This document shows, piece by piece, positions 1 to 64,000 of a stretch of 64,000 bases of DNA. Source of the stretch: an uncultured Armatimonadota bacterium (GTDB taxonomy: Bacteria; Armatimonadota; Fimbriimonadia; Fimbriimonadales; Fimbriimonadaceae). Position numbers and translations under genes: made by a program. The notes under the pieces were generated by a model, which was given only the letters and a program-made list of their open reading frames with translations, did no database searches and was not told the DNA's origin. The DNA lies in contig CAIUHP010000045.1 in NCBI GenBank assembly GCA_903899015.1, forward strand, positions 62,001 to 126,000. Reading direction: 5' to 3'. How positions within the stretch are numbered: the stretch's first letter is position 1; each line of letters opens with the position of its first letter.

Positions 1-1437
1 GTTGTCTTGATGACCCAATGGTGTGATAACCATCTGCCGGTTACCGCAGTTAGCCCCACCAACTTGGTGACTTCGTCTCGATTTACGATTCAGAACTTTG
101 CCAAGGGCGATCGATATTGGATTGAGAATGCTCGTTGGGCCCTTTCGCAACCTGGAGATTGGGCTCTCGATGCAACCAGCGGCGAGATACTTTACGTGCC
201 GTTTGCGAATGAGAACCCAAAGCAAACAAAATTGATCGCACCCTATGCCTCTCAACTTCTTGCTCTCGACCACGTGCATAACGTGGAGTTTAAGCAGATT
301 CAATTTCAACATGCCGAGTGGTGGTTTCCAAGCGGTTATCAGGGCGCAGGTGAACATTCGTCTCAGTTGTGGTCCATGCAGCAAGCGTCGAGCGACGCGG
401 GCGGCGCCATTGCTGGTGACTCGGTCAGCGACCTCGTGTTCGATCGCTGTACTTTCAAACATGTCGGTGCCTATGCAATCAGGATGAGTGGCCCTTCGCG
501 CCATGTGCAAGTGACCCACTCGGAGTTTTCTGATCTCGGAGCCGGTGCCATTTCGATTGGAGATTTTGCTGGCAAGCTCAACGCGCAAGATCAAGATGTA
601 TCTCGCGAGCACGTGATTGCAGACAACTATATTCGCGCAGGGGGCCGTATTTTCCCCGGCGCAGTTGCCATTCTAGGTGGCCAAATTCGACGAACGCAAA
701 TTGTTCACAACGAGATTTCCGATTTCTTCTATACCGGGATCAGTTGCGGTTGGACGTGGGGGTTTGACGAAGCGAGTATGTCGAGGGACAACGTCATCGC
801 GTTCAACAAGATCTTCAATATCGGTCAGAACGTGCTTGGGGACGGCGGATGCATTTACACCCTTGGCATGCAGCCAGGCACAGTCATCGATTCGAACGTT
901 GTCTTCCAATCGAACGGGACTCATGCATCTCGAGGCATCTATCTTGACGATGGTTCGAGTGGGATCACGGTGAAAAATAATCTGTCTTTCGACAACCGCA
1001 CCGCAAACTTCTTCCTTTGGCGATCGAAGGGCGTGCAAGTATATAACAACGTGTTTGCAGGCGCCCAAGGCAGTCAAATTGAGCTCGCAGGAGCCATTTT
1101 TAACGGCGGCGCGCCCGCCCTTGATTTCGAACGAAACATCTTAATGGTCACCGGAAGTAGTTCGATCATCAACAACTTTGACCCGAAAGCAGTGCAGTCC
1201 ATTTATGCCTTCAAGAACAATCTGGTGTGGTCAGATTCGGGTCAATCGGTTGTTCCGTCCAACTGGGCATACGTCGGCTGGACCGCAGGACTCGTCCAAC
1301 AAGATCCACTTTTCGTGAATGCAAAGATGCACGATTTTCGACTGAAGTCGACGTCACCTGCATTCACCCTCATCGGCTTCAAACGAGTGAACTGGAATGA
1401 AGCCGGACCAAGAGATTCCACGCCTAAACTGAGATAG
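1..1437 (+). CDS. Right-handed beta-helix glycosidase-like protein, GH141-like, 5'-partial
   Basis: The reading frame is open to the left edge, so the true start and any signal peptide lie outside the window. The visible 478 codons read as a secreted parallel beta-helix protein. A segment of the form ENARWALSQPGDWALD, then a short beta region, leads into repeated coils with Asn ladders (motifs such as YTGISCGWTWG, GGCIYTLGMQPGT and RGIYLDDGSSG). This order matches the GH141-like group (alpha-L-fucosidase or xylanase activities are known in the family); membership is judged by eye from the motif order. It probably acts outside the cytoplasm on plant or algal polysaccharide. An SGNH esterase gene follows 25 bp downstream on the same strand, so the two may be co-transcribed. 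Stop is TAG. The substrate cannot be read from the sequence. Confidence 0.72.
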   Translation, partial: VVLMTQWCDNHLPVTAVSPTNLVTSSRFTIQNFAKGDRYWIENARWALSQPGDWALDATSGEILYVPFANENPKQTKLIAPYASQLLALDHVHNVEFKQIQFQHAEWWFPSGYQGAGEHSSQLWSMQQASSDAGGAIAGDSVSDLVFDRCTFKHVGAYAIRMSGPSRHVQVTHSEFSDLGAGAISIGDFAGKLNAQDQDVSREHVIADNYIRAGGRIFPGAVAILGGQIRRTQIVHNEISDFFYTGISCGWTWGFDEASMSRDNVIAFNKIFNIGQNVLGDGGCIYTLGMQPGTVIDSNVVFQSNGTHASRGIYLDDGSSGITVKNNLSFDNRTANFFLWRSKGVQVYNNVFAGAQGSQIELAGAIFNGGAPALDFERNILMVTGSSSIINNFDPKAVQSIYAFKNNLVWSDSGQSVVPSNWAYVGWTAGLVQQDPLFVNAKMHDFRLKSTSPAFTLIGFKRVNWNEAGPRDSTPKLR

Positions 1438-1462
1438 CCCAGCCGGTCACTTTTTAACTTCC

Positions 1463-2794
1463 TTGCGGCCCAATTTAAGGTTAAATTGGGCGGTGAGCTT
1501 GTCCCTTTTTGTGTTCGCAACTCTTGCCAGTTTGGGCCAACCGGCTGGTACCACAAACCACCCAAGAGGGGCGGATTGGGATTGGCACGGCATCATTGGT
1601 ACGGGGCAGAGTCTGTCGGTTGGAGCTCGTGGAACGCCTGTCATTTCCACTCAACAGTCATTCGGAAACTTGAAAGTTGCCAGTGGTGAGCTCAAATGGC
1701 CCGTTAATCCCGACGATCCTGCGATCTCTCTCGTGCCTCTTGTGGAACCCGCGGGACGCTGGGCGATGGGCTACCCAAGTTCGTGGCCCATGAACATTGA
1801 TGGAGAAACCCCTCACACGAGCGCAGCGAATCAAATCAGCGAGCTTGCTTTGAAAGCTCACAAGGGACCTTATGTCACGGTTCATTTCCCGGTTGGGGAA
1901 GATGGCCAAGGCATGATCCATATTCGAAAAGACTCTCGTCACGACGGCGTTACTGGCCGATCTTACGAAGCTGCGATGGTCCAGACGAAGGCGATCACAC
2001 GACTGGCGAATGCGGCAGGGAAGAAATTCGGCATCGCCGCGATCTTCATCACCCATGGCGAAACCGACACCGGGAATGTCAAATACGAAGACGAACTCCA
2101 TCAGCTTTGGTCCGACTACAATCAGGATGTCAAGGCGATCACGGGCCAAGATCGCGACCTGCTCATGATCGTTTCCCAGCATAACCAGCTTGGGGAATAC
2201 TCGCCGTCGACGATTGCCCAATGGAAAGCCGGTGACGATTTCCCGCAGAGCATTGTTTGCTCCGGTCCCAAGTATCAGTATCCTTATGCGGACGACTCCC
2301 TCCACCTCACAGCTGAAGGGTATCGGCAACTAGGGGAGAAGTACGGCCAAGTGTATTTCGAACGCGTCGTGCAGGGTCATAAGTGGATGCCCCTAGAGCC
2401 CATTCATGCCGTTCATTCCGGCAAAACAATCCAGATTAAGTTCCACGTTCCGCGCAAACCTCTTGCATGGGATACCGCGCTTCGACAGCCTCACTCATCG
2501 TCGCCCGAATGGAAGGACGGTAAAGGCTTTGAAGTCGTCGACGCGGCTGGCAAGCGCGTCAAAATAATGGCCTCAACAATCCACGGCGACTCGATTTCAC
2601 TCGATCTTGATTCGGATCCCGGAGCTAACGCTCGCGTGAGCTACGCGATGATCGGTGAGCCATCACTTCGCAATCCGAAGTTCGGCGTGAGTCCTCACTG
2701 GGGACTGCTCCGAGATTCGGACCCTTTCGTTGGAACCAACACTCACGTCGCCCAACCTAATTACTGCGTTGCCTTCGACCTGAAATTGCCCTGA
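1463..2794 (+). CDS. Secreted SGNH-family carbohydrate esterase-like hydrolase
   Basis: 443 residues with a signal peptide at about 1-25 (basic n-region, hydrophobic LSLFVFATLASLG core). The catalytic domain has a GTGQSLS block near residue 47 (the nucleophile block, like GQSNM of CE6/sialate esterase relatives), an HGETD block in the middle (like QGESD) and a DDSLHLT block carrying the catalytic Asp-His pair. After it comes a 130-residue beta-rich C-terminal domain. Members of this fold remove acetyl or other acyl groups from sugars; the exact substrate is unknown. The start is TTG, chosen because it directly precedes the signal peptide; no Shine-Dalgarno sequence is visible. It follows the beta-helix glycosidase closely and ends 21 bp from the convergent mutarotase gene. 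Confidence 0.72.
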   Translation: MRPNLRLNWAVSLSLFVFATLASLGQPAGTTNHPRGADWDWHGIIGTGQSLSVGARGTPVISTQQSFGNLKVASGELKWPVNPDDPAISLVPLVEPAGRWAMGYPSSWPMNIDGETPHTSAANQISELALKAHKGPYVTVHFPVGEDGQGMIHIRKDSRHDGVTGRSYEAAMVQTKAITRLANAAGKKFGIAAIFITHGETDTGNVKYEDELHQLWSDYNQDVKAITGQDRDLLMIVSQHNQLGEYSPSTIAQWKAGDDFPQSIVCSGPKYQYPYADDSLHLTAEGYRQLGEKYGQVYFERVVQGHKWMPLEPIHAVHSGKTIQIKFHVPRKPLAWDTALRQPHSSSPEWKDGKGFEVVDAAGKRVKIMASTIHGDSISLDLDSDPGANARVSYAMIGEPSLRNPKFGVSPHWGLLRDSDPFVGTNTHVAQPNYCVAFDLKLP

Positions 2795-2815
2795 GCAGAT
2801 CAAACTATTTCCCAC

Positions 2816-3652
2816 CTAGATGGGAATTGCTCGGTAGTTGATTTCGATCAGGTGTTCCTTGCCTGGTGCCAGCGTGATGGGTGGGGTGATGACTCCGCTT
2901 TCTAGGCAGATAAAATCGGGGGTGCCGAGGTCGCGGATAGTGTGGTTGGGGCCTGGGTTCCAGAGAACGGCGCCAAAGCAACCTTGAGTAGTGATTTCGA
3001 TTTTGTGATGTTCGAGGATGAGTTCTGAGTCGTCTTCGGCGTCCAGATAAACTCGATCGAAGGGAATGGGATGAGGCTGTGAACTATCGACCTCCAGCTG
3101 TTCGGTGAGGCCCATGAGATTGTCGAGATAGCGGTTTCCAATCCCGTTTACAACGGCCGAGGAAGGTGAATTCGTTGCCCAGTAGGTGTGAACGGCAAAT
3201 TGGAAGGGTGATTCGTTCTCACCGACATTTTGGATGGTGGCCTGGATATTGAAGCTCTCACCGAGTTTGTAAGTGAGTTCGCATGAGAACTCGGTCGGGC
3301 CGTAGCCTTCGGCACTTGGCTGGCGCGTCTTGAGAGTGACGGAGGTTTCGTTATCATTTACCTCCGCATCCCAAATCGTGATTCTGGCTTCGCCGTGCTG
3401 ACCGTTGAGAGTCGTTCCAAGCGGAAGAAGACTTCCTTTCCCGAAGAAGGTGAAACAGATCGGAGCTCCGCCGCGATAGGGAGTCTTGCCGTCAACGATT
3501 GCACGCTCGCCATTGCCAAAGATGCAGGGAACTCCGCCCTTCGTCCAAGAGATGATTTGGGCTCCAAACGCCGAGATCAAAACCTCTTCATCGCCACTCG
3601 TCAATAAGAATGTCGGATCCCCGACTGCATCAAATCCTTTGGTTACGCTCAT
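2816..3652 (-). CDS. D-hexose-6-phosphate mutarotase (aldose 1-epimerase family)
   Basis: 278 residues, the usual length for the YeaD-type branch of the aldose-1-epimerase superfamily, without a signal peptide, so cytoplasmic. The protein is expected to interconvert alpha and beta anomers of hexose 6-phosphates. Active-site signatures are visible: GQHGEAR (His86, Arg90), the conserved HTYW (His155) and CLESG (Glu251, the likely base), plus the beta-sandwich core motif GGAPICFTFFG. No phosphate-binding residue can be verified by eye, so a free-sugar epimerase remains possible. It converges on the esterase gene with only 21 bp between the stop codons. Confidence 0.82.
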   Translation of the reverse strand: MSVTKGFDAVGDPTFLLTSGDEEVLISAFGAQIISWTKGGVPCIFGNGERAIVDGKTPYRGGAPICFTFFGKGSLLPLGTTLNGQHGEARITIWDAEVNDNETSVTLKTRQPSAEGYGPTEFSCELTYKLGESFNIQATIQNVGENESPFQFAVHTYWATNSPSSAVVNGIGNRYLDNLMGLTEQLEVDSSQPHPIPFDRVYLDAEDDSELILEHHKIEITTQGCFGAVLWNPGPNHTIRDLGTPDFICLESGVITPPITLAPGKEHLIEINYRAIPI

Positions 3653-3728
3653 TACATTCCAGGCCGCATGTGAGAATGGTGCCGACTAGATTCTAACCTA
3701 AAGCAATAGATGTCGAATCAGGGCTAAC

Positions 3729-5105
3729 TCAATCTTTCTTTGGAATCTCAAGGATCCAAAAATCGTGGGGGGATTTCCGATCGATCGGGGTCCGGATATA
3801 TATCGAATAACCGGGCGGAAGTTGATTGAATCGTGCAATCTGGGGCGCGTATTCAAATCGTCGGAAGGGCGGATCATAGACCCATTCTTGAACCATGGCG
3901 ATCGCCATAATTGCCAAGAGACCTCGAAAGCACCACCGAATCAAGGCGCTTCGCACTCGGCGGCTGAGCGCGTAGAGCCCATAAGCGTAAACGATGTCGA
4001 GAATGAAAAAGTATCGCTCTCCAACCCCGGGACATCCGAGTAGATTCCAGGATGCTTGAGAGACTAGGCTGGCAATTAGGCAATACAAGCCTAACCAACC
4101 CAAGGCTTTAACAAACGAAGTAGCACGCCAAAGTCCGCCAATGATGACCGCGACCGCGAAGATTGCGCAACCGAACTCTCTAAAGTTGAGAGTGGGAGGG
4201 CTGACCGTATGGTAGGCATAGTGAAATCCCCTATTCGTGCCGTACAGAATTTGATTAGCCAATAGTCGAAACAGGCGAGTCGCGCTGGCGTCTTCATTGA
4301 TACCGTTTCGTGGATGTTGGATCATGGTCACCGCAGTAACCAACGCTGTCAGAATCGTGACGACAAGAATTGGCCACCGGGAGCGAAGATGTTTGAGTCT
4401 TGAAAAACCAAAAATCGCCATGATCGGGGCAAAGGGGCCGGTGAGTCCGGTCAGAAAGAGGAGAACGCCATCTCCCAATTGCGAGATCGATCGACGACCA
4501 GCCTCAGAGAACAAGATCGCAAGGCTCAAGATCACCAAATACCACTGGCTGTGAGTGACATTCGCAAAGAGTTCGTTTGAATTTGGGTCGGCAATGATGA
4601 AGAAAGCCAGGGCAAATCGGACGAGCTTTGAAGGCAACTGCTTCGCCATTCGCCTCGAGAGTAGGAAGGCGGAAACACTTGCTTGAACGGCCAGTGCAAG
4701 CAACTCCAGAGTCAAAGGACCGTATTCCAAGGGCAACTTCGCCGCGATCAGTGAGAGGATTCGAGGAACTACGTGATAGTAGGACGCATATTCGCGAGCA
4801 ATACTTTGAAGCCCTTGAGTGTAGGCAGGGAGGTAGAACTCCTTACCATCTTCGATATAAAACTGAGGGTCGTTTAGCCAGTGAATGGCTCGCGTACTGG
4901 CTAGAAGGAAGAACACCAGGTAAGCGATTGCAAATCGACTCTCCAAGAGTTTCAGGGCTCGATTGATGCCGACCAGGACCGGCCTTGGAATTCGTCTGGG
5001 CAGTTCGATTTCCAGCCTCGAAGCGGCTCGATCGAATCGGTGGAAGACAGTGTCAACGGAGTCTTCCCAAGATCGAAGAATGTTTTTTGGATCTTGAGAC
5101 TTCAT
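3729..5105 (-). CDS. Polytopic membrane protein, GT-C-like architecture, function unknown
   Basis: About 458 residues with roughly ten hydrophobic helices from residue 55 onward, followed by a 60-residue hydrophilic C-terminal part. The first extracytoplasmic loop is acidic (NDPQFYIEDGKEFY) and the next segment has NVTHSQWYL. An acidic first loop is typical of GT-C glycosyltransferases, so a role in transferring sugars from lipid carriers is possible, but no family motif is certain. I chose the ATG at 5105; the frame continues to a TTG at 5183, which would intrude into the control region of the divergent thioredoxin-like gene. A TATACT box lies 13 bp before the chosen ATG. No partner gene is obvious. 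Confidence 0.6.
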   Translation of the reverse strand: MKSQDPKNILRSWEDSVDTVFHRFDRAASRLEIELPRRIPRPVLVGINRALKLLESRFAIAYLVFFLLASTRAIHWLNDPQFYIEDGKEFYLPAYTQGLQSIAREYASYYHVVPRILSLIAAKLPLEYGPLTLELLALAVQASVSAFLLSRRMAKQLPSKLVRFALAFFIIADPNSNELFANVTHSQWYLVILSLAILFSEAGRRSISQLGDGVLLFLTGLTGPFAPIMAIFGFSRLKHLRSRWPILVVTILTALVTAVTMIQHPRNGINEDASATRLFRLLANQILYGTNRGFHYAYHTVSPPTLNFREFGCAIFAVAVIIGGLWRATSFVKALGWLGLYCLIASLVSQASWNLLGCPGVGERYFFILDIVYAYGLYALSRRVRSALIRWCFRGLLAIMAIAMVQEWVYDPPFRRFEYAPQIARFNQLPPGYSIYIRTPIDRKSPHDFWILEIPKKD

Positions 5106-5178
5106 GCCGACGGAAGCAAGTATAGCCAGAGTCTTTTGTGAAAGGGCAATTCCACTACTCGATCCTTGATTCTTGCCA

Positions 5179-5184
5179 TACAAT
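5179..5184 (+). promoter_or_regulatory. Minus-10 box of a leaderless promoter
   Basis: TACAAT ends exactly 6 bases before the ATG at 5191, with no Shine-Dalgarno sequence between. A transcript starting at the usual distance would begin at or next to the A of ATG. It also argues against the earlier TTG at 5173 as the start. Confidence 0.5.
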
Positions 5185-5190
5185 AGATCT

Positions 5191-5787
5191 ATGCGCCCAG
5201 TACTGATCGGTTTGTCACTTATAGCAATCGCCTATGGCCACACGTTGGCTCCAGATTGGCCTTCGACGAAGATTGAAAAGAAACTCTACGCGAAGAATGA
5301 CTTCCGAGGAAAGACCGCGCCCAAAATCGTGACCGAGCAGTGGCTAACCGGAAAGGAGCCTATCACGAAGGACAAAGTTGTCATCGTGGACTTCTGGGCA
5401 ACATGGTGCCCACCATGCCGAGCGACGATTCCTGACCTCAACAAGATTGCCGAGAAATTCAAGGACGATGTTGTCGTCATTGGAATTAGTGGCGAAAAGC
5501 CAGAAGTTGTCCAAGAGTTTATGAAGAAGACGGAAATGAAATACAACGTCGGAATCGATACCAAGGGAAAGAACTCTGGTGAGCTTGGCGTAGAGGGGAT
5601 TCCGCATGTGATGGTGATTTCAGCGGACCACATTGTGCGCTGGCAGGGATTTCCGCTTGACGACAAAGATCCCCTCACCGAGGATGTTGTTGCCAAGATC
5701 GTGACTGCAAGCAAAGCCGCTCAAGCGGCCGCGGCTGCCAAAGATTCTTCAACAACGGGAGTTACCAAGGCAGGCGGTTCAGGCTAG
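5191..5787 (+). CDS. Secreted thioredoxin-like (TlpA/ResA-type) protein
   Basis: 198 residues. A signal peptide occupies about residues 1-20, then a thioredoxin fold with the redox motif WATWCPPC (Cys73, Cys76) and the cis-proline region EGIPHVM. The linker FAPKIVTEQW-like strand and the 'promise, act' insertion typical of TlpA proteins are present. It should reduce or relay electrons to periplasmic cysteine proteins, for example in cytochrome maturation. The C-terminus is an Ala/Ser/Thr/Gly-rich, probably disordered tail (about 30 residues). The start at 5191 is preferred over an in-frame TTG at 5173 because of the leaderless promoter box. It is followed by a strong hairpin at 5811-5850 and appears monocistronic. 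Confidence 0.82.
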   Translation: MRPVLIGLSLIAIAYGHTLAPDWPSTKIEKKLYAKNDFRGKTAPKIVTEQWLTGKEPITKDKVVIVDFWATWCPPCRATIPDLNKIAEKFKDDVVVIGISGEKPEVVQEFMKKTEMKYNVGIDTKGKNSGELGVEGIPHVMVISADHIVRWQGFPLDDKDPLTEDVVAKIVTASKAAQAAAAAKDSSTTGVTKAGGSG

Positions 5788-5810
5788 ACCCCAAGCTGCT
5801 TCCCACATAG

Positions 5811-5850
5811 AATAGGGCCGGACCAAGTATCAACCTGGTCCAGCCCTATT
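5811..5850. terminator. Bidirectional transcription terminator hairpin
   Basis: AATAGGGC pairs with GCCCTATT, and inside it GGACCA pairs with TGGTCC, separated by one mismatch and a ten-base loop. It sits between two convergent genes and is followed by T-rich sequence on the plus strand. Confidence 0.75.
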
Positions 5851-5887
5851 TGATTTTGAATCTAGCAACCTTAGTTTTGGTGCTCGA

Positions 5888-6370
5888 CTATTTCTTTTGA
5901 TCTTTGTAAAGCCACAGGTCAGAAACGTGACCACGCAAGTCTTCGATCGTGCCCGACGCCTCTCGAAGGCGCATCGCCAGAATCCGGGCGATGTTTGTGA
6001 CCATCATGAATCCAATCTCTTTGTTCTGGAAGATGAATTTCCTGAGGGCCTGACCATCGATCTTGGCGCAAGTGACGTTTCCATTTCTTGCCACCACAGT
6101 AGCTGATCGGGGCTGATTATCGACGAGGGCGACTTCTCCAATCACGGACCCGACTCCACATGTGCCCAAAAGTGCTTCGCCACGGCGCATCACGTTTGCG
6201 GATCCGGAAATGATGATATAAACATCAAGGTCTTGCGAGCCGTAGGTAACGATATTTTGCCCGGGCCTAAACTCGACCGTGGTCGCCAGCATCGCTACTT
6301 TCCTAACGTCTTCATCCGTCAAACCAGCGACTAGATAACTCTTCCTGAATACATCGAGATTAATGTCCAT
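5888..6370 (-). CDS. Cyclic nucleotide-binding domain protein
   Basis: 160 residues made almost wholly of one cNMP-binding beta-roll. The phosphate-binding cassette is clear at about 77-91 (IGEVALVDNQPRSATV), with Glu79 and Arg88 in the positions that hold the ribose and cyclic phosphate. Unlike CRP/FNR regulators there is no C-terminal helix-turn-helix; the last 35 residues form an amphipathic helix (REASGTIEDLRGHVSD). It is therefore more likely a ligand-sensing adaptor or regulatory subunit than a transcription factor. A cyclic nucleotide ligand is an inference from the Arg. It lies alone between convergent and co-directional neighbours. Confidence 0.78.
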   Translation of the reverse strand: MDINLDVFRKSYLVAGLTDEDVRKVAMLATTVEFRPGQNIVTYGSQDLDVYIIISGSANVMRRGEALLGTCGVGSVIGEVALVDNQPRSATVVARNGNVTCAKIDGQALRKFIFQNKEIGFMMVTNIARILAMRLREASGTIEDLRGHVSDLWLYKDQKK

Positions 6371-6528
6371 GTGTGTTCGTGAACCTAAGGGGAATTCCTA
6401 CTGCGCCGTAAGAATGGGCCGATTCTACCCCTGCACAAGATCTACGTTGAAGTCAAATCGGCGTTCGCAAACAGAACATTCGCATGAATCGCGACCACTT
6501 GCTTGAACCTATCCCATCAAGAATATTC

Positions 6529-7539
6529 TTATTTGGCCCAAGCAAGGCCATCGGGATAATTGCCCACGTCAATCGTATCTGACATCTTCCATTCCGAAAG
6601 GTCAATCACGGAAACTTTCTTGTTGCTCGAGCTAGCGACGTACGCAAATTTTCCGTCGGGCCGAACGATCAGTTCCTGAGGAGATTTTTCGACTTCAATC
6701 GTCTTTGCCACGGTCAACGATTTTAAGTCGATCACCGCTACGCATGACTTGCCCGGGATTGGAACCAATAGCCATTTGCCATCTGGAGTCGTTGCGGAGC
6801 CGTAACCATTTCCGGGTAACTCAATCCACTTTGAAATCTCATTGGTTTGAGTGTCGATCACGGCCATGCGCGGCTCCGATGTGTCGGAAGTAAACACCCA
6901 CTTATCGTCGGGTGATAATACGATTCGTTGAGTTCCTTTGGAAATCGGGATTACTTTCAACGTCTTGCGATTCTTGATATCGAGAACGGAAACGGTTCCC
7001 GGACCCACGTTTGCGGTGTATCCCAACTTTCCATCCCGGCTAATCGCAAGCATGTGTGACTGCTCTTGACCGGTTGGAATGGTGCCAACGATCTTGAGTG
7101 TCTTCGGGTTGACGATGGTAACGGTCTTATCAAGTTCCGTCGTCACGTAAAGCATCTTGTTTGCAGGCACGTAGACCACGCAATGCGGTCGAACTCCATG
7201 GCCAAAATCAAGTTTCCCTACAATCTTGCCTGAGGACCAGTCAATTGCGATCATTTCCTGACCGTCCAAGCCTGGGCTACCCACCCCTGAACTTCCGTAA
7301 ATTGGCATGTAAACGATGTTCTTCGCCGCGCCAACACAGATCTCATGCCCATGCATGGTGGTTTGCTGCTCATCAATAACGCTTACTTGTTTGTTCGTCG
7401 CAGGATCGACAACACTGAGCGACTTATCACCTTGGTTAACCACAAGTAATCGCGGACCTTGCACCTTTATAGGTTGGCTCATAGCGCCCATGGAAAGTGA
7501 TCCCGCTACGACTATGCTTGCAACTTGTGATTTCTTCAT
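6529..7539 (-). CDS. Secreted YVTN-family seven-bladed beta-propeller protein
   Basis: 336 residues with a signal peptide (MKKSQVASIVVAGSLSMGA) followed by repeats of the YVTN type: LLVVNQGDKSLSVVDPATN, MLYVTTELDKTVTIVNPKT, LGYTANVGPGTVSVLD, FAYVASSSNKKVSVIDL. Such propellers are usually cell-surface or periplasmic binding scaffolds; no enzyme motif is seen. The frame continues 28 codons upstream, but the ATG at 7539 fits the signal peptide and has a TATTCT box ending 7 bases before it. It diverges from the NHL-repeat lipoprotein gene with 145 bp between them, so both propellers may share control. Confidence 0.78.
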   Translation of the reverse strand: MKKSQVASIVVAGSLSMGAMSQPIKVQGPRLLVVNQGDKSLSVVDPATNKQVSVIDEQQTTMHGHEICVGAAKNIVYMPIYGSSGVGSPGLDGQEMIAIDWSSGKIVGKLDFGHGVRPHCVVYVPANKMLYVTTELDKTVTIVNPKTLKIVGTIPTGQEQSHMLAISRDGKLGYTANVGPGTVSVLDIKNRKTLKVIPISKGTQRIVLSPDDKWVFTSDTSEPRMAVIDTQTNEISKWIELPGNGYGSATTPDGKWLLVPIPGKSCVAVIDLKSLTVAKTIEVEKSPQELIVRPDGKFAYVASSSNKKVSVIDLSEWKMSDTIDVGNYPDGLAWAK

Positions 7540-7546
7540 TGCCGAA

Positions 7547-7552
7547 AGAATA
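7547..7552 (-). promoter_or_regulatory. Minus-10 box of a leaderless promoter
   Basis: On the minus strand TATTCT is followed by 7 bases and then the ATG at 7539. No Shine-Dalgarno sequence is present. Confidence 0.45.
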
Positions 7553-7672
7553 ACACACAAGTCGTTCACCGACTCAAAGAATTTGGGTTCTGAGATTGAG
7601 GTGCAACTTGTCAAAAGTCTCAATCTTTCATGAATATTGGTGATCCCCGAAGGATCCTGATTCGAGTGACTT

Positions 7673-7678
7673 TATACT
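7673..7678 (+). promoter_or_regulatory. Minus-10 box of a leaderless promoter
   Basis: TATACT is followed by 6 bases and then the ATG at 7685. No Shine-Dalgarno sequence is present. Confidence 0.5.
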
Positions 7679-7684
7679 TGAAGC

Positions 7685-8719
7685 ATGCGTGCAGTTGTAG
7701 GGTCCCTTTTGGCCGTGAGTGGTCTTGTTGGAATAATCGGATGTGCTGGAAGCGGAGTTCAGCAAGCGTCCCTGAATCAGGCAGATGTCTATGGAACGCC
7801 GGCCTCCGGCCTGGTTGACGGAGATGCTAGCGTCGCTCAGTTTTCGAATCCAGCGAACGTTGAGGTGGGACCAGACGGAACGGTTTACGTCGCGGATTAC
7901 GATAATTACGCGGTAAGGGCGATTGCGCCTAACGGCACCGTCAGCACGCTCGTCAAGCAAAGCAACTTTGCCCAACCCTTTGGACTCACGCTCTCGCCAG
8001 ATGGGTTCTTGTACGTGTCTACCGATTTCAATGATTTGGGCGGAAAAGATGCCACGACGGGCACGATCTGGCAAGTCGATCTGAAAGCGAAGACCTGTGT
8101 TGTCGTGGCTCACAACCTGGGACGTCCGAGAGGAATTGCCGCGATCTCAAAAACGAAGATTGCGATGACCGACCTGTTACACAACGTCGTTTCCATTCTG
8201 GACACTCAAACTAAGGCGGTAACTGTTCTTGCCGGAACACTTGACCAAGCAAGTCACGTGAATGATGTCGGGGCTGTGGCCCGATTCAGCCGTCCGTACG
8301 GGCTGGCCGTCATGTCAGACGGGTCACTTCTCGTTGCAGATGCAAACAACAATTGCATTCGGAAAGTGACGATGAGCGGAAAGGTGACCGATTTTGCAGG
8401 TTCAACAACACCCGGACTTCAAAACGGCTCAGCCCTCACCGCCCAATTCTTGAACCCTCAAGATATCGCTATTTCAGGCGGAAATGTTTACGTGGCAGAC
8501 ACGGCGAATCACGTAGTCCGGAGGATATCCGGTGGAAACGTAACAACCTTTGCCGGAGATGGAACACAAGGCTTTAACGTTTCTCCTGGGCTCGCCGCTG
8601 AGTTTTATGGTTTGGAAGGGCTTGCCATGCGACCTGGTTCGGGCACATTGTGGATCGCAGATGGAAACCAAGGCGATGGTTCCGACCATAACCACGTTCG
8701 CAAGATTCCCGCCCAGTAA
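7685..8719 (+). CDS. NHL-repeat beta-propeller lipoprotein
   Basis: 344 residues. The N-terminus is a lipoprotein signal with lipobox IIGC (Cys20), so the mature protein should be lipid-anchored. The rest is a six-bladed NHL propeller: repeats such as FSNPANVEVGPDGTVYVAD, FSRPYGLAVMSDGSLLVAD and FLNPQDIAISGGNVYVAD, each followed by an N.VRKI-like strand. These are binding platforms in secreted bacterial proteins; a ligand cannot be inferred. It is divergent from the YVTN propeller gene and followed by a strong hairpin at 8727-8764 before the convergent fucosidase gene. Confidence 0.8.
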   Translation: MRAVVGSLLAVSGLVGIIGCAGSGVQQASLNQADVYGTPASGLVDGDASVAQFSNPANVEVGPDGTVYVADYDNYAVRAIAPNGTVSTLVKQSNFAQPFGLTLSPDGFLYVSTDFNDLGGKDATTGTIWQVDLKAKTCVVVAHNLGRPRGIAAISKTKIAMTDLLHNVVSILDTQTKAVTVLAGTLDQASHVNDVGAVARFSRPYGLAVMSDGSLLVADANNNCIRKVTMSGKVTDFAGSTTPGLQNGSALTAQFLNPQDIAISGGNVYVADTANHVVRRISGGNVTTFAGDGTQGFNVSPGLAAEFYGLEGLAMRPGSGTLWIADGNQGDGSDHNHVRKIPAQ

Positions 8720-8726
8720 GTTGCCG

Positions 8727-8764
8727 TGGCGCATGTTCTCACCAACTACAGAGAACATGCGCCA
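8727..8764. terminator. Bidirectional terminator hairpin
   Basis: TGGCGCATGTTCTC pairs perfectly over 14 bp with GAGAACATGCGCCA across a ten-base loop. It lies between the stop codons of two convergent genes. Confidence 0.75.
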
Positions 8765-8769
8765 GGCTG

Positions 8770-10176
8770 CTACACCTTCTTTAGCGTCAGCTTAATCGCC
8801 CAAGCATAGCCATTGGCGGTTTGAGCACGCATTGAATCTGAAAAGTGGATTGTTCCATTTGGTTCCACTTTGACGGTCCCTACGCCAAGCATCTTTGCTT
8901 TCTGAACGCGAGACGCGATTTCGGTGGGTAGCGTAACGGATTCAGGCAAACCTTCCGTGTCCGCTTGAGATTGGACGATTGCATAGACCGTGCCGTCTTT
9001 CTTACGAGTGAAAACACAATCTTTTTGCTCGTACGGCTGAACAGGCCGGGTCGAATAGATCGCCTCGCCGTTCACTTTCAACCAAGCACCGATGCCCTCA
9101 AGTCGCTGATAAACGGTGGGATCAAATTCGCCGTTGGCGTCGGGACCAATACCCACTAAGTAATTGCCGCCTCGTGCAACGATTCGACAAAGGTTGTGAA
9201 CCAGGGTTCCCACACTCTTGAAGTTATCGTTGGGGTGCCACGGCCAGGAGTTACCCATCGTCATGCAAGTTTCCCAAGGGTAGGGAAGGTAGTGATCAGG
9301 AATCTCGCCTTCAGGTGTGATGATATTTTCATTCGGTCCGGCGACCGTTCGGTCGACCACGATGAGACCAGGTTGATGGGTTCGCGACATTGCCGCCATT
9401 CCATCCATATCAATCGCTGCATCGGGTGGTCGAACCGATCCTCCGTCGAGCCAAAGGATGTCTTGTGGGCCGTAGCCGGTCATGAGTTCTTCAATCTGTC
9501 GCCAAGTAAATTCCTTGAACTTCTGCCATTCAACCGGATGCTGCTTAGGATCGAAATTGGGTCCTTGATTACTACCGGGTCCTAGCTCTGGCATCCAGTA
9601 GTAAGGGCTGTGCCAGTCTGCCTTCGAGAAGTATAGGCCCGAACTTAGCTCATGCTTACGAAACGAATTGCACATCGCCTTTATCACGTCGGCCTGGGGT
9701 GATAAATGGAAAGGACAGTCTTTAGAGGTAATTCTGTAGTCCGTCGTCTTCGTGTCCCACATGCAGAAGCCGTCATGGTGCTTGGTCATGGAGAGGATAT
9801 ATTTCACACCCGCGTTCTTGGCCGCGATGGCCCATTTCTCTGGGTCAAATTGTTTCGGGTTCAAAGTCTTCGGAAGGTTCTCGTAGACTTGCATGTATGC
9901 TCGATCACTTAAACTTGCATATTTCTCTGGCCGCTTGTTCCATGGGTACCGAGTTGTCACTAGGCTCCAAGACTCGACAATTCCCCACTGACTGTAGGTG
10001 CCCCAGGTAAGTAGGAGCCCGAACTTTTGATCTTGCCAAGTTTGAATCTTCTTCAACACTTTGGGGTCGGTAGGTGCAATCCATTCCTTGCTGGCTTTGA
10101 GTGCCCCATAAATTCCGTCGCCAGACGAAGTGGCTAAATGAGCGACGGGAGGCATGGAATGAGGAATGTTCGCCAT
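8770..10176 (-). CDS. Alpha-L-fucosidase-like glycoside hydrolase, GH29
   Basis: 468 residues. GH29 features: the KHHDGF motif (His133, His134), WxTxxTDYR after it, and LWLDGG with Asp244 as the predicted nucleophile, then a C-terminal beta-sandwich. The motif that normally reads HWG near the N-terminus of the barrel is LLLTWGTYSQWG here, with Thr57 in place of the fucose-binding His. That may alter specificity toward another alpha-linked sugar; activity on fucose is therefore less certain than for the second GH29 at 45310. No convincing signal peptide is seen. The start is ATG 10176; a GTG at 10197 is possible. Confidence 0.78.
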   Translation of the reverse strand: MANIPHSMPPVAHLATSSGDGIYGALKASKEWIAPTDPKVLKKIQTWQDQKFGLLLTWGTYSQWGIVESWSLVTTRYPWNKRPEKYASLSDRAYMQVYENLPKTLNPKQFDPEKWAIAAKNAGVKYILSMTKHHDGFCMWDTKTTDYRITSKDCPFHLSPQADVIKAMCNSFRKHELSSGLYFSKADWHSPYYWMPELGPGSNQGPNFDPKQHPVEWQKFKEFTWRQIEELMTGYGPQDILWLDGGSVRPPDAAIDMDGMAAMSRTHQPGLIVVDRTVAGPNENIITPEGEIPDHYLPYPWETCMTMGNSWPWHPNDNFKSVGTLVHNLCRIVARGGNYLVGIGPDANGEFDPTVYQRLEGIGAWLKVNGEAIYSTRPVQPYEQKDCVFTRKKDGTVYAIVQSQADTEGLPESVTLPTEIASRVQKAKMLGVGTVKVEPNGTIHFSDSMRAQTANGYAWAIKLTLKKV

Positions 10177-10281
10177 GAGCGTCGGAAAGAGGTACACGAT
10201 GATCGCAGTTTAGCCAAAAGTAGTCGAGAGAAACTTTCGGGTTCTAAAATTCGAGTGCATGTCCATTTAGGTGTTCAATGG

Positions 10282-10287
10282 TAACCT
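10282..10287 (+). promoter_or_regulatory. Minus-10 box of a leaderless promoter
   Basis: TAACCT is followed by 6 bases and then the ATG at 10294 of the broken sulfotransferase gene. Confidence 0.45.
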
Positions 10288-10293
10288 GCGCGG

Positions 10294-10908
10294 ATGGCAC
10301 TCAAAGTGATCGGCGCCGGACTCGGGCGAACAGGGACGCATTCTTTGAAGTTAGGGCTTGAGCGGCTCTTGGGGGAACCTTGCTACCACATGGTGGAGGT
10401 TTTCAAACATATGGACCACTGTCCAATTTGGACGGCGGCTGCGAAAGGGAAGTATCCCGATTGGAATGAATTTCTTACGGGATATGGGAGCACGGTCGAT
10501 TGGCCCTCTGCTGCGCTTTGGAAAGAAATGAGTGAAGCACTGCCGGAGGCGATTGTCGTTCTCTCGATTCGCGACCCACAAGCTTGGTGGGAGAGTGCTC
10601 ACAGCACCATCTTTTAGGCTATTCCTCATAATCCTGACCCAGTGTGGCAGGAGATGATTCAGACCTTGTTTGCGCTGAAAACGCAGATGAAGATGGATGA
10701 CGAAAAGTCATGCATTGAGGCTTTTAACGCTCACAACGAAGAGGTCATCCGAACCATAGCGCCAGAGCGACTTGTGGTTTGGAACGCCGCGGACGGATGG
10801 GAACCTCTTTGTAAAGCACTCAACGCTCCTATTCCAGACGAGCCATTTCCAAAATCGAATACTCGAGAGGAGTTTCTTCAACACGTGAGGGAACGGCGAG
10901 CCCAGTAA
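10294..10908 (+). pseudogene. Sulfotransferase-family gene interrupted by one in-frame TAG
   Basis: Two adjacent stretches in the same reading frame (codons 1-107, then 109-204) together make one complete protein of the small sulfotransferase family. The N-terminal half has the P-loop-like start VIGAGLGRTGTHSLKLGLE, which binds the PAPS phosphosulfate, and the SIRDPQAWWESA motif, which binds the 3' phosphate. The C-terminal half has the conserved GWEPLCKAL and the final FPKSN. They are separated only by a TAG at 10615-10617, right after HSTIF. No frameshift or other damage is visible, so this is a very young pseudogene, a sequencing error or a readthrough case. TAG ends many intact genes here, so general recoding is unlikely. 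Confidence 0.82.
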
Positions 10909-11027
10909 CAGAAACGGTGCTGGCACCCTAGGTCGGATGTGATTTGATTACCTTCGACACCGAAAAACAAAGCGCGCTCCCACCGATTGGCGAGAGCACG
11001 GAATCAGTAATAACCAGCTTCCAAGAC

Positions 11028-11162
11028 CTATTTCTTCGTTCCTAGGGCTTCAAAAGCCCAGTGATTATCGGCAACGTCTGGGAAGTTGTCCTGGGCAAAA
11101 GCCGGCATCACGATTGCTGCGGTAAGAATTGCGGAATGGGCGTACTTATATGTTCGCTTCAA
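11028..11162 (-). pseudogene. Truncated copy of the SLH porin gene (5' end only)
   Basis: 44 codons whose product matches the first 41 residues of the intact SLH porin at 11539-13470 with few changes: signal peptide (SAILTAAIVMPAFA) and the beginning of the S-layer homology domain (DNFPDVADNHWAFEAL), then GTKK and a stop. The start codon is TTG where the intact gene has ATG, and an AGGAGC ribosome site is kept upstream. It could still yield a short secreted peptide, but everything after the first SLH strand is missing. It lies downstream of the intact gene, in the same orientation. Confidence 0.78.
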
Positions 11163-11265
11163 GGTTATCAAGGCTCCTTGTCTTTCGACTTGATACGTTA
11201 TCAGGATCGAGCCCTTGTTCTTGAAGCGAAACCCCACAATTTTCCTTGAGTTTCCTGTGGAATCT
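11041..11265 (-). repeat. Partial duplication of SLH porin gene start and upstream region
   Basis: The block resembles 13345-13575. Coding similarity covers about 120 bp. Upstream, the ribosome site and a GAAACTCAAGG element at 11244-11254 recur at 13557-13567, at nearly the same distance (82 and 87 bp) from the start codon. The copy therefore includes the leader and probably the promoter. The rest of 11266-11484 shows nothing recognisable. Confidence 0.65.
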
Positions 11266-11484
11266 CCCGATCAGAGCTTTGGGCCGATCAAACCAACGTG
11301 CGCGGGTTGGATCGTCACGTCGTGGCTAACGGTCCAGCTCTCCATCAAGCTTTCTATTAATTGCGGTGCTCAGCGCCATAAATGGAATTGTAGCGATACT
11401 TGGTGGGAATTTCGACGAATGGGGATTCACGCGATGCTCATTTTAATTAGCCATAAGTTTTGTCTCACGACAACTCATCCTATA

Positions 11485-11514
11485 AAGAACCCAGTCGTTA
11501 TTGACTGGGTTCTT
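11485..11514. terminator. Terminator hairpin after the SLH porin gene
   Basis: AAGAACCCAGTC pairs perfectly with GACTGGGTTCTT across a six-base loop, 24 bp beyond the stop codon of the minus-strand porin gene. Confidence 0.75.
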
Positions 11515-11538
11515 GACTTTGGCGTTTGAATCCTAGAA

Positions 11539-13470
11539 CTAGAACTTAACGCCGAGTTGGGCTGACAGCAGTCCGCCAGTAAAGCGACCGCCGCCGCCCT
11601 TTGTGATCTGATAGTCATTTGAGATATCAGATAGCTGATATTCCACTAAGAATTTCGATACGTCAGAAAGTCGGCATCCGACGCCGAAAGTCATCCAGTT
11701 ATAGGTTGCCCCGCTGTTTCCAGGGTTGGCAGCCACAACGACGGGATCGAGGTTTGTGAACTCAGTGTTTCGATACCCAAACATGAGATTCAACATTGAA
11801 TTCACGTGCCAGGTAAGTTTTGCGTCCCAAGCATTGATTTTCGTGCCGGTATTGAATCCGGTCGCGCCACCAAATGCATCAGATTTTCCTTTATCCCATT
11901 CTCCGTTTGCGGACAATGTAAAGGCGCTACTCAAATCCAAATGACCTCCGACTTGGAATCCGACGATATTTGTTGGATTTCGTTCAACGCCAAGTTGTCC
12001 CCAGTCGCCTGGTGCCAAGTAGTTCGCTTCGATCTCACGATATCCACCATGGATACCCCATTGCTTGCTTTCGTATTTTCCGTCTACATGCCAGGCTGAG
12101 TTATCCTGGTTATTGACGTTACTGCTATCTTCTTGAAGGTCAGACTTTGAATATCCACCAGATATTCCAAGCTTGCCAAATTTGAAATGAGCATCGCCTC
12201 CATAGACCGTAAGTCGATTTGCCGGAATAGCATTGAGGAGAATGTCTTGGTTGCTGTCGAATATCAGATATGCGAGGTCAATATCTCCTGTCCCACCAAC
12301 TGGCAGGACAAAGTTGGCTCCTAGTGTCCGATCGACGACGAGTCGACTCAAACCGCCGAAGGCTCCGTTTACGTAACCTGACTTCAAAGCGCTAATTTCA
12401 ATGCCATTGACACTGTTGACTTTGCTGGTGTTGCCACCGACAATTTCAAGTTTTGCGCCTCCGATGTTGAATCCAAAGATTCCACCATCCAGTCGGTACA
12501 TGCCGTCATCCCATCGGTCTGTTTCCAAATAGGTTGAGCTGTCGATTCGCTGGAATAGGTACGGAGAAACTTTGTAGCTGACTCGACCCACTTCCGAACT
12601 AAATGCTAAGCCCGCAACTGAAGTGTCGAACTTGACTGAGAAGTCTTGAAGGTAAACGTCGCTGTTTCCTTGCGTGTATTTAACGTCGGAGTTGACAAGT
12701 GACTGACCACCAAACGTGTCGAGCATATTGCCGACGACGAGGGTGCCCTTCCACTTTGGTCCGGTCTCGTTTGTTCCTGCAAAGGTGAATGCACCTTCTT
12801 GGAGCATGACGTTGTCTTTTGTCATTCCCGCAGTCTTGCCCGTTACGGGATCAACTCCGTTAGTACGACCGTCTCGGTCAAGACCGAATCGACCGTCTCG
12901 ACTGTTTCCAGCAAGCATAAACAGCGTAAGATCGCCGCTGATGTTGACTGCAGGCTTTCGACTTTCAACTTTAGTCAAGCGAGCATCGATGTCTTTAAGA
13001 TCTCGTTTCATCGCTTCAACGTCTACACCGAGTGATTGAAGCTCCTTCTGGAAGGTATCAGCCATTCTTTTAAGATTGGCGATGTCGTCTCCGTAGCTCT
13101 TCATTCCTGCGACTTCGTTTTGCAACGCCGTGAGGGCGTCTCGAAGGTTCTGGATGTCGGAGGTGGAAGCAACTCCGTTAAGCTTGTCACTGAGGGCTTT
13201 GATCTGGGCATCAAGGCCATCGGTGACGCTCTTAAGATTCATATAGACCGCGTGCATCGCGACCGCGAGTTCGTAGCGAGAGGCGGGGCGTCCACCACGG
13301 AATAATCCGTCTGGGTATCCGACGAGAAGACCGTCCTTCTTCATGCGGACCAGGGCTTCAAAAGCCCAATGATTATCGGGGACATCGGGGAAGTTATCCT
13401 GAGCGAATGCCGGCATAACAATTGCGGCAGTCAGGACAGCAGAAAGGGCGTACTTTAAAGTTCGCTTCAT
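11539..13470 (-). CDS. SLH domain / coiled-coil / beta-barrel outer-membrane protein
   Basis: 643 residues. Order: signal peptide (1-23, ending PAFA), one S-layer homology domain (about 24-80, FPDVPDNHWAFEAL to GGRPASRYELAVAMHAVY), a heptad-rich coiled coil (about 82-170), then a long region of alternating polar and hydrophobic strands ending in GVKF, an aromatic C-terminus as in outer-membrane barrels. This matches the OmpM/SlpA type of protein, in which the SLH domain holds the peptidoglycan or its secondary polymer and the barrel forms a pore in the outer membrane. It implies a diderm envelope. The leader has AGGAG about 12 bases before the ATG. A perfect hairpin follows the gene. A truncated copy of its start lies downstream. 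Confidence 0.85.
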   Translation of the reverse strand: MKRTLKYALSAVLTAAIVMPAFAQDNFPDVPDNHWAFEALVRMKKDGLLVGYPDGLFRGGRPASRYELAVAMHAVYMNLKSVTDGLDAQIKALSDKLNGVASTSDIQNLRDALTALQNEVAGMKSYGDDIANLKRMADTFQKELQSLGVDVEAMKRDLKDIDARLTKVESRKPAVNISGDLTLFMLAGNSRDGRFGLDRDGRTNGVDPVTGKTAGMTKDNVMLQEGAFTFAGTNETGPKWKGTLVVGNMLDTFGGQSLVNSDVKYTQGNSDVYLQDFSVKFDTSVAGLAFSSEVGRVSYKVSPYLFQRIDSSTYLETDRWDDGMYRLDGGIFGFNIGGAKLEIVGGNTSKVNSVNGIEISALKSGYVNGAFGGLSRLVVDRTLGANFVLPVGGTGDIDLAYLIFDSNQDILLNAIPANRLTVYGGDAHFKFGKLGISGGYSKSDLQEDSSNVNNQDNSAWHVDGKYESKQWGIHGGYREIEANYLAPGDWGQLGVERNPTNIVGFQVGGHLDLSSAFTLSANGEWDKGKSDAFGGATGFNTGTKINAWDAKLTWHVNSMLNLMFGYRNTEFTNLDPVVVAANPGNSGATYNWMTFGVGCRLSDVSKFLVEYQLSDISNDYQITKGGGGRFTGGLLSAQLGVKF

Positions 13471-13892
13471 ATTTGATCTGTGCTCCTATTCAAATGAAGT
13501 CAGCGCATCATCAGTAACCAGGCTTGAGCCGTTAAGATGCAAAAACTCACAACGTTCCTTGAGTTTCTTATGAGCATCTTTAATCAACGACTCACCGCAG
13601 GGCCCCCATTGGTGTGCGACCGTAAGACCGCCGAGTCCTAGAATCGGCTCATTTATAAAATTGGATAATGATCTTTTGCGATCAACGGAGCAAGAATTGG
13701 TAGATGCGCGCAATGGATGGGACATATCTATTAGGGATCAGTGCAATCCAATGCGACGGGACTCATGGTCTTACGGGGTTCAGAATCTACAGCACCTGAG
13801 ATTTACTTTGCAGGAATTCAGGAGCATAGTTCCCTTGTGTCCGATCACATACGACGACGATGGAAGGGAAATCCATCCCAGGAAACCGAGCG
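13471..13892. other. Gene-free interval, leader of the SLH porin gene
   Basis: 422 bp between the ABC operon end and the porin start. The right-to-left leader of the porin gene occupies the first 110 bp. A weak inverted repeat (GATGGA/TCCATC, 13859-13877) lies just past the ABC operon stop and might end that transcript. Short frames on both strands lack any sign of coding. No RNA gene is recognisable. Confidence 0.5.
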
Positions 13893-15020
13893 CTAATCCA
13901 ACCGTTTCTGGAACATGCTGACGGCCGCGAGAAAAATGAGGATGCTGATCGCGGCCATCGGCCAGATCTGATTTGAAAGCTCGGGGAACCCGTTTGCCTT
14001 CAACATAAGACCCCTTACGCAGATCAGGTAGTAGCGCATGGGTAACGCATAAGTGATCGGCTGCAACCACGCTGGCATATTGGTCACCGGATACATGAAC
14101 CCAGAAAGCATCATGTTGGGCATTAGAATAAGACTTGCAAGTTGAGTCGCCTGTTGCTGATTCTTTGAGATCGTTGAGACAAAGAGGCCCATGCCAAGGG
14201 ATCCAATCATAAAGAGCCCTGAAACCGCGAGAAGGGTAATGAAGCTTCCACGCATGGGTACGCCAAACAGGATCAAAGCGAGAATGACCGTTGAAGCAAC
14301 GTTGATGAAGCCCATCGCCATGTAGGGTAACAACTTACCGAGCATTAATTCCCAAGGGCGCATGGGAGTCACGAGCAGTTGTTCAATGGTTCCAAGTTCT
14401 CGCTCGCGGACAACAGCCAGAGCGGACATGAAAATGGTCAAGTTTCCCGTAATGATGCAAACCACCCCTGGCACGAGTGAGAAACTGCTTTCAAGTGTGG
14501 GGTTGTACCAAAACTGGATACGAGCTTCGATCACTCCCAATGCAGAGCGCCCCAATCCGGCATGATTGAGTCTCGATTGGAGGATTCGACCAGCTTCGGA
14601 AGCAACAATCTTGGCAAGGTAGCTGGTTGCAATCGTTCCCGCATTGGGATCGCTTCCATCGACCAAAACTTGAAGCTCACCCGTCTGGTTCCGGGCTACG
14701 TCGCGATTAAATTGGCGAGGGATCACAAGGGCCAACGATGCTCGTCCACTTTGTAGAAATGACTTCGCATCGTTTACGTTAGACACGTAGCCAATCACGT
14801 CAAAGTATTCAGGTGAAGCTTGGATCGATTCAATGAGCCGGCGGCTTACGGAGGTGTGATCTTGGTCGCAAACGATCAATCGCAGGTGCCGGATGTCTTG
14901 ATTGACTGCATATCCGTAAAGCAATAACTGAAGAATTGGCATCCCGAACAACATGCCAATGAGGCGTCGGTCTCTCCTCGCCTGCCGTAACTCCTTCAAT
15001 ACAAAATCCCAAACTCTCAT
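13893..15020 (-). CDS. ABC-2 type exporter permease (YbhR-like)
   Basis: 375 residues. One transmembrane helix near residues 20-40, a large extracytoplasmic domain (about 45-165), then five to six helices, the ABC-2 permease pattern. The sequence ERELGTIEQLLVTPMRPWELMLGKLLPY is the conserved coupling segment of this family. It is the last gene of a minus-strand operon of fusion protein, two ATPases and two permeases, 4 bp after the preceding permease. The two permeases likely form a heterodimer moving drugs, lipids or other hydrophobic compounds out across both membranes with the HlyD-like protein. Confidence 0.86.
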   Translation of the reverse strand: MRVWDFVLKELRQARRDRRLIGMLFGMPILQLLLYGYAVNQDIRHLRLIVCDQDHTSVSRRLIESIQASPEYFDVIGYVSNVNDAKSFLQSGRASLALVIPRQFNRDVARNQTGELQVLVDGSDPNAGTIATSYLAKIVASEAGRILQSRLNHAGLGRSALGVIEARIQFWYNPTLESSFSLVPGVVCIITGNLTIFMSALAVVRERELGTIEQLLVTPMRPWELMLGKLLPYMAMGFINVASTVILALILFGVPMRGSFITLLAVSGLFMIGSLGMGLFVSTISKNQQQATQLASLILMPNMMLSGFMYPVTNMPAWLQPITYALPMRYYLICVRGLMLKANGFPELSNQIWPMAAISILIFLAAVSMFQKRLD

Positions 15021-15024
15021 GTCC

Positions 15025-16155
15025 TTAGATCCTTTTCTTGAATGTCCGGATACTGGCGCCCAGGAACAAGACGGCCAAAAGAGTCATTGGCCAAATCTCA
15101 GGCCACAAATCCATAAATCCCGCGCCTTTCAGGAAAATTCCGCGCGAGATCACCATGAAATAACGAGCGGGAACAACGTAAGTGAATAACTGCACGGTTG
15201 GCGGCATGCTCGAAATCGGAAATACGAAGCCGCTTAAGATAATGCTTGGAAGTGCGGTAACTAGCATCACGGTCGTCATCGCGCTTCGCTGACTGGCTGC
15301 GCCTGCTGAAGCCAGGAGCCCTAGACCCAATGAGCTTGCGATGAAGATAAGTGAGCACAGAGTCAGCAAGAGATAGCTGCCCCGCATGGGCACACCAAAC
15401 AGAAGTTCGGCAACGATGACCACGAGCGCGACATTCACGAAAGCAAGTCCAACATAGGCGGCGGTCTTGCCAAGCATCAATTCTGCAGCCGTAACTGGAG
15501 AAGCGACAATCTGTTCGATGCTGCCGCGCTCCCTTTCTCGAGTGATCGTGCCCGCAGTAAGCGTGGCGGTCGTCGTCATGAGGACGATGGCGATGACGCC
15601 CGGTACGACAAAGAAAATACTAAGGAGGTCTTCGTTGTACCAAATCCTTGGTCGAACTTCGAGTGGTTGGCCACCGCTACCGATCGCGATTCCTCGGCGA
15701 GACAAATGAGCCTGCAAGTGTTTGTTGGAGTAATTGCCAATGATCGTTGAGGCATAGCCCGAAACGGAATTAGCGGTATTGGGGTCGGAGCCATCCAGAA
15801 TCACCTGAACCGAATCTGGCTTGCCCGAAACGATGTTGGTTCCGAAAGATGCTGGAATCGCGATGCCAACTTGAATCGTTCGGTCATCAAGGGCTTTCCC
15901 TAGATCTTCATACCGGTCGGTATGGAAAGACTCGACAAAGTAGCCTGACGATGTAAATGCTTGCACCAGATCTTTGCCTTGCTGCGAATGGCTCCAATCC
16001 AGCACCCCAAGACGAACGTGGCTAATATCGGTCGATATGCCGTATCCGTAAAGGAAAAGCATCAAAAGCGGATTGAACAAAGCTGTAAACAAACTTCGTG
16101 GGTCACGAATGATGTGAAGGAATTCCTTTCTCATCAACGCCCAAGTTCGCCTCAT
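15025..16155 (-). CDS. ABC-2 type exporter permease (YbhS-like)
   Basis: 376 residues, with the same layout as its downstream partner: an N-terminal helix, a soluble extracytoplasmic domain to about residue 170, then C-terminal helices with the segment TRERERGSIEQIVASPVTAAELMLGK. Its ATG overlaps the TGA of the preceding ATPase gene by 4 bp (ATGA), so translation is coupled. The two permeases are paralogous but clearly diverged, consistent with a heterodimeric pore. The substrate cannot be inferred. Confidence 0.86.
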   Translation of the reverse strand: MRRTWALMRKEFLHIIRDPRSLFTALFNPLLMLFLYGYGISTDISHVRLGVLDWSHSQQGKDLVQAFTSSGYFVESFHTDRYEDLGKALDDRTIQVGIAIPASFGTNIVSGKPDSVQVILDGSDPNTANSVSGYASTIIGNYSNKHLQAHLSRRGIAIGSGGQPLEVRPRIWYNEDLLSIFFVVPGVIAIVLMTTTATLTAGTITRERERGSIEQIVASPVTAAELMLGKTAAYVGLAFVNVALVVIVAELLFGVPMRGSYLLLTLCSLIFIASSLGLGLLASAGAASQRSAMTTVMLVTALPSIILSGFVFPISSMPPTVQLFTYVVPARYFMVISRGIFLKGAGFMDLWPEIWPMTLLAVLFLGASIRTFKKRI

Positions 16156-17075
16156 GTTGCTACCCCCGCTACGGCTACAAATACGTCTTCGAGAGTGGCT
16201 TCGCCGAGATCGATTGAAGCAACAGATATTCCTTCCTTGATGAGGGCCGATTGAACTTGTTGAAGTGAAAGGTCAAGCACCCTTAAATGTAATCGTGAGC
16301 CCATTACGGAAGCGTCAATGACGCCAGGAATCTTGCTCGCTATGTTCAACGCTTGAAAGAGAGAAGCGCAATCGACTGAGAATACTTGCCCTTTGATTTG
16401 GGATGATCTTAATTCGGCTGGTGATCCCGTGCACACCAACTGACCACTTTGCATCATCGTCACGCGGTGGCAATGCTCTGCTTCGTCCATCGCGTGAGTC
16501 GTCACCAGAACGGTCGCACCTTGGGTGGTGATTTCGTTGATCAGATTCCATAGCCTTCGCCTAGAAAGCGGATCTACCCCCGAAGTTGGCTCATCTAAGA
16601 TCAGAATTTCGGGTGAATGGAGGATAGAGGCGCTTAGGGCGAGCCGTTGCCGAAGCCCGGTCGATAATCCCGCCACCAGTATTTGACGCACCGACTGAAG
16701 ATCATTCATGTCCATGACTTCGTCCATTCGTTTACGCCGAATCTGACCTCTTAACCCGTAAATTCCCGCGAAGAATTCAAGGTTTTCTTCGACTGTGAGA
16801 TCGTCGTAGAGGGAAAACTTTTGGGACATGTATCCGATGCGTTGCCGGATCGCTTCTGCTTCTAACGTCGCATCTTTTCCACTAACGAAGACTTGGCCCG
16901 ATGTCGGGATGATTAGTCCGCAAACCATTCGAATCGTCGTGGATTTTCCGCATCCATTTGGACCTAGAAAACCAAAGATCTCACCTTTTTTGACTCCGAA
17001 GGAGATGCTATTTACCGCAGTAAATCCACCGAATTTCTTCACGAGGTTTCGGCATTCGATTTCAAATTCAGCCAT
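16152..17075 (-). CDS. ABC exporter ATPase, second half of a split YbhF
   Basis: 307 residues. Walker A is GPNGCGKST, Walker B is ILILDEPTSGVDP, and the switch His is present (TTHAMDEAEHC). The signature motif is degenerate (LSTGLRQRL instead of LSGGQ), as in the C-terminal nucleotide-binding domain of YbhF. The long frame reaches 17309, but the first 78 codons only overlap the upstream ATPase gene; the ATG at 17075 gives the normal ABC start and an 8-base overlap (ATGGCTGA) with the upstream stop. Together with the upstream gene product it should form the ATPase pair that powers the two permeases. Confidence 0.86.
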   Translation of the reverse strand: MAEFEIECRNLVKKFGGFTAVNSISFGVKKGEIFGFLGPNGCGKSTTIRMVCGLIIPTSGQVFVSGKDATLEAEAIRQRIGYMSQKFSLYDDLTVEENLEFFAGIYGLRGQIRRKRMDEVMDMNDLQSVRQILVAGLSTGLRQRLALSASILHSPEILILDEPTSGVDPLSRRRLWNLINEITTQGATVLVTTHAMDEAEHCHRVTMMQSGQLVCTGSPAELRSSQIKGQVFSVDCASLFQALNIASKIPGVIDASVMGSRLHLRVLDLSLQQVQSALIKEGISVASIDLGEATLEDVFVAVAGVAT

Positions 17076-17997
17076 TGATTTCACTCTCCTCCAGGCTGGC
17101 GATGAAAGCATCCTCAAGTGTCGGTGCCACGCCCCGAACATCGCTGATTTGTAAGCCTGCAGATATAAGAGCTTTGCGAATCTCTTCCGGATCCATCGTT
17201 CGATCAGAAGTTGCGTGAAGACGCTGGCCGAATGCCTCGACTGCCAAAATGCCTTCAATCTTGGCGAGTACAGGAACGACCATTTTGGGAGTGATCGATT
17301 CGACTTCAATCACCGTCCGTTTCATCTGAGATCGAAGATTGGCCGGCGTATCACACATCAAGATCCGCCCGCGATTCATAAGTGCCAAGCGTTGGCAACG
17401 ATCCGCCTCATCCATGTAGGGAGTGCTGACAAACAGAGTCATCCCATCCGCAACCAAGCCGTAAAGGATTTGCCAAAAATCACGTCTAGATATGGGATCG
17501 ACGCCCGTTGTTGGTTCATCCAAGAACAGCACTTTCGGGGTGTGGATCAATGTGCAAACGAGGGCAAGCTTTTGTTTCATGCCGCCGGAGAGATCCTGAG
17601 CTAGCCGGGATTGGAACGGTTCAAGTCGACTTGCGTGAAGCAATTGCCTCGCTCTTTCGGGAAGTTCGCGACTTGGAACATCATGAATGTCCGCAAAGAA
17701 GCGGATGTTCTCAGATACCGTTAGGTCACCATACAGTGAAAATCTCTGGGACATATATCCAATATCCGAGATGACTGTTTGAATATTGGTCGCGACATCG
17801 GCACCAAGCACAGTAGCGACACCTTCACTTGGTTCGATAATCCCGCAAAGCATCCGAATCAACGTGGTTTTGCCCGCCCCATCGGGTCCGACAACTCCAA
17901 AGACTTCTCCCGGAGGAATGGACAGAGACACGCCGTCCACCGCGACCGCATCGGCGAATCGCTTCTTCAGGTTTTTGCAATCAATGGCGGCGGACAT
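17068..17997 (-). CDS. ABC exporter ATPase, first half of a split YbhF
   Basis: 309 residues. Walker A is GPDGAGKTT, the signature is canonical (LSGGMKQKL) and Walker B is VLFLDEPTTGVDP. The switch His is replaced by Pro (VSTPYMDEADRC), a change typical of the N-terminal half of YbhF. This domain therefore supplies the good signature motif while its own site is weakened. Its partner, encoded immediately downstream, has the reverse pattern. The gene lies 8 bp after the fusion-protein gene in the same operon. Confidence 0.86.
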   Translation of the reverse strand: MSAAIDCKNLKKRFADAVAVDGVSLSIPPGEVFGVVGPDGAGKTTLIRMLCGIIEPSEGVATVLGADVATNIQTVISDIGYMSQRFSLYGDLTVSENIRFFADIHDVPSRELPERARQLLHASRLEPFQSRLAQDLSGGMKQKLALVCTLIHTPKVLFLDEPTTGVDPISRRDFWQILYGLVADGMTLFVSTPYMDEADRCQRLALMNRGRILMCDTPANLRSQMKRTVIEVESITPKMVVPVLAKIEGILAVEAFGQRLHATSDRTMDPEEIRKALISAGLQISDVRGVAPTLEDAFIASLEESEING

Positions 17998-18005
17998 GTG
18001 GTTGC

Positions 18006-19454
18006 CTAGTCGATATGGATCCAGGCGTCACCCGGCATACCGGGCTTTAGCTTGCGAGCAGGGTTGTTGACCGAAATCTTGACTCCGAAAACCAGCTTCA
18101 CGCGTTCTTCAGGGGTTTGGGCGTTCTTCGGTGTGAATTCAGCTTCAGAAGCGATGGAGACAATTTGACCTCGAAATTTCTCGTGAGGGAAGCTATCAAC
18201 CTTGACGTCTACCGACTGTCCAAGTTTGAGAACTCCGTATTTGTCTTCCGGGACAAAGACGCGAATCCAAATATGATCGAGGTCGGCGATCGTAACGACC
18301 GGGGTTCCTGGGCTGAGGGTTTCACCTAGAAGTGCGTCTTTCGTCTTAATGACGCCATCATTTGGCGCGTACAGATAGGTGTTGGCGACCATCGCTTTCG
18401 CATATTCAACTGCCTTTTGGGCTTGGTCTCTCACGGACTTCAAGTTCGCGATATCCTCTGCTCGCGTGCCAGCTTTTAGCAGATCGAGTTGAGCCTGAGC
18501 CGCTGTGACTTGAGCTTCGGCGGCGCCCGCGTTCGCGCTTTGAGAATCTAGTTGACTCTGGGCAGAAAGGCGATCTCGATACGCTTGACGAGCATTGGTC
18601 AGCGAAGTGCGGGCCCCAACAAGATGGGCGTTCGCTTGGGCAACAGCCATTTCGGATTGGTGAATTTCAGACTGCCGTGGTCCGGCAAGTAGGTCGTCAA
18701 GTCGAGCTTGGGCTTGATCCACCAGCTTTTTATCAGCATCACGAATCGCTTTCGTATTGTCCAGGGATTGAATCGCAACCGCTCCCTGGTCAGCAAGGGT
18801 TTTCATTCGTTGAAAGTCAATTTCTGCTTTCGTCAGGTTCACTTGAGCTTGCGCAAGGGCAGCCTTTACTTCATCAACTTGTTTTGGGCGAGTACCTTGT
18901 CGGAGAAGATTGAGGCTTGCAAGAGCTTGCGTATAGGCCGCTTCCGCTAGTGGAACATGGTATTCGGCGATATCGAGTTGCGACTTTAAGTCCAGAACCG
19001 AAAGGATGTTTCTTTGAGCGGTTTCGGCATTTTTGCGCGATCCAACTGCAGTGCTCTTAGCCGCCTTGAGTTGAGCTTCCGCCTGGACAATTTGCTCGGG
19101 GCGATTACCGTGGATGGCGGCATCCAGTTTCGCTTGGGCAGCGCTTAGCGAAGCCTCCGCTTGGCCGAGTTGGGCCGCTAGTTCGGTGTCGTCTAGTGTG
19201 GCAAGTAAGTCGCCTCGGTGGACCTCGAAGCCCTCATCCACCTTCAGCGTCAACAGTCGCCCGGAGACTTTGGGCGAGATGGTGGTTTCATTCGCTTCGA
19301 TGCTCCCGCTCGCAATCAGAACTCCCTGGGGTGGTTGGTTCGCGGCCTTCTTGGCTACGAAGTACCCAGCGATCCCAAGCAAGACGATTACCAGAAGCGC
19401 GGGCCGCAAGGCATTCATTCGGCTCTTCCGACTCGTAGTTTCTTCGGTGGCCAT
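18006..19454 (-). CDS. HlyD/YbhG-type membrane fusion protein of the ABC exporter
   Basis: 482 residues. One N-terminal transmembrane helix (about 14-33), then a lipoyl-like half motif (SGSIEANETTISPKVSGRLLTLKVDEGFEV), a long alpha-helical hairpin rich in Ala and Gln repeats (about 90-345, with internal repeats of the type AEASLSAAQAKLDAA), the second lipoyl half (YAPNDGVIKTKDALLGE) and beta-barrel domains to the end. This is the periplasmic adaptor that links the inner-membrane pump to an outer-membrane channel. The hairpin is longer than usual, which would suit a wide periplasm. It is the first gene of the five-gene operon; no regulator gene is attached. Confidence 0.86.
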   Translation of the reverse strand: MATEETTSRKSRMNALRPALLVIVLLGIAGYFVAKKAANQPPQGVLIASGSIEANETTISPKVSGRLLTLKVDEGFEVHRGDLLATLDDTELAAQLGQAEASLSAAQAKLDAAIHGNRPEQIVQAEAQLKAAKSTAVGSRKNAETAQRNILSVLDLKSQLDIAEYHVPLAEAAYTQALASLNLLRQGTRPKQVDEVKAALAQAQVNLTKAEIDFQRMKTLADQGAVAIQSLDNTKAIRDADKKLVDQAQARLDDLLAGPRQSEIHQSEMAVAQANAHLVGARTSLTNARQAYRDRLSAQSQLDSQSANAGAAEAQVTAAQAQLDLLKAGTRAEDIANLKSVRDQAQKAVEYAKAMVANTYLYAPNDGVIKTKDALLGETLSPGTPVVTIADLDHIWIRVFVPEDKYGVLKLGQSVDVKVDSFPHEKFRGQIVSIASEAEFTPKNAQTPEERVKLVFGVKISVNNPARKLKPGMPGDAWIHID

Positions 19455-19682
19455 GTTATCCCCATTCTATTGCTTAAATCTTCCAATGGGTAGTCGGCGA
19501 TTCTACGTCATCCAATTGGTGGACTCTAACTTTCGCATTGTCGCGTTTAGTACGCTAGGTCGTCTCAATCGCTCAGTTTGGCTTTCTAAATAGGTTGGAT
19601 GGATTGCCTCGGCCCATCGCAAGCAGTCATCCCTAACGGGTCATCCCTTATTCATTTGGAACGGCCATAATTCCTTTCAGAC

Positions 19683-20522
19683 ATGACGATTGGTGGACAG
19701 ACTGGGATAGCTTTGATCGATGAAGTAAACGCGACTGCGGTGCCTTATGGCCACGGTGCATTCTGGTGGTTAGGTCAGCACGGCTTTATCGTGAAGCTGG
19801 GCCAAACCGTGCTTTACATCGACGCATATTTGTCTCCAAGCGAATACCGAAATATTCCACCGTTACTCACGCCCGACCAGGTTACGAATGCGACCGCCAT
19901 TATTGGAACTCACGACCACTCAGATCACATTGATCGTCCGATTTGGCCAATGATGGCCCTTTCTTCTCCTAACGCTTTATTGGTTGCACCGCGAAGGGTG
20001 CGGGACTCCCTTGTTACTGATTTGAGCCTTTCCTCCGAACGTGTAATCGGAATTGATGACGGAGTCACGGTGCAAGTAGGTGAGGTAACCATAACCGGTG
20101 TTCCGGCAGCCCATGAACTTATCGATCAAGACCCCGCAACCGGATACCACGCTTTTCTCGGTGTCGTGGTTGAAGGAAATGGATTCTGCTTCTACCACGC
20201 AGGCGATACAACCATTTATGAAGGCATGCAAGCAAAGCTAAGAAATTGGAAATTCGATCTCGCATTTCTCCCCATCAACGGTCGAGACGCCAAACGACTC
20301 CTTGCAAACTGTATCGGCAATATGACCTACCAAGAAGCGGTCGATCTCGCAGGTGCGATGCAGCCCGGAATAACGATTCCAACCCACTTCGAAATGTTTA
20401 ACGGCAACACGGAGGATCCCCAACTCTTCATGGACTACATTGCTGTCAAGTATCCGAAATTGAAAACCCAGATACCCGTTCATGGTCAGCTCACGATGGT
20501 CAAGACGGAATCTCTCAACTAA
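19683..20522 (+). CDS. Metallo-beta-lactamase-fold hydrolase, UlaG-like
   Basis: 279 residues, no signal peptide. The metal-binding motif is THDHSDHID (His77, His79, Asp81, His82). Further ligands are seen in PAAHEL, HAGDTTIYEG (bridging Asp) and PTHFEMF. This order fits the UlaG (L-ascorbate-6-phosphate lactonase)/UPF0173 branch, cytoplasmic hydrolases of lactones or phosphoesters. The physiological substrate is unknown and there is no sugar-acid pathway gene beside it. It diverges from the ABC exporter operon over 228 bp of intergenic sequence. Confidence 0.78.
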   Translation: MTIGGQTGIALIDEVNATAVPYGHGAFWWLGQHGFIVKLGQTVLYIDAYLSPSEYRNIPPLLTPDQVTNATAIIGTHDHSDHIDRPIWPMMALSSPNALLVAPRRVRDSLVTDLSLSSERVIGIDDGVTVQVGEVTITGVPAAHELIDQDPATGYHAFLGVVVEGNGFCFYHAGDTTIYEGMQAKLRNWKFDLAFLPINGRDAKRLLANCIGNMTYQEAVDLAGAMQPGITIPTHFEMFNGNTEDPQLFMDYIAVKYPKLKTQIPVHGQLTMVKTESLN

Positions 20523-20537
20523 TCGGAAACCCGGTCC

Positions 20538-20557
20538 TTGGTTCTATTAGGAACCAA
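20538..20557. terminator. Possible terminator hairpin
   Basis: TTGGTTC pairs with GAACCAA across a six-base loop, 15 bp after the MBL-fold gene stop and before the convergent giant gene. No T-run follows. Confidence 0.4.
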
Positions 20558-20633
20558 CTTGGCACCTTCAATAGGGTCGATCCAATCTCTGAATTTTCCC
20601 TTGACGACTTCCGCCGCCAAGGTTGTCGTCACG

Positions 20634-23600
20634 TTACTTCGTGATACTCAGACTAGCGGTTTTCGTAGTTGGACCGAAAGTCGCTGAGATCTTGGCACTT
20701 GTCGTTGCCGTGACCGTTGAAGTGGTTATCGAGAAGGTAGCGCTTGTTTTGCCTGCCAAGATCGTAACTGTCGAAGGACAGTTGGCTGAAGTGCTTCCGC
20801 TTGAGAGCGTGATGACAAGCCCACCGATCGGTGATGCGGTTCCAATAGTCACCGTGCCTGTCGCCGTTTTTCCGCCTTTCACGGAAGTTGGACTCACGGT
20901 GAGGGATTTGAGGACTGGAGGCGTGATCGTTAGGGTAGCGCTTTGAGTCGCGCCGTTCAAGCTCGCGGTTATGGATGCCGCAGTCTGAGACGCAACAGAC
21001 AACGTCTTGATTGCGAATGTCCCGTGGGTGCTTCCAGCGGCGACCGTCATCGATGCTGGTACAGTTGCCGCGCTTTGATTACTGGAGAGTTTGACGACCA
21101 TTCCACCCGTGGGTGCAGGGCCAGAAATCGTCACCGTTCCAGTAGAGCCGGTGAGTCCAACAACGATTGAAGGCGCAACGGAGACCGACAGGAGACTGGG
21201 AGGAGTAATCGTCAAAGTGCCCGCTTGAGATTGCGTGCCAACGGTTCCGGTGATATTCGCATTGGTTTGCGATGCCACCGCCGTGGTCTTGACCGTAAAG
21301 GTCCCAGATGTCTTACCAACTGCGATGACAACAGTAACCGGTGGAATGGCATTCTTGGAACTGCTGGCGAGTTTTACGGTGATGCCACCTTTCGGAGCCG
21401 GTGCGGTCAGCGTTGCGGTTCCAGTGGAAGCGACTCCACCGGCAACAGTTGACGGAGCCAATGTTATCGATTGAATCGTTGGAGCGTTGACTGAAAGAGA
21501 TGCCGTGAACACCGCACCGCTAAAGCTCGCGGTAATCGTTGCGCTCTTTTGAGTTGTAGTCGGAGACGTTGTCACCGTGAATGTCGCAGATGTTTGGCCG
21601 GTGGCGACGGTGATGGAGCTAGGTACATTTGCGACCGTTTGAGCGTTGCTCGAGAGGGAAACCGAGACCCCTCCCGCTACGGCGGGACCATTAAGCGTAA
21701 CCGTTCCAGTAGAAGTGTTACCGCCTGCGACAGAGGTTGGATTGAGGCTCAACCCAATCAAAGCCATGGGATTGACTGTGAGCGTGGCAGTTTGGGTCAC
21801 CGAACCGAGTGTCGCGGAAATCGTGGCAGTTGATGACGTCGAGACCGACGTTGTTGCTACCGTAAACGTAGCCGTTGTGGATCCTGCCGGAACTGTGACG
21901 GAGACTGGCACGCTTGTGTAAGCCGCATTTGTCGAGAGTCCTACGACAACTCCGCCATCGGGAGCAACACTACTCAGTGTCACCGTACCCGTCGAAGAAT
22001 TGCCGCCTACCACTGAAGTTGGGTTCACAGAAACGCTGCTTAGCGCTGCCGAGCTAATAACCAAGGATGCAGTTGCCTGCTTGCCGCTGGATTGAGCCGT
22101 AATAATCGCACCGGTTTGAACTGAAACCGCGAGGGTGTTCACGGTGAACGTGGTGGAAAGGGAGCCAGCAGGAACCGTGACTGATCCAGGAGGAACTGCA
22201 CTGCTCGAATTGGAGGTGACACTCACAACGATTCCGCCCGTTGGAGCCGCGCCATTCAGCGTGAGCGTTGCGGTCGTCGGTGAACCACCAAGAACAGTCG
22301 ACGGATTCAACGTCAAGCTGGTGGGGAAGGGCGGTGTCACCGTCAACGTGCCCGAAACTGAAGTTCCATTTGCAGTCGCAGTAATGGAGGCATTCGTAAC
22401 TGCCGCGACTGAGGTCGTTGTGACGGCAAAGGTCGTCGATGTTGCTCCACCAGGAATACTTGTGCTGGTTGGCACAACCGCGCACGAGTTTGCCGAGCCA
22501 AGGTTCACAACAAACCCTGCGGGTGGTGCGGGCCCACTGATGGTGACCATGCCTGACGAGGGAAGGCCCCCTAACACCGTGGATGGAGTGAAAGTCACCG
22601 ATACCGGCGAAGGAGGATTGATCGTCAGGGTGGATGTTAGCGTGATGGCCGATCCAAATGCTTTGATGGTTGCGGAAGTGGTGGATTGAACACCAACGGT
22701 ATTGACATTGAAATTAACCGAACTCGAACCAGCCGGAACCAAGATGCTGGATGCAACCGTTGCGTTTGAGTTGGTGCTCGAAGTTGCGACGAGATATCCA
22801 CCAGTTGGAGCAAAGCCGGTAAGGGTGACTGTCGCGATGGCAGTCGTGCCACCAACGACCGTGGATGGCGCGATGGTCAAGCTGAGCGGGACAGCAGCTT
22901 TGATGGTGCCTTGAGCCGAAGCGTTGGAGTTTCCAAAGGTTGCCGTGATCGTGAATGTGGTTGTGCCTGATACACCCGTCGTGTTGACTGTGAAGGTGGC
23001 GGTCGTCGCTCCGGCAGGAACGGTCACGCTGTCCGCTACCACTGCGTTGGTGCTATTGGACTTTAGCCCGATAGTAAGCCCACCAACCGGTGCTGGTCCA
23101 CTGAGAGTCAAGGTGCCTGTAATTGGAGCCCCTCCGATAACCGTCGTTGGGTTCAGGGTGACTCCCGAAACTCCGGGAGGCATCACGTTCAGGGTTGCTT
23201 TGTAAGTTGTTGAACCATATGTGGCGGTCAAGTTCGCAAGGGTTGCCGTTGAGACAGCAGTCGTCGCTATGTTGAAGTTTGCGCTTACAGATCCTTCAGG
23301 AACGGTAAAGGTTGCCGGAGGAGTGGCAACAGCGTTATCCGAGGATAAGGTGACCGTGAATCCGCCAGGAGGCGCTTCACCCGTTAATGTGATGGTTCCT
23401 GTTCCATTATTTCCACCCACAACCGATCCCGGATTGATCGTGAACTTGGAAAATACTGCAGGGTTGAGCGTGAGGGTTGTAGATGCGGAAATCGTGTGCA
23501 GTAAAGCGGAAACGGTCGCTGTCTCAGTTGCTGCTACCGAATACGTCGTGATATTGAAAGTTGCTGTCGTTGTGAGAGGTGGGAAAGTAATCGTTGCATC

Positions 23601-26549
23601 GGGAACAACGTCTTGAGACGAGCTCGTAAGCTGCAGTGTGATGCCCGCCACCGGTGCCGGAGCTAAGAGGGTTACGGTTCCGGTTGCTGAGTTGCCGCCG
23701 ATCAACGGATTTGGAGTGATCGTCACTGAAACTGGCCCTGGAGGAGTCAACGTTGTCGTTGCTTGTGCAAAGGCACCACCTGACGATCCGATAATCGTTA
23801 CAAGCGTGTCGTATTCCGAAAGACTCGTCGTAAATGTGAATGTAACTGATGTTTGTCCAGCCGGAACGACAACGGTTGAGGGAACTTGTAGCAGGGTATT
23901 CGAGCTGAACAAATAGACTTCATTACCGCCAACAGGAGCCGGCTGAGTGAGAGTTATCGTTCCAGTCGAGCTCAAACCTCCCATCACATAATCAGCAACA
24001 ATGGAGATGCTTTTCAGCGGGATCGTGCTGGATATCTGACCGATAGCATGGACCTGCCAATCGGCGGCGCCGACGTAAATGACTCCATCGGGACCAACGG
24101 CAGGATTACCTGTCACACCCCCGATCGGGAATGCCCATTTTTGAGTACCGTTTGGATTGACGGCGTAGAAATTGCCATCGATTGAAGTTATATATGAGAC
24201 ACCTGCTGAGTCAACGATCGGCTCGCATGTCATCCGTCCACCGGTGGTGAAGCTCCAATTTATGGTGCCGGACGAGGATAAGTTATGGAGTTGTCCCGTT
24301 CCAGTGCCCATAAAAAGCACATCCCCGGTGCCGATCGCAATGGATGTGGTAGCACCCCCAGGAACGGTCTTCGACCACCTTAGGGTTCCGTCCGATTTCA
24401 GGGAATAAACCGTACCGAGGCTCGATACAAAGTAAAGATTTCCTTTCGAGTCAATGGACGGCGATGTCTTGATCGCGCTATCAGCAGTGTAGGCCCAGTT
24501 TTGAATTCCTTTGTATGTTATGGAATACAGTTTCTTATCATCCGATCCTACGTAAATCGCCCCATTCTGTCCGATCGCCGGTGAGGACTCAATATTTCCT
24601 CCGGTCGGAAAACTCCAGCCAATATTCCGAGCGTTGGTGATCTGAATGAGGTTTTTGCCTGCTCCGACGTACACGTAATTGAACCCTTCGGTTGAAACTA
24701 CCGGTGACGATAGAGTTTGCCCTGCACCTGTGAAGATCGCGGATTCTTGGACTCCGCTCGGTTTCAAGGCGTAAACATAGCCGTCTTGAGACTTTACGTA
24801 GATACGTCCGTCACCACCAACTGCCGGAGCGGAAAGCAGGTTGTTGCCGGTAAGGAAATCCCAAAGCTTCTTACCGGTGCGAGTGAGGGCGTAGAGCTTA
24901 CAGTCACTCGAACTCACGTAGATTGTTCCGTCACCTCGGATCACAGGGTCTGCGACGATGTTTCCTTGAGTTTGGAAGGACCATTGCTGAATTCCGTTCG
25001 AACCCGAACCCAGTCCGGCCGCAGAATTCAGGGTCGTGCCACGGCCCTTTGTCCATCCTGAATTGCTAGGCTGGGCGACTCCAAAAGACGCATCCATTTG
25101 ACTTGTGTCGGTTGAAGCCCGGATGGTTCCGTTGGCACCCCAAGCCGAGTAAGCAAATACGGGAACGGAGGCACTTGTAGCCCCCGCAGGGATGTAAATA
25201 AATGGGTCGACCCGGGCTTCTCCTTCAAAATCTACAAGATTGACTAGGGTTCCACCGACCGGAGCAGGCTGGGTTAATGTAACCGTTAGGGGTTGAAACA
25301 GTCCTGAAAAAATAGGTTGAGGCGTGATGGCGGCACTTGCAAGTGTTCCGGTTGTTCCTTCAGAACCAACAGAAACGAAATTCCCATCGTTTGATCCAAA
25401 AAGCACCGCACCGCCAATGTTGATGGCAGGAGACGATTGGATTCCCGAGCCAACGGGGCACGCCCACTTCTGAGTTCCGTCCTGATTGAGGGCGTAGAGC
25501 TTTCCGTCGGCGCTACCGAAGTATAAAGTTCCGTCGGTGCCTATTGCGGCCGAAGACGTAATCGAACCGCCGGTCGTAAAGCTCCAAATCTTGCGGCCAA
25601 ACATCGGCTCGACCGCATAAAAGTTCTTGTCTCCGGACCCAAAGTAGAGGTTCCCGTCATATCCTACGGCTGGAGTCGTCGTTACCGGAGCTCCCGTCGC
25701 AAATGACCAACAAATAGACCCGTCGACGGGTGAAATGCAATACAGCTTGCCATCGTTGCAAGTAACAAACAAATTGCCGAATGCACCAATGGCTGGGGAA
25801 GAATCAATCGGACTTCCTAGGTTCGTTGTCCAAAGCGACTTACCGGTTGCATTAAAGCCATAGAGTTTGCCATCTTCGGAGCCGGTGTAAACATTGTTGT
25901 TGTTATCGATGACTGGGCAACTTGTGATGGGACCGCCCGTCGTGTACTTCCAGATAAGCTTGCCGTAATTGTCGACGTCGTAGAAAGTGTTGTCCGTCGA
26001 ACCAAAATAGATGCCGTTTATGGAGTTGAAGGCGCCGGGCGCGACGATGGCTCCTCCTGTTTGATACTTCCAGTTGAGCGTACCGTTGTTTTGGAAGAAG
26101 TACATGTAGCCATCATTCGAACCGATATACGGCTGCCCAAAGCTATCGAGGGTCGGTGAAGCACCGATCGGACCCCCAGTATTAGCTGTCCAATTCACCG
26201 TTCCATCAGGATTGATTGCGTAAATGTTATGGTCAGCCGATCCAACATAGGAAACGCCAGCGTGGTTGATTGCAGGAGAGGATAAAACAGGGCTTGAACC
26301 TAAAGACTTCTTCCATTTGAGCAAGCCGTTCGAACCGCCATAACACCCGACTCCGCTGTTTAAATTATCCTGGTGGAATTTGCCCCAGATATTGAAGCCT
26401 CCGCTTGGTGGCTTAATTCGAGATGCTGCTTCCTTATTTACTTGCGGGAGATGGTTGGCGATTCCTCGTTTTTGAACCTGAGCCGCCCAAGTGGAAGTGA
26501 GTGCAATCCCAAGTAAAGCCGTCCCGAATAAGCGTAAATGTCTGTTCAT
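20634..26549 (-). CDS. Giant secreted protein: two PQQ-type propellers and thirteen Ig-like repeats
   Basis: 1971 residues. A signal peptide (about 1-22) is followed by an eight-bladed PQQ/BamB-like propeller (about 50-395; blades end in motifs such as SADGKLYAL), one Ig-like repeat (about 400-485), a second eight-bladed propeller (about 500-840) and twelve tandem Ig-like repeats of about 94 residues to the C-terminus. Both propellers begin with the same W...LNS..G.GSNG...W segment, so the molecule looks like an internal duplication of a propeller-plus-Ig unit. PQQ-binding catalytic residues are not evident, so it is more likely structural or adhesive. No anchor or sorting motif is seen at the C-terminus. 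A TATAAT at 26581-26586 (minus strand) may be its minus-10 box. Confidence 0.83.
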   Translation of the reverse strand: MNRHLRLFGTALLGIALTSTWAAQVQKRGIANHLPQVNKEAASRIKPPSGGFNIWGKFHQDNLNSGVGCYGGSNGLLKWKKSLGSSPVLSSPAINHAGVSYVGSADHNIYAINPDGTVNWTANTGGPIGASPTLDSFGQPYIGSNDGYMYFFQNNGTLNWKYQTGGAIVAPGAFNSINGIYFGSTDNTFYDVDNYGKLIWKYTTGGPITSCPVIDNNNNVYTGSEDGKLYGFNATGKSLWTTNLGSPIDSSPAIGAFGNLFVTCNDGKLYCISPVDGSICWSFATGAPVTTTPAVGYDGNLYFGSGDKNFYAVEPMFGRKIWSFTTGGSITSSAAIGTDGTLYFGSADGKLYALNQDGTQKWACPVGSGIQSSPAINIGGAVLFGSNDGNFVSVGSEGTTGTLASAAITPQPIFSGLFQPLTVTLTQPAPVGGTLVNLVDFEGEARVDPFIYIPAGATSASVPVFAYSAWGANGTIRASTDTSQMDASFGVAQPSNSGWTKGRGTTLNSAAGLGSGSNGIQQWSFQTQGNIVADPVIRGDGTIYVSSSDCKLYALTRTGKKLWDFLTGNNLLSAPAVGGDGRIYVKSQDGYVYALKPSGVQESAIFTGAGQTLSSPVVSTEGFNYVYVGAGKNLIQITNARNIGWSFPTGGNIESSPAIGQNGAIYVGSDDKKLYSITYKGIQNWAYTADSAIKTSPSIDSKGNLYFVSSLGTVYSLKSDGTLRWSKTVPGGATTSIAIGTGDVLFMGTGTGQLHNLSSSGTINWSFTTGGRMTCEPIVDSAGVSYITSIDGNFYAVNPNGTQKWAFPIGGVTGNPAVGPDGVIYVGAADWQVHAIGQISSTIPLKSISIVADYVMGGLSSTGTITLTQPAPVGGNEVYLFSSNTLLQVPSTVVVPAGQTSVTFTFTTSLSEYDTLVTIIGSSGGAFAQATTTLTPPGPVSVTITPNPLIGGNSATGTVTLLAPAPVAGITLQLTSSSQDVVPDATITFPPLTTTATFNITTYSVAATETATVSALLHTISASTTLTLNPAVFSKFTINPGSVVGGNNGTGTITLTGEAPPGGFTVTLSSDNAVATPPATFTVPEGSVSANFNIATTAVSTATLANLTATYGSTTYKATLNVMPPGVSGVTLNPTTVIGGAPITGTLTLSGPAPVGGLTIGLKSNSTNAVVADSVTVPAGATTATFTVNTTGVSGTTTFTITATFGNSNASAQGTIKAAVPLSLTIAPSTVVGGTTAIATVTLTGFAPTGGYLVATSSTNSNATVASSILVPAGSSSVNFNVNTVGVQSTTSATIKAFGSAITLTSTLTINPPSPVSVTFTPSTVLGGLPSSGMVTISGPAPPAGFVVNLGSANSCAVVPTSTSIPGGATSTTFAVTTTSVAAVTNASITATANGTSVSGTLTVTPPFPTSLTLNPSTVLGGSPTTATLTLNGAAPTGGIVVSVTSNSSSAVPPGSVTVPAGSLSTTFTVNTLAVSVQTGAIITAQSSGKQATASLVISSAALSSVSVNPTSVVGGNSSTGTVTLSSVAPDGGVVVGLSTNAAYTSVPVSVTVPAGSTTATFTVATTSVSTSSTATISATLGSVTQTATLTVNPMALIGLSLNPTSVAGGNTSTGTVTLNGPAVAGGVSVSLSSNAQTVANVPSSITVATGQTSATFTVTTSPTTTQKSATITASFSGAVFTASLSVNAPTIQSITLAPSTVAGGVASTGTATLTAPAPKGGITVKLASSSKNAIPPVTVVIAVGKTSGTFTVKTTAVASQTNANITGTVGTQSQAGTLTITPPSLLSVSVAPSIVVGLTGSTGTVTISGPAPTGGMVVKLSSNQSAATVPASMTVAAGSTHGTFAIKTLSVASQTAASITASLNGATQSATLTITPPVLKSLTVSPTSVKGGKTATGTVTIGTASPIGGLVITLSSGSTSANCPSTVTILAGKTSATFSITTSTVTATTSAKISATFGPTTKTASLSITK
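20637..24018 (-). repeat. Twelve tandem ~282-bp repeats encoding Ig-like domains
   Basis: Each unit encodes about 94 residues with the scheme: ..L.P..V.GG...TGTVTL...AP.GG..V.LSS......P..VTVPAG.T.ATF.V.T..V....A.ITA..G....A.L.V.P. DNA similarity between units is only moderate, so the array is old rather than freshly expanded. Confidence 0.85.
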
Positions 26550-26810
26550 GGCGTAGATGTCGGTTTAGTCCCGAAGAAGCATTATAAGCGCCATTTGTTA
26601 AGTTAAATCCTAGAAAAGATCAACTGAAACCAAAAGGCTCTCGGCAGATCTTTGGTTGCTTGCGAATATGACGCCACGAAGATCTAGTAACTCGAATGTA
26701 CGATTCCTTAGTTGACGGGTTGCGATGGGAAATGATTACTCCACCTATGCTTGAAAGTCGACTTTCGCCTACACGAGCCCGAAATCGTGTCGAGAAAGCA
26801 TGTTAAGGGG

Positions 26811-26816
26811 GATAAT
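26811..26816 (+). promoter_or_regulatory. Probable minus-10 box of a leaderless promoter
   Basis: GATAAT lies 7 bases before the ATG at 26824. It supports that start over the in-frame ATG at 26800. Confidence 0.35.
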
Positions 26817-26823
26817 TCGGTTT

Positions 26824-28269
26824 ATGAGTGACAGTGAAGTTAATCTGACTAAGAAGTCGGACGAGAAGAAAGACACCTACGCGATTCAGCCAGATGCGGC
26901 ACCCGTCGTTACTGAACACGAACTTGCCGGCCTGAAGTACAAGGCGACTGTCGGAATGCTTCCGATCAAAGATGCGCTAGGAGAAACCAAGGCCGGAATC
27001 TTCTATACAGCCTATTCGGTAGAGTCTAGCGAACCTCGCCCACTCACGTTTAGCTTTAACGGTGGACCTGGCAGCAGCTCAGTTTGGCTTCACCTTGGTG
27101 CACTCGGACCGAAGAGAGTTCGACTTGGGGACGAAGGAGAAGCGCTCAATGCTCCGTACGAACTCATTGATAACCCAGAATCCTGGCTACCGTTCACGGA
27201 TCTAGTCTTCATTGACCCTGTTGGTACCGGTTTTAGCCGAAGCGTTAAGCAAGAGGACGAGAAGACTTTCTGGGGTTTGAAAGGCGATGTGGATTCCATT
27301 GCGGAATTCATTCGTAGCTATCTCACGCTGACTGAGCGCTGGCTGAGCCCACTCTATATTGCCGGCGAATCCTATGGAACCACTCGCGCTGCGGGCCTGA
27401 GCGACGCACTTATGGACCGTGGAATCGGTCTTAAGGGCTTGGTGCTCATCAGCAGCATTCTTAACTTCCAAACCGCTCGTTTCCAGCGGGGTAATGACTT
27501 GCCCTACTTGCTATTCTTGCCGACGTACACAGCGACAGCGCACTATCACCAAAAGCTTCCCCCCGATCTTCAAGCCAAACCATTGGAAGAAGTTTTGAAA
27601 GAGGTTGAGGAATTCTGCGACGGGGAATACCTCATTGCGTTGAACCAAGGCTCGGCCCTACCCGATGACAAGAGAGCCGAGTTGGTAAGCAAGTTAGCTC
27701 GATACACCGGATTAGATCCTCAATATGTGGACCTCACGGATTTACGAATCAACATCCATCGATTCTGTAAAGAACTCCTTCGAAAAGAAGGTCGAACGGT
27801 GGGTCGACTTGACTCCCGTTACAAGGGGATCGACCCGGTTGGGGTCAGCGAGGCGCCAGAGTTTGATCCAGCAACGGTTATCGCTCCGGCTTATACCCAT
27901 TGTCTGAACGACTATATCCAGCGGGTTCTCGGCTACAAATCGAATCTGCCGTACTATATTTCCAACCCAGATCGGCTCTGGGCAAATTGGACTTGGGGCG
28001 ATGCTGGCGCAGGTTATCCAGATACGAGTGAAGCGCTGCGACGAACGTTGAGCAAGAACAGCTTTATGCGCGTGTTTGTTGCGAATGGATACTACGACTT
28101 AGCAACACCGTATTTCGCAACCCGGTATACGCTCAACCACATGGCTCTAGATTCAACCTTGCACGGCAATATTGAGAACGGCTTCTACGAGTCGGGCCAC
28201 ATGATGTATGTTCATGCTCAAGAGCTGGCTCAGCTCAAAACCGACGTCGAAAAGTTCTACCAGCTGTAG
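26824..28269 (+). CDS. Serine carboxypeptidase, peptidase family S10
   Basis: 481 residues without a signal peptide. The S10 hallmarks are present: NGGPGSSSVW for the oxyanion hole, GESYGTTRA with nucleophile Ser183, NGYYDLATP with Asp425 and YESGHMMYVH with His459. The family removes C-terminal amino acids from peptides at acidic pH; bacterial members are less studied than the vacuolar and lysosomal ones. Lack of a visible signal suggests a cytoplasmic location, which is unusual for the family. The start at 26824 is chosen from the minus-10 box; 26800 would add eight residues. A hairpin terminator follows at 28278-28311. Confidence 0.86.
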   Translation: MSDSEVNLTKKSDEKKDTYAIQPDAAPVVTEHELAGLKYKATVGMLPIKDALGETKAGIFYTAYSVESSEPRPLTFSFNGGPGSSSVWLHLGALGPKRVRLGDEGEALNAPYELIDNPESWLPFTDLVFIDPVGTGFSRSVKQEDEKTFWGLKGDVDSIAEFIRSYLTLTERWLSPLYIAGESYGTTRAAGLSDALMDRGIGLKGLVLISSILNFQTARFQRGNDLPYLLFLPTYTATAHYHQKLPPDLQAKPLEEVLKEVEEFCDGEYLIALNQGSALPDDKRAELVSKLARYTGLDPQYVDLTDLRINIHRFCKELLRKEGRTVGRLDSRYKGIDPVGVSEAPEFDPATVIAPAYTHCLNDYIQRVLGYKSNLPYYISNPDRLWANWTWGDAGAGYPDTSEALRRTLSKNSFMRVFVANGYYDLATPYFATRYTLNHMALDSTLHGNIENGFYESGHMMYVHAQELAQLKTDVEKFYQL

Positions 28270-28277
28270 CGCTAATG

Positions 28278-28311
28278 AATTGGAGCCCGTTCTTCGGAGC
28301 AGGCTCCAATT
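28278..28311. terminator. Terminator hairpin after the carboxypeptidase gene
   Basis: AATTGGAGCC pairs with GGCTCCAATT across a fourteen-base loop. Confidence 0.6.
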
Positions 28312-28401
28312 CGTACGTAGGCGATACTTACGGAATTCAGAAATTAAATTTCCCAACCCATCTGAAGGAATCTCGCCGATCATGCCTCTTATAAGTTACT
28401 T

Positions 28402-28911
28402 ATGGCGATCGTGCTCAGAACTCAAACGACTCGGCTGAAGATCTTTGGACGATCGGAAGCGGTCAAGGACGCCGACCCAGCAACCTATCGCGAATTTGTG
28501 TTTCGTTGTGCCCTGGCGGTCTGCGGAGAACCCGATGGTGCGGAAGACGTTGCCCAAGAAGTCCTCCTGATTATTCATCGGTCTAGATCTCAAGTAAACC
28601 AACTGGATAATCCGACCGCATGGATCAGGAAAGTTACCGTTCGAGTCGCGACCCGTTTTCTAAAAAGACAAAGGCGGCCTGATACTTTACCTGAAACGTT
28701 TGGCACCTCAGCCCCAACCGCGGACGCGCTGACGGTTTACCAAGTCTTAAAGCGCCTATCGCCGGAACAAAGGGCGCTCTTGGGCATGGCGATGAGCCAA
28801 GGACTGTCTTACCGAGAAATCGGTGAGGCACTCGATATTCCAGAGGGAACGGTGGCATCGCGCTTAAATGCAGCCAAGAAAGCATTTCAGAAGGAGTGGG
28901 AACATGAGTAA
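28402..28911 (+). CDS. ECF-type RNA polymerase sigma factor
   Basis: 169 residues. Region 2 spans about 25-90 (YREFVFRCALAVCGEPDGAEDVAQEVLL and WIRKVTVRVATRFLKRQRR), and region 4 spans about 110-165 with the helix-turn-helix LSYREIGEALDIPEGTVASRL. No extra C-terminal domain is present, so it belongs to the plain two-domain ECF class. The downstream gene starts inside its last codons (8-base overlap), so the small one-TM protein is the natural candidate for its anti-sigma factor. A TATAAG box lies 6 bases before the ATG. Its targets are unknown. Confidence 0.88.
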   Translation: MAIVLRTQTTRLKIFGRSEAVKDADPATYREFVFRCALAVCGEPDGAEDVAQEVLLIIHRSRSQVNQLDNPTAWIRKVTVRVATRFLKRQRRPDTLPETFGTSAPTADALTVYQVLKRLSPEQRALLGMAMSQGLSYREIGEALDIPEGTVASRLNAAKKAFQKEWEHE

Positions 28912-29218
28912 TCAAGATCCTCTTGACAGTTTGACCAGTTTCTATCAATCCCTAGATTCCATACCAACGCCGCATTTGGTGGCAAAGCCGTCGCACAAGC
29001 TCGGCTTTTGGGGCATTCTGATCGCCCCAATTGGCGCTTCGTTCATGGCGTATCTCTTTGTTTCAATTTGTGCGGTGGGGCCGACTCAGCCCGTTAGTCC
29101 GGTATCGGTTCAGATGTCGATCGATCGGTACGCACTGCACGTTATTCATTCGGAGTCGATGCCCGCCAAACCGGCTAATCATGCTCTGAACTCCATTTCA
29201 AGGAAACCAGTTATATGA
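28904..29218 (+). CDS. Small single-pass membrane protein, candidate anti-sigma factor
   Basis: 104 residues. A 45-residue N-terminal segment (cytoplasmic if the usual topology holds), one transmembrane helix at about 45-67 (FWGILIAPIGASFMAYLFV), and a short outer part. It overlaps the sigma-factor gene by 8 bases and the next gene by 4 bases (ATGA). Position and topology fit an anti-sigma factor, but the zinc-binding HxxxCxxC motif common in that group is absent, and no other known anti-sigma motif is recognised. The function is therefore an inference from context. Confidence 0.6.
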   Translation: MSNQDPLDSLTSFYQSLDSIPTPHLVAKPSHKLGFWGILIAPIGASFMAYLFVSICAVGPTQPVSPVSVQMSIDRYALHVIHSESMPAKPANHALNSISRKPVI

Positions 29219-31215
29219 GAGCGATTATCGTTTGCGGTCTGATCGCGGTCGCGATCGTGGCGACCCTTGCTTGTCTTCCTGTCTCAAGTTGGATATTCAA
29301 GAATCAAATGGATCTCGTGTTCCGAAACACTCGTTCGGTCGACCTTGGATACTACGGAGAAGTTGGCCCAATCTTGCCAGGGTGGCTGAATGACCCCAAC
29401 ACATATACGGGAAACAACCCTGCAGAGGAAATCACTCGTGCGCTCAATCTTCACAACGAAGAACGTTCCGCCGCACTAAAGGCATACAACGAAAAGCATC
29501 CGCAAGATGCCTTAGGCTGGGCGATCACAGTGAGAATGACCTGCATGGCGGGCAGCCATGCACCGGATGAACCCAAGTCAAAAGATTTGTCTTGGCTGCC
29601 AAAGCTAATGAGCAACCTTGACACCGGGATTAATGCTTGTCTGAAAGGAGAGATACTTGAGCCAAACAACGCTTATTTTCCCCTTATGCGAGCGGAGTTC
29701 CTCATGGAACAGAACAAACTGGCGGAGATGCGTAGCGCTCTAGCCTCAGCGGCTTCCAGAACACGTTACGACAGCCACATAAGTGACGAAGCGATGGCTA
29801 TGGAACGGGCACAGGTCCTCGCAAAGGGTTACCGAGGAGAACTTGTACGGACAGGTGTCGATGCCTCCGTGCTTCTTCCCGACTTTGCCCACATAAAGGG
29901 CCTAGCTCGTTACATAAATCGCAATGAATCGCTTCAAGCAAAGCGTGACTTGATTTCAGCTTTGCATGCGATGGCAGCGGGAGAACAAACAATGATCGGG
30001 TTCTTGGTCGCGGCTGCGAGCCTTGATTTGGCGATTTGCCCACCCGTTCCCATTAAGTCCAACCAAATTAGACGTTCGGATGCTGAACTCCTTCAATTTG
30101 CTACAAACTTTGACTCAAGGCTAGCTGCCGCTAAGATAAGTCCTCCTACTGCTGGTACCTTGACGACTTTTAACATGCTTCGCCATCTTGTGCATGCATC
30201 TCACAAGTACATAGAAAAGTTGCCCTCAATTTTTGCAGGGGAAGGAGATGACAATCGCACGGCGCAGTTCTTGTTTGCGGTTACAATCGCACCCTACTGT
30301 CTGCTTTTTGGACTACTGTTCTCCTTTGTGGTGGCTATTTTGCCCTGGTCGTTATCGCGGATCAATTCGGACTCGCTAAGCGATCTAGCCCCTCAACTCA
30401 TTGGATTGCCCGTTTGGTTCGCAACGGAGACGTTGAGGGTGTCTTGCTGCGACAACAGCTCTTCGGGCTCAGGACTCGCAATCGCCATCGCCTTCCTCAT
30501 CTTAGGAGCTTTGAAGCTTCCGAAACGGCCGGCGATGATCTCAAACTTTGTGTTCGGCATCTGCGGCATGGTCACGATACTATCCACCAGTCTTGTCTCC
30601 AATAACATGTGGATCGCACTCGGGGTTTTTGCACTTGCAGCGGGATTTCTCCCGTTGTTTCTTGGGGACGACTTGAGAAAGAAGTTCGCTTTGATTGGAA
30701 GCGTGATCCTGGTAATAATGAGTTTCCTGGCAAGTGATTTGACCGCGTTAGTGGTTGCGATTTGCTTTGCAATCACCTATGGGTTAACACTGAAAAACAA
30801 AAAAGGAGAGACGCCGAAAATATCCGAGGTGCTTACAATTATTGTCTATGTAATTGTATGCGGTGTGATGGGCATCGTTGTGACCGTGAATGGTTCGTCG
30901 AACGCAGCAGCAAGCACTGGCTTCCTGAATGTTTGGGAAGAAGTGCTGAAGATCACGGGAATGCGAAATGGTCAGGCTTCGTCCAATGTTCTTGCTGCAA
31001 TCATTATCGGTTTAGTGCTCGGGATACTTTTTCAAGGGAAAGGAACAAAGGTTACTCGATCGGCAATCTGCATCTCATGGATTACGTTTAGCAGCCTCTA
31101 CTTGGTTATGTCTGGACTGCAACTACGAGAGAATAATCGCCTTAGCAGTGGACAGACCAACCTCGTCAATGAGGCGAACAATATTCGGAAGATCGCGGGA
31201 CAGATCGCTCGCTAA
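29215..31215 (+). CDS. Large membrane protein with extracytoplasmic helical domain, coupled to an ECF sigma factor
   Basis: 666 residues. One N-terminal helix (about 5-25), a soluble segment of about 310 residues rich in helices (it includes LEPNNAYFPLMRAEFLMEQNKLAEMRSALAS in two TPR-like helices), then about nine transmembrane helices from 345 to 650. No enzyme motif was recognised. It is the third gene of an operon with an ECF sigma factor and a small one-TM protein, with a 4-base ATGA overlap, so it may be a sensor or an effector of that pathway. A perfect 15-bp hairpin follows. Confidence 0.6.
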   Translation: MRAIIVCGLIAVAIVATLACLPVSSWIFKNQMDLVFRNTRSVDLGYYGEVGPILPGWLNDPNTYTGNNPAEEITRALNLHNEERSAALKAYNEKHPQDALGWAITVRMTCMAGSHAPDEPKSKDLSWLPKLMSNLDTGINACLKGEILEPNNAYFPLMRAEFLMEQNKLAEMRSALASAASRTRYDSHISDEAMAMERAQVLAKGYRGELVRTGVDASVLLPDFAHIKGLARYINRNESLQAKRDLISALHAMAAGEQTMIGFLVAAASLDLAICPPVPIKSNQIRRSDAELLQFATNFDSRLAAAKISPPTAGTLTTFNMLRHLVHASHKYIEKLPSIFAGEGDDNRTAQFLFAVTIAPYCLLFGLLFSFVVAILPWSLSRINSDSLSDLAPQLIGLPVWFATETLRVSCCDNSSSGSGLAIAIAFLILGALKLPKRPAMISNFVFGICGMVTILSTSLVSNNMWIALGVFALAAGFLPLFLGDDLRKKFALIGSVILVIMSFLASDLTALVVAICFAITYGLTLKNKKGETPKISEVLTIIVYVIVCGVMGIVVTVNGSSNAAASTGFLNVWEEVLKITGMRNGQASSNVLAAIIIGLVLGILFQGKGTKVTRSAICISWITFSSLYLVMSGLQLRENNRLSSGQTNLVNEANNIRKIAGQIAR

Positions 31216-31232
31216 AAGCGAACTCAAACTAG

Positions 31233-31267
31233 AAATCCCAACCCGATTTTAGATCGGGTTGGGATTT
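31233..31267. terminator. Bidirectional terminator hairpin
   Basis: AAATCCCAACCCGAT pairs perfectly over 15 bp with ATCGGGTTGGGATTT across the loop TTTAG. It lies between the convergent ECF operon and the BNR-repeat gene. Confidence 0.8.
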
Positions 31268-31289
31268 ATCGTGTAGAGAAAGGATCAAG

Positions 31290-34200
31290 CTAGGGCAAAT
31301 CGGGCATCGACAATTCAGGCAAGTTCGCCTTCTTCAGCGCTGCATTGACCGATTTCAAGTCCTTAGATTGGATCTTCTTCCACGCAGTTACGAGTTTCTT
31401 GAGTTCTTGAACCATCGAGTTGATCGTGGTTTGAACCGGTTGACTCGGGGCCAGGTCACCGAACTCCATCTTGGCAAATGCACCCAGCGATTGATTCTGG
31501 ATTCGGCTGAAGCTCGAACTGTTGGGTCCCCCTAAGTTGTCTAGCTTGTCAACCAAATCGTCGAGAGCTTTTGAGATATCGCTCGGAATCTTTCCGGTCT
31601 CAATTTCAGTGACTTTTGCTTTCAATGCCGCGAGCGCCTTTGAACCGGCCATTGCCGTTGTGTCAGTGCTCATCAGATCCATCTGTGCCGCATGTTGAAT
31701 CTGGAGGTCGCGAGAAGAAGCAGGAGAACGAGGATCGTTCTTGACGGTGACCTTTTGAACGGATTTCTTGCCATCAACGGTGAGCGTCAAATTGTAGACA
31801 CCCGGCAGCACTAACGGTCCTTGAGGCGATAGCGGCGTGAGATAGGGAGTTGCGCTAATATCGTATCCGCGCGAGTTTGCCGGCGGATTCTCGTATCGAA
31901 GATCCCAATTGATTCGATTCGTACCGATTTCCGTTGGCATCGGCTTGGGAACTTCCTTCCAGAAGTCGGGAATAGGCTGAAGAGGTTCTTTCACCTCAGG
32001 GAAAGGAGCGCTTGTATAGTGTCGAATGAGCTTTCCAGCTGAATCCGTAACGTCAAGCGTGATGTCGCTGTTTGGCTTGCTTCCCAAGTAGTAATAGACC
32101 AAAGCACCCGGAGGTGCGTTCAATGCGTGTGGCACTTCTGGAGGCATCGGCGTGTCTTGGTTGACATTTCTTCGAGCACGAACGGCATCACCAGGAGCGA
32201 ACAGGAACGCTGAGCCCAGGTCAGAACTTACTTGGCGTAAGGGCGAAATGTCGTCCAGAATCCAGAAGCTACGACCGTACGTTCCGACGACTAAGTCGTT
32301 ATCTTTGACGACGATATCTCGATAGGAGGTATTCGGAGCATTGAGTCGTAACGATTGCCAATGATCGCCATCGTCAAAGCTCACATACATTGAGCTATCG
32401 GTTCCTAAGAACAGGAGACCATCCTTCTTTGTATCGGCGCGCACAACGTTCGCCTTGCTCCCAGTAACTTCGTCGGTCGGCAAGCCATGAACGATCTTGG
32501 ACCAAGATTGGCCAAAGTTCTTCGTTCGATAAACCGCTGGCTCGGGATCGTTGGATATGACAACGTAAGCAGAAGCAAGGTCTGTGTGGCTAGCATCGAT
32601 GCATACGATCGATTTCTTGTTGCCAGGCACATTCATGTCGCTCCAAGTCTTGCCATGGTCCTTTGTGAGCTTTATGGTGCCATTGCTCATTCCCGCCCAG
32701 ATGATTCCTCCGTCAATGCTGCTTGGTGAAAGGCTCGCAATCGCTCCTCCTCCGCCTCCTCGCTGCATCTCTTCGTCAGACATTTCTTGCATGCGTTCCA
32801 TCGCGTCCTTCCGGCTGATGTTCTGATCGCCATCGTTGTCGGAGTCGGCTTCGAAGCGGTCATGGTCTGGCTCGCGTTCGTTAGCCTTCTTTGGAGGCGT
32901 ATCTTTTTTCGCACTTGCCGCCTTTTTAGCCGGCTTCTTCGTTTCCTTTTTCTCTACTTCTGGTTTAGGTGGAACGTAGTTTGCAGGATAGGAAAGGTCG
33001 GGACCCAGTTTGTGCCACGTTTTGCCGCCATCAATAGATGACATCAAGAATTGATAGCCTAAGAAAAGCTCGTGCGGGTTTACCGGCGAGAACATGATCG
33101 GTTGGTTGAAGTCGTGCCGAAGCTTGAGCTTTGGATCGTTATCGGGGCTTACACTGATCCATTGGCCAGTGGGGAAGCTTTGCCGTATCACGTCGTTGGT
33201 TTGTCCAGTGGAATAAAGAATGTTGGGGTTCAAAGGATCAACGGTGATGGATCCCCACTCCCATCCGGGATTCGGGCTCCAGTCGAGAGGAGTGATTTCA
33301 CCATAGATGCCACGACTGCTGATTCCGATACAGCCGGAATCTTGCATGGTCGCGTAGCACCAGTAGGGCCACGAGTTGCTAACCGCGATGTGATAGAACT
33401 GGCCGTTGGCGATGTTGTACCAAGTGCTCCAAGTTCGTCCGCCGTCAAGAGTAATCGCCGGGCCCTGATCCACGCCAAAGAAGATTCGGTTGCTGTCGGT
33501 TGGGTCCATCCAAATCTGTTGGGGATCGTCCCCGCCTGGAGCACCCTTGAAGCCAGTGAATGTCTTTCCTCCATCGTGCGAAATGTATGAGCAGGTGTTC
33601 AAGACATAGACCGTATCAGGGTCCTTCGTGTTAACGCTGACACCGCAGTTGTATCCGCCCTGACCGTTTCGGATTCGATTGTCATCCTTGGCCATCTGCT
33701 TCCAACTGTCTCCGCCATCATCTGAACGCCAGAGCCCAGAGTTACTGACGTAAAACATGCGCTTTCCTTGGGTGTTCATCGCAACCGCGACGCATGTGCG
33801 ACCTCCAAGTGAATCAGGCAAGCCTTCGCCTTTGACTTGCTTCCAAGTCTTTCCGCCGTCTTCGGACTTGACTATCTTGGTTCCATTAAAGCTATTGGGA
33901 GCGCTAGTGTCCTTGTCACCAAGCCCGACGCTGCAATGTCGAGCCGTAGTCGCCAACATGACGTTAGGGGTGTCGTAAGCATAAGCAATGTTCTGAACAC
34001 CCGTGATATTGTTGGTGACCAGCGTCTTGGTCCAAGACTTTCCGCCATCCGTTGAGCGATATCCACCACGCTCAGAGCTTGCTTTTTTGAAGTTGCCTAG
34101 AACACCAGCAATCAGCGTATTGGGATCTTTTGGATCGACGGCAATACTGGGGATCTGCATTGCGAAGTCGAGCCCAATGTGGGTCCAAGTTTTTCCGCCG

Positions 34201-34631
34201 TCTGACGATCGGTACATGCCATTGCCTTCGTTGCGTCCGGTTGTGCCATCTCCTAGACCGACATAAACAATATTAGGATCGCTCGGAGCAACTTGCACTG
34301 CGCCAATGCTGCTGGCATCTTTAATGTCGTCAAAGATCTGCTCCCACGAGGTACCGGCGTTTGTGGACTTGAAAAGTCCGCCATTTGGCGTTCCGGCATA
34401 GTAAACGCCTGGTTGGCCAATCGCACCGCTTACCGCAGATACGCGGCCACCTCTAAAGGGGCCAATGTTGCGCCAAACCAATCCCGAATACAGGTTGGAA
34501 CTGATTGGGCCATAAACTTTCGAGTTTTTTAGGTTCGGAGTAGTCGCACCGGTTAGGGACGAAGGGTGTGCTTGGGACACTGCAGCAAAGGCTAGTGAGA
34601 GCGCGGCAATAGCGAGGGCTTTGTCATTCAT
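31290..34631 (-). CDS. Secreted BNR/Asp-box (VPS10-like) propeller protein
   Basis: 1113 residues. A signal peptide at about 1-22, then two large propeller regions carrying at least eleven Asp boxes of the type SxDxGxxW (STNAGTSW, SSDGGKTW, SEDGGKTW, SIDGGKTW, TKDHGKTW). Between them (about 560-625) is a Lys-rich linker followed by an EF-hand-like loop (DNDGDQNISRKD). After the propellers come a beta-sandwich (about 780-960) and a helical C-terminus. Such proteins are often called sortilin-like or Ycf48-like and are usually not active sialidases; no FRIP or catalytic Arg triad is visible. The ATG at 34631 fits the signal peptide better than the TTG at 34655. A perfect inverted repeat lies 18 bp before the start. 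Confidence 0.8.
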   Translation of the reverse strand: MNDKALAIAALSLAFAAVSQAHPSSLTGATTPNLKNSKVYGPISSNLYSGLVWRNIGPFRGGRVSAVSGAIGQPGVYYAGTPNGGLFKSTNAGTSWEQIFDDIKDASSIGAVQVAPSDPNIVYVGLGDGTTGRNEGNGMYRSSDGGKTWTHIGLDFAMQIPSIAVDPKDPNTLIAGVLGNFKKASSERGGYRSTDGGKSWTKTLVTNNITGVQNIAYAYDTPNVMLATTARHCSVGLGDKDTSAPNSFNGTKIVKSEDGGKTWKQVKGEGLPDSLGGRTCVAVAMNTQGKRMFYVSNSGLWRSDDGGDSWKQMAKDDNRIRNGQGGYNCGVSVNTKDPDTVYVLNTCSYISHDGGKTFTGFKGAPGGDDPQQIWMDPTDSNRIFFGVDQGPAITLDGGRTWSTWYNIANGQFYHIAVSNSWPYWCYATMQDSGCIGISSRGIYGEITPLDWSPNPGWEWGSITVDPLNPNILYSTGQTNDVIRQSFPTGQWISVSPDNDPKLKLRHDFNQPIMFSPVNPHELFLGYQFLMSSIDGGKTWHKLGPDLSYPANYVPPKPEVEKKETKKPAKKAASAKKDTPPKKANEREPDHDRFEADSDNDGDQNISRKDAMERMQEMSDEEMQRGGGGGAIASLSPSSIDGGIIWAGMSNGTIKLTKDHGKTWSDMNVPGNKKSIVCIDASHTDLASAYVVISNDPEPAVYRTKNFGQSWSKIVHGLPTDEVTGSKANVVRADTKKDGLLFLGTDSSMYVSFDDGDHWQSLRLNAPNTSYRDIVVKDNDLVVGTYGRSFWILDDISPLRQVSSDLGSAFLFAPGDAVRARRNVNQDTPMPPEVPHALNAPPGALVYYYLGSKPNSDITLDVTDSAGKLIRHYTSAPFPEVKEPLQPIPDFWKEVPKPMPTEIGTNRINWDLRYENPPANSRGYDISATPYLTPLSPQGPLVLPGVYNLTLTVDGKKSVQKVTVKNDPRSPASSRDLQIQHAAQMDLMSTDTTAMAGSKALAALKAKVTEIETGKIPSDISKALDDLVDKLDNLGGPNSSSFSRIQNQSLGAFAKMEFGDLAPSQPVQTTINSMVQELKKLVTAWKKIQSKDLKSVNAALKKANLPELSMPDLP

Positions 34632-34649
34632 GGGAGGGGTTAAAGGAAG

Positions 34650-34674
34650 ATTCAACTGCTTTTAACAGTTGAAT
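34650..34674. promoter_or_regulatory. Perfect 9-bp inverted repeat in front of the BNR-repeat gene
   Basis: ATTCAACTG and CAGTTGAAT are separated by 7 bases, 18 bp upstream of the ATG at 34631. It could be an operator or an RNA hairpin in the leader. There is no T-run to make it a terminator. Confidence 0.5.
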
Positions 34675-34718
34675 TCAGCATATTACGACAGGAGTACGCA
34701 AAGGGGAACCCCAAAAGA

Positions 34719-34749
34719 TGCATCGATCGAATGAATTTCGACCGATGCA
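34719..34749. terminator. Terminator hairpin after aldo-keto reductase gene
   Basis: TGCATCG pairs with CGATGCA, extended through one mismatch by five further pairs to a five-base loop; 24 bp beyond the stop of the minus-strand reductase gene. Confidence 0.6.
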
Positions 34750-34772
34750 CCTGAGAAGGAGGTTAGAAGTTA

Positions 34773-35690
34773 CTAGGGAAGGACGTTTCCGGCCGCCCGA
34801 TAGATCTCGTACCAGTGGGGGCGAGACAAATCAATCTTGCAAGCTTCGACAACTTCGAGAACTCGACTCGCGGTTGTCGTGCCTAGGACAGATTGGATCT
34901 TGGCGGGGTGGCGTTGGATCCAGGCGATGGCTAGGCCCGTTTTGGTCACGCCATAGGTTTCCGATAAGTCATCCAGAACCTTGTTGAGTTCTGGGAATTT
35001 AGGGTTGTCAATAAAGACTCCTTCAAAGAATCCAAATTGGAATGGCGACCAAGCCTGAATCGTGATTTTCTTCAATCTGCAATAGTCGAGGATTCCACCA
35101 TCATGGTCGATCGAATTCGGGAATTTCGTGTTCGCCGTAATTCCCCGATCAATCATCCCCGTGTTGGTGACGCTGAGTTGAAGTTGGTTTGCTTGAAGCT
35201 TCATCGGCAGACTCGCTTGAAGCAGTTCGATTTGGCCCGGGTTAAAGTTGCTGACACCAAAGTTTCGAACCTTGCCTCCATCGTGGAGTTCATTGAAGGC
35301 TTCCGCTACTTCCTCTGGTTCGATGAGAGTGTCAGGTCGATGCAAGAGAAGGATGTCGAGGTATTCAGTCTTCAGTCGGCTCAGAATGCGGTCGACCGAC
35401 CCCAGGATGTGCTCTTTTGAAAAATCAAAATAACCTTGGCGAATTCCGCACTTGCTCTGAAGCACCAAGTCGTGGCGATTGATTCCTAAACGTGAGACGG
35501 AACTCGCAAATACTTCTTCACACTTGCTACCACCGTAGATGTCCGCGTGATCGTAAAAATCGATACCCGCATCAAAGGAAGTCTTAATCAAGTTGTCGAG
35601 GGACGAGTTCTCCATACCGCCGATACGCATGCAGCCAAGTGAGACTTCAGAAACTTCCAATCCAGATGTGCCGAGCTTTAACTTTTTCAT
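34773..35690 (-). CDS. Aldo-keto reductase, YdhF-like
   Basis: 305 residues, a TIM-barrel NADPH-dependent oxidoreductase. The catalytic tetrad is visible: Asp47 and Tyr52 in FYDHADIYGG, Lys80 in LVLQSKCG and His117 in ILLLHRPD. The start MKKLKLGTSGLEVSEVSLGCMRIGGM is typical of the E. coli YdhF group. It should reduce aldehydes or ketones to alcohols in the cytoplasm; the substrate is unknown. The ATG at 35690 begins the conserved domain; an upstream GTG in frame would add eight non-conserved residues. It diverges from the TlpA-like gene by 131 bp. Confidence 0.86.
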   Translation of the reverse strand: MKKLKLGTSGLEVSEVSLGCMRIGGMENSSLDNLIKTSFDAGIDFYDHADIYGGSKCEEVFASSVSRLGINRHDLVLQSKCGIRQGYFDFSKEHILGSVDRILSRLKTEYLDILLLHRPDTLIEPEEVAEAFNELHDGGKVRNFGVSNFNPGQIELLQASLPMKLQANQLQLSVTNTGMIDRGITANTKFPNSIDHDGGILDYCRLKKITIQAWSPFQFGFFEGVFIDNPKFPELNKVLDDLSETYGVTKTGLAIAWIQRHPAKIQSVLGTTTASRVLEVVEACKIDLSRPHWYEIYRAAGNVLP

Positions 35691-35821
35691 GGTCGAGTCC
35701 GTATTGTAGACCACCCCTAAAATGGTTAGGGTGAGAGTGTTTGAACCACTTTCCTCATGTGTGAACTTGCTACGGCATAATTGATCTTAGGGATAGACGT
35801 TAGACAAGGGAGAAGAAAAGA

Positions 35822-36397
35822 ATGACAACTCGTTCAACCGTAGGCGCACTCGCATCCGTAATGATCTTGGCAACCGCAACCGCCCATGCCGGCCATGCAC
35901 GGACACAAATGAATTTTGATCCGGTACCCGTTGGGAAGAAGGCTCCTGACTTTGCGGCATTCACGCCCGAAGGCAAAAAGGTCATGCTGAGCCAATTTAA
36001 GGGCAAGGTCGTTATCCTCGATTTTTGGGCTACTTGGTGTGGTCCATGCCAGATCTCAATGCCAGGACTCGAGAAAATCTATCAACAGGTTAATGATAAG
36101 AACGTTGTTGTTCTGAGCCTGAATACATGGGATAAAGAACCCGACTTCAAGGCTTGGGTTGCCAAGAATTCCGGTAGCACCTATCACTTTAATTTCGTTC
36201 GCGACCCAGCCGAAGGAGATCACGCCGGTATTCGCAAAGCGAGCATTGCCAAGAGGCTGTACAAAGTCGTCGGTATCCCAACGATGTACATCATTGACAA
36301 AAACGGAAATGTCGCCGGTTCGACCATTGGCGCAGGCAACGACGCAGAGATCGTCAAGATTCTAGGCAAAATCGGCGTATCAGCTGTTCTGCCGTAA
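35822..36397 (+). CDS. Secreted TlpA-family disulfide reductase
   Basis: 191 residues. Signal peptide at 1-23 (ending AHA), then the TlpA/ResA thioredoxin fold: PDFAAFTPEGKKVMLSQFKGK, redox motif WCGPC (Cys73, Cys76) and the cis-proline segment GIPTMYIID. It should act as a thiol reductant in the periplasm. Compared with the other TlpA-like protein in the window (WCPPC, Ala-rich tail) this one is canonical and has no tail. It has a clear ribosome site (AAGGGAG about 11 bases upstream) and thus a leadered transcript. Confidence 0.86.
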   Translation: MTTRSTVGALASVMILATATAHAGHARTQMNFDPVPVGKKAPDFAAFTPEGKKVMLSQFKGKVVILDFWATWCGPCQISMPGLEKIYQQVNDKNVVVLSLNTWDKEPDFKAWVAKNSGSTYHFNFVRDPAEGDHAGIRKASIAKRLYKVVGIPTMYIIDKNGNVAGSTIGAGNDAEIVKILGKIGVSAVLP

Positions 36398-36426
36398 GAT
36401 CGAACTCACAGAGTTTGGGGTGTGAA

Positions 36427-37089
36427 CTACCGGTGAATACTCACTCGGTTTGCCCACACCTCATTCTTCTCGTCAGTTGGTAGATCACTATCGTCGTTGA
36501 TCGTAAAAATGACGGACGCAATATTCTTTGTTCGGCTCTTTATCCCGAAAAAGGGGGCGCTACCGTCTTTAAGGCCCTTAACTGAAAAAGATCCAGATGC
36601 TTGCCCGATGAGATTCCCCTTAGAATCGTATGCCATTCCTACTACTGAAAAATGATTTCCACCGCGAGGTTGGAATTGAGAGCCAACTGCCGAAACGGGC
36701 GAATCAAATATCAATCGCAGCTGCGAATTAATGCCGTAGTAGGTTCGAATAATGAAGTCGTCCGGCAAGAAATCGCAATGACCCCCGTTAAACGATTCGG
36801 CAGTTGACTCGGTCCAAATTTGATATCCCTGGTATCCCGATGTATCTTCGAGGTTCGCACCGTCAAATTGAACGTAATCGCCTCCGTGAGTAGGGAACTG
36901 AGTGATCGCCTCGCCGTCGTACGTACTTAGATTGACAACCTGCCAATCAATGTAGTCGTTCTCCTTGATCGCCGCACGACTGGTTACCTTGGAAATGGGT
37001 GGAGTGATGGTGTCTCGAATATCGGTGCCACCACAACCCATTAACGCCAATGTCAAAAATGAAAGCGCGACAACTTGGAATTTGTACAT
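36427..37089 (-). CDS. Hypothetical lipoprotein
   Basis: 220 residues. The lipobox is LMGC with Cys19, so a lipid-anchored secreted protein is predicted. The body is a beta-rich domain (FDGANLEDTSG, RLIFDSPVSAVGSQFQPRGGNHF, ASVIFTINDDSDL) that resembles the beta-sandwich domains found near PEP-CTERM proteins, with phrases such as 'VSAVGSQF' and 'YDSKGNLIGQASG' also seen there, but no sorting signal is present. No function is assigned. A good ribosome site (AAGGGAG, 6 bases from the ATG) is present. Confidence 0.65.
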   Translation of the reverse strand: MYKFQVVALSFLTLALMGCGGTDIRDTITPPISKVTSRAAIKENDYIDWQVVNLSTYDGEAITQFPTHGGDYVQFDGANLEDTSGYQGYQIWTESTAESFNGGHCDFLPDDFIIRTYYGINSQLRLIFDSPVSAVGSQFQPRGGNHFSVVGMAYDSKGNLIGQASGSFSVKGLKDGSAPFFGIKSRTKNIASVIFTINDDSDLPTDEKNEVWANRVSIHR

Positions 37090-37278
37090 TTGAACTCCCT
37101 TGTTCTTGAATTCGACAGCTTTTAAGCACCTGATCGAATGCTCGTATATTTACCTAAATAATATAAAGGATACGATAGATCTTTTTGAACTGAAAATATT
37201 ATTTCTGCTCATTTTTTTGCGTCAGGTTTAGGGCACGAAAAAGTGACCAAGCTCGGCGATTGCTATCCCATCTGAGAA

Positions 37279-37428
37279 TTACTCAGAAGGGGCAAGATCG
37301 AGAATGGGTTCCAGCAGGGAAGCGTAATGCTTCCACCGATTGATAGAATTGCCGTGAGCCATATGGCGTACTTGCCAATGGCTCGGGGTGTTGACGGTCG
37401 AATTTGTTTCCTCAGGATCAAGGCATTT
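37279..37428 (-). pseudogene. Relic of a TPR-sulfotransferase gene (C-terminal 49 codons)
   Basis: Read on the minus strand this stretch gives a peptide whose C-terminal 48 residues align with the last 48 residues of the TPR-sulfotransferase at 40462-42150: shared segments include CLDP, NTPSHWQVR, INRW versus IHRW and LLEPI, and both end at the same place with a stop codon. The rest of the gene is missing; the relic begins directly at the TAG stop of the PQQ/Ig gene and happens to be in the same frame. It is too short to fold or function. Of the remainder of the interval 37090-37278, no gene is recognised; it is AT-rich near 37141-37215. Confidence 0.75.
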
Positions 37429-40269
37429 CTACGGGGTTACTGTGAGGGTTGCCGTTTTACTGATACCGATTGATGAGGCCGTGATGGTTACCGAAGACTG
37501 ACTTGTAACCTTTGAGTGAGTGACCTTAAAGGTGCCAGTTATCTTTCCGACAGGCACAACAACCGAAACTGGTACCTTGGCGGCTGAAGGATTCGAGCTG
37601 TTTAGTGTAATGCTTAATCCGCCTGTCGGAGCAATTCCAGTTAACAATACCGTTCCAGTAATTACCGTGCTGGCAATTCCTTTAACGGTTGTTGGCGAAA
37701 GGGTTACTGATGCCAAATACGGCTGTTGGATCGTAAGTTGGGTTTGCTGAGCCGAAGTTCCTAACTTACCGAGTATTCCGACCGTCTTGCCTGAACTTAC
37801 TGCTTTGGTGAGAACAGAGAATATTCCAGTCGTGGATCCAACAGGTACTGCTACCGAGGCAGCGACTGTCGCATAAGGTGCCGATGAACTCAATTTGACC
37901 AATACCGCGCCATTAAACGTGCTTGGGGCCGCATTTAAGGTCACAGTTCCAGTCGACTTATCGCCGCCGTTAACGGTGGTTGGAGAGAGAGTCAACAAGT
38001 TCAGAACGAATGGTGAAAGGGTGAGGGTCGTCGTCTTTGTCAATGTTCCTAGCCCAGCTGTTATAGTGTAAGTGACCAGCGAACTCACCATTTTGTGACT
38101 GACCGTAAACGTTGCGGAGGTAGTACCGCCAGAAATTTTTGCACTAATCGGAACTTTGACTAAGCTGGCGCTTGAGCTCTTTAGGGTGATTACGAGACCG
38201 GAAATGGGTGCGGGGCCACTCAAATAGACCGTTCCAACTATGTTCGTCGTTGATCCACCAACAACTCCACTTGCGGACAAGCTAACACCATCAAGCCCTG
38301 GGGGCTGAACGGCTAACTTTGCGTCGAACGAGTTCGAGCCAAAGGATGCGGTTACGGTGGAGGTGACAGTCGAACTCACCACCTTCGAATTAACTGTTAC
38401 GGTCGCGGACGTTGCTCCAGCTGGAACCATAACGGGTGAGGAAACGACCACGTTCGAGTTCGTCGAGGTTAGATTCACTGCAAGGCCCGAAGCCGGGGCT
38501 GGGCCGCTTATCGTAATCGTGCCACCTACCGGGTTTCCACCAACTGTCGCGTTACGCGACAGTGTAAAACCAGTTAGTTTAGGCGGCGTGATCGATAAAA
38601 CTGCTGATTGAGTTCCTCCGTTGAGTGTTGCTGAGATGGAGGCCGTTGTAGGTGCGGAAACTCCCACCGTGGTCACCGCAAATGTAGCTGATGTGGCTCC
38701 CGACGCAATTGTTACCGTGGCGGGAACAATTGCACTTGCTGTACTGGAGCTAAGATTGATCGTCACTCCTTCGGCAGGTGCCGCAGTTTTGATGGTGACG
38801 GTTCCAGTTGAACCATTGCCTCCGAGTACTGAATCCGGTGAAATTGAGAGGCTAATGAGTGCAATCGGTGGCGTAATCGTCAATGTTGCCGATTTCGAAC
38901 TGGTTCCCGACGTTGCCGTGATCACAGCGTCCACATTTGCTGCTACCTTAACTGTTGGTATTGCGAAAAATCCGGTAGTTGACCCTGCTGGAATCGTGAA
39001 CGATGAGGGAACGGTTGCTTCAACATGATCGCTCTGAATGGAAATTACCTGTCCTCCTGACGGAGCGGCATGAGAAAGTGTGACCAACCCTTGAGAAGGA
39101 CTTCCACCGACAACACTGGCGGGCCTTACGATAAAGTCAAGAATGGGAACATCGGTTATCGGTGTGCCTATGGCATAAAAAATGAAGTCACCTGAACCGA
39201 CATAGAGCGTGCCATCCCCACCAATTGTGGGAGGATTGTTGGCAAAGCCACCGGTTGTGAAGCTCCAAAGTTTCGTGCCGTCTGGCTTTACGGCATAGAT
39301 ATTGAAGTCGAAGGAACCGAAATATACCGTCCCGTCAGAGCCAATTACCGGAGAACCTTCAATCTTTTTGGTGGCAAGGAACTTCCATTTGAGAGTGCCG
39401 TCCGGATTGAGCGCGTAAAGGTTCTTGTCATCTGATCCAATGTATATCGTTCCATCAGGAGCAACTGCCGGAGATGTCCAAATCAGGTCGCCCGTCTGAT
39501 AGCTCCATTTTTTAGTTCCGTCGGGAGTAAAAGCGTAAAGGCTATGGTCATAACTTCCGAAATACACCGTGCCATCGGTACCAATAGCTGGGGCACCAAC
39601 GATGCCGACGTTTGCGTCCGTCGCGAAGGTCCATTTCTGAGTGCCATCTGGATTCACCGCATAAAACTGACCGTAGTCATTACCGAAATAAATGGTTCCA
39701 TCGGTGGCGACCGCTGGAGAAGAAGCAATTCCACTGTAGCTAGGGAACTTCCATGCAAGGATTCCGCTCGATTGAAATGCGTACAGGTAGCCGTCGTTGC
39801 TACCAACATAAACGATCCCATTAGGTCCGAACGCTGGACCGGTCCCCACTAAACTTCCCGTAGGGTAACTCCACTTCTTGGTGCCGTCCGGATTGACAGC
39901 ATAAAACTTGTAGTCGTCCGAGCCAACAAAGATCGTTCCATCAGAGCCAATTGCTGGTGCTCCATAAATTTGAGAACCAGTTGTAAAGCTCCATTTCTGC
40001 GTGCCATCCGAATTTAGAGCAATGAGATTTGCATCCGCCCCAAAATAGATCGTTCCATCAACCGCGATAACGGCTGGACCAAGTGTGTTGTATCTACCAG
40101 CCTGGAATGCCCATTTTTGGATACCATTGGATCCACCACCCATCCCAACTGCCGTGTTGAGGTTGTTCTGCCGAAACATCGGCCAGGGTGAACCAGGTTG
40201 TTGACCGAAGGTCAGAACTGTAAGCGCAAGCAACGCAGAGACGAGAGCGATCCGCAATTTATAAAACAT
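37429..40269 (-). CDS. Secreted PQQ-type propeller with six Ig-like repeats
   Basis: 946 residues from the chosen ATG (an in-frame ATG at 40320 would add 17). Signal peptide (YKLRIALVSALLALTVLTFG), then the W.MFRQNNLNTAVG.GGGSNG...W entry segment and an eight-bladed PQQ/BamB-like propeller (about 30-370; blades end in SDDKNLYAL-type motifs), followed by six Ig-like repeats of about 95 residues. It is a shorter sibling of the 1971-residue protein at 20634-26549 and looks like one of the units from which that protein was doubled. Binding or adhesion is more likely than catalysis. Its stop codon directly abuts a sulfotransferase relic. Confidence 0.82.
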   Translation of the reverse strand: MFYKLRIALVSALLALTVLTFGQQPGSPWPMFRQNNLNTAVGMGGGSNGIQKWAFQAGRYNTLGPAVIAVDGTIYFGADANLIALNSDGTQKWSFTTGSQIYGAPAIGSDGTIFVGSDDYKFYAVNPDGTKKWSYPTGSLVGTGPAFGPNGIVYVGSNDGYLYAFQSSGILAWKFPSYSGIASSPAVATDGTIYFGNDYGQFYAVNPDGTQKWTFATDANVGIVGAPAIGTDGTVYFGSYDHSLYAFTPDGTKKWSYQTGDLIWTSPAVAPDGTIYIGSDDKNLYALNPDGTLKWKFLATKKIEGSPVIGSDGTVYFGSFDFNIYAVKPDGTKLWSFTTGGFANNPPTIGGDGTLYVGSGDFIFYAIGTPITDVPILDFIVRPASVVGGSPSQGLVTLSHAAPSGGQVISIQSDHVEATVPSSFTIPAGSTTGFFAIPTVKVAANVDAVITATSGTSSKSATLTITPPIALISLSISPDSVLGGNGSTGTVTIKTAAPAEGVTINLSSSTASAIVPATVTIASGATSATFAVTTVGVSAPTTASISATLNGGTQSAVLSITPPKLTGFTLSRNATVGGNPVGGTITISGPAPASGLAVNLTSTNSNVVVSSPVMVPAGATSATVTVNSKVVSSTVTSTVTASFGSNSFDAKLAVQPPGLDGVSLSASGVVGGSTTNIVGTVYLSGPAPISGLVITLKSSSASLVKVPISAKISGGTTSATFTVSHKMVSSLVTYTITAGLGTLTKTTTLTLSPFVLNLLTLSPTTVNGGDKSTGTVTLNAAPSTFNGAVLVKLSSSAPYATVAASVAVPVGSTTGIFSVLTKAVSSGKTVGILGKLGTSAQQTQLTIQQPYLASVTLSPTTVKGIASTVITGTVLLTGIAPTGGLSITLNSSNPSAAKVPVSVVVPVGKITGTFKVTHSKVTSQSSVTITASSIGISKTATLTVTP
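37432..39146 (-). repeat. Six tandem ~285-bp repeats encoding Ig-like domains
   Basis: The units share the V.GG...TGTV...AP..G......S.....P..V.VPAG.T...F.V scheme with the arrays at 20637-24018 and 62153-63588. Confidence 0.82.
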
Positions 40270-40461
40270 TGAAAACCAAGATTTCTGAAAGAACAATAGC
40301 ACTGTTGGAAGGCGCTTCATAGGTGTATGTCCCTATTCGTAAGCGAACTCTAAAAATCGCCACGGAGCCGCGTTTCCTTCCAATCGTGATTCTTAAGGAA
40401 TTAGTCTGATTTGAGCTAGTTATGTTCGCAACTCATGCAATTGGAAAAATAGCCGGAGTTG

Positions 40462-42150
40462 CTACTTGACCGAACCTAGGTCGTTGATGGGCTCTAGGAG
40501 GCCCGGATAGTATTGCCACCGATGAATCGACGTTTTATAGACTGGTTGCCGAACTTGCCAATGGCTTGGAGTGTTGATTGTCCCTGTGGTTGCAACTGGA
40601 TCCAGGCATATTGGATCCCAATCTAAATCCACGAAGCGGATAAGGTCCTGAATGTTGGACTCTGGGTTGGAAACCAGATGCTCATAATCGACTTCCATTA
40701 TCAAATTTGGATCAATTACTGAACGCCAATGCGCCATCAGCCGAAGGTATTCACGGTAAGCAAATCCAATATTAGAGATATCGTGAGCGAAATCTGGAGC
40801 ATAGCGATATGGAGTTACAAAGGCGGAGAGGCAGGTATCGAGGGGATCTCTTCGGCAATGAATGATCTTAGCTTGCGGATAGGCTAGATGAATTAATCCG
40901 AGTGCCCAATAATTGAGTGGCATCTTATCGGTTATTCGGGAGGACGAAATAGAATTGTGGTCCAGTTCCGCGTCGTAGTCGAGGATCCAGTTTCGAATCG
41001 AAGACGGAACATCGACCTCTGAAAGTAGTTCAAGTAAGAACTTGGGCTGGTTCTCGGTCCAAAACCGAAGTTCACCGGCGGCACTGATTTCTGGGTGGCG
41101 AGAAAGAATTTGCTCAACAAGGGTCGTGCCAGAGCGGATCATTCCAACGATGAACACCGGACGCTTGCTCGCCGAGCCAGCCTCCCGATAATTGGAGAAG
41201 AGATCCTTCGTAAATAAGTTAATTAGGCGATCGACCTTTTTTGTTTCAAATTCACGATCAAATGGTTGCCGGTTTTTGCCCATGGAAGCAAGGGCAATTT
41301 GATTTGCCTTTTCAAAATGTTGTGCGGCGGCCGAGAACTCTCCAACGTCGTCAAAACACTTACCCAGGGCATAGTGCAATTGTCCGCGATCTGGCTCATT
41401 CGTCGTCGGAGAGTTGATCATCCTTTCCATTTGTTCAACAATTGGGTGATCTTCTTCGGACATTTGCTTTGAATACGCTAGGGCAAAGTAAGCGGCGGCT
41501 AAATTGGGTTGCAGCTTAATCGAGGTTTCAAAGCACAATACAGCGTCCGTGAACTGCCCCTTCATCTGATGGATACGTCCAAGCATGCGATGAGCAGATG
41601 GTTCCTTGGGGTTGAGAAAGAGGGCTGCTCGAGTGAGCGATTCCGCTTCGTCCACAATTCCAAGGTCAGCAAGAGCTTGAGCGAGGTTCAAACGGACTGA
41701 AACAGACTTTGGGTCCAGAGTTAAGGCATTGCGAAGGACTGTAACGGCTTCAGCTGGACGATTAGCAATCGCGAGCAACTGACCATATTTGGCATGTAGA
41801 ACGGGAACCGTTGGGTCCAAGGAAATCGCACTTGTGATTGCCTGGATCGCCTCCGTCCAACGACCTTCAGCCTGACGCGCTAAGGTTAGATTGAAAAACA
41901 GATTGGGTTGGTTCGGAGCGAACTTGATTGCCCGGGAAAATGATTCTGCCGCTTCCGTCGGACGGCCTTGAGCCAACACGGACTGACCAAGCAAGTTTAG
42001 GTTTCCAACATCGTCAGGTTTCAGACGGATTGCCTGACGACATAGCTTCTCGGCTTCTGAAAACTGGCCACTCGAAAAGGCACGAAGTGCCGCTTGATGT
42101 TGGACGTCAAAGGAGCCAAGCGAACTCAGCTCCTTGTCTTTACCGTGCAT
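40462..42150 (-). CDS. TPR protein with C-terminal sulfotransferase domain
   Basis: 562 residues. About seven tetratricopeptide repeats fill residues 15-265 (for example AEKLCRQAIRLKPDDVGNLNLLGQ and AVTVLRNALTLDPKSVSVRLNL). A sulfotransferase domain follows: the 5' phosphosulfate loop FIVGMIRSGTTLVEQIL at about 331, and the 3' phosphate motif CRRDPLDTCLS at about 431. It should transfer sulfate from PAPS, with the TPR part choosing the acceptor; tyrosylprotein-like sulfation or glycan sulfation are both possible. No signal peptide is seen. A leaderless promoter box lies before the ATG. The gene is one of two intact paralogues flanking a pseudopilin gene. Confidence 0.83.
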   Translation of the reverse strand: MHGKDKELSSLGSFDVQHQAALRAFSSGQFSEAEKLCRQAIRLKPDDVGNLNLLGQSVLAQGRPTEAAESFSRAIKFAPNQPNLFFNLTLARQAEGRWTEAIQAITSAISLDPTVPVLHAKYGQLLAIANRPAEAVTVLRNALTLDPKSVSVRLNLAQALADLGIVDEAESLTRAALFLNPKEPSAHRMLGRIHQMKGQFTDAVLCFETSIKLQPNLAAAYFALAYSKQMSEEDHPIVEQMERMINSPTTNEPDRGQLHYALGKCFDDVGEFSAAAQHFEKANQIALASMGKNRQPFDREFETKKVDRLINLFTKDLFSNYREAGSASKRPVFIVGMIRSGTTLVEQILSRHPEISAAGELRFWTENQPKFLLELLSEVDVPSSIRNWILDYDAELDHNSISSSRITDKMPLNYWALGLIHLAYPQAKIIHCRRDPLDTCLSAFVTPYRYAPDFAHDISNIGFAYREYLRLMAHWRSVIDPNLIMEVDYEHLVSNPESNIQDLIRFVDLDWDPICLDPVATTGTINTPSHWQVRQPVYKTSIHRWQYYPGLLEPINDLGSVK

Positions 42151-42156
42151 TGAAGT

Positions 42157-42162
42157 AGATTA
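42157..42162 (-). promoter_or_regulatory. Minus-10 box of a leaderless promoter
   Basis: On the minus strand TAATCT is followed by 6 bases and then the ATG at 42150. It suggests the TPR-sulfotransferase can be transcribed separately from the lipoprotein gene upstream. Confidence 0.45.
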
Positions 42163-42168
42163 CTTCCA

Positions 42169-42315
42169 TCAAGGCTTATGGTTTTTCTGTTTGATGAAAT
42201 TAGGCACACCGAGCTTGGGCGTCCCTTCTGGTGGCTTCACATCATGGCTAGCATCGTTGCCCGAGCATCCCACAAGGAATACGCAGACAACGAATGCTAG
42301 AACGGTCAGCTTCAC
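42169..42315 (-). CDS. 48-residue lipoprotein coupled to the pseudopilin gene
   Basis: A short frame starting with GTG that overlaps the TGA of the pseudopilin gene by 4 bases (GTGA). The first 16 residues are hydrophobic and end in the lipobox FLVGC, so after lipid attachment only about 30 residues remain: charged, Pro- and Gly-rich ([19 protein letters not shown]) and finishing in a basic tail. The frame is open further upstream but only within the pilin gene. A tiny lipoprotein translationally coupled to a pseudopilin suggests a role in its assembly or surface anchoring; no family is recognised. Confidence 0.6.
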
Positions 42316-43154
42316 GAGCCTTGGCAAGCCTGAATGGCCCAGTCGCAAGGCTTCGTGCTGTCCCACTTGTGGGTCTTCGCGTGTCCGTCTCCATAGACAG
42401 AATTGAAGTTACCCATGTGTCGGGCACGAACGTAGAAACCAGGAACATTGAGTCCGCTCACGGATTGGTTGGGCTTGCCATGGGTATAGCGCTGCCATCC
42501 ATAGTCCACATTTCGGTCGCTTCCGCTGAGGTCGGTCCAGTCTCCTTCCACAATCCAAATTGCAGTCGAAGGAACTTCGACTTCTGACTCGGAAACGGGA
42601 TCTCCGTTCCAATAAGCATAAGGATCGGTGCCGTGGGTGTAACCGGTCTTTCCGTTAGCGTTAAATGAAGGGTCAACTTGGCTAGCATAGGGCCATGTTT
42701 CCATGTTGTTCCAAGCCCAGCTTACGCGGAGCTCACCCTTTGGATTGGAAGTCGTGTTACCTGGATCAGCCCACTGTCCATTGATGTAGGCAGCGTAACC
42801 AAAGTTCGTATAGTCCTTGCTTGGGCAAACGAGCATTTCATAGCTCTTTATGTATGGCTGAATAATCTGATTCCAATAGAGCAGGCCGACACCGTCTCCA
42901 AACCATGGAGCTGACCAGGTTGGATCGTAGGAGCCATAGCTCGCTGGAACATACATGTTGTCGTTGTCGTTCGCATACATCATCGCGGACAGACCGGTTT
43001 GCTTGGCTTGCTGGGCGCACACGGTTTTCTTCGCTGCTTCCTTAGCTTGGGCAAACACAGGGAAAAGGATTGCGGCGAGGATTGCGATGATCGCAATAAC
43101 AACCAGCAACTCGATCAGGGTAAAGGCTTTCGTATTTTTATGCATGAGCTTCAT
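42312..43154 (-). CDS. Type II secretion/type IV pilus-like pseudopilin (DUF1559-like)
   Basis: 280 residues. The prepilin signal is clear: short basic leader, then [30 protein letters not shown], with the cut after Ala and Glu at position +5. The body carries conserved features of the large pseudopilins abundant in Planctomycetes and Armatimonadota, including the MYANDND segment, [15 protein letters not shown], and the C-terminal [20 protein letters not shown]. Such proteins are exported and N-methylated by a prepilin peptidase; their role in fibres or secretion is poorly known. No pilus machinery gene is in the window. A 48-residue lipoprotein gene follows with a GTGA overlap. Confidence 0.86.
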
Positions 43155-43310
43155 CGACAGCTTTAAGAGCGTGTTAAGGGAGTCGTGAGCAGTGTAATAC
43201 GCGTTCCTAAAATAGCTCTAAAAGGAAGAGATTGATAGCGTGACGACCACTATAGTGCTTAACCTGCAATCGTCCCTGCAGAAGATCCAGAACCGTGAGT
43301 GGAGAACGCT

Positions 43311-45170
43311 CTAATATGGATGCCTAACATTCTTGAGGGAGAGAAGATCGCCTAGATCATTTTCGTAAGGCTTCCACTTCTGAATCGAGGTTTTGTAGAT
43401 GGGCTGACGAGCTTGCCATTTGCTGGGAGTTCGTATCGAAGACTCATTTTCTTCGTGGTGGAGGCACGCATCGCTCCACTCAAGATCGCAGAACTCGAAA
43501 ATGTTTCGGGCAGTATCTTCTCGGTTCAAGATGAGGGACTCATAATCCATTTCGACCATCGATGATTTAGGCAAGATCGAACGCCAGTGATCCATTACCT
43601 TCATGTACTCTAAGTAATTGAAAACGATATTCGATGCGTTGTAGGCAAAGTTCGGGCCCTGCCCAAGATACGTTGTGTAAATCGAGAAGCACGTATCCAA
43701 CGGGTTCCTGCGGAGATGGATGATTTTTGCGTTGGGGAAGACTCTATGAATCAGTCCCAGATGCGAGTAGTTCAGAGGCATCTTGTCCGAGATCCGGCTC
43801 GATTTTCCGGCCACTGTCTCGATCGCTTGGACGTACCGTTTAGCAATATCTCGAACCTCATCCGCTGAAAGGTTTTTGTTTGGGAGCCTGCGGACCTGAT
43901 CAGCTTCGCGCATCCAAAAGACGGGTTCGCCAGCCGATGATACTTGGGGATGACTCGAAATGACTTGGTCGAGAAGGGTTGTTCCAGATCGAATCATCCC
44001 TACAATAAAGATTGGACAATTGCTTGACGAGTGACCATCGAGAGGAGTGTTGACGTGCTCCACCGAGTTTTCACTCATCAGGTGATCATTTAAGGCAGTC
44101 AGGGCGTCTCGGTCATAGGGGCGGCCTTCGTTATAGAGTTTGTAGGCTAACTCATTGGCGCGATGAAAATAGTGGATGGTCTTCGCGGCATCGCCTTGTC
44201 GCTCAAATCCACGTGCAAGAGCAAATCCGAGGTAAGTCCTACCCTTAAGGTCAAGATCCGATGAGTCAATCAGCCGCTCGGCTCTATCGAGCCAGCTTTG
44301 ACCGTCAATCTCAAATTGTTTTGCTTCGGCAAGCCCGTAATAGGCAACTCCTTGATGAGGCATTGCACGCAGTGAGGTCAGGAAGCAATCCACCGATTCA
44401 GCAAAACGGCCCTCTTGTTGAAGCCACAAGCCAAAGGAATTACCCGAATAGGGAAATGCGGTCATCGCGCTTTGATAAAGTGCCTCAGCTTCGTCCTTTT
44501 CGCCGACATAGGCTCTTGCCGCCGCAAGGGCAGTAATTAATTGGACTTCGGCGGGATGACGTTCAACTGCAACTTCGAGAATCTCTATGACCTCTTGTCG
44601 TGCATCCAGAATCTCTAGGATCCGAACCAACTCAAGATAGGACTCAATCCGATTGGGCTCCAATCGAATCGCTTCTTGGAATGCATCCTTCGCCTTGTAG
44701 ATTCTGTCGAGCCGAGTGAGTGCCAAACCAAGATTGAATTGATAAACGCCTGTTAAAGGGTCGCTGCGGGTTGCTTGGTGAAAGGCCCGAGCAGCTTGAT
44801 CCGCTTGATTGATCGTCAATCGACATAGGCCCAATTCGTTAAGCACGATTGGGTTTCGGGGGTTGATTTGGAGAGCCCGTTCACAAATGGCGGCGGCTTC
44901 TTCCGGGAGTCCCGTATTTTTCTTTGCGAGTGCTAGCCAATAGAGAGCTTCGTCCCGATGAGGAGAGGCGGCCACAACCGCTTGTAGGTGAGGCAAGGAC
45001 TCGGGCCATCTACCGGTTCGCCCCAATAACATTCCCAGAACAAAATGTCCTTCTGCGTGACTTGGGGAGACCGCAAGAAGCTTCCTTAGGTGGGCTTCTG
45101 CTTCAGATACTCGACCGGCTCGAAATGCGGTAGCGGCAATCCTGAAAAGTGCTTCATGGGAATCTTGCAT
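43311..45170 (-). CDS. TPR protein with C-terminal sulfotransferase domain, second paralogue
   Basis: 619 residues. Eight or nine TPRs (residues 5-340, e.g. AEAHLRKLLAVSPSHAEGHFVLG), then the sulfotransferase domain with FIVGMIRSGTTLLDQVIS at about 385 and LRRNPLDTCFSIYTTY at about 483. It resembles the gene at 40462-42150 through the whole length of the transferase domain, including SDKMPLNYSHLGLIH and the C-terminal TPSKWQARQPIYKTSI segment. It should use PAPS; acceptor unknown. It stands 156 bp upstream of the pseudopilin gene, in the same orientation. Confidence 0.83.
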   Translation of the reverse strand: MQDSHEALFRIAATAFRAGRVSEAEAHLRKLLAVSPSHAEGHFVLGMLLGRTGRWPESLPHLQAVVAASPHRDEALYWLALAKKNTGLPEEAAAICERALQINPRNPIVLNELGLCRLTINQADQAARAFHQATRSDPLTGVYQFNLGLALTRLDRIYKAKDAFQEAIRLEPNRIESYLELVRILEILDARQEVIEILEVAVERHPAEVQLITALAAARAYVGEKDEAEALYQSAMTAFPYSGNSFGLWLQQEGRFAESVDCFLTSLRAMPHQGVAYYGLAEAKQFEIDGQSWLDRAERLIDSSDLDLKGRTYLGFALARGFERQGDAAKTIHYFHRANELAYKLYNEGRPYDRDALTALNDHLMSENSVEHVNTPLDGHSSSNCPIFIVGMIRSGTTLLDQVISSHPQVSSAGEPVFWMREADQVRRLPNKNLSADEVRDIAKRYVQAIETVAGKSSRISDKMPLNYSHLGLIHRVFPNAKIIHLRRNPLDTCFSIYTTYLGQGPNFAYNASNIVFNYLEYMKVMDHWRSILPKSSMVEMDYESLILNREDTARNIFEFCDLEWSDACLHHEENESSIRTPSKWQARQPIYKTSIQKWKPYENDLGDLLSLKNVRHPY

Positions 45171-45257
45171 GGCTTCGCTTTCTATTCACGACAAACAAAC
45201 GGGAGTTGTCGTTTGAATACCGACATTGTGACATTGAGCACAAAAGTAAAACGAAAA

Positions 45258-45285
45258 GCCCCGAGTTCTTAAACGACCTCGGGGC
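45258..45285 (-). terminator. Intrinsic terminator of the second fucosidase gene
   Basis: GCCCCGAG pairs with CTCGGGGC across a twelve-base loop. On the minus strand it is followed by TTTTCGTTTT, the best T-run of any hairpin in the window. Confidence 0.78.
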
Positions 45286-45309
45286 ATTAACCAACCTAAC
45301 CCGTGCTTA

Positions 45310-46668
45310 TCATTTAGTAACGACAGGCATGCCAACGACATCCAATTCAACAACGGTGTCGATCGCATTCGGCGCACTAGCCGGCACAGTAATAGTCACA
45401 TCGGTTCCGGTTCTTTCAGCGGAAACCTTAGGTCCGCCAAGGATACGCGCACCGCGGATCTTGTTGGTCAAACCGGGAACCACAAGTTTGCCATCGGCGG
45501 GCCAATCGAACACATGCAGGAATACTTTCGATCTACCGGTGGTCGCATGAACCGTGCATCTTCCATAGGGAAGTTTCTCGAAAACGGAGGCAGTGGAATC
45601 GTAGATGGAGTCATGATTGACCTTCATCCATGCCCCTAAACCTTTGAGTCGATCAATAGCTTCAGGAGGGAAGACACCTTCGGCAGTTGGACCGACATTG
45701 AGTAGGAGGTTTCCACCCTTGCTGGCGATATCAACAAGATCTTGTACTAAAACTTTAACGGATTTGTAATTGTGATCGTGGCTGTTATATCCCCAGTTAT
45801 CATTCATGGTCATGCAAGTTTCCCAGTCGACTCCGGGAAGCCCGGTTGGCGGAATGGTTTGCTCGGGTGTCGAATAGTCTCCTAATGCGCGGTCGCGGGC
45901 ATGGCCCACACGGTTATTGACAATTACATTTGGATCGACAGTGCGGCAGAGGGCATAAAGCTCCGAACCATAAGGTTCTTTCCATGTGTTCTCCCATTCG
46001 CCATCGAACCAAACGACGCCGAGAGGAGCGTAATCGGTCAAGATCTGTTGGACATCATTGCGTAAATACTGTCGGAATCTATCGAAATTGGCGCCATCTT
46101 CAGGTCGGTCTGCTACTTCCCAACTCCGTCTTGGTAAGTAGTCTGGGTGATGCCAGTCCATGATTGAGTGATACAGACAAAACTTTAGACCTTCCGAGCG
46201 AACAGCCTTGGCGAGTTCTTTGATCGGGTCTCGCTTGAAGGGTGTATTGGTCACCTTGAAGTCGGTGTACTTGCTATCAAACATGTTGAAGCCGTCGTGG
46301 TGCTTCGAGGTGATCACGAGATACTGCATTCCCGCGTCATGCGCCATCTTGGCCCATGCCTTGGCATCGAACTTCACAGGATTGAATTGGCCAACAAACT
46401 TGTCGTAAGTCTTGATGGGAATATGCGCGGATTCTCGGATCCATTCTGCATATTCTGTTTTGCCATTCCACTCACCGGCTGGTACTGCGTAAAGACCCCA
46501 GTGAATGAACATTCCAAAACGAGATTTTCGCCACCAAGCCATGCGAGCATCCTTTTGGGCCTTCGTTTCAGCGGGAATAACGGGAGTTGCAGGGGCCTGA
46601 GGCGGCGTTGCCTGAAGGGAACCACCGGTCCCCATTACTGCGATCGATGCAAGTAGTGATAGCGTCAC
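45310..46668 (-). CDS. Alpha-L-fucosidase, GH29
   Basis: 452 residues from the GTG at 46668. Signal peptide about 1-20 (LSLLASIAVMGTGGSLQA), then the GH29 barrel: GMFIHWGLYAVP with His56, SKHHDGFNMFDSKYTDF, and VVWFDGEW with Asp222 as predicted nucleophile, then GGNLLLNVGPTAEG, and a C-terminal beta-sandwich. All key residues are canonical, unlike the GH29 at 8770. It should release alpha-linked L-fucose outside the cytoplasm. The open frame reaches 46962, but its first 98 codons overlap the divergent gene and look non-coding; a TACAAT box 7 bases before the GTG supports the shorter form. Confidence 0.85.
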   Translation of the reverse strand: MTLSLLASIAVMGTGGSLQATPPQAPATPVIPAETKAQKDARMAWWRKSRFGMFIHWGLYAVPAGEWNGKTEYAEWIRESAHIPIKTYDKFVGQFNPVKFDAKAWAKMAHDAGMQYLVITSKHHDGFNMFDSKYTDFKVTNTPFKRDPIKELAKAVRSEGLKFCLYHSIMDWHHPDYLPRRSWEVADRPEDGANFDRFRQYLRNDVQQILTDYAPLGVVWFDGEWENTWKEPYGSELYALCRTVDPNVIVNNRVGHARDRALGDYSTPEQTIPPTGLPGVDWETCMTMNDNWGYNSHDHNYKSVKVLVQDLVDIASKGGNLLLNVGPTAEGVFPPEAIDRLKGLGAWMKVNHDSIYDSTASVFEKLPYGRCTVHATTGRSKVFLHVFDWPADGKLVVPGLTNKIRGARILGGPKVSAERTGTDVTITVPASAPNAIDTVVELDVVGMPVVTK

Positions 46669-46675
46669 GGAGTCT

Positions 46676-46681
46676 ATTGTA
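46676..46681 (-). promoter_or_regulatory. Minus-10 box of a leaderless promoter
   Basis: On the minus strand TACAAT is followed by 7 bases and then the GTG start at 46668. It decides the start of the fucosidase gene. Confidence 0.5.
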
Positions 46682-46862
46682 GTGGATTTAGCGGCCTCCG
46701 GCGAGCCACTGCAGGTTGAAACGGCTGACCCTAAGAAGTTTATGGAACTCCTTGCATCGGAAAGCTTCCTATAGTCGGGCTCCAGATGTAAGTTGCAGTA
46801 GCGCTTGACCGACCCAGGCACATTGAACGCCGTTCCTGCGGAGCCCTGACAGGGAGTAGAAC

Positions 46863-47549
46863 ATGAATCACAGTTTATCGGGTAGTCAGCAGCAGACTTT
46901 TGAGACGATCTTCCGACATCCAATTTCACATAACTTGGAATGGAAGGCCCTAATCTCGGCACTTCGGGAGCTAGGCGAAGTAGAGGAAGGACCGAACGAG
47001 AAACTGAAGTTCTCTCGAAATGGGCTTAAACTCAATTTGCACGCCCAAGGGAAGTACATCGGTGTTGATGACCTTATGAGGGTGCGTCATCTACTGGAGC
47101 TTTCTGCGAAACTTCCCACCCATCAAGAAACCGGAAACAACGCGATTGTCGTTGTTGATCACAAAGGAGCTCGGATCTTTAGTGCGGGCGACCTTTCCGT
47201 TGAGCCAATTCTCATTGAGCCCGAGGATCCTAGCGGACACGATCAGCAAGTGCATAACCCGATAGGTGATTCGGGTGGCAAACAAGGTCCAACACGAAAG
47301 TTGTTCTACGAGGCGATTGCAAACAACCTTTCTGGCGTTGATCAAATTCTTTTGGTTGGCAATGGACACGGAGCAAGCAGCGAAGTGGAACACCTCGTAG
47401 CCTTTTTGAAATCGCATCACCATGAGAACATTGAAGAGCGAATAATCGGTCTCGAGGTTCTGGACCTGCATCACCTCACCGAGCCAGAACTACTTGCAAA
47501 GGTAAATAGTTTGTTCGTCATGCATTTGAATGCACTCACTAACGGATAG
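46863..47549 (+). CDS. Two-domain conserved protein of unknown function (eRF1/Vms1-like C-terminal fold suspected)
   Basis: 228 residues, no signal peptide. The N-terminal 80 residues (FETIFRHPISHNLEWKALISALRELGEVEE, then LNLHAQGKYIGVDDLMRVRHLLE) form a small alpha-beta domain reminiscent of HicA-type RNA-binding folds. The C-terminal half (NAIVVVDHKGARIFSA ... QILLVGNGHGASSEVEHLVAFLKSHH) resembles the eRF1 domain 3/Vms1-like fold found in proteins that handle stalled ribosomes or tRNA. Similar full-length proteins occur in actinobacteria, where the function is unknown as far as I am aware. A good ribosome site (AGGGAG, 6 bases) precedes the ATG. It diverges from the GH29 gene. Confidence 0.6.
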   Translation: MNHSLSGSQQQTFETIFRHPISHNLEWKALISALRELGEVEEGPNEKLKFSRNGLKLNLHAQGKYIGVDDLMRVRHLLELSAKLPTHQETGNNAIVVVDHKGARIFSAGDLSVEPILIEPEDPSGHDQQVHNPIGDSGGKQGPTRKLFYEAIANNLSGVDQILLVGNGHGASSEVEHLVAFLKSHHHENIEERIIGLEVLDLHHLTEPELLAKVNSLFVMHLNALTNG

Positions 47550-47588
47550 AAGTAATTTCATCCGCAGATGATCTATTTGAAGATCCCA

Positions 47589-47626
47589 TCAGCATTCCTT
47601 TGGAACCGGTTCCAGAGGGATGCTGA
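47589..47626. terminator. Long hairpin between convergent genes
   Basis: A 19-bp inverted repeat with practically no spacer (two mismatches, both G-U in one RNA strand), TCAGCATTCC... with ...GGGATGCTGA. It sits between the stop codons of 46863-47549 and 47649-48524 and has no T-run, so terminator function is probable rather than certain. Confidence 0.5.
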
Positions 47627-47648
47627 CGGGGCTTGCAATGTGGTCCAG

Positions 47649-48524
47649 TTAGGCCGTTAGCGCGGAGAGTTTTTCAAAGAGGGCATCGTCAATCGAAATC
47701 CCTGCCGCAGAGGTGTTTTCTTCAAGGTGGGCAATCGATGATGTTCCTGGTATCGGGAGCATAACGGGCGAGCGCTTGAGAAGCCACGCGAGAGCCAATT
47801 GGGCGACCGTTGCCTCATGCTCCTTTGCCGCAGTGTCCAATATTCCGCCAGGCTTGGCAAGATCACCAGCTGCAACCGGGAACCAGGGAATAAACCCAAT
47901 GTTCTCTTCGGTGCAATAGTCTAGGACTGCTTCAGATTGTCGATTCGATAAGTTGTAAAGGTTCTGAACCGTCACGATGGGGACAATTTCACGAGCGGCT
48001 TTGATTTCGTCGACCGAAACTTCCGACAAGCCAACGTGTCGAATCTTTCCTTCCTCTTGGAGGTCTCGCAGCACACCAAACTGATCCGCCGCTGGAACCG
48101 CAGGATCGATTCGATGTAGCTGATACAGGTCAATGCGATCTTGCTTCAATCGTCGAAGGCTCATTTCAACGCACTGTCTTAGGTATTCAGGCCGGCCGAT
48201 TGGAAGCCATTTGTCTGGACCGGTTCGAGCAAGCCCACCTTTGGTTGCGATAACGAGATCCGATGGGTACGGATGAAGGGCAGACGCAATCAAGTCCTCG
48301 GAGACGGCCGGACCATAGGAGTCGGCAGTGTCGATAAAGTTGATCTCTAGTTCTGCAACTCGGCGGAGAAGTGCTTTGGCCCCTTCAGGGTCTGCTGGAT
48401 CACGCCAAATCCCAGGGCCCGTTATCCGCATCGCCCCGAATCCGAGTCGGGTTACGGGCATATCGCCCCCGATTAAGAATTGGCCAGATGGTCTCGCTGA
48501 AATTTTGCTCGAAGGATTTGACAT
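47649..48524 (-). CDS. Aldo-keto reductase
   Basis: 291 residues. The barrel begins [16 protein letters not shown] and shows the tetrad: Asp and Tyr in [10 protein letters not shown], Lys in VIATKGGL and His in YQLHRID. NADPH-binding is supported by [11 protein letters not shown] near the C-terminus. It belongs to a different subfamily from the reductase at 34773 (oxidoreductase of the YajO/general-stress Gsp69 type). It should reduce carbonyl compounds in the cytoplasm. A TAGATT box lies exactly 6 bases before the ATG, so a leaderless message is likely. Confidence 0.86.
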
Positions 48525-48530
48525 GTCCCT

Positions 48531-48536
48531 AATCTA
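48531..48536 (-). promoter_or_regulatory. Minus-10 box of a leaderless promoter
   Basis: On the minus strand TAGATT is followed by 6 bases and then the ATG at 48524. Confidence 0.5.
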
Positions 48537-48660
48537 CGAAGTGAATTATCAATTTATCATCTTGTTAAACAAGTGAGATTCGGCCCCTTGACTCGTCGGA
48601 TTTGATCGCTTTTCGACTGATCTCACCCGGAAGGGTGATTGTCTTGAACCATTCAGATTC

Positions 48661-49506
48661 TTAGGGACGGATCAAGTAAATCGAATGCTTGCTAGAAACA
48701 ATTTGCTTGAGGGCGGAGCTCCCGATATTGAGTCGGTCAGCATATCCTGTTCCCTGGGCGGCCATCACCAGTAAATCAGCTTTTACTTCGTCCATTTGGG
48801 TCTCGACAACTTCTCCAAGGTCTCCTTCCCACAAACGGTGTTCGGCAGGAATTCCGGCTTCACGAATTCTCTTGACCACTTTCTTGCTTTTCTTGCCGAT
48901 GAATTCAAGGAAGGATTCACGATGGTCTTTGTTCATGCCTGCAACCATCTTCTTATCAAATGCGGTGAGAAGGATAAGTTGCTTGATCCCTTCTGGCTTT
49001 TGCTCAATGAAGGTTCGAATCGCACGGTCAGAGTATTTGGAATGGTCCGTTGTCAAGACGACGGATAATGGTCCGACGGGTGATACTTCGCCTTTAGAAA
49101 TAAGTACGGATTCCTTCGATCCAATCGCAAGGGCTCGCCCCATACTGCCAAACAGGCTCGAATTGAACTTGGAGCGGCGCCGGGAGCCAATACAGATTAG
49201 GTCAGCTTTCTCTTTTCTGGCATGGTCCAATAAGATCTTTGCCGGAGAGCCAAATAAAACCTTTCGCGAGGTTCGAAATCCTAATGCTTCTGAAATAACT
49301 TTCGCATGCATTATCAGCGTGTCGTCGGAGTTTATCTGGGACAACTCTGCGCCCGAAATGAAGCCAAATTCTTGCTTTGACACGAGTAATTTTGAATCGT
49401 CGACGTGAATGACTTCGATGTCGACTTCTTGAGGTCGAAGTCTCGCAAGGAGGTTCAGAGTTGATTCGTAGTAACCCGTTCCATCTACACCAACAATAGT
49501 TTTCAT
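48661..49506 (-). CDS. Universal stress protein with two tandem UspA domains
   Basis: 281 residues. Two Usp domains in series: the first (1-140) has KTIVGVDGTGYYEST, ADLICIGSRRRSKFNSSLFGSMGRAL and VLISKG; the second (about 145-281) has VVLTTDHSKYSDRAI and ADLLVMAAQGTGYADRLNIGSSALKQIVSSKHSIYLIRP. The G-2x-G-9x-G(S/T) ATP-binding loop is better kept in the second domain. It lies only 3 bp after the HD-GYP regulator gene, so it is most likely the last gene of a three-gene operon with the hybrid kinase and that regulator, and may be an output of their signalling. Confidence 0.83.
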   Translation of the reverse strand: MKTIVGVDGTGYYESTLNLLARLRPQEVDIEVIHVDDSKLLVSKQEFGFISGAELSQINSDDTLIMHAKVISEALGFRTSRKVLFGSPAKILLDHARKEKADLICIGSRRRSKFNSSLFGSMGRALAIGSKESVLISKGEVSPVGPLSVVLTTDHSKYSDRAIRTFIEQKPEGIKQLILLTAFDKKMVAGMNKDHRESFLEFIGKKSKKVVKRIREAGIPAEHRLWEGDLGEVVETQMDEVKADLLVMAAQGTGYADRLNIGSSALKQIVSSKHSIYLIRP

Positions 49507-49509
49507 AAG

Positions 49510-50535
49510 CTATATCTGTAAAAAGGCTTTGACTACCGTCGGATCAAAGTTTCTACCGCTTAACGAGTGTATCTCGTCAGTAGCTTGGTCATGGGACCAT
49601 GCCTTCTTGTAGGGGCGTTCGTGCGTGAGTGCATCATAGACATCGGCAACAGCAACGATCCGGGCAGGTAAGGGAATTTGATCGCCCACTAGACCTTCTG
49701 GATATCCACTTCCATCCCACTTTTCATGGTGACTTAATGCGATTGACTTTGCGAGTTCCATCTCGGGGGAATGGATGATTGAAAGAAGTTTTGCTCCGAC
49801 CGTTGTGTGTAACTTAACCATCTCGAACTCGGCTATATCGAGTTTTCCTGGTTTAAGGAGTATGTTGTCAGGCACTGCTATTTTTCCAACGTCATGCAGG
49901 GGAGCGGTCAAGCGGATGGCATCGACTAACGTAGTTTCTAAGTAGAGACCAACCGCAATTCGGGCCGACAAATCTCCCACTCGTTTGGTGTGCTCACCTG
50001 TTTCATCGTCGCGAAACTCTGCCGCTCTTGCCAGTGCTTCAAGGGCACCGCGATTAGTTGCTTTTAGTTCGCTGGTTCTTGCTTGCACAACCTGCTCAAG
50101 GTGTTCTCGGTAATGGCCCAACGAAACATGCATTTGGCGAGCTTCAAGCAAATTTCGAATTCGAAGCAAGATTTCGAGGGCATCTGCGGGCTTGACTAAA
50201 AAGTCTGAAGCTCCGGCATGGAGCGCTTGCGTCTTTGTGTCGGAAGAAGTGTCTCCGGTGAGAGCGATTACTGGCAAATATTGGCCTGGAAAGAGATCCT
50301 CTCGAATGGCACGAAGGATTTCGTGACCATTTGGGGCAGGCATATGCATATCCAGAATGACAATGTCTGGATGATAGTTTGCAAGTGTGGTCAACGCGGA
50401 CTTTGAGTCGGTAATTCCAATGTAACTTGAGTAGCCAGCCCATTCAAGGATTGACTTTATGTAACGAATATTCTCAGCATCGTCGTCGATGATGCTGATC
50501 TTGGCTTGGGGAAAAGGACACTCAAGTTTAATCAT
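49510..50535 (-). CDS. Response regulator with HD-GYP c-di-GMP phosphodiesterase domain
   Basis: 341 residues. Receiver domain at 10-130 with phospho-acceptor Asp62 and switch Lys115; a helical linker (about 135-165) of the kind that connects receivers to HD-GYP domains; then the HD-GYP domain with LHDVGK (His214, Asp215) and the HHExxDGxGYP signature at 269-279. All metal ligands appear to be present, so c-di-GMP hydrolysis is expected. It is encoded 18 bp after the hybrid kinase gene and is the natural phosphoryl acceptor. GAGG about 10 bases upstream gives a ribosome site. Confidence 0.87.
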   Translation of the reverse strand: MIKLECPFPQAKISIIDDDAENIRYIKSILEWAGYSSYIGITDSKSALTTLANYHPDIVILDMHMPAPNGHEILRAIREDLFPGQYLPVIALTGDTSSDTKTQALHAGASDFLVKPADALEILLRIRNLLEARQMHVSLGHYREHLEQVVQARTSELKATNRGALEALARAAEFRDDETGEHTKRVGDLSARIAVGLYLETTLVDAIRLTAPLHDVGKIAVPDNILLKPGKLDIAEFEMVKLHTTVGAKLLSIIHSPEMELAKSIALSHHEKWDGSGYPEGLVGDQIPLPARIVAVADVYDALTHERPYKKAWSHDQATDEIHSLSGRNFDPTVVKAFLQI

Positions 50536-50553
50536 CGTTCGTCAGCCTCGTAA

Positions 50554-53049
50554 TTAGACATTTAGGATTCGATTTAACTCAGCAGTAAGGCTACTAAATT
50601 CAATCGGCTTTGTTAGGTACGCCTGAGCACCTAATGCCAATGCTGATCGAATGCTTACGTCCGTCGCATCTGCGCTAATGACAATGACGGGGATGCTATT
50701 TGTTTTCGGGTTGCTACGGATTTGTTCCAAAACACTCAGTCCACCGATATCGGGCAAATGGAGGTCAAGGAAGATAAGGTTTGGATTGAGACTTTCGATA
50801 AGCCGCAGTCCATTTTCCGCTCGCAAGGCTTCGAAAAGCTTAAACTTTTTCGATTGAGAGCAATACTGCTTCATCAAATCCAGGTTCGCTTGGCTATCGT
50901 CGATGTATACAACGGATAATTCACCGATGTCTTTGGCCTTTTCGATACTTTCGCTCTGCGAATCTTCTTCCGCTTGACAATTACAAGGGGCATTATTGCC
51001 AACAAGATTTTGAACTCGAACCAGTTCAAGCTCGAAAGTTGTTCCAGATGAAGAGGACTCTATAAGCCTAAGGTCACCGTCCATCAGGCGAGCTAAGTTG
51101 AGCGATAAAGCCAATCCCAGTCCTGTGCCTGGGGCGACTGGGTTCGGTCCCCTTTCAAACGGCTTGAAAAGCCATTCATTTGCCCCTGGACCCAAACCAG
51201 GGCCAGTATCCGATATGGTGATTCGACAAACAGAATCTGTGCACCCACCGCATTTCATGACGATGCTGCCGTCATCTCGGTTGAATTTGATGGCGTTAGA
51301 CAGCAAGTTAAGAAGAATTTGCATCAGCCTCTTGCGATCTGCCATGACGTTTCCTTCATGTATGCTGTGATCAACTGTGATACTTATTTGTCGATCTTCG
51401 GCGGTTGCCCGAATCAGTTCGACTGCATGCAGAACTGTCTCAGAGACTGACAGTGGCTCGAGATAGCAGTCAAGATTCCCGCTTTCAATTCTTGAGATAT
51501 CAAGTACCTCATTGATTAGGTCTAGTAAATGAGTTCCCGCTTTTAAAATGGAATTTGAACAATCGAGAATGCTTGGGTCCGAAAACCTCATTTCAAGTAT
51601 TTGAGCGAACCCAAGAACTGAGTTTAATGGGGTGCGTAATTCGTGGCTCATCCGAGACAGAAATTCGCTTTTCGCTTTATTCGCTTTGTCTGCTTCGCTA
51701 CGAGCCCATTCCAATTGGTCAGCACGGTCCTTGAGGTCCTTATTGAGGATTCGAATTTCATCTTCAGCCTGCCTCAATTCAGTCACGTCTCTGGCAGACC
51801 CATAAATTTTCGAATTGGAAGTGCGTACAGCTTTCCATGATAGGATGCGCGTCGATCCATCCCGGTGAAGGCAGCGGTTTTCGAAACTTAAAGTGTTGTC
51901 GCCTTCAACTAACAACTTGGCCAAACACCTTTCTGTTTTTGAGCGATCTTCTTCGACGACAAAGTCTAGGAATGGTCGAGCTTTTAGCTCGTCTGCCGTC
52001 CAACCAAACGTCGACGTAAAGGAGTAGCTAACCTTTTCAAAGAATCCTTCGGCGTTGATGATGCAAAGCAGATCGAGCCAGTTCTCGAATAGGCTCTCAA
52101 ATTCATCGTTGAGTTCCTTTCGAAACGATAGGTCGCGAAGTGAAGCGACGACTCCAACTACGTCTCCGTTCTCATCAATAATCGGACTACCAACTAGACT
52201 GACGTGAATAGGTGAACCGTTCTTGTGAATTCGCACGGTTTCAATTTCACTGATCCCCCCTCCGTTATGAAGCGTGCTGTGCCACTCGCTGAATTGGCTC
52301 TGCCTATCTTGTGGGACGAGGAAGTTTATGTGTCTCCCAATCGCTTCTTCCGGTCGGTAACCGAACATTTTTTCTGCTGCTGGGTTCCATGTTTCTATCG
52401 TTCCTTCAAGATTTCGGCTGACAATTGCATCTTTCGAAGATCTAACTAAAGCTCCATATCTGAGAAGTTCAGCCTCCGTTCTCTTTTTGGACGCTTCATT
52501 TTCAAAACGCTCGAGCGCGAAAGAAATATCTTCGGTTGCTTCAACCAGAAGTCCCACTTCTTCAGATTTAAAGTAGCCAGCAATACTCGAGTAAACGGCA
52601 AGCACTCCTATTGGTCTGGAAGCAAGCGAAATTGGAAGTATTGCTGCTGAACGAATGCCACATCTCTTGGCCCTGTCATGCCACAACAGCGTATTTGGAT
52701 CGGATTGGTAGTCGTTGGCAATGTAAATTTGGTCAGTTCGAAACGCTATGCCTGCCGGACCCAAGCCTTCGGGGATCTCTCTGACAGAAAGCTGAATGGA
52801 ATCGAGAAAACTATTTGGGTCTCCTGATTTAGCCACAAAATCAAGCAAACCGGTCGAAGGATCATGAATACCTACGAATGCAATTTCAAAGATCTCGCTA
52901 TCCACCATCAAGCGACAGACGTTTTGAAACAGATCGTCCTTAGCTTTCGCATGTACAATCGACTGGGAAACTCGCCTTAAAGCATTGTAGAGGCGATTTA
53001 GGCGTTCAAGCTCGGTCGTAAGATGGCGCTCATGATCTGATAAGTTCAT
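50554..53049 (-). CDS. Hybrid sensor histidine kinase GAF-PAS-PAS-HisKA-HATPase-REC
   Basis: 831 residues, no transmembrane helices, so a cytoplasmic sensor. Order: GAF domain (about 20-180), PAS (about 195-310, with FGYRPEEAIGRHINFLVPQD), PAS (about 325-430), coiled-coil linker, HisKA with the phospho-site His469 in MSHELRTPLN, HATPase (NLLSNAIKFN, ISDTGPGLG, GTGLGLAL) and a C-terminal receiver with Asp762 in FLDLHLPD. It is the first gene of an operon with the HD-GYP regulator and the universal stress protein and is divergent from a second kinase. The input signal is not known; a GAF plus two PAS domains suggest a small ligand or redox cue. Confidence 0.87.
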   Translation of the reverse strand: MNLSDHERHLTTELERLNRLYNALRRVSQSIVHAKAKDDLFQNVCRLMVDSEIFEIAFVGIHDPSTGLLDFVAKSGDPNSFLDSIQLSVREIPEGLGPAGIAFRTDQIYIANDYQSDPNTLLWHDRAKRCGIRSAAILPISLASRPIGVLAVYSSIAGYFKSEEVGLLVEATEDISFALERFENEASKKRTEAELLRYGALVRSSKDAIVSRNLEGTIETWNPAAEKMFGYRPEEAIGRHINFLVPQDRQSQFSEWHSTLHNGGGISEIETVRIHKNGSPIHVSLVGSPIIDENGDVVGVVASLRDLSFRKELNDEFESLFENWLDLLCIINAEGFFEKVSYSFTSTFGWTADELKARPFLDFVVEEDRSKTERCLAKLLVEGDNTLSFENRCLHRDGSTRILSWKAVRTSNSKIYGSARDVTELRQAEDEIRILNKDLKDRADQLEWARSEADKANKAKSEFLSRMSHELRTPLNSVLGFAQILEMRFSDPSILDCSNSILKAGTHLLDLINEVLDISRIESGNLDCYLEPLSVSETVLHAVELIRATAEDRQISITVDHSIHEGNVMADRKRLMQILLNLLSNAIKFNRDDGSIVMKCGGCTDSVCRITISDTGPGLGPGANEWLFKPFERGPNPVAPGTGLGLALSLNLARLMDGDLRLIESSSSGTTFELELVRVQNLVGNNAPCNCQAEEDSQSESIEKAKDIGELSVVYIDDSQANLDLMKQYCSQSKKFKLFEALRAENGLRLIESLNPNLIFLDLHLPDIGGLSVLEQIRSNPKTNSIPVIVISADATDVSIRSALALGAQAYLTKPIEFSSLTAELNRILNV

Positions 53050-53280
53050 TGGGTACCTAGTGCAATGGTTTCTAGCTAACTCTCTCGAACGTTCGGACGC
53101 AACCTACGTAACAATGTTTCCGCGTTACCTTCGCAGTAATCTTTTAAGAGCGATTTTGGATGACGTGCCAATCTCGTATGGCAGTGTTTTGGTCGATCAC
53201 ACTTTTTTTGCCATTATAGGACAAATCCATTCCAGGAATGATTCAATATACAGTGAATAAGCAAATTAAGTCGCAACGCT

Positions 53281-53286
53281 TAATGT
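53281..53286 (+). promoter_or_regulatory. Minus-10 box of a leaderless promoter
   Basis: TAATGT is followed by 6 bases and then the ATG at 53293. Confidence 0.5.
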
Positions 53287-53292
53287 GAGGCA

Positions 53293-54942
53293 ATGGATAA
53301 TCTTATTAGGCCAGATTCAAGGATCCTCGTCATCGACGACGAAGCTGCCAATGTCAGTTTCCTTGAAGCTCTGCTCAATATTGCGGGATATAAACAGGTG
53401 CTCAGCACGACCGATTCTCGACGGTCGGTTGACCTTTTCACCGCGTTCAATCCAGATATTGTCCTGCTAGACATCACGATGCCGTACGTTGATGGGTTTG
53501 GGGTGATGAATGCATTGAGAAATTCATTTCCAGATCACCATGTTCCGATCTTAGTGTTAACGGCAGATACGACAAAATCGACAAAGCACCAAGCCCTTTC
53601 TGGAGGAGCCACCGATTTTCTATATAAACCCCTTGATGCTGATGAAGTGTTGCTTCGCATCCGGAATTTGCTGCGAGCTCATTACGACCGAAACCATCTT
53701 GACGAGCAAGTAAGAGAACAAACTGCCGCTCTCACACTCGCAAACGACAAGGTAGTAGAGCTTCAATCGGCCGCTCTACTCGCTGAACAAGCCAAGCGAA
53801 CATTCATTGGGAATATGAGCCACGAATTACGGACTCCGATGAATGGAATCCTTGGCGTAACTTCGCTGTTGACCCAACGCACGAATGACGACGAGACCCA
53901 ACGCATGTTGAATGTAGTTTTCAACAGCTGTGAGAAGCTTCAAGTTATTCTCGACGAAATTCTTTACATCGCCAGCGTCGACGCTGGACGAGTCGAGTTG
54001 GAAACGTTGCCGATTGACATCAATTTACTCGTCGAAGAAGTCGTCGGGCTTTACGAAGCCGAGTCCTTTCGGAAAGGGATCACACTGACAATAACGCACC
54101 CGAAGGAACCCACCCCGATCCTTTCTGGTGACGCCATTAGAATCCGTCAAACGCTCGGCAGTCTCATTGCAAATGCGGTGAAGTTCACTCGGGAGGGAGG
54201 CGTTAATCTGGAATGGAACTGGATGCTTTATGGCGATTACGTCCAGCTTCGATTCGATATTTCGGACACAGGAATCGGAATTCAGGAATCTGACCAGAAG
54301 CGAATTTTCGAGCATTTCTCTCAGGTCGACGAGTCAAGTACTCGAGCGTTTGGCGGTGTCGGACTGGGTTTGGCGATTGCAAGAAACAACGTTTTCTTGA
54401 TGGGTGGCAGTCTGTCCTTCCAAAGTGCAATCGATAAAGGTTCTACTTTTTCAGTCGAGATCCAGCTAGCACCAACCACTTTGCAACCTCGAACTGAATT
54501 GCCATCGGCATCAACGCTTCCATTGACTCGGCACGGTGTCCCAAAAGTTCTGATCGTTGACGATAACGAGGTGAATCTTATGGTTGCCAGCGAACTCTTT
54601 AAGACATGCGGTTGCGATATTGATTCAGCGGAAAATGGCATTCAAGCGATCGAAATGTCCGGAAGCGCGAACTACGACCTTATTATGATGGACATTCAGA
54701 TGCCTATTTGCGACGGAATCGAAGCAACCCGAGTGATTCGAAATAGGGAAGTTTTACAAGGCAACTCTCGAACGCCAATAATCGCACTCACTGCCAACAC
54801 GCTTGAAAGCGATGTGAAGTCCTACTTTGAGGTTGGGATGGACGATGTGTTGCCGAAGCCCATAACCTATACGACCGTCAAAGAGCACCTAACGAAGCAC
54901 GGCTTATTGAATGAGCAGAAGAGAGGTCGACCTAACTCATAA
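53293..54942 (+). CDS. Hybrid histidine kinase REC-HisKA-HATPase-REC
   Basis: 549 residues, soluble. N-terminal receiver (Asp60) joined by a helical linker (about 135-165) to HisKA (His177 in MSHELRTPMN), HATPase (LIANAVKFT, ISDTGIGI, GVGLGLAI), and a C-terminal receiver (Asp467 in MMDIQMP). A receiver at the front makes it a response regulator with kinase output rather than a direct sensor, so it can relay a signal from another kinase such as the divergent GAF-PAS kinase. The N-terminal receiver and linker closely resemble those of the HD-GYP regulator on the other strand. Confidence 0.86.
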   Translation: MDNLIRPDSRILVIDDEAANVSFLEALLNIAGYKQVLSTTDSRRSVDLFTAFNPDIVLLDITMPYVDGFGVMNALRNSFPDHHVPILVLTADTTKSTKHQALSGGATDFLYKPLDADEVLLRIRNLLRAHYDRNHLDEQVREQTAALTLANDKVVELQSAALLAEQAKRTFIGNMSHELRTPMNGILGVTSLLTQRTNDDETQRMLNVVFNSCEKLQVILDEILYIASVDAGRVELETLPIDINLLVEEVVGLYEAESFRKGITLTITHPKEPTPILSGDAIRIRQTLGSLIANAVKFTREGGVNLEWNWMLYGDYVQLRFDISDTGIGIQESDQKRIFEHFSQVDESSTRAFGGVGLGLAIARNNVFLMGGSLSFQSAIDKGSTFSVEIQLAPTTLQPRTELPSASTLPLTRHGVPKVLIVDDNEVNLMVASELFKTCGCDIDSAENGIQAIEMSGSANYDLIMMDIQMPICDGIEATRVIRNREVLQGNSRTPIIALTANTLESDVKSYFEVGMDDVLPKPITYTTVKEHLTKHGLLNEQKRGRPNS

Positions 54943-55049
54943 GAGGTCTAATGCCTAAGATTCGAAAGTGTTTCTCGAAGTCACGCGTACGAAATTTGTT
55001 TGATATCTAGATTGTGGCCTTAGTGCGATTTCTAACTCGGTGGTCCTGA

Positions 55050-56363
<1,314 letters not shown>

Positions 56364-56370
56364 TCGGAAG

Positions 56371-56412
56371 ATACCTGGCAAGGCAAGCAAATGGACTTGC
56401 CTTGCCGGGTAT
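56371..56412. terminator. Bidirectional terminator hairpin
   Basis: ATACCTGGCAAGGCAAG pairs with CTTGCCTTGCCGGGTAT (16 of 17 pairs, one G-U) across an eight-base loop. It separates metY from the convergent jelly-roll gene, ending directly at the latter's stop codon. Confidence 0.8.
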
Positions 56413-57594
56413 TCAGTTTTCGAACCCTAAGTTAACTGGCTTTTTGGCAAGTCGACGAAGGTCACGATCAGAATACATATCCTCCACCGGAGCGCATGGC
56501 GTCAGTGGCATTCTTAAGTCAACGATCTTGAAGCTGCTTTCACCGAGCCAAACCTGACCTCCGCCAAACAACTCGACTCCAATCTGAATCGTCGTAGCCC
56601 AGGAAGGTACGTCGACGACGGCCGACACCGCCTGCCAGTCAGAACCAGAATTGTTTGGGTGTGGAATCTGAGCGGTTGCCCATTGGCCGCCTCCGGGAAT
56701 GGCAACCATCGGCCCTCCCGCTACTCCTTGAGATGACTTAATGTAGGTTGTATAAGCGACGCGATGTCCCTTGAACTGGTCGGCACGAATTTCTTGATAG
56801 AGCGAAATGGGGTGATATCCCGAATTTGTATTGTGAAGCGTGACCGTAGGCTTCCCCTTGTATGAGGTTGTTGTGTCTAGGTAGATTTCTTTCTTTCCAG
56901 CACCATCTCCGAAGCTCCATCCAGGGATATCTCCTTGGTTCTTTGAACCTCGTGATTCATCGAAGCCGAGATTGTTGGGAGTTAGAGGGTCCTTTTCACC
57001 TGAAGGCGCTTGCGCCCAACCTGTTGTTTGAACGATCGAAGGATCGACTGTCTCGATCGCGATATCATCGGTCCACGTTTGACCTTGGCCTACCATTACT
57101 GGGCCGTAGAAGATTGCGACCGCATCTTTGGGCACGTCGAGAACAACAGAGCATAACGTCCAATTGTTGGTTCCTTTCAACGTCCGATTGCTCATATTGT
57201 CGAACTCGAGAGTCCGATTTTTTGCATCGACTCGCAGCCATAGTCCGGCCATTGAAGCCACATCTTGGGTCTTCATGTACCCTGAGAGACGGATCCGCTG
57301 GCCCCGATATTTCTCTGCACGGATACCTTGTGTGAGAGCGCGCCACATGTTTTCTTCGGTCGCCACTGACTTTATCGTCGCACTGCAATGGCCGTTGTGA
57401 AAGACAGAATCGTCTTTGCCGACCGCATAGCCTTTTGCAGATTGCCCGGGCGGCGTACCCACTCCCGTCACATCAGTCGTCCAGCCACTTAGCTTGGTGT
57501 AATGAGGGGAATTTTCACCCGGACTAGACGTTCCGGTAGCCGTTGTAGCTGTGATCGCAATGACTCCAAATGTCCCGATGATATGGTATTTCAT
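56413..57594 (-). CDS. Secreted protein with two tandem jelly-roll (CBM-like) modules
   Basis: 393 residues. Signal peptide about 1-20, then two related modules of about 160 residues: each has a RGQRIRLSGYMKT- or FKGHRVAYTTYIKS-like strand, a Trp-rich middle (NNWTLCSVVLDVPKDA, SDWQAVSAVVDVPSWA) and a closing QTWTDD / QVWLGE strand. This is the layout of CBM4/9-type beta-sandwiches, but no ligand residues can be named. Both modules begin at NLGF-like turns, and NLGFEN recurs at the very C-terminus. It is divergent from the glycosidase-sulfatase pair, suggesting a glycan-binding role. Confidence 0.65.
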   Translation of the reverse strand: MKYHIIGTFGVIAITATTATGTSSPGENSPHYTKLSGWTTDVTGVGTPPGQSAKGYAVGKDDSVFHNGHCSATIKSVATEENMWRALTQGIRAEKYRGQRIRLSGYMKTQDVASMAGLWLRVDAKNRTLEFDNMSNRTLKGTNNWTLCSVVLDVPKDAVAIFYGPVMVGQGQTWTDDIAIETVDPSIVQTTGWAQAPSGEKDPLTPNNLGFDESRGSKNQGDIPGWSFGDGAGKKEIYLDTTTSYKGKPTVTLHNTNSGYHPISLYQEIRADQFKGHRVAYTTYIKSSQGVAGGPMVAIPGGGQWATAQIPHPNNSGSDWQAVSAVVDVPSWATTIQIGVELFGGGQVWLGESSFKIVDLRMPLTPCAPVEDMYSDRDLRRLAKKPVNLGFEN

Positions 57595-57692
57595 GGCAGT
57601 TAAACCTCTAGAGGGGATTATAAGGTGACATTGCTGTTCCTGTTGCTTTGGATATCTTCAGGTGTTTTATCACGTGTTTTAGCGATTCACGG

Positions 57693-57698
57693 TAAGGT
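57693..57698 (+). promoter_or_regulatory. Minus-10 box of a leaderless promoter
   Basis: TAAGGT is followed by 6 bases and then the GTG at 57705. Confidence 0.45.
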
Positions 57699-57704
57699 GG
57701 CAAC

Positions 57705-60029
57705 GTGATTGGTTTGGGACTCATCGTTGCTTCTCTCATCGTGCCTCGGGAAATCGCTCGTCTGAAAGCGGGAGAGTTCGTAGCAAGTTTTAATTCAACT
57801 GGTTCTGTTGAATCTCTTCTTATCGGCGATCATTCCAATCTCATTCCATCAGGTCGTCCCTCGCCTCTAATCTCACTTAAAGTAGACGGCAAGATTCTTC
57901 TTCCAAAAGCTGCTGAATACGACTCGAAATCGCAGAACTTTCAGATTGACTTTGAAGGACATCGAGCCCAAGTTCGAACGAATGTTTTCTCTTCTCACCT
58001 TTCCTTCGAGCTAAAAGAGGTCCGCCCTTCGAAGGATGTTGAGTTGGTCATTTGGGGACCATTTCCTTCGACCCTAAAAGAGTCGGTTGGCGAGACGATC
58101 GGTGTGGTCCAAGGTCAGGGGCTTGCTTTTGGGATACAAGTTTTGAACGCAAAGACCCTTGGAGGATTCCCAAATACCGAAGATGATATTGAGCCTTCTT
58201 ACGATATTTTTGAGACTGGCAACCTAGTCGATATGAACGATAAGGACGCCGCGACCGAGAACTATCGTGGCGATACCGCAAGACCGACCGAATTCGGTTC
58301 CGTGGTCCAAGCCTATACCCGTAACCGTTCGAGGACTCGAGTGATTGAAAACTGGGGACACAAGCACTACACGGCTCCCGCCTATCGTGATGGAGGAGTG
58401 ACCGGTAGCAAGATTGCCCTATTCGGGTGCCAAGCTTCCGAAGCCCTCGAAACAATTGGGCGAATCGAAATTCAGGAAGGTTTGCCTCACCCAATAATGG
58501 ATGGGGTTTGGGGGAAGACAAGTCCGACTGCTCACGAATCCTATCTTGTTATGGGATACGACTCGAAGAACCTTGATGAATGTCTTGCGATCACCAAGGC
58601 CGCGGGCTTGCGCTACTTGTATACCGATGGTGGTTTCGAGTCATGGGGGCACTTCAAACTCGACCCAAAGGGCTTCCCGAACAACTGGCAGAGCATGAAG
58701 GAATGCGTTGAACGAGCCAAGAAGCAGGGCATTCGAATTGGAATCCACACTCTTTCGAACTTTATCACCACCAATGACGCATATGTCACTCCGGTGCCTG
58801 ACCGCCGACTTGCTGAAGTCGGGGCCAGTAAGTTAGTCGGTGCGATCAACTCGACCCAAACTGAGATTGGCATTCAAGATCCAATGTTCTTCAATCAAAT
58901 GTCGAACAACACACTACGAACCGTTCGGATTGACGACGAGCTGATTCAATACGACTCCGTCTCTGAAAGTAGTCCTTGGACACTTCATAAGTGCACTCGG
59001 GGAGCGTTTGGAACAAAATCATCCGACCATCGCTCTGGCGTTAGGATTGCTAAGCTCATGGATCATGGCTACAAGACTTTCTTGACGAATGCGGATCTCA
59101 CAAAGGAGGTCGCTCGCAATATCGCCCACCTCTTCAACGCAACCGGGATGCGGCAGGTATCTATGGATGGACTGGAGGGTAACTGGTCAACTGGGATGGG
59201 CCAGTATGGGCGCGCCCTATTTGCTGAGACGCTCTTCGATAATCTGTCGCCTGAGTTAAGAGGAGAAGTGATTAACGATGCCAGTAATCCTGGAGCGTTC
59301 AACTGGCACTTCAACACCCGAATGAATTGGGGCGAGCCATGGTATGCAGGTTTTCGAAAGAGTCAAACACTTTACCGCCTCAAAAATCAGCATTACTTTA
59401 AGAGGAATCTGATGCCTGGAATGCTTGGCTGGTTCCAGTTGACCTCCGAGACTACTCTTGAAGACATCCAGTGGTTGCTTGCGAGGGCCGCTGGTTTCGA
59501 CGCTGGTTTTTGTATTACTGCAAGTCTGGATTCTATTCACAAGAACCCGAACCTCAAGGAAATACTTGGAGCGGTCAAAGCTTGGGAATCTGCAAGACGA
59601 GCTCATGCGTTTCCTGCCCATCTTGCTAGCGGGTTGCAGGACATTAATCGTGAATTCGAATTAAGCCAAGAATTCGAAAAAACGTGGTCCATTACTGAGA
59701 TTCGATCAACCAAGTTTGCCGTCGGAACGGGTGTTAAAGAATTGCCGTTCGAAATGGGCGAATGGCCCGCAGGAGCGAAGTTAATTCTCCAAGTCCAAAA
59801 GGGTGGTGAGCTTGCTGATGGCACCGTCGAAGTCGATGGCACTCCCGTTTGGAATCATCAAGGAAGAGCGATCCATGGCTATCAACACTTAGTTGTGGAC
59901 CTGTCCAAGCTAAAACCAGGTTCTCACCGCCTCAAATTTACGGACAAGTTTACGGGTGAAAAGGGAGTTTCTATCGATGGCGAAGTCCGCGTTGCACTGG
60001 GTGAAGCTCAGCCACTTCATGCTCGGTGA
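57705..60029 (+). CDS. Putative secreted glycosidase, TIM-barrel, family unassigned
   Basis: 774 residues. A short hydrophobic N-terminus (MIGLGLIVASLIVP) may be a signal peptide. A beta-sandwich (about 25-250) leads to a barrel-like middle: LAITKAAGLRYLYTDGGFESWG, ECVERAKKQGIRIGIHTLSNFIT, QVSMDGLEGNWSTGMGQYG. An Asp or Glu in these strands could be catalytic, but I cannot assign a CAZy family; the order is loosely like GH27/GH36/GH31-type barrels. A C-terminal beta-sandwich follows. The gene starts with GTG, and a sulfatase gene follows 40 bp later, so a joint role on a sulfated glycan is likely. Confidence 0.6.
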   Translation: MIGLGLIVASLIVPREIARLKAGEFVASFNSTGSVESLLIGDHSNLIPSGRPSPLISLKVDGKILLPKAAEYDSKSQNFQIDFEGHRAQVRTNVFSSHLSFELKEVRPSKDVELVIWGPFPSTLKESVGETIGVVQGQGLAFGIQVLNAKTLGGFPNTEDDIEPSYDIFETGNLVDMNDKDAATENYRGDTARPTEFGSVVQAYTRNRSRTRVIENWGHKHYTAPAYRDGGVTGSKIALFGCQASEALETIGRIEIQEGLPHPIMDGVWGKTSPTAHESYLVMGYDSKNLDECLAITKAAGLRYLYTDGGFESWGHFKLDPKGFPNNWQSMKECVERAKKQGIRIGIHTLSNFITTNDAYVTPVPDRRLAEVGASKLVGAINSTQTEIGIQDPMFFNQMSNNTLRTVRIDDELIQYDSVSESSPWTLHKCTRGAFGTKSSDHRSGVRIAKLMDHGYKTFLTNADLTKEVARNIAHLFNATGMRQVSMDGLEGNWSTGMGQYGRALFAETLFDNLSPELRGEVINDASNPGAFNWHFNTRMNWGEPWYAGFRKSQTLYRLKNQHYFKRNLMPGMLGWFQLTSETTLEDIQWLLARAAGFDAGFCITASLDSIHKNPNLKEILGAVKAWESARRAHAFPAHLASGLQDINREFELSQEFEKTWSITEIRSTKFAVGTGVKELPFEMGEWPAGAKLILQVQKGGELADGTVEVDGTPVWNHQGRAIHGYQHLVVDLSKLKPGSHRLKFTDKFTGEKGVSIDGEVRVALGEAQPLHAR

Positions 60030-60069
60030 GCATTGGAATTAAAGCCTTTCTGGTAAACCCAAAATAACC

Positions 60070-61575
60070 ATGCGTATCATCTACATCGATATCGATTCTC
60101 TCCGGCCAGATCATCTTGGATGTTACGGATATCATCGGAACACGAGCCCGAATATCGATGCGATTGCTGGCAAAGGGGCGCTTATTAAAGGGCTATACGC
60201 ATCCGATACCCCTTGCTTACCCAGCCGGACTGCATTCTTTGGCGGCAAGTTTGGCACTCATTCTGGGGTCGTCAATCACGGAGGCGTTTGTGCCGATATT
60301 CAGGTCCAAGGAAAGGGTCGCGACTTTCGCACCTGGGCGGCTGAGAACTCGCTGGCATCACTGCTCACCCGGTGCGGTTATTGGACAGCCAGTATCAGCC
60401 CGTTTCCGCGACGCCATAGCGCCTATCAAATGACCTACGGATTTAACGAGACAATCGATACTGGACGCGGTGGGTTAGAGAATGCGGATGAGATCTTCGC
60501 ACAAGCAGAACGATGGCTGAAGTACCGGGCCACCCAGGACAACTGGTTTCTGCATGTCAATATGTGGGACCCTCACACGCCGTATGACACACCCGCCTTG
60601 TTTGGCAATCCCTTTGAAAATGATCCGATTGACAAGTGGATAACCCAGGAGATTATCGACAAACAGAGGGCATCCTATGGACCTCACTCGGCTAGGGAAG
60701 TGCCCGACTACGATGACCAAATCAATCCTGCCAGGTGGCCGTGGGGGAGGGGTGAAATTAAGAATCTTGAGGACGCCAAGATTCACCTCGACGGCTACGA
60801 CGCCGGAGTGAAATATGCCGACGAATATGTGGGCCGGATCATGGCGATCCTTAAAGAGGCGGGAGTATTAGAAGACACGGCGATCATCGTCGCCGCCGAT
60901 CACGGAGAGAATTTGGGTGAGCTCAATATCTGGGGAGATCACCAAACTGCTGATGAGTTTACGAATCATATCCCAGGCGTGATTTACTGGCCCGGCGTCA
61001 CCACTCCTGGTTCAATCATCGAAGGACTCCATTATCACCTCGACTTGGCTGCGACCCTCGTTGATTTGGCAGATCCAAAGGGTGCTGAAGAGATTGCATC
61101 CGCAAATTGGGCGGGCACCTCGATGAAGGACGACTTACTGGGAACGCAGAGTTCGGGGCAAGACAAGCTGTTCTTAAGCCAGGGCGCATGGAGCTTGCAG
61201 AGAAGTGTCCGATGGGAAAATTGGATACTGATCCGCACGCTTCACACCGGCATTAAGGATTTCAGTGAATGGATGCTCTTCGACCTGGCAAAAGACCCGC
61301 ACGAAACAACGAATCTAGCCAGCTCCTATCCCGAATTAGTTCACGAGATGGGGGCTGAGATGGAATCAGCATTTGCCGAGCTCTTTGAAAAGTGCCCGCT
61401 AGGAGATCCTTTCAAGGTCGTGGCCGCTGAAGGCGGTCCCCTGCATGCGAGGGTTAACGGCTATAACTGGGGGCCATACCTTGATCGACTTCGGCAAACG
61501 GGAAGAGTTCATCATGCTGAATGGTTGGAGAAGAATGGAAGTGCTCCGCGACCTCCCGACTTAGCTTCTTACTGA
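60070..61575 (+). CDS. Sulfatase (formylglycine type)
   Basis: 501 residues. The active-site motif is CLPSR (Cys49 to Arg53), which a formylglycine-generating enzyme must convert, and metal ligands are seen in IDIDSLRPDHLG (Asp7, Asp9) and in the AADHGENLG segment. It belongs to the arylsulfatase/choline-sulfatase-like group that removes sulfate from glycans. No signal peptide is visible and no maturase gene (anaerobic or FGE type) is in the window. It is 40 bp downstream of the putative glycosidase and co-directional, forming a likely operon. Its product would release sulfate before or after glycan cleavage. Confidence 0.86.
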   Translation: MRIIYIDIDSLRPDHLGCYGYHRNTSPNIDAIAGKGALIKGLYASDTPCLPSRTAFFGGKFGTHSGVVNHGGVCADIQVQGKGRDFRTWAAENSLASLLTRCGYWTASISPFPRRHSAYQMTYGFNETIDTGRGGLENADEIFAQAERWLKYRATQDNWFLHVNMWDPHTPYDTPALFGNPFENDPIDKWITQEIIDKQRASYGPHSAREVPDYDDQINPARWPWGRGEIKNLEDAKIHLDGYDAGVKYADEYVGRIMAILKEAGVLEDTAIIVAADHGENLGELNIWGDHQTADEFTNHIPGVIYWPGVTTPGSIIEGLHYHLDLAATLVDLADPKGAEEIASANWAGTSMKDDLLGTQSSGQDKLFLSQGAWSLQRSVRWENWILIRTLHTGIKDFSEWMLFDLAKDPHETTNLASSYPELVHEMGAEMESAFAELFEKCPLGDPFKVVAAEGGPLHARVNGYNWGPYLDRLRQTGRVHHAEWLEKNGSAPRPPDLASY

Positions 61576-61594
61576 GCGGACGTAAAACCAAAGA

Positions 61595-61620
61595 GCCCCC
61601 TGATCAACTAATCAAGGGGC
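61595..61620. terminator. Terminator hairpin after the sulfatase gene
   Basis: GCCCC pairs with GGGGC and TGAT with ATCA inside it, with one mismatch, across a six-base loop. Confidence 0.6.
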
Positions 61621-61647
61621 CCCTATCGGGTCATCTAGTGAGGCAGT

Positions 61648-62079
61648 TTAGGATTCGAAGATTTCCTCGAAACCGTTATCGACATGCAAGAGCACGAAAT
61701 CATCTGGTCGGCGGCGGATGACTGCAAAACCGCCATATTGCCTGCCATCGTGCATAAACGTGACGAAGAATTGATATTGTCTCCATCCAAGGTTATTGGC
61801 TAATCCTTCTGAGACCTTGCCAAATAACTGGGTTTTTGATTCGATCTCTCTCCAGCTCTCCTCAACATCGTTCCGACCCTGAGTAATAGCCTGGATCCAT
61901 TGGGCTGCATCCAATGTTCCAAGGAATGAAACACGGGCTTGATCCCATACGATGACCGAAAGGTTGCTTGCAACGGCTCGCCGTCCCGTGCGCTTAAATG
62001 CATATTCGAGCGCCGGAACCTGATATTCATCGGCTGCGTGGATGGAGTGGACGGTTTGGATGGGGAGATTTTGAACCAT
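61648..62079 (-). CDS. Hypothetical protein of 143 residues
   Basis: No signal peptide or transmembrane helix. The sequence is alpha-beta with many aromatic residues (LSVIVWDQARVSFLG, WRQYQFFVTFMHDGRQYGGFAVIRRR, FVLLHVDNGFEEIFE). The composition and regular strands look like a real folded protein, and it has co-directional neighbours, but no family is recognised. A hairpin at 62115-62142 separates it from the sedolisin gene upstream, so it is probably transcribed on its own. Confidence 0.55.
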   Translation of the reverse strand: MVQNLPIQTVHSIHAADEYQVPALEYAFKRTGRRAVASNLSVIVWDQARVSFLGTLDAAQWIQAITQGRNDVEESWREIESKTQLFGKVSEGLANNLGWRQYQFFVTFMHDGRQYGGFAVIRRRPDDFVLLHVDNGFEEIFES

Positions 62080-62114
62080 TTCGTTGAATGCCTTTTTAGA
62101 TGATTGATTGGCCT

Positions 62115-62142
62115 AGTGCATTGAATGTCGGTTCAATGCACT
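62115..62142 (-). terminator. Terminator hairpin after the sedolisin gene
   Basis: AGTGCATTGAA pairs perfectly over 11 bp with TTCAATGCACT across a six-base loop, just past the stop of the minus-strand gene. Confidence 0.65.
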
Positions 62143-62149
62143 CGATTCT

Positions 62150-64000
62150 TTAGGGAGTCACCGTCACATTTGCCGTCTTTGATGTCGTGCCAAGTGTGGC
62201 AGTAATTGTGATGGCGGTATTTGCGGTCGGTTTGGCCGGTTTGAAGCTGAATGTCGCGGTGATTGAACCAGCCGTTACCACTACGGAGGTTGGCACCGGA
62301 GCGATCGTTGCGTTTGAACTCTTAAGGCTAATGGTCGTTCCTGACGGTCCTGCCGGACCGGAGAGGGTTACTGTACCAGTTACGGAGTTAGATCCGTTGC
62401 CTTGAATCGTCGAAGCCGACAAGCTTAATCCGGAGAGGGTTGCCGTGGTAACGGTTAGGGAAGCAGTCTTAGAGACTCCACCCGTCACCGTGAGGGTGAC
62501 GCTTGCATTCGCGTTGACTGCGTGACTCAGCACTGGAACAGTTGTCGATGTGGAGCCTGCCGCCACGGTCACCGTTCCGGCACTGAAACTGGCCGCCGCC
62601 GAATTGCTGGAGGCCAATGTAACGACTGTACCGCTGGGTCCGGCCGGTGAAGTCAAAGTCACCGTTAGAGTCGAATTTGCGACTCCACCCAAAACTGATG
62701 TTGGTGAGAGTGCAACCGAACTTACAACCGCTGGGTTGATCGCCAGGGATGCCGTCGCTGATGAAGTTCCAAGGCTAGAAGTGATCGTCGCACTTGTCGT
62801 CGCGCTGACCGCTGCCGCCGTCAATGTAAACGTGCCGCTTGTCGTGCCGGCTGCAACTGTCACACTCTTCGCTGACAACGTAACGGCTGGGCTTGAACTC
62901 GAGATGGAGACAACTGAACCCGTTGCAGGAGCACTTCCGCTCAGGGTGACCGTTCCCGTGACAACTGTTCCGAGACCGCCGTAGAGGCTGGTCGAACTTA
63001 GCTTGAGGGAACTAATCGCTGGTGCGGAGATCGTTAAGCCAGCGGTTGTCGATCCATTTCCTGAAGTGGCTGTGATGGTAGCGCTGGTTGTAGCAGAGAC
63101 CGCTGAGGTGGAAACCGTGAACGTGGCCGTTGTTGCCCCTGCGGCAACGGTGACCGTCGCTGGCACGGTTGCTGAAGTGCTCGAAGATGAGAGAGAAACA
63201 ACCACTCCACCAGTTGGCGCCGCTTCCGCAATAGTGAGTGTCCCAGTAGTTGGCACACCACCGACGAGCGAGCTTGAAGCAAGCTTCAGCGAAGTAGGGT
63301 GAGGTGCCGTTAAGGAAAGTGATGCAACCGCTGAGCTTCCCGTCATCGCACCTGTAATGGTGACTGCAGTAGTAGAAGGAACCGCCTTCGTCGTCACTGT
63401 GAATGTTGCACTGGAAGAACCGGAAGCAACCGTGACTGAAGCTGGAACGACGACCGCCGCATTAGAAGAAGACAATGTAACAACCTGACCTGCCGAAGGG
63501 GCTGCAGAATTCAGCGTAACCGTTCCCGTCAGAATCGTTCCGTTGCCTCCTTCAATGCTTGTAGCTGAAACCGTGAGCGAGGAGACCTTCGTTGTGATTC
63601 CCAGAACCTGATTGACGAGTCCTTGGATATTCATGGCTCCCCATCCAGTTACGGTGTCCCAGCCAGCGGCTGCGGTTGATGTCGAACCACTGGGTAAGGT
63701 TCCGTTGCTTCCTGACGTGATGTCAAAGAAGATTGAGGAATTGCCGTTGTAGGAGTAGAGGAGGTCATTGATTCGGCCAAATCGTTGCTTACCTGCCGAA
63801 TTAGCAGTCAATCCACCCTGGGAGATGATCTGTTGCTCAGCGAGTGCGAGAGAAGCAGCCATCGTTGGAGAAGCTGCACTCGTTCCGCCGAATCCGGCAT
63901 GTACGCCTGCTGAACTGATCGTCGTCGTTCCGTAGGTTCCAGCCGCCAGATACATCGTATAACCGGTCGTCGGGTCGGCGTCTGCTGCAATATCAGGAAC
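62150..64000 (-). CDS. Sedolisin (peptidase S53) with five Ig-like repeats, 5'-partial
   Basis: The frame is open to the right edge, so the pro-domain and most of the catalytic domain lie outside. What remains starts PDIAADADPTTGY, then FGGTSAASPTMAA with the catalytic Ser, FFDITSGSNG and GWDTVTGWGAMN, the calcium-binding end of the sedolisin fold. The Ser of GTSA is present. Five Ig-like repeats of about 95 residues follow (scheme V.GG..TGTVTL...AP..G..V.LSSS...) to the C-terminus, with no membrane anchor. It is expected to be a secreted acid-type endopeptidase held on or near the surface through the Ig-like part. Its repeats belong to the same family as those of the two PQQ-type proteins. 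Confidence 0.84.
   Translation of the reverse strand, partial: VPDIAADADPTTGYTMYLAAGTYGTTTISSAGVHAGFGGTSAASPTMAASLALAEQQIISQGGLTANSAGKQRFGRINDLLYSYNGNSSIFFDITSGSNGTLPSGSTSTAAAGWDTVTGWGAMNIQGLVNQVLGITTKVSSLTVSATSIEGGNGTILTGTVTLNSAAPSAGQVVTLSSSNAAVVVPASVTVASGSSSATFTVTTKAVPSTTAVTITGAMTGSSAVASLSLTAPHPTSLKLASSSLVGGVPTTGTLTIAEAAPTGGVVVSLSSSSTSATVPATVTVAAGATTATFTVSTSAVSATTSATITATSGNGSTTAGLTISAPAISSLKLSSTSLYGGLGTVVTGTVTLSGSAPATGSVVSISSSSPAVTLSAKSVTVAAGTTSGTFTLTAAAVSATTSATITSSLGTSSATASLAINPAVVSSVALSPTSVLGGVANSTLTVTLTSPAGPSGTVVTLASSNSAAASFSAGTVTVAAGSTSTTVPVLSHAVNANASVTLTVTGGVSKTASLTVTTATLSGLSLSASTIQGNGSNSVTGTVTLSGPAGPSGTTISLKSSNATIAPVPTSVVVTAGSITATFSFKPAKPTANTAITITATLGTTSKTANVTVTP
62153..63588 (-). repeat. 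Five tandem ~287-bp repeats encoding Ig-like domains
   Basis: Same repeat scheme as the arrays at 20637-24018 and 37432-39146, here behind a protease domain. Confidence 0.8.

Follow-up and report, generated by a model that had tools for sequence, protein, structure and literature searches.

Directly behind the stop codon of a beta-propeller/Ig-repeat gene lies a short open stretch that is very probably the C-terminal end of a lost third TPR-sulfotransferase, joined to the propeller gene by recombination. It is on the minus strand of the window (the whole 64,000-nucleotide stretch of Armatimonadota DNA that was analyzed), not far from two other TPR-sulfotransferase genes, A and B (Table 1). 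We call this remnant the stub and its putative parent gene A′. An earlier note on this DNA had stated that a third TPR-sulfotransferase once stood here, and our analysis supports that statement with good probability.

Table 1. Features on either side of the joint
Feature	Positions in the window	Strand	Basis
Stub, probable last 49 codons and TAA of a lost TPR-sulfotransferase (A′)	37279..37428	-	Homology to A and B; differences by codon position; RQPxY motif lost
Stop codon (TAG) of the propeller/Ig gene	37429..37431	-	Propeller/Ig alignment to G005:C10 and G004:C21 reaches the stop
Complete PQQ-like beta-propeller/Ig-repeat gene	37429..40269	-	Collinear relatives; Beta-prop_ACSF4 and PQQ_2 (Pfam)
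Spacer between the stop of A and the first base homologous to the G005 propeller upstream region	40313..40461	-	blastn
TPR-sulfotransferase A	40462..42150	-	Sulfotransfer_3 (9e-40) and TPR repeats; nearest relative found for the stub
Prepilin-like gene between B and A	42312..43154	-	74-85% identity in G005, G018, G013, and G004
TPR-sulfotransferase B	43311..45170	-	Sulfotransfer_3 (9e-41); 59-67% identity in G005, G018, and G013

The stub follows a stop codon in the same frame

The stub consists of 49 sense codons (37428-37282, minus strand) that follow the propeller/Ig TAG in frame and without a gap, and its frame is closed by a TAA (37281-37279). There are no stops or frameshifts in its interior. 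Homology to the sulfotransferase family spans residues 2 to 45/46, beginning at the second codon behind the TAG. The only in-frame start candidate (ATG, GTG, or TTG) is an ATG at residue 23, which falls within a damaged motif described below. The earlier note had placed a sulfotransferase C-terminus right behind the propeller/Ig TAG and in its frame, and we confirm this arrangement and its coordinates on the minus strand. It had also counted 48 surviving codons; they are a remnant, as it said, but they number 49.

The same note called the two sequences fused, and this is not borne out. A gene fusion has a continuous frame across the joint, and here the TAG at 37431-37429 interrupts it. Two neighbors share a frame by chance in one case of three. 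What we found instead is a truncated coding sequence that lacks its upstream part, as in a gene remnant.

The stub matches the conserved tail of TPR-sulfotransferases

In BLASTP comparisons (two-sequence database, composition correction off), the stub was 61% identical to A over 44 amino acids (63.9 bits, E = 3e-18) and 43% identical to B (42.7 bits, E = 9e-11). Its raw scores were 154 against A and 99 against B, compared with best scores of 50 and 55, respectively, in 2000 shuffles. These E values and shuffle scores rule out a chance similarity to sulfotransferases. The earlier note had named a lack of significant similarity to sulfotransferase C-termini as what would refute it, and that similarity is present in the alignments to both A and B. 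Descent of the stub from TPR-sulfotransferases is seen in this homology to the C-terminal tail of the family.

The 49 amino acids alone had no match in Pfam (E ≤ 1) or NCBIfam (E ≤ 0.1). The Sulfotransfer_3 match in A and B stops about where the homology to the stub begins, so the stub corresponds to a family-specific tail behind that domain. We compared it with this tail in a set of 99 distinct C-termini (the stub and 98 others). It aligns with the conserved sequence TPSxWQVRQPxYxxSxxRWxxY of the 98 TPR proteins with Sulfotransfer_3 (PF13469) but differs from them in having no TPR part, no sulfotransferase domain, and no RQPxY. A 49-amino-acid frame behind a stop, with neither Sulfotransfer_3 nor N-terminal TPR repeats, is not a functional member of the family.

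The stub is also alone in being short. Its own genome has 16 matches to it at E ≤ 10, and the other 15 lie in open frames of 457 to 685 amino acids. Among 61 genomes, its own included, there were 97 matches in 11 genomes at E ≤ 0.001, and the stub was the sole frame shorter than 455 amino acids. A search of the family (85 genomes, E ≤ 1e-6) gave 24 matches in 6 genomes, and again no other frame was short. The frame upstream of the tail was open in all 98 other members (read for up to 150 codons), whereas that of the stub is cut off by the stop codon immediately preceding it. We dropped in-frame stops in relatives' sulfotransferase matches as a sign of decay; in L038, L134, and L149, the matches with reported in-frame stops that could be read, the stop is the gene's own end.

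The parent gene was probably a functional copy of A that diverged long ago

The RQPxY of the family tail reads RHMAH in the stub. Residue 22 is Q in 95 of the 98 others and H in the stub, residue 23 is P in 96 of 98 and M in the stub, and residue 24 is A. None of these three stub residues occurs at its site in any of the 98 other members. On the other hand, the stub retains T, S, and R at sites that are invariant in all 98. Residues 22 to 24 are therefore a mark of relaxed constraint, yet pN relative to A shows no increase. The decay is slight, since the interior has neither stops nor frameshifts, and the stub looks like a dead remnant.

Differences between the stub and A number 14, 13, and 32 at codon positions 1, 2, and 3 (binomial P = 0.0008 versus equal shares), with a saturated pS of 0.80 and a pN of 0.24. 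The corresponding values for two intact genes, A and the A of G005, are 0.76 and 0.31. With pN at 0.24 versus 0.31 for the intact pair, the stub carries no excess of protein changes. The saturated pS and low pN point to a parent that was probably functional, a copy of A that had long since diverged from it and was truncated later; most likely it still worked as a protein during that divergence, and constraint was lost afterwards. The saturated synonymous sites and the third-position excess make it unlikely that A's tail was duplicated recently.

In a FastTree tree of the 99 C-termini, which rests on 49 residues, the stub paired with A (local support 0.84) and then with the A of G005 (0.88). 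The next clade included three unrelated members. The A genes of G013, G018, and G004 were placed elsewhere, although gene order identifies them as A. Over the same 44 residues, identity was 61% between the stub and A, 50% between the stub and the A of G005, and 52% between the two A genes. This is modest evidence that the parent was a lineage-specific duplicate of A.

The propeller/Ig gene is complete up to its stop codon

The listed open reading frame of the propeller/Ig gene starts at 40320, and relatives point to 40269 as its start. Its closest relatives, in G005:C10 (57% identity over 962 amino acids) and G004:C21 (53% over 959), are putative orthologs. Both are collinear with it from start to stop and have the same C-terminal ...VTP and stop position, with TGA and TAA as stop codons versus TAG here. 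Among six proteins compared, the first 372 and the last 95 amino acids of the gene matched the same one best, which rules out a chimeric 3′ end. The middle Ig repeats matched several genes about equally, and one segment (seg2) was most similar to the window's own gene at 20634. The earlier note had allowed for the arrival of no more than the 3′ end of the propeller gene, and collinearity over the whole gene does not support this. Because the relatives end at the same place, a fusion or readthrough tail is also ruled out.

When folded, the 3′ flanks of the two relatives (80 nt each) formed a hairpin, with z scores of -2.1 (matched by 5 of 200 shuffles) and -8.6. The corresponding flank of the gene in the window (60 nt folded) had none (z = +1.1), and a pattern scan of the minus strand of 36300-40700 detected no terminator-like site. 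Together, the collinearity of the relatives to the stop, the homology from the second codon onwards, and the absence of the hairpin would place the joint within about 5 nt behind the propeller stop, between it and the second following codon, with the native 3′ flank gone. Nothing but this 3′ flank is foreign to the propeller gene.

On the other side of the gene, homology to L099 begins at about 40312 (blastn), and tblastn revealed no convincing piece of A, B, or the stub in 40267-40470.

Readable sister loci have no third sulfotransferase past A

G005:C54, G018:C53, and G013:C57 all share the order B, prepilin-like gene, A. In G004:C44, prepilin-A lies at the end of the contig, which stops 71 nt past A. 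The A of G005 is 54% identical to A, and the range for A in the conserved blocks is 46-54%. The earlier note had proposed that an intact third gene would be seen in the gene order of sister genomes. It was absent from all three readable loci of the four, in which the 11 to 14 kb past A contained no third sulfotransferase (G004:C44 was unreadable there). The lost copy may therefore have been lineage specific. Neither an intact A′ nor the gene order before the joint was present in any genome compared, those three loci included. The stretches read on either side of the propeller relatives, 19.5 kb in G005:C10 and 14 kb in G004:C21, contain no sulfotransferase.

Nothing in the other 19 genomes of the genus matched the gene that follows the stub (36427..37089, 220 amino acids) at E ≤ 1e-8, so the far side of the joint cannot be placed. 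An attempt to place it through the thioredoxin-like gene was abandoned; the three best foreign matches of that gene are on contigs that have no listed sulfotransferase match.

Origin of the joint

Gene remnants left by illegitimate recombination are a general class in bacteria. The stub resembles them in being truncated, in lying near an intact paralog, and in lacking a start of its own. It differs only in that its joint is unusually near a neighbor's stop and in that neighbor's frame.

The homology, the truncation, the whole propeller gene, the missing 3′ hairpin, and the lost near-invariant residues were observed directly. From these we infer a tandem origin of A′, its former length, an order of events, and a deletion rather than an insertion. 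A′ would have been a second copy of A, located downstream of it in this lineage and long functional. A complete propeller/Ig gene would then have come between A and A′. Illegitimate recombination, most simply a deletion, would have removed roughly the first 510 codons of A′ and, with them, the native 3′ flank of the propeller gene, leaving the propeller stop abutting the last 49 codons. The stub would now be untranslated debris in the propeller 3′ flank, with conserved residues starting to go. Our confidence that a propeller gene stood between A and A′ and that a deletion made the joint is evenly balanced.

The earlier note had the propeller gene arriving by recombination into the sulfotransferase gene, either inserted into A′ or replacing its front in one event. 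This is half shown: there is a joint near the stop, which may be an insertion or a deletion. The neighborhoods of the propeller relatives differ between G005 and G004, so this gene does change place, and the joint is tight. However, the front of A′ would have had to go simultaneously, and tblastn detected no remnant of it on the far side of the propeller gene. Nor do repeats mark the ends of an insertion. The only inverted repeat in 36300-37500 is inside the downstream gene, and there is none in 40200-40700. In 36300-42200 we found 14 direct repeat families (three propeller repeats, one stub-A homology, and ten two-copy matches of 14 to 27 nt) and 7 inverted pairs, none of which brackets the ends of the propeller gene. 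An insertion is possible but the less likely course.

That a short 3′ segment alone was copied here, with a whole third gene never present, is improbable. The homology is indeed limited to the last 49 codons, and no further piece of A′ was detected in the flanks. However, the saturated synonymous sites and third-position excess point to divergence from A under protein constraint, which a recent dead piece of A would not show, although a lost diverged paralog elsewhere could have been the source.

There is very little to recommend an assembly artefact that joined unrelated ends. This is one draft assembly of 119 contigs, but the joint is inside a 176-kb contig, and the stub's closest DNA match within the same genome reaches 75% over 63 nt, which means that it did not come from misjoining part of an assembled gene. 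We think it equally doubtful that the 3′ ends of TPR-sulfotransferases are recurrent recombination joints that shuffle propeller/Ig genes in these Armatimonadota genomes, in which case stubs like this one would mark a gene-shuffling route; no other orphan tail occurs among the 97 matches in 61 genomes. Least likely of all is that the stub is used, as a 49-amino-acid readthrough tail of the propeller/Ig protein or as a small gene. Its frame is open and common to the upstream gene, but the relatives have no such tail after the shared ...VTP, near-invariant residues are lost, and the sole start codon is inside the damaged motif.

This case is a record of one gene loss and rearrangement in a genus rich in TPR-sulfotransferases, and it illustrates how to distinguish a stub from a fusion. 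It alters no general view, and the prepilin neighbors described below are likely worth more. Full-text literature searches retrieved no work uniting sulfotransferase, tetratricopeptide, and Armatimonadetes or uniting sulfotransferase, prepilin, and tetratricopeptide. Armatimonadota with sulfotransferase retrieved a single study, on sea cucumbers according to its title, and pseudogene with illegitimate recombination retrieved only work whose title concerns banana.

TPR-sulfotransferases adjoin prepilin-like genes

The genome that contains the window has at least 15 matches to A at E ≤ 1e-60, A included, among the 22 of 68 candidates that were scored. At least 9 of the 15 have a prepilin-like gene within 2 kb (at least 8 within 1.5 kb and at least 10 within 3 kb), counting the 42 of 67 prepilin matches that were among the matches listed. 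In 5000 random placements, which used all 67, the mean was 1.1 and the maximum 7 at 2 kb, and the mean was 1.4 and the maximum 9 at 3 kb. This null model is rough, and A and B have a prepilin gene in common, but TPR-sulfotransferases adjoin prepilin-like genes more often than chance. Of 20 whole-gene sulfotransferase loci, 14 had a prepilin motif, as did 8 of 41 shorter C-terminal loci; several of the sulfotransferase loci are orthologous or overlapping and so not independent. By comparison, the motif was found in 0 of 30 loci of the propeller gene and in 1 of 13 loci of the thioredoxin-like and downstream genes.

Two TPR-sulfotransferases surround a Tyr-rich prepilin-like gene in the window (40462-45170) and in L063, L064, L065, and L066. 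In the sister blocks, the prepilin-like gene is more conserved than A or B. Possibly these sulfotransferases modify pilin by sulfation, but this is a guess. Examples of sulfotransferase-prepilin neighbors in G000 are at C83:30835-41546, C89:33735, C48:73181, and C38:82262. Separately, at G000:C79:47113-51817, there is a TPR-sulfotransferase facing another propeller match, whose end is about 2 kb away.
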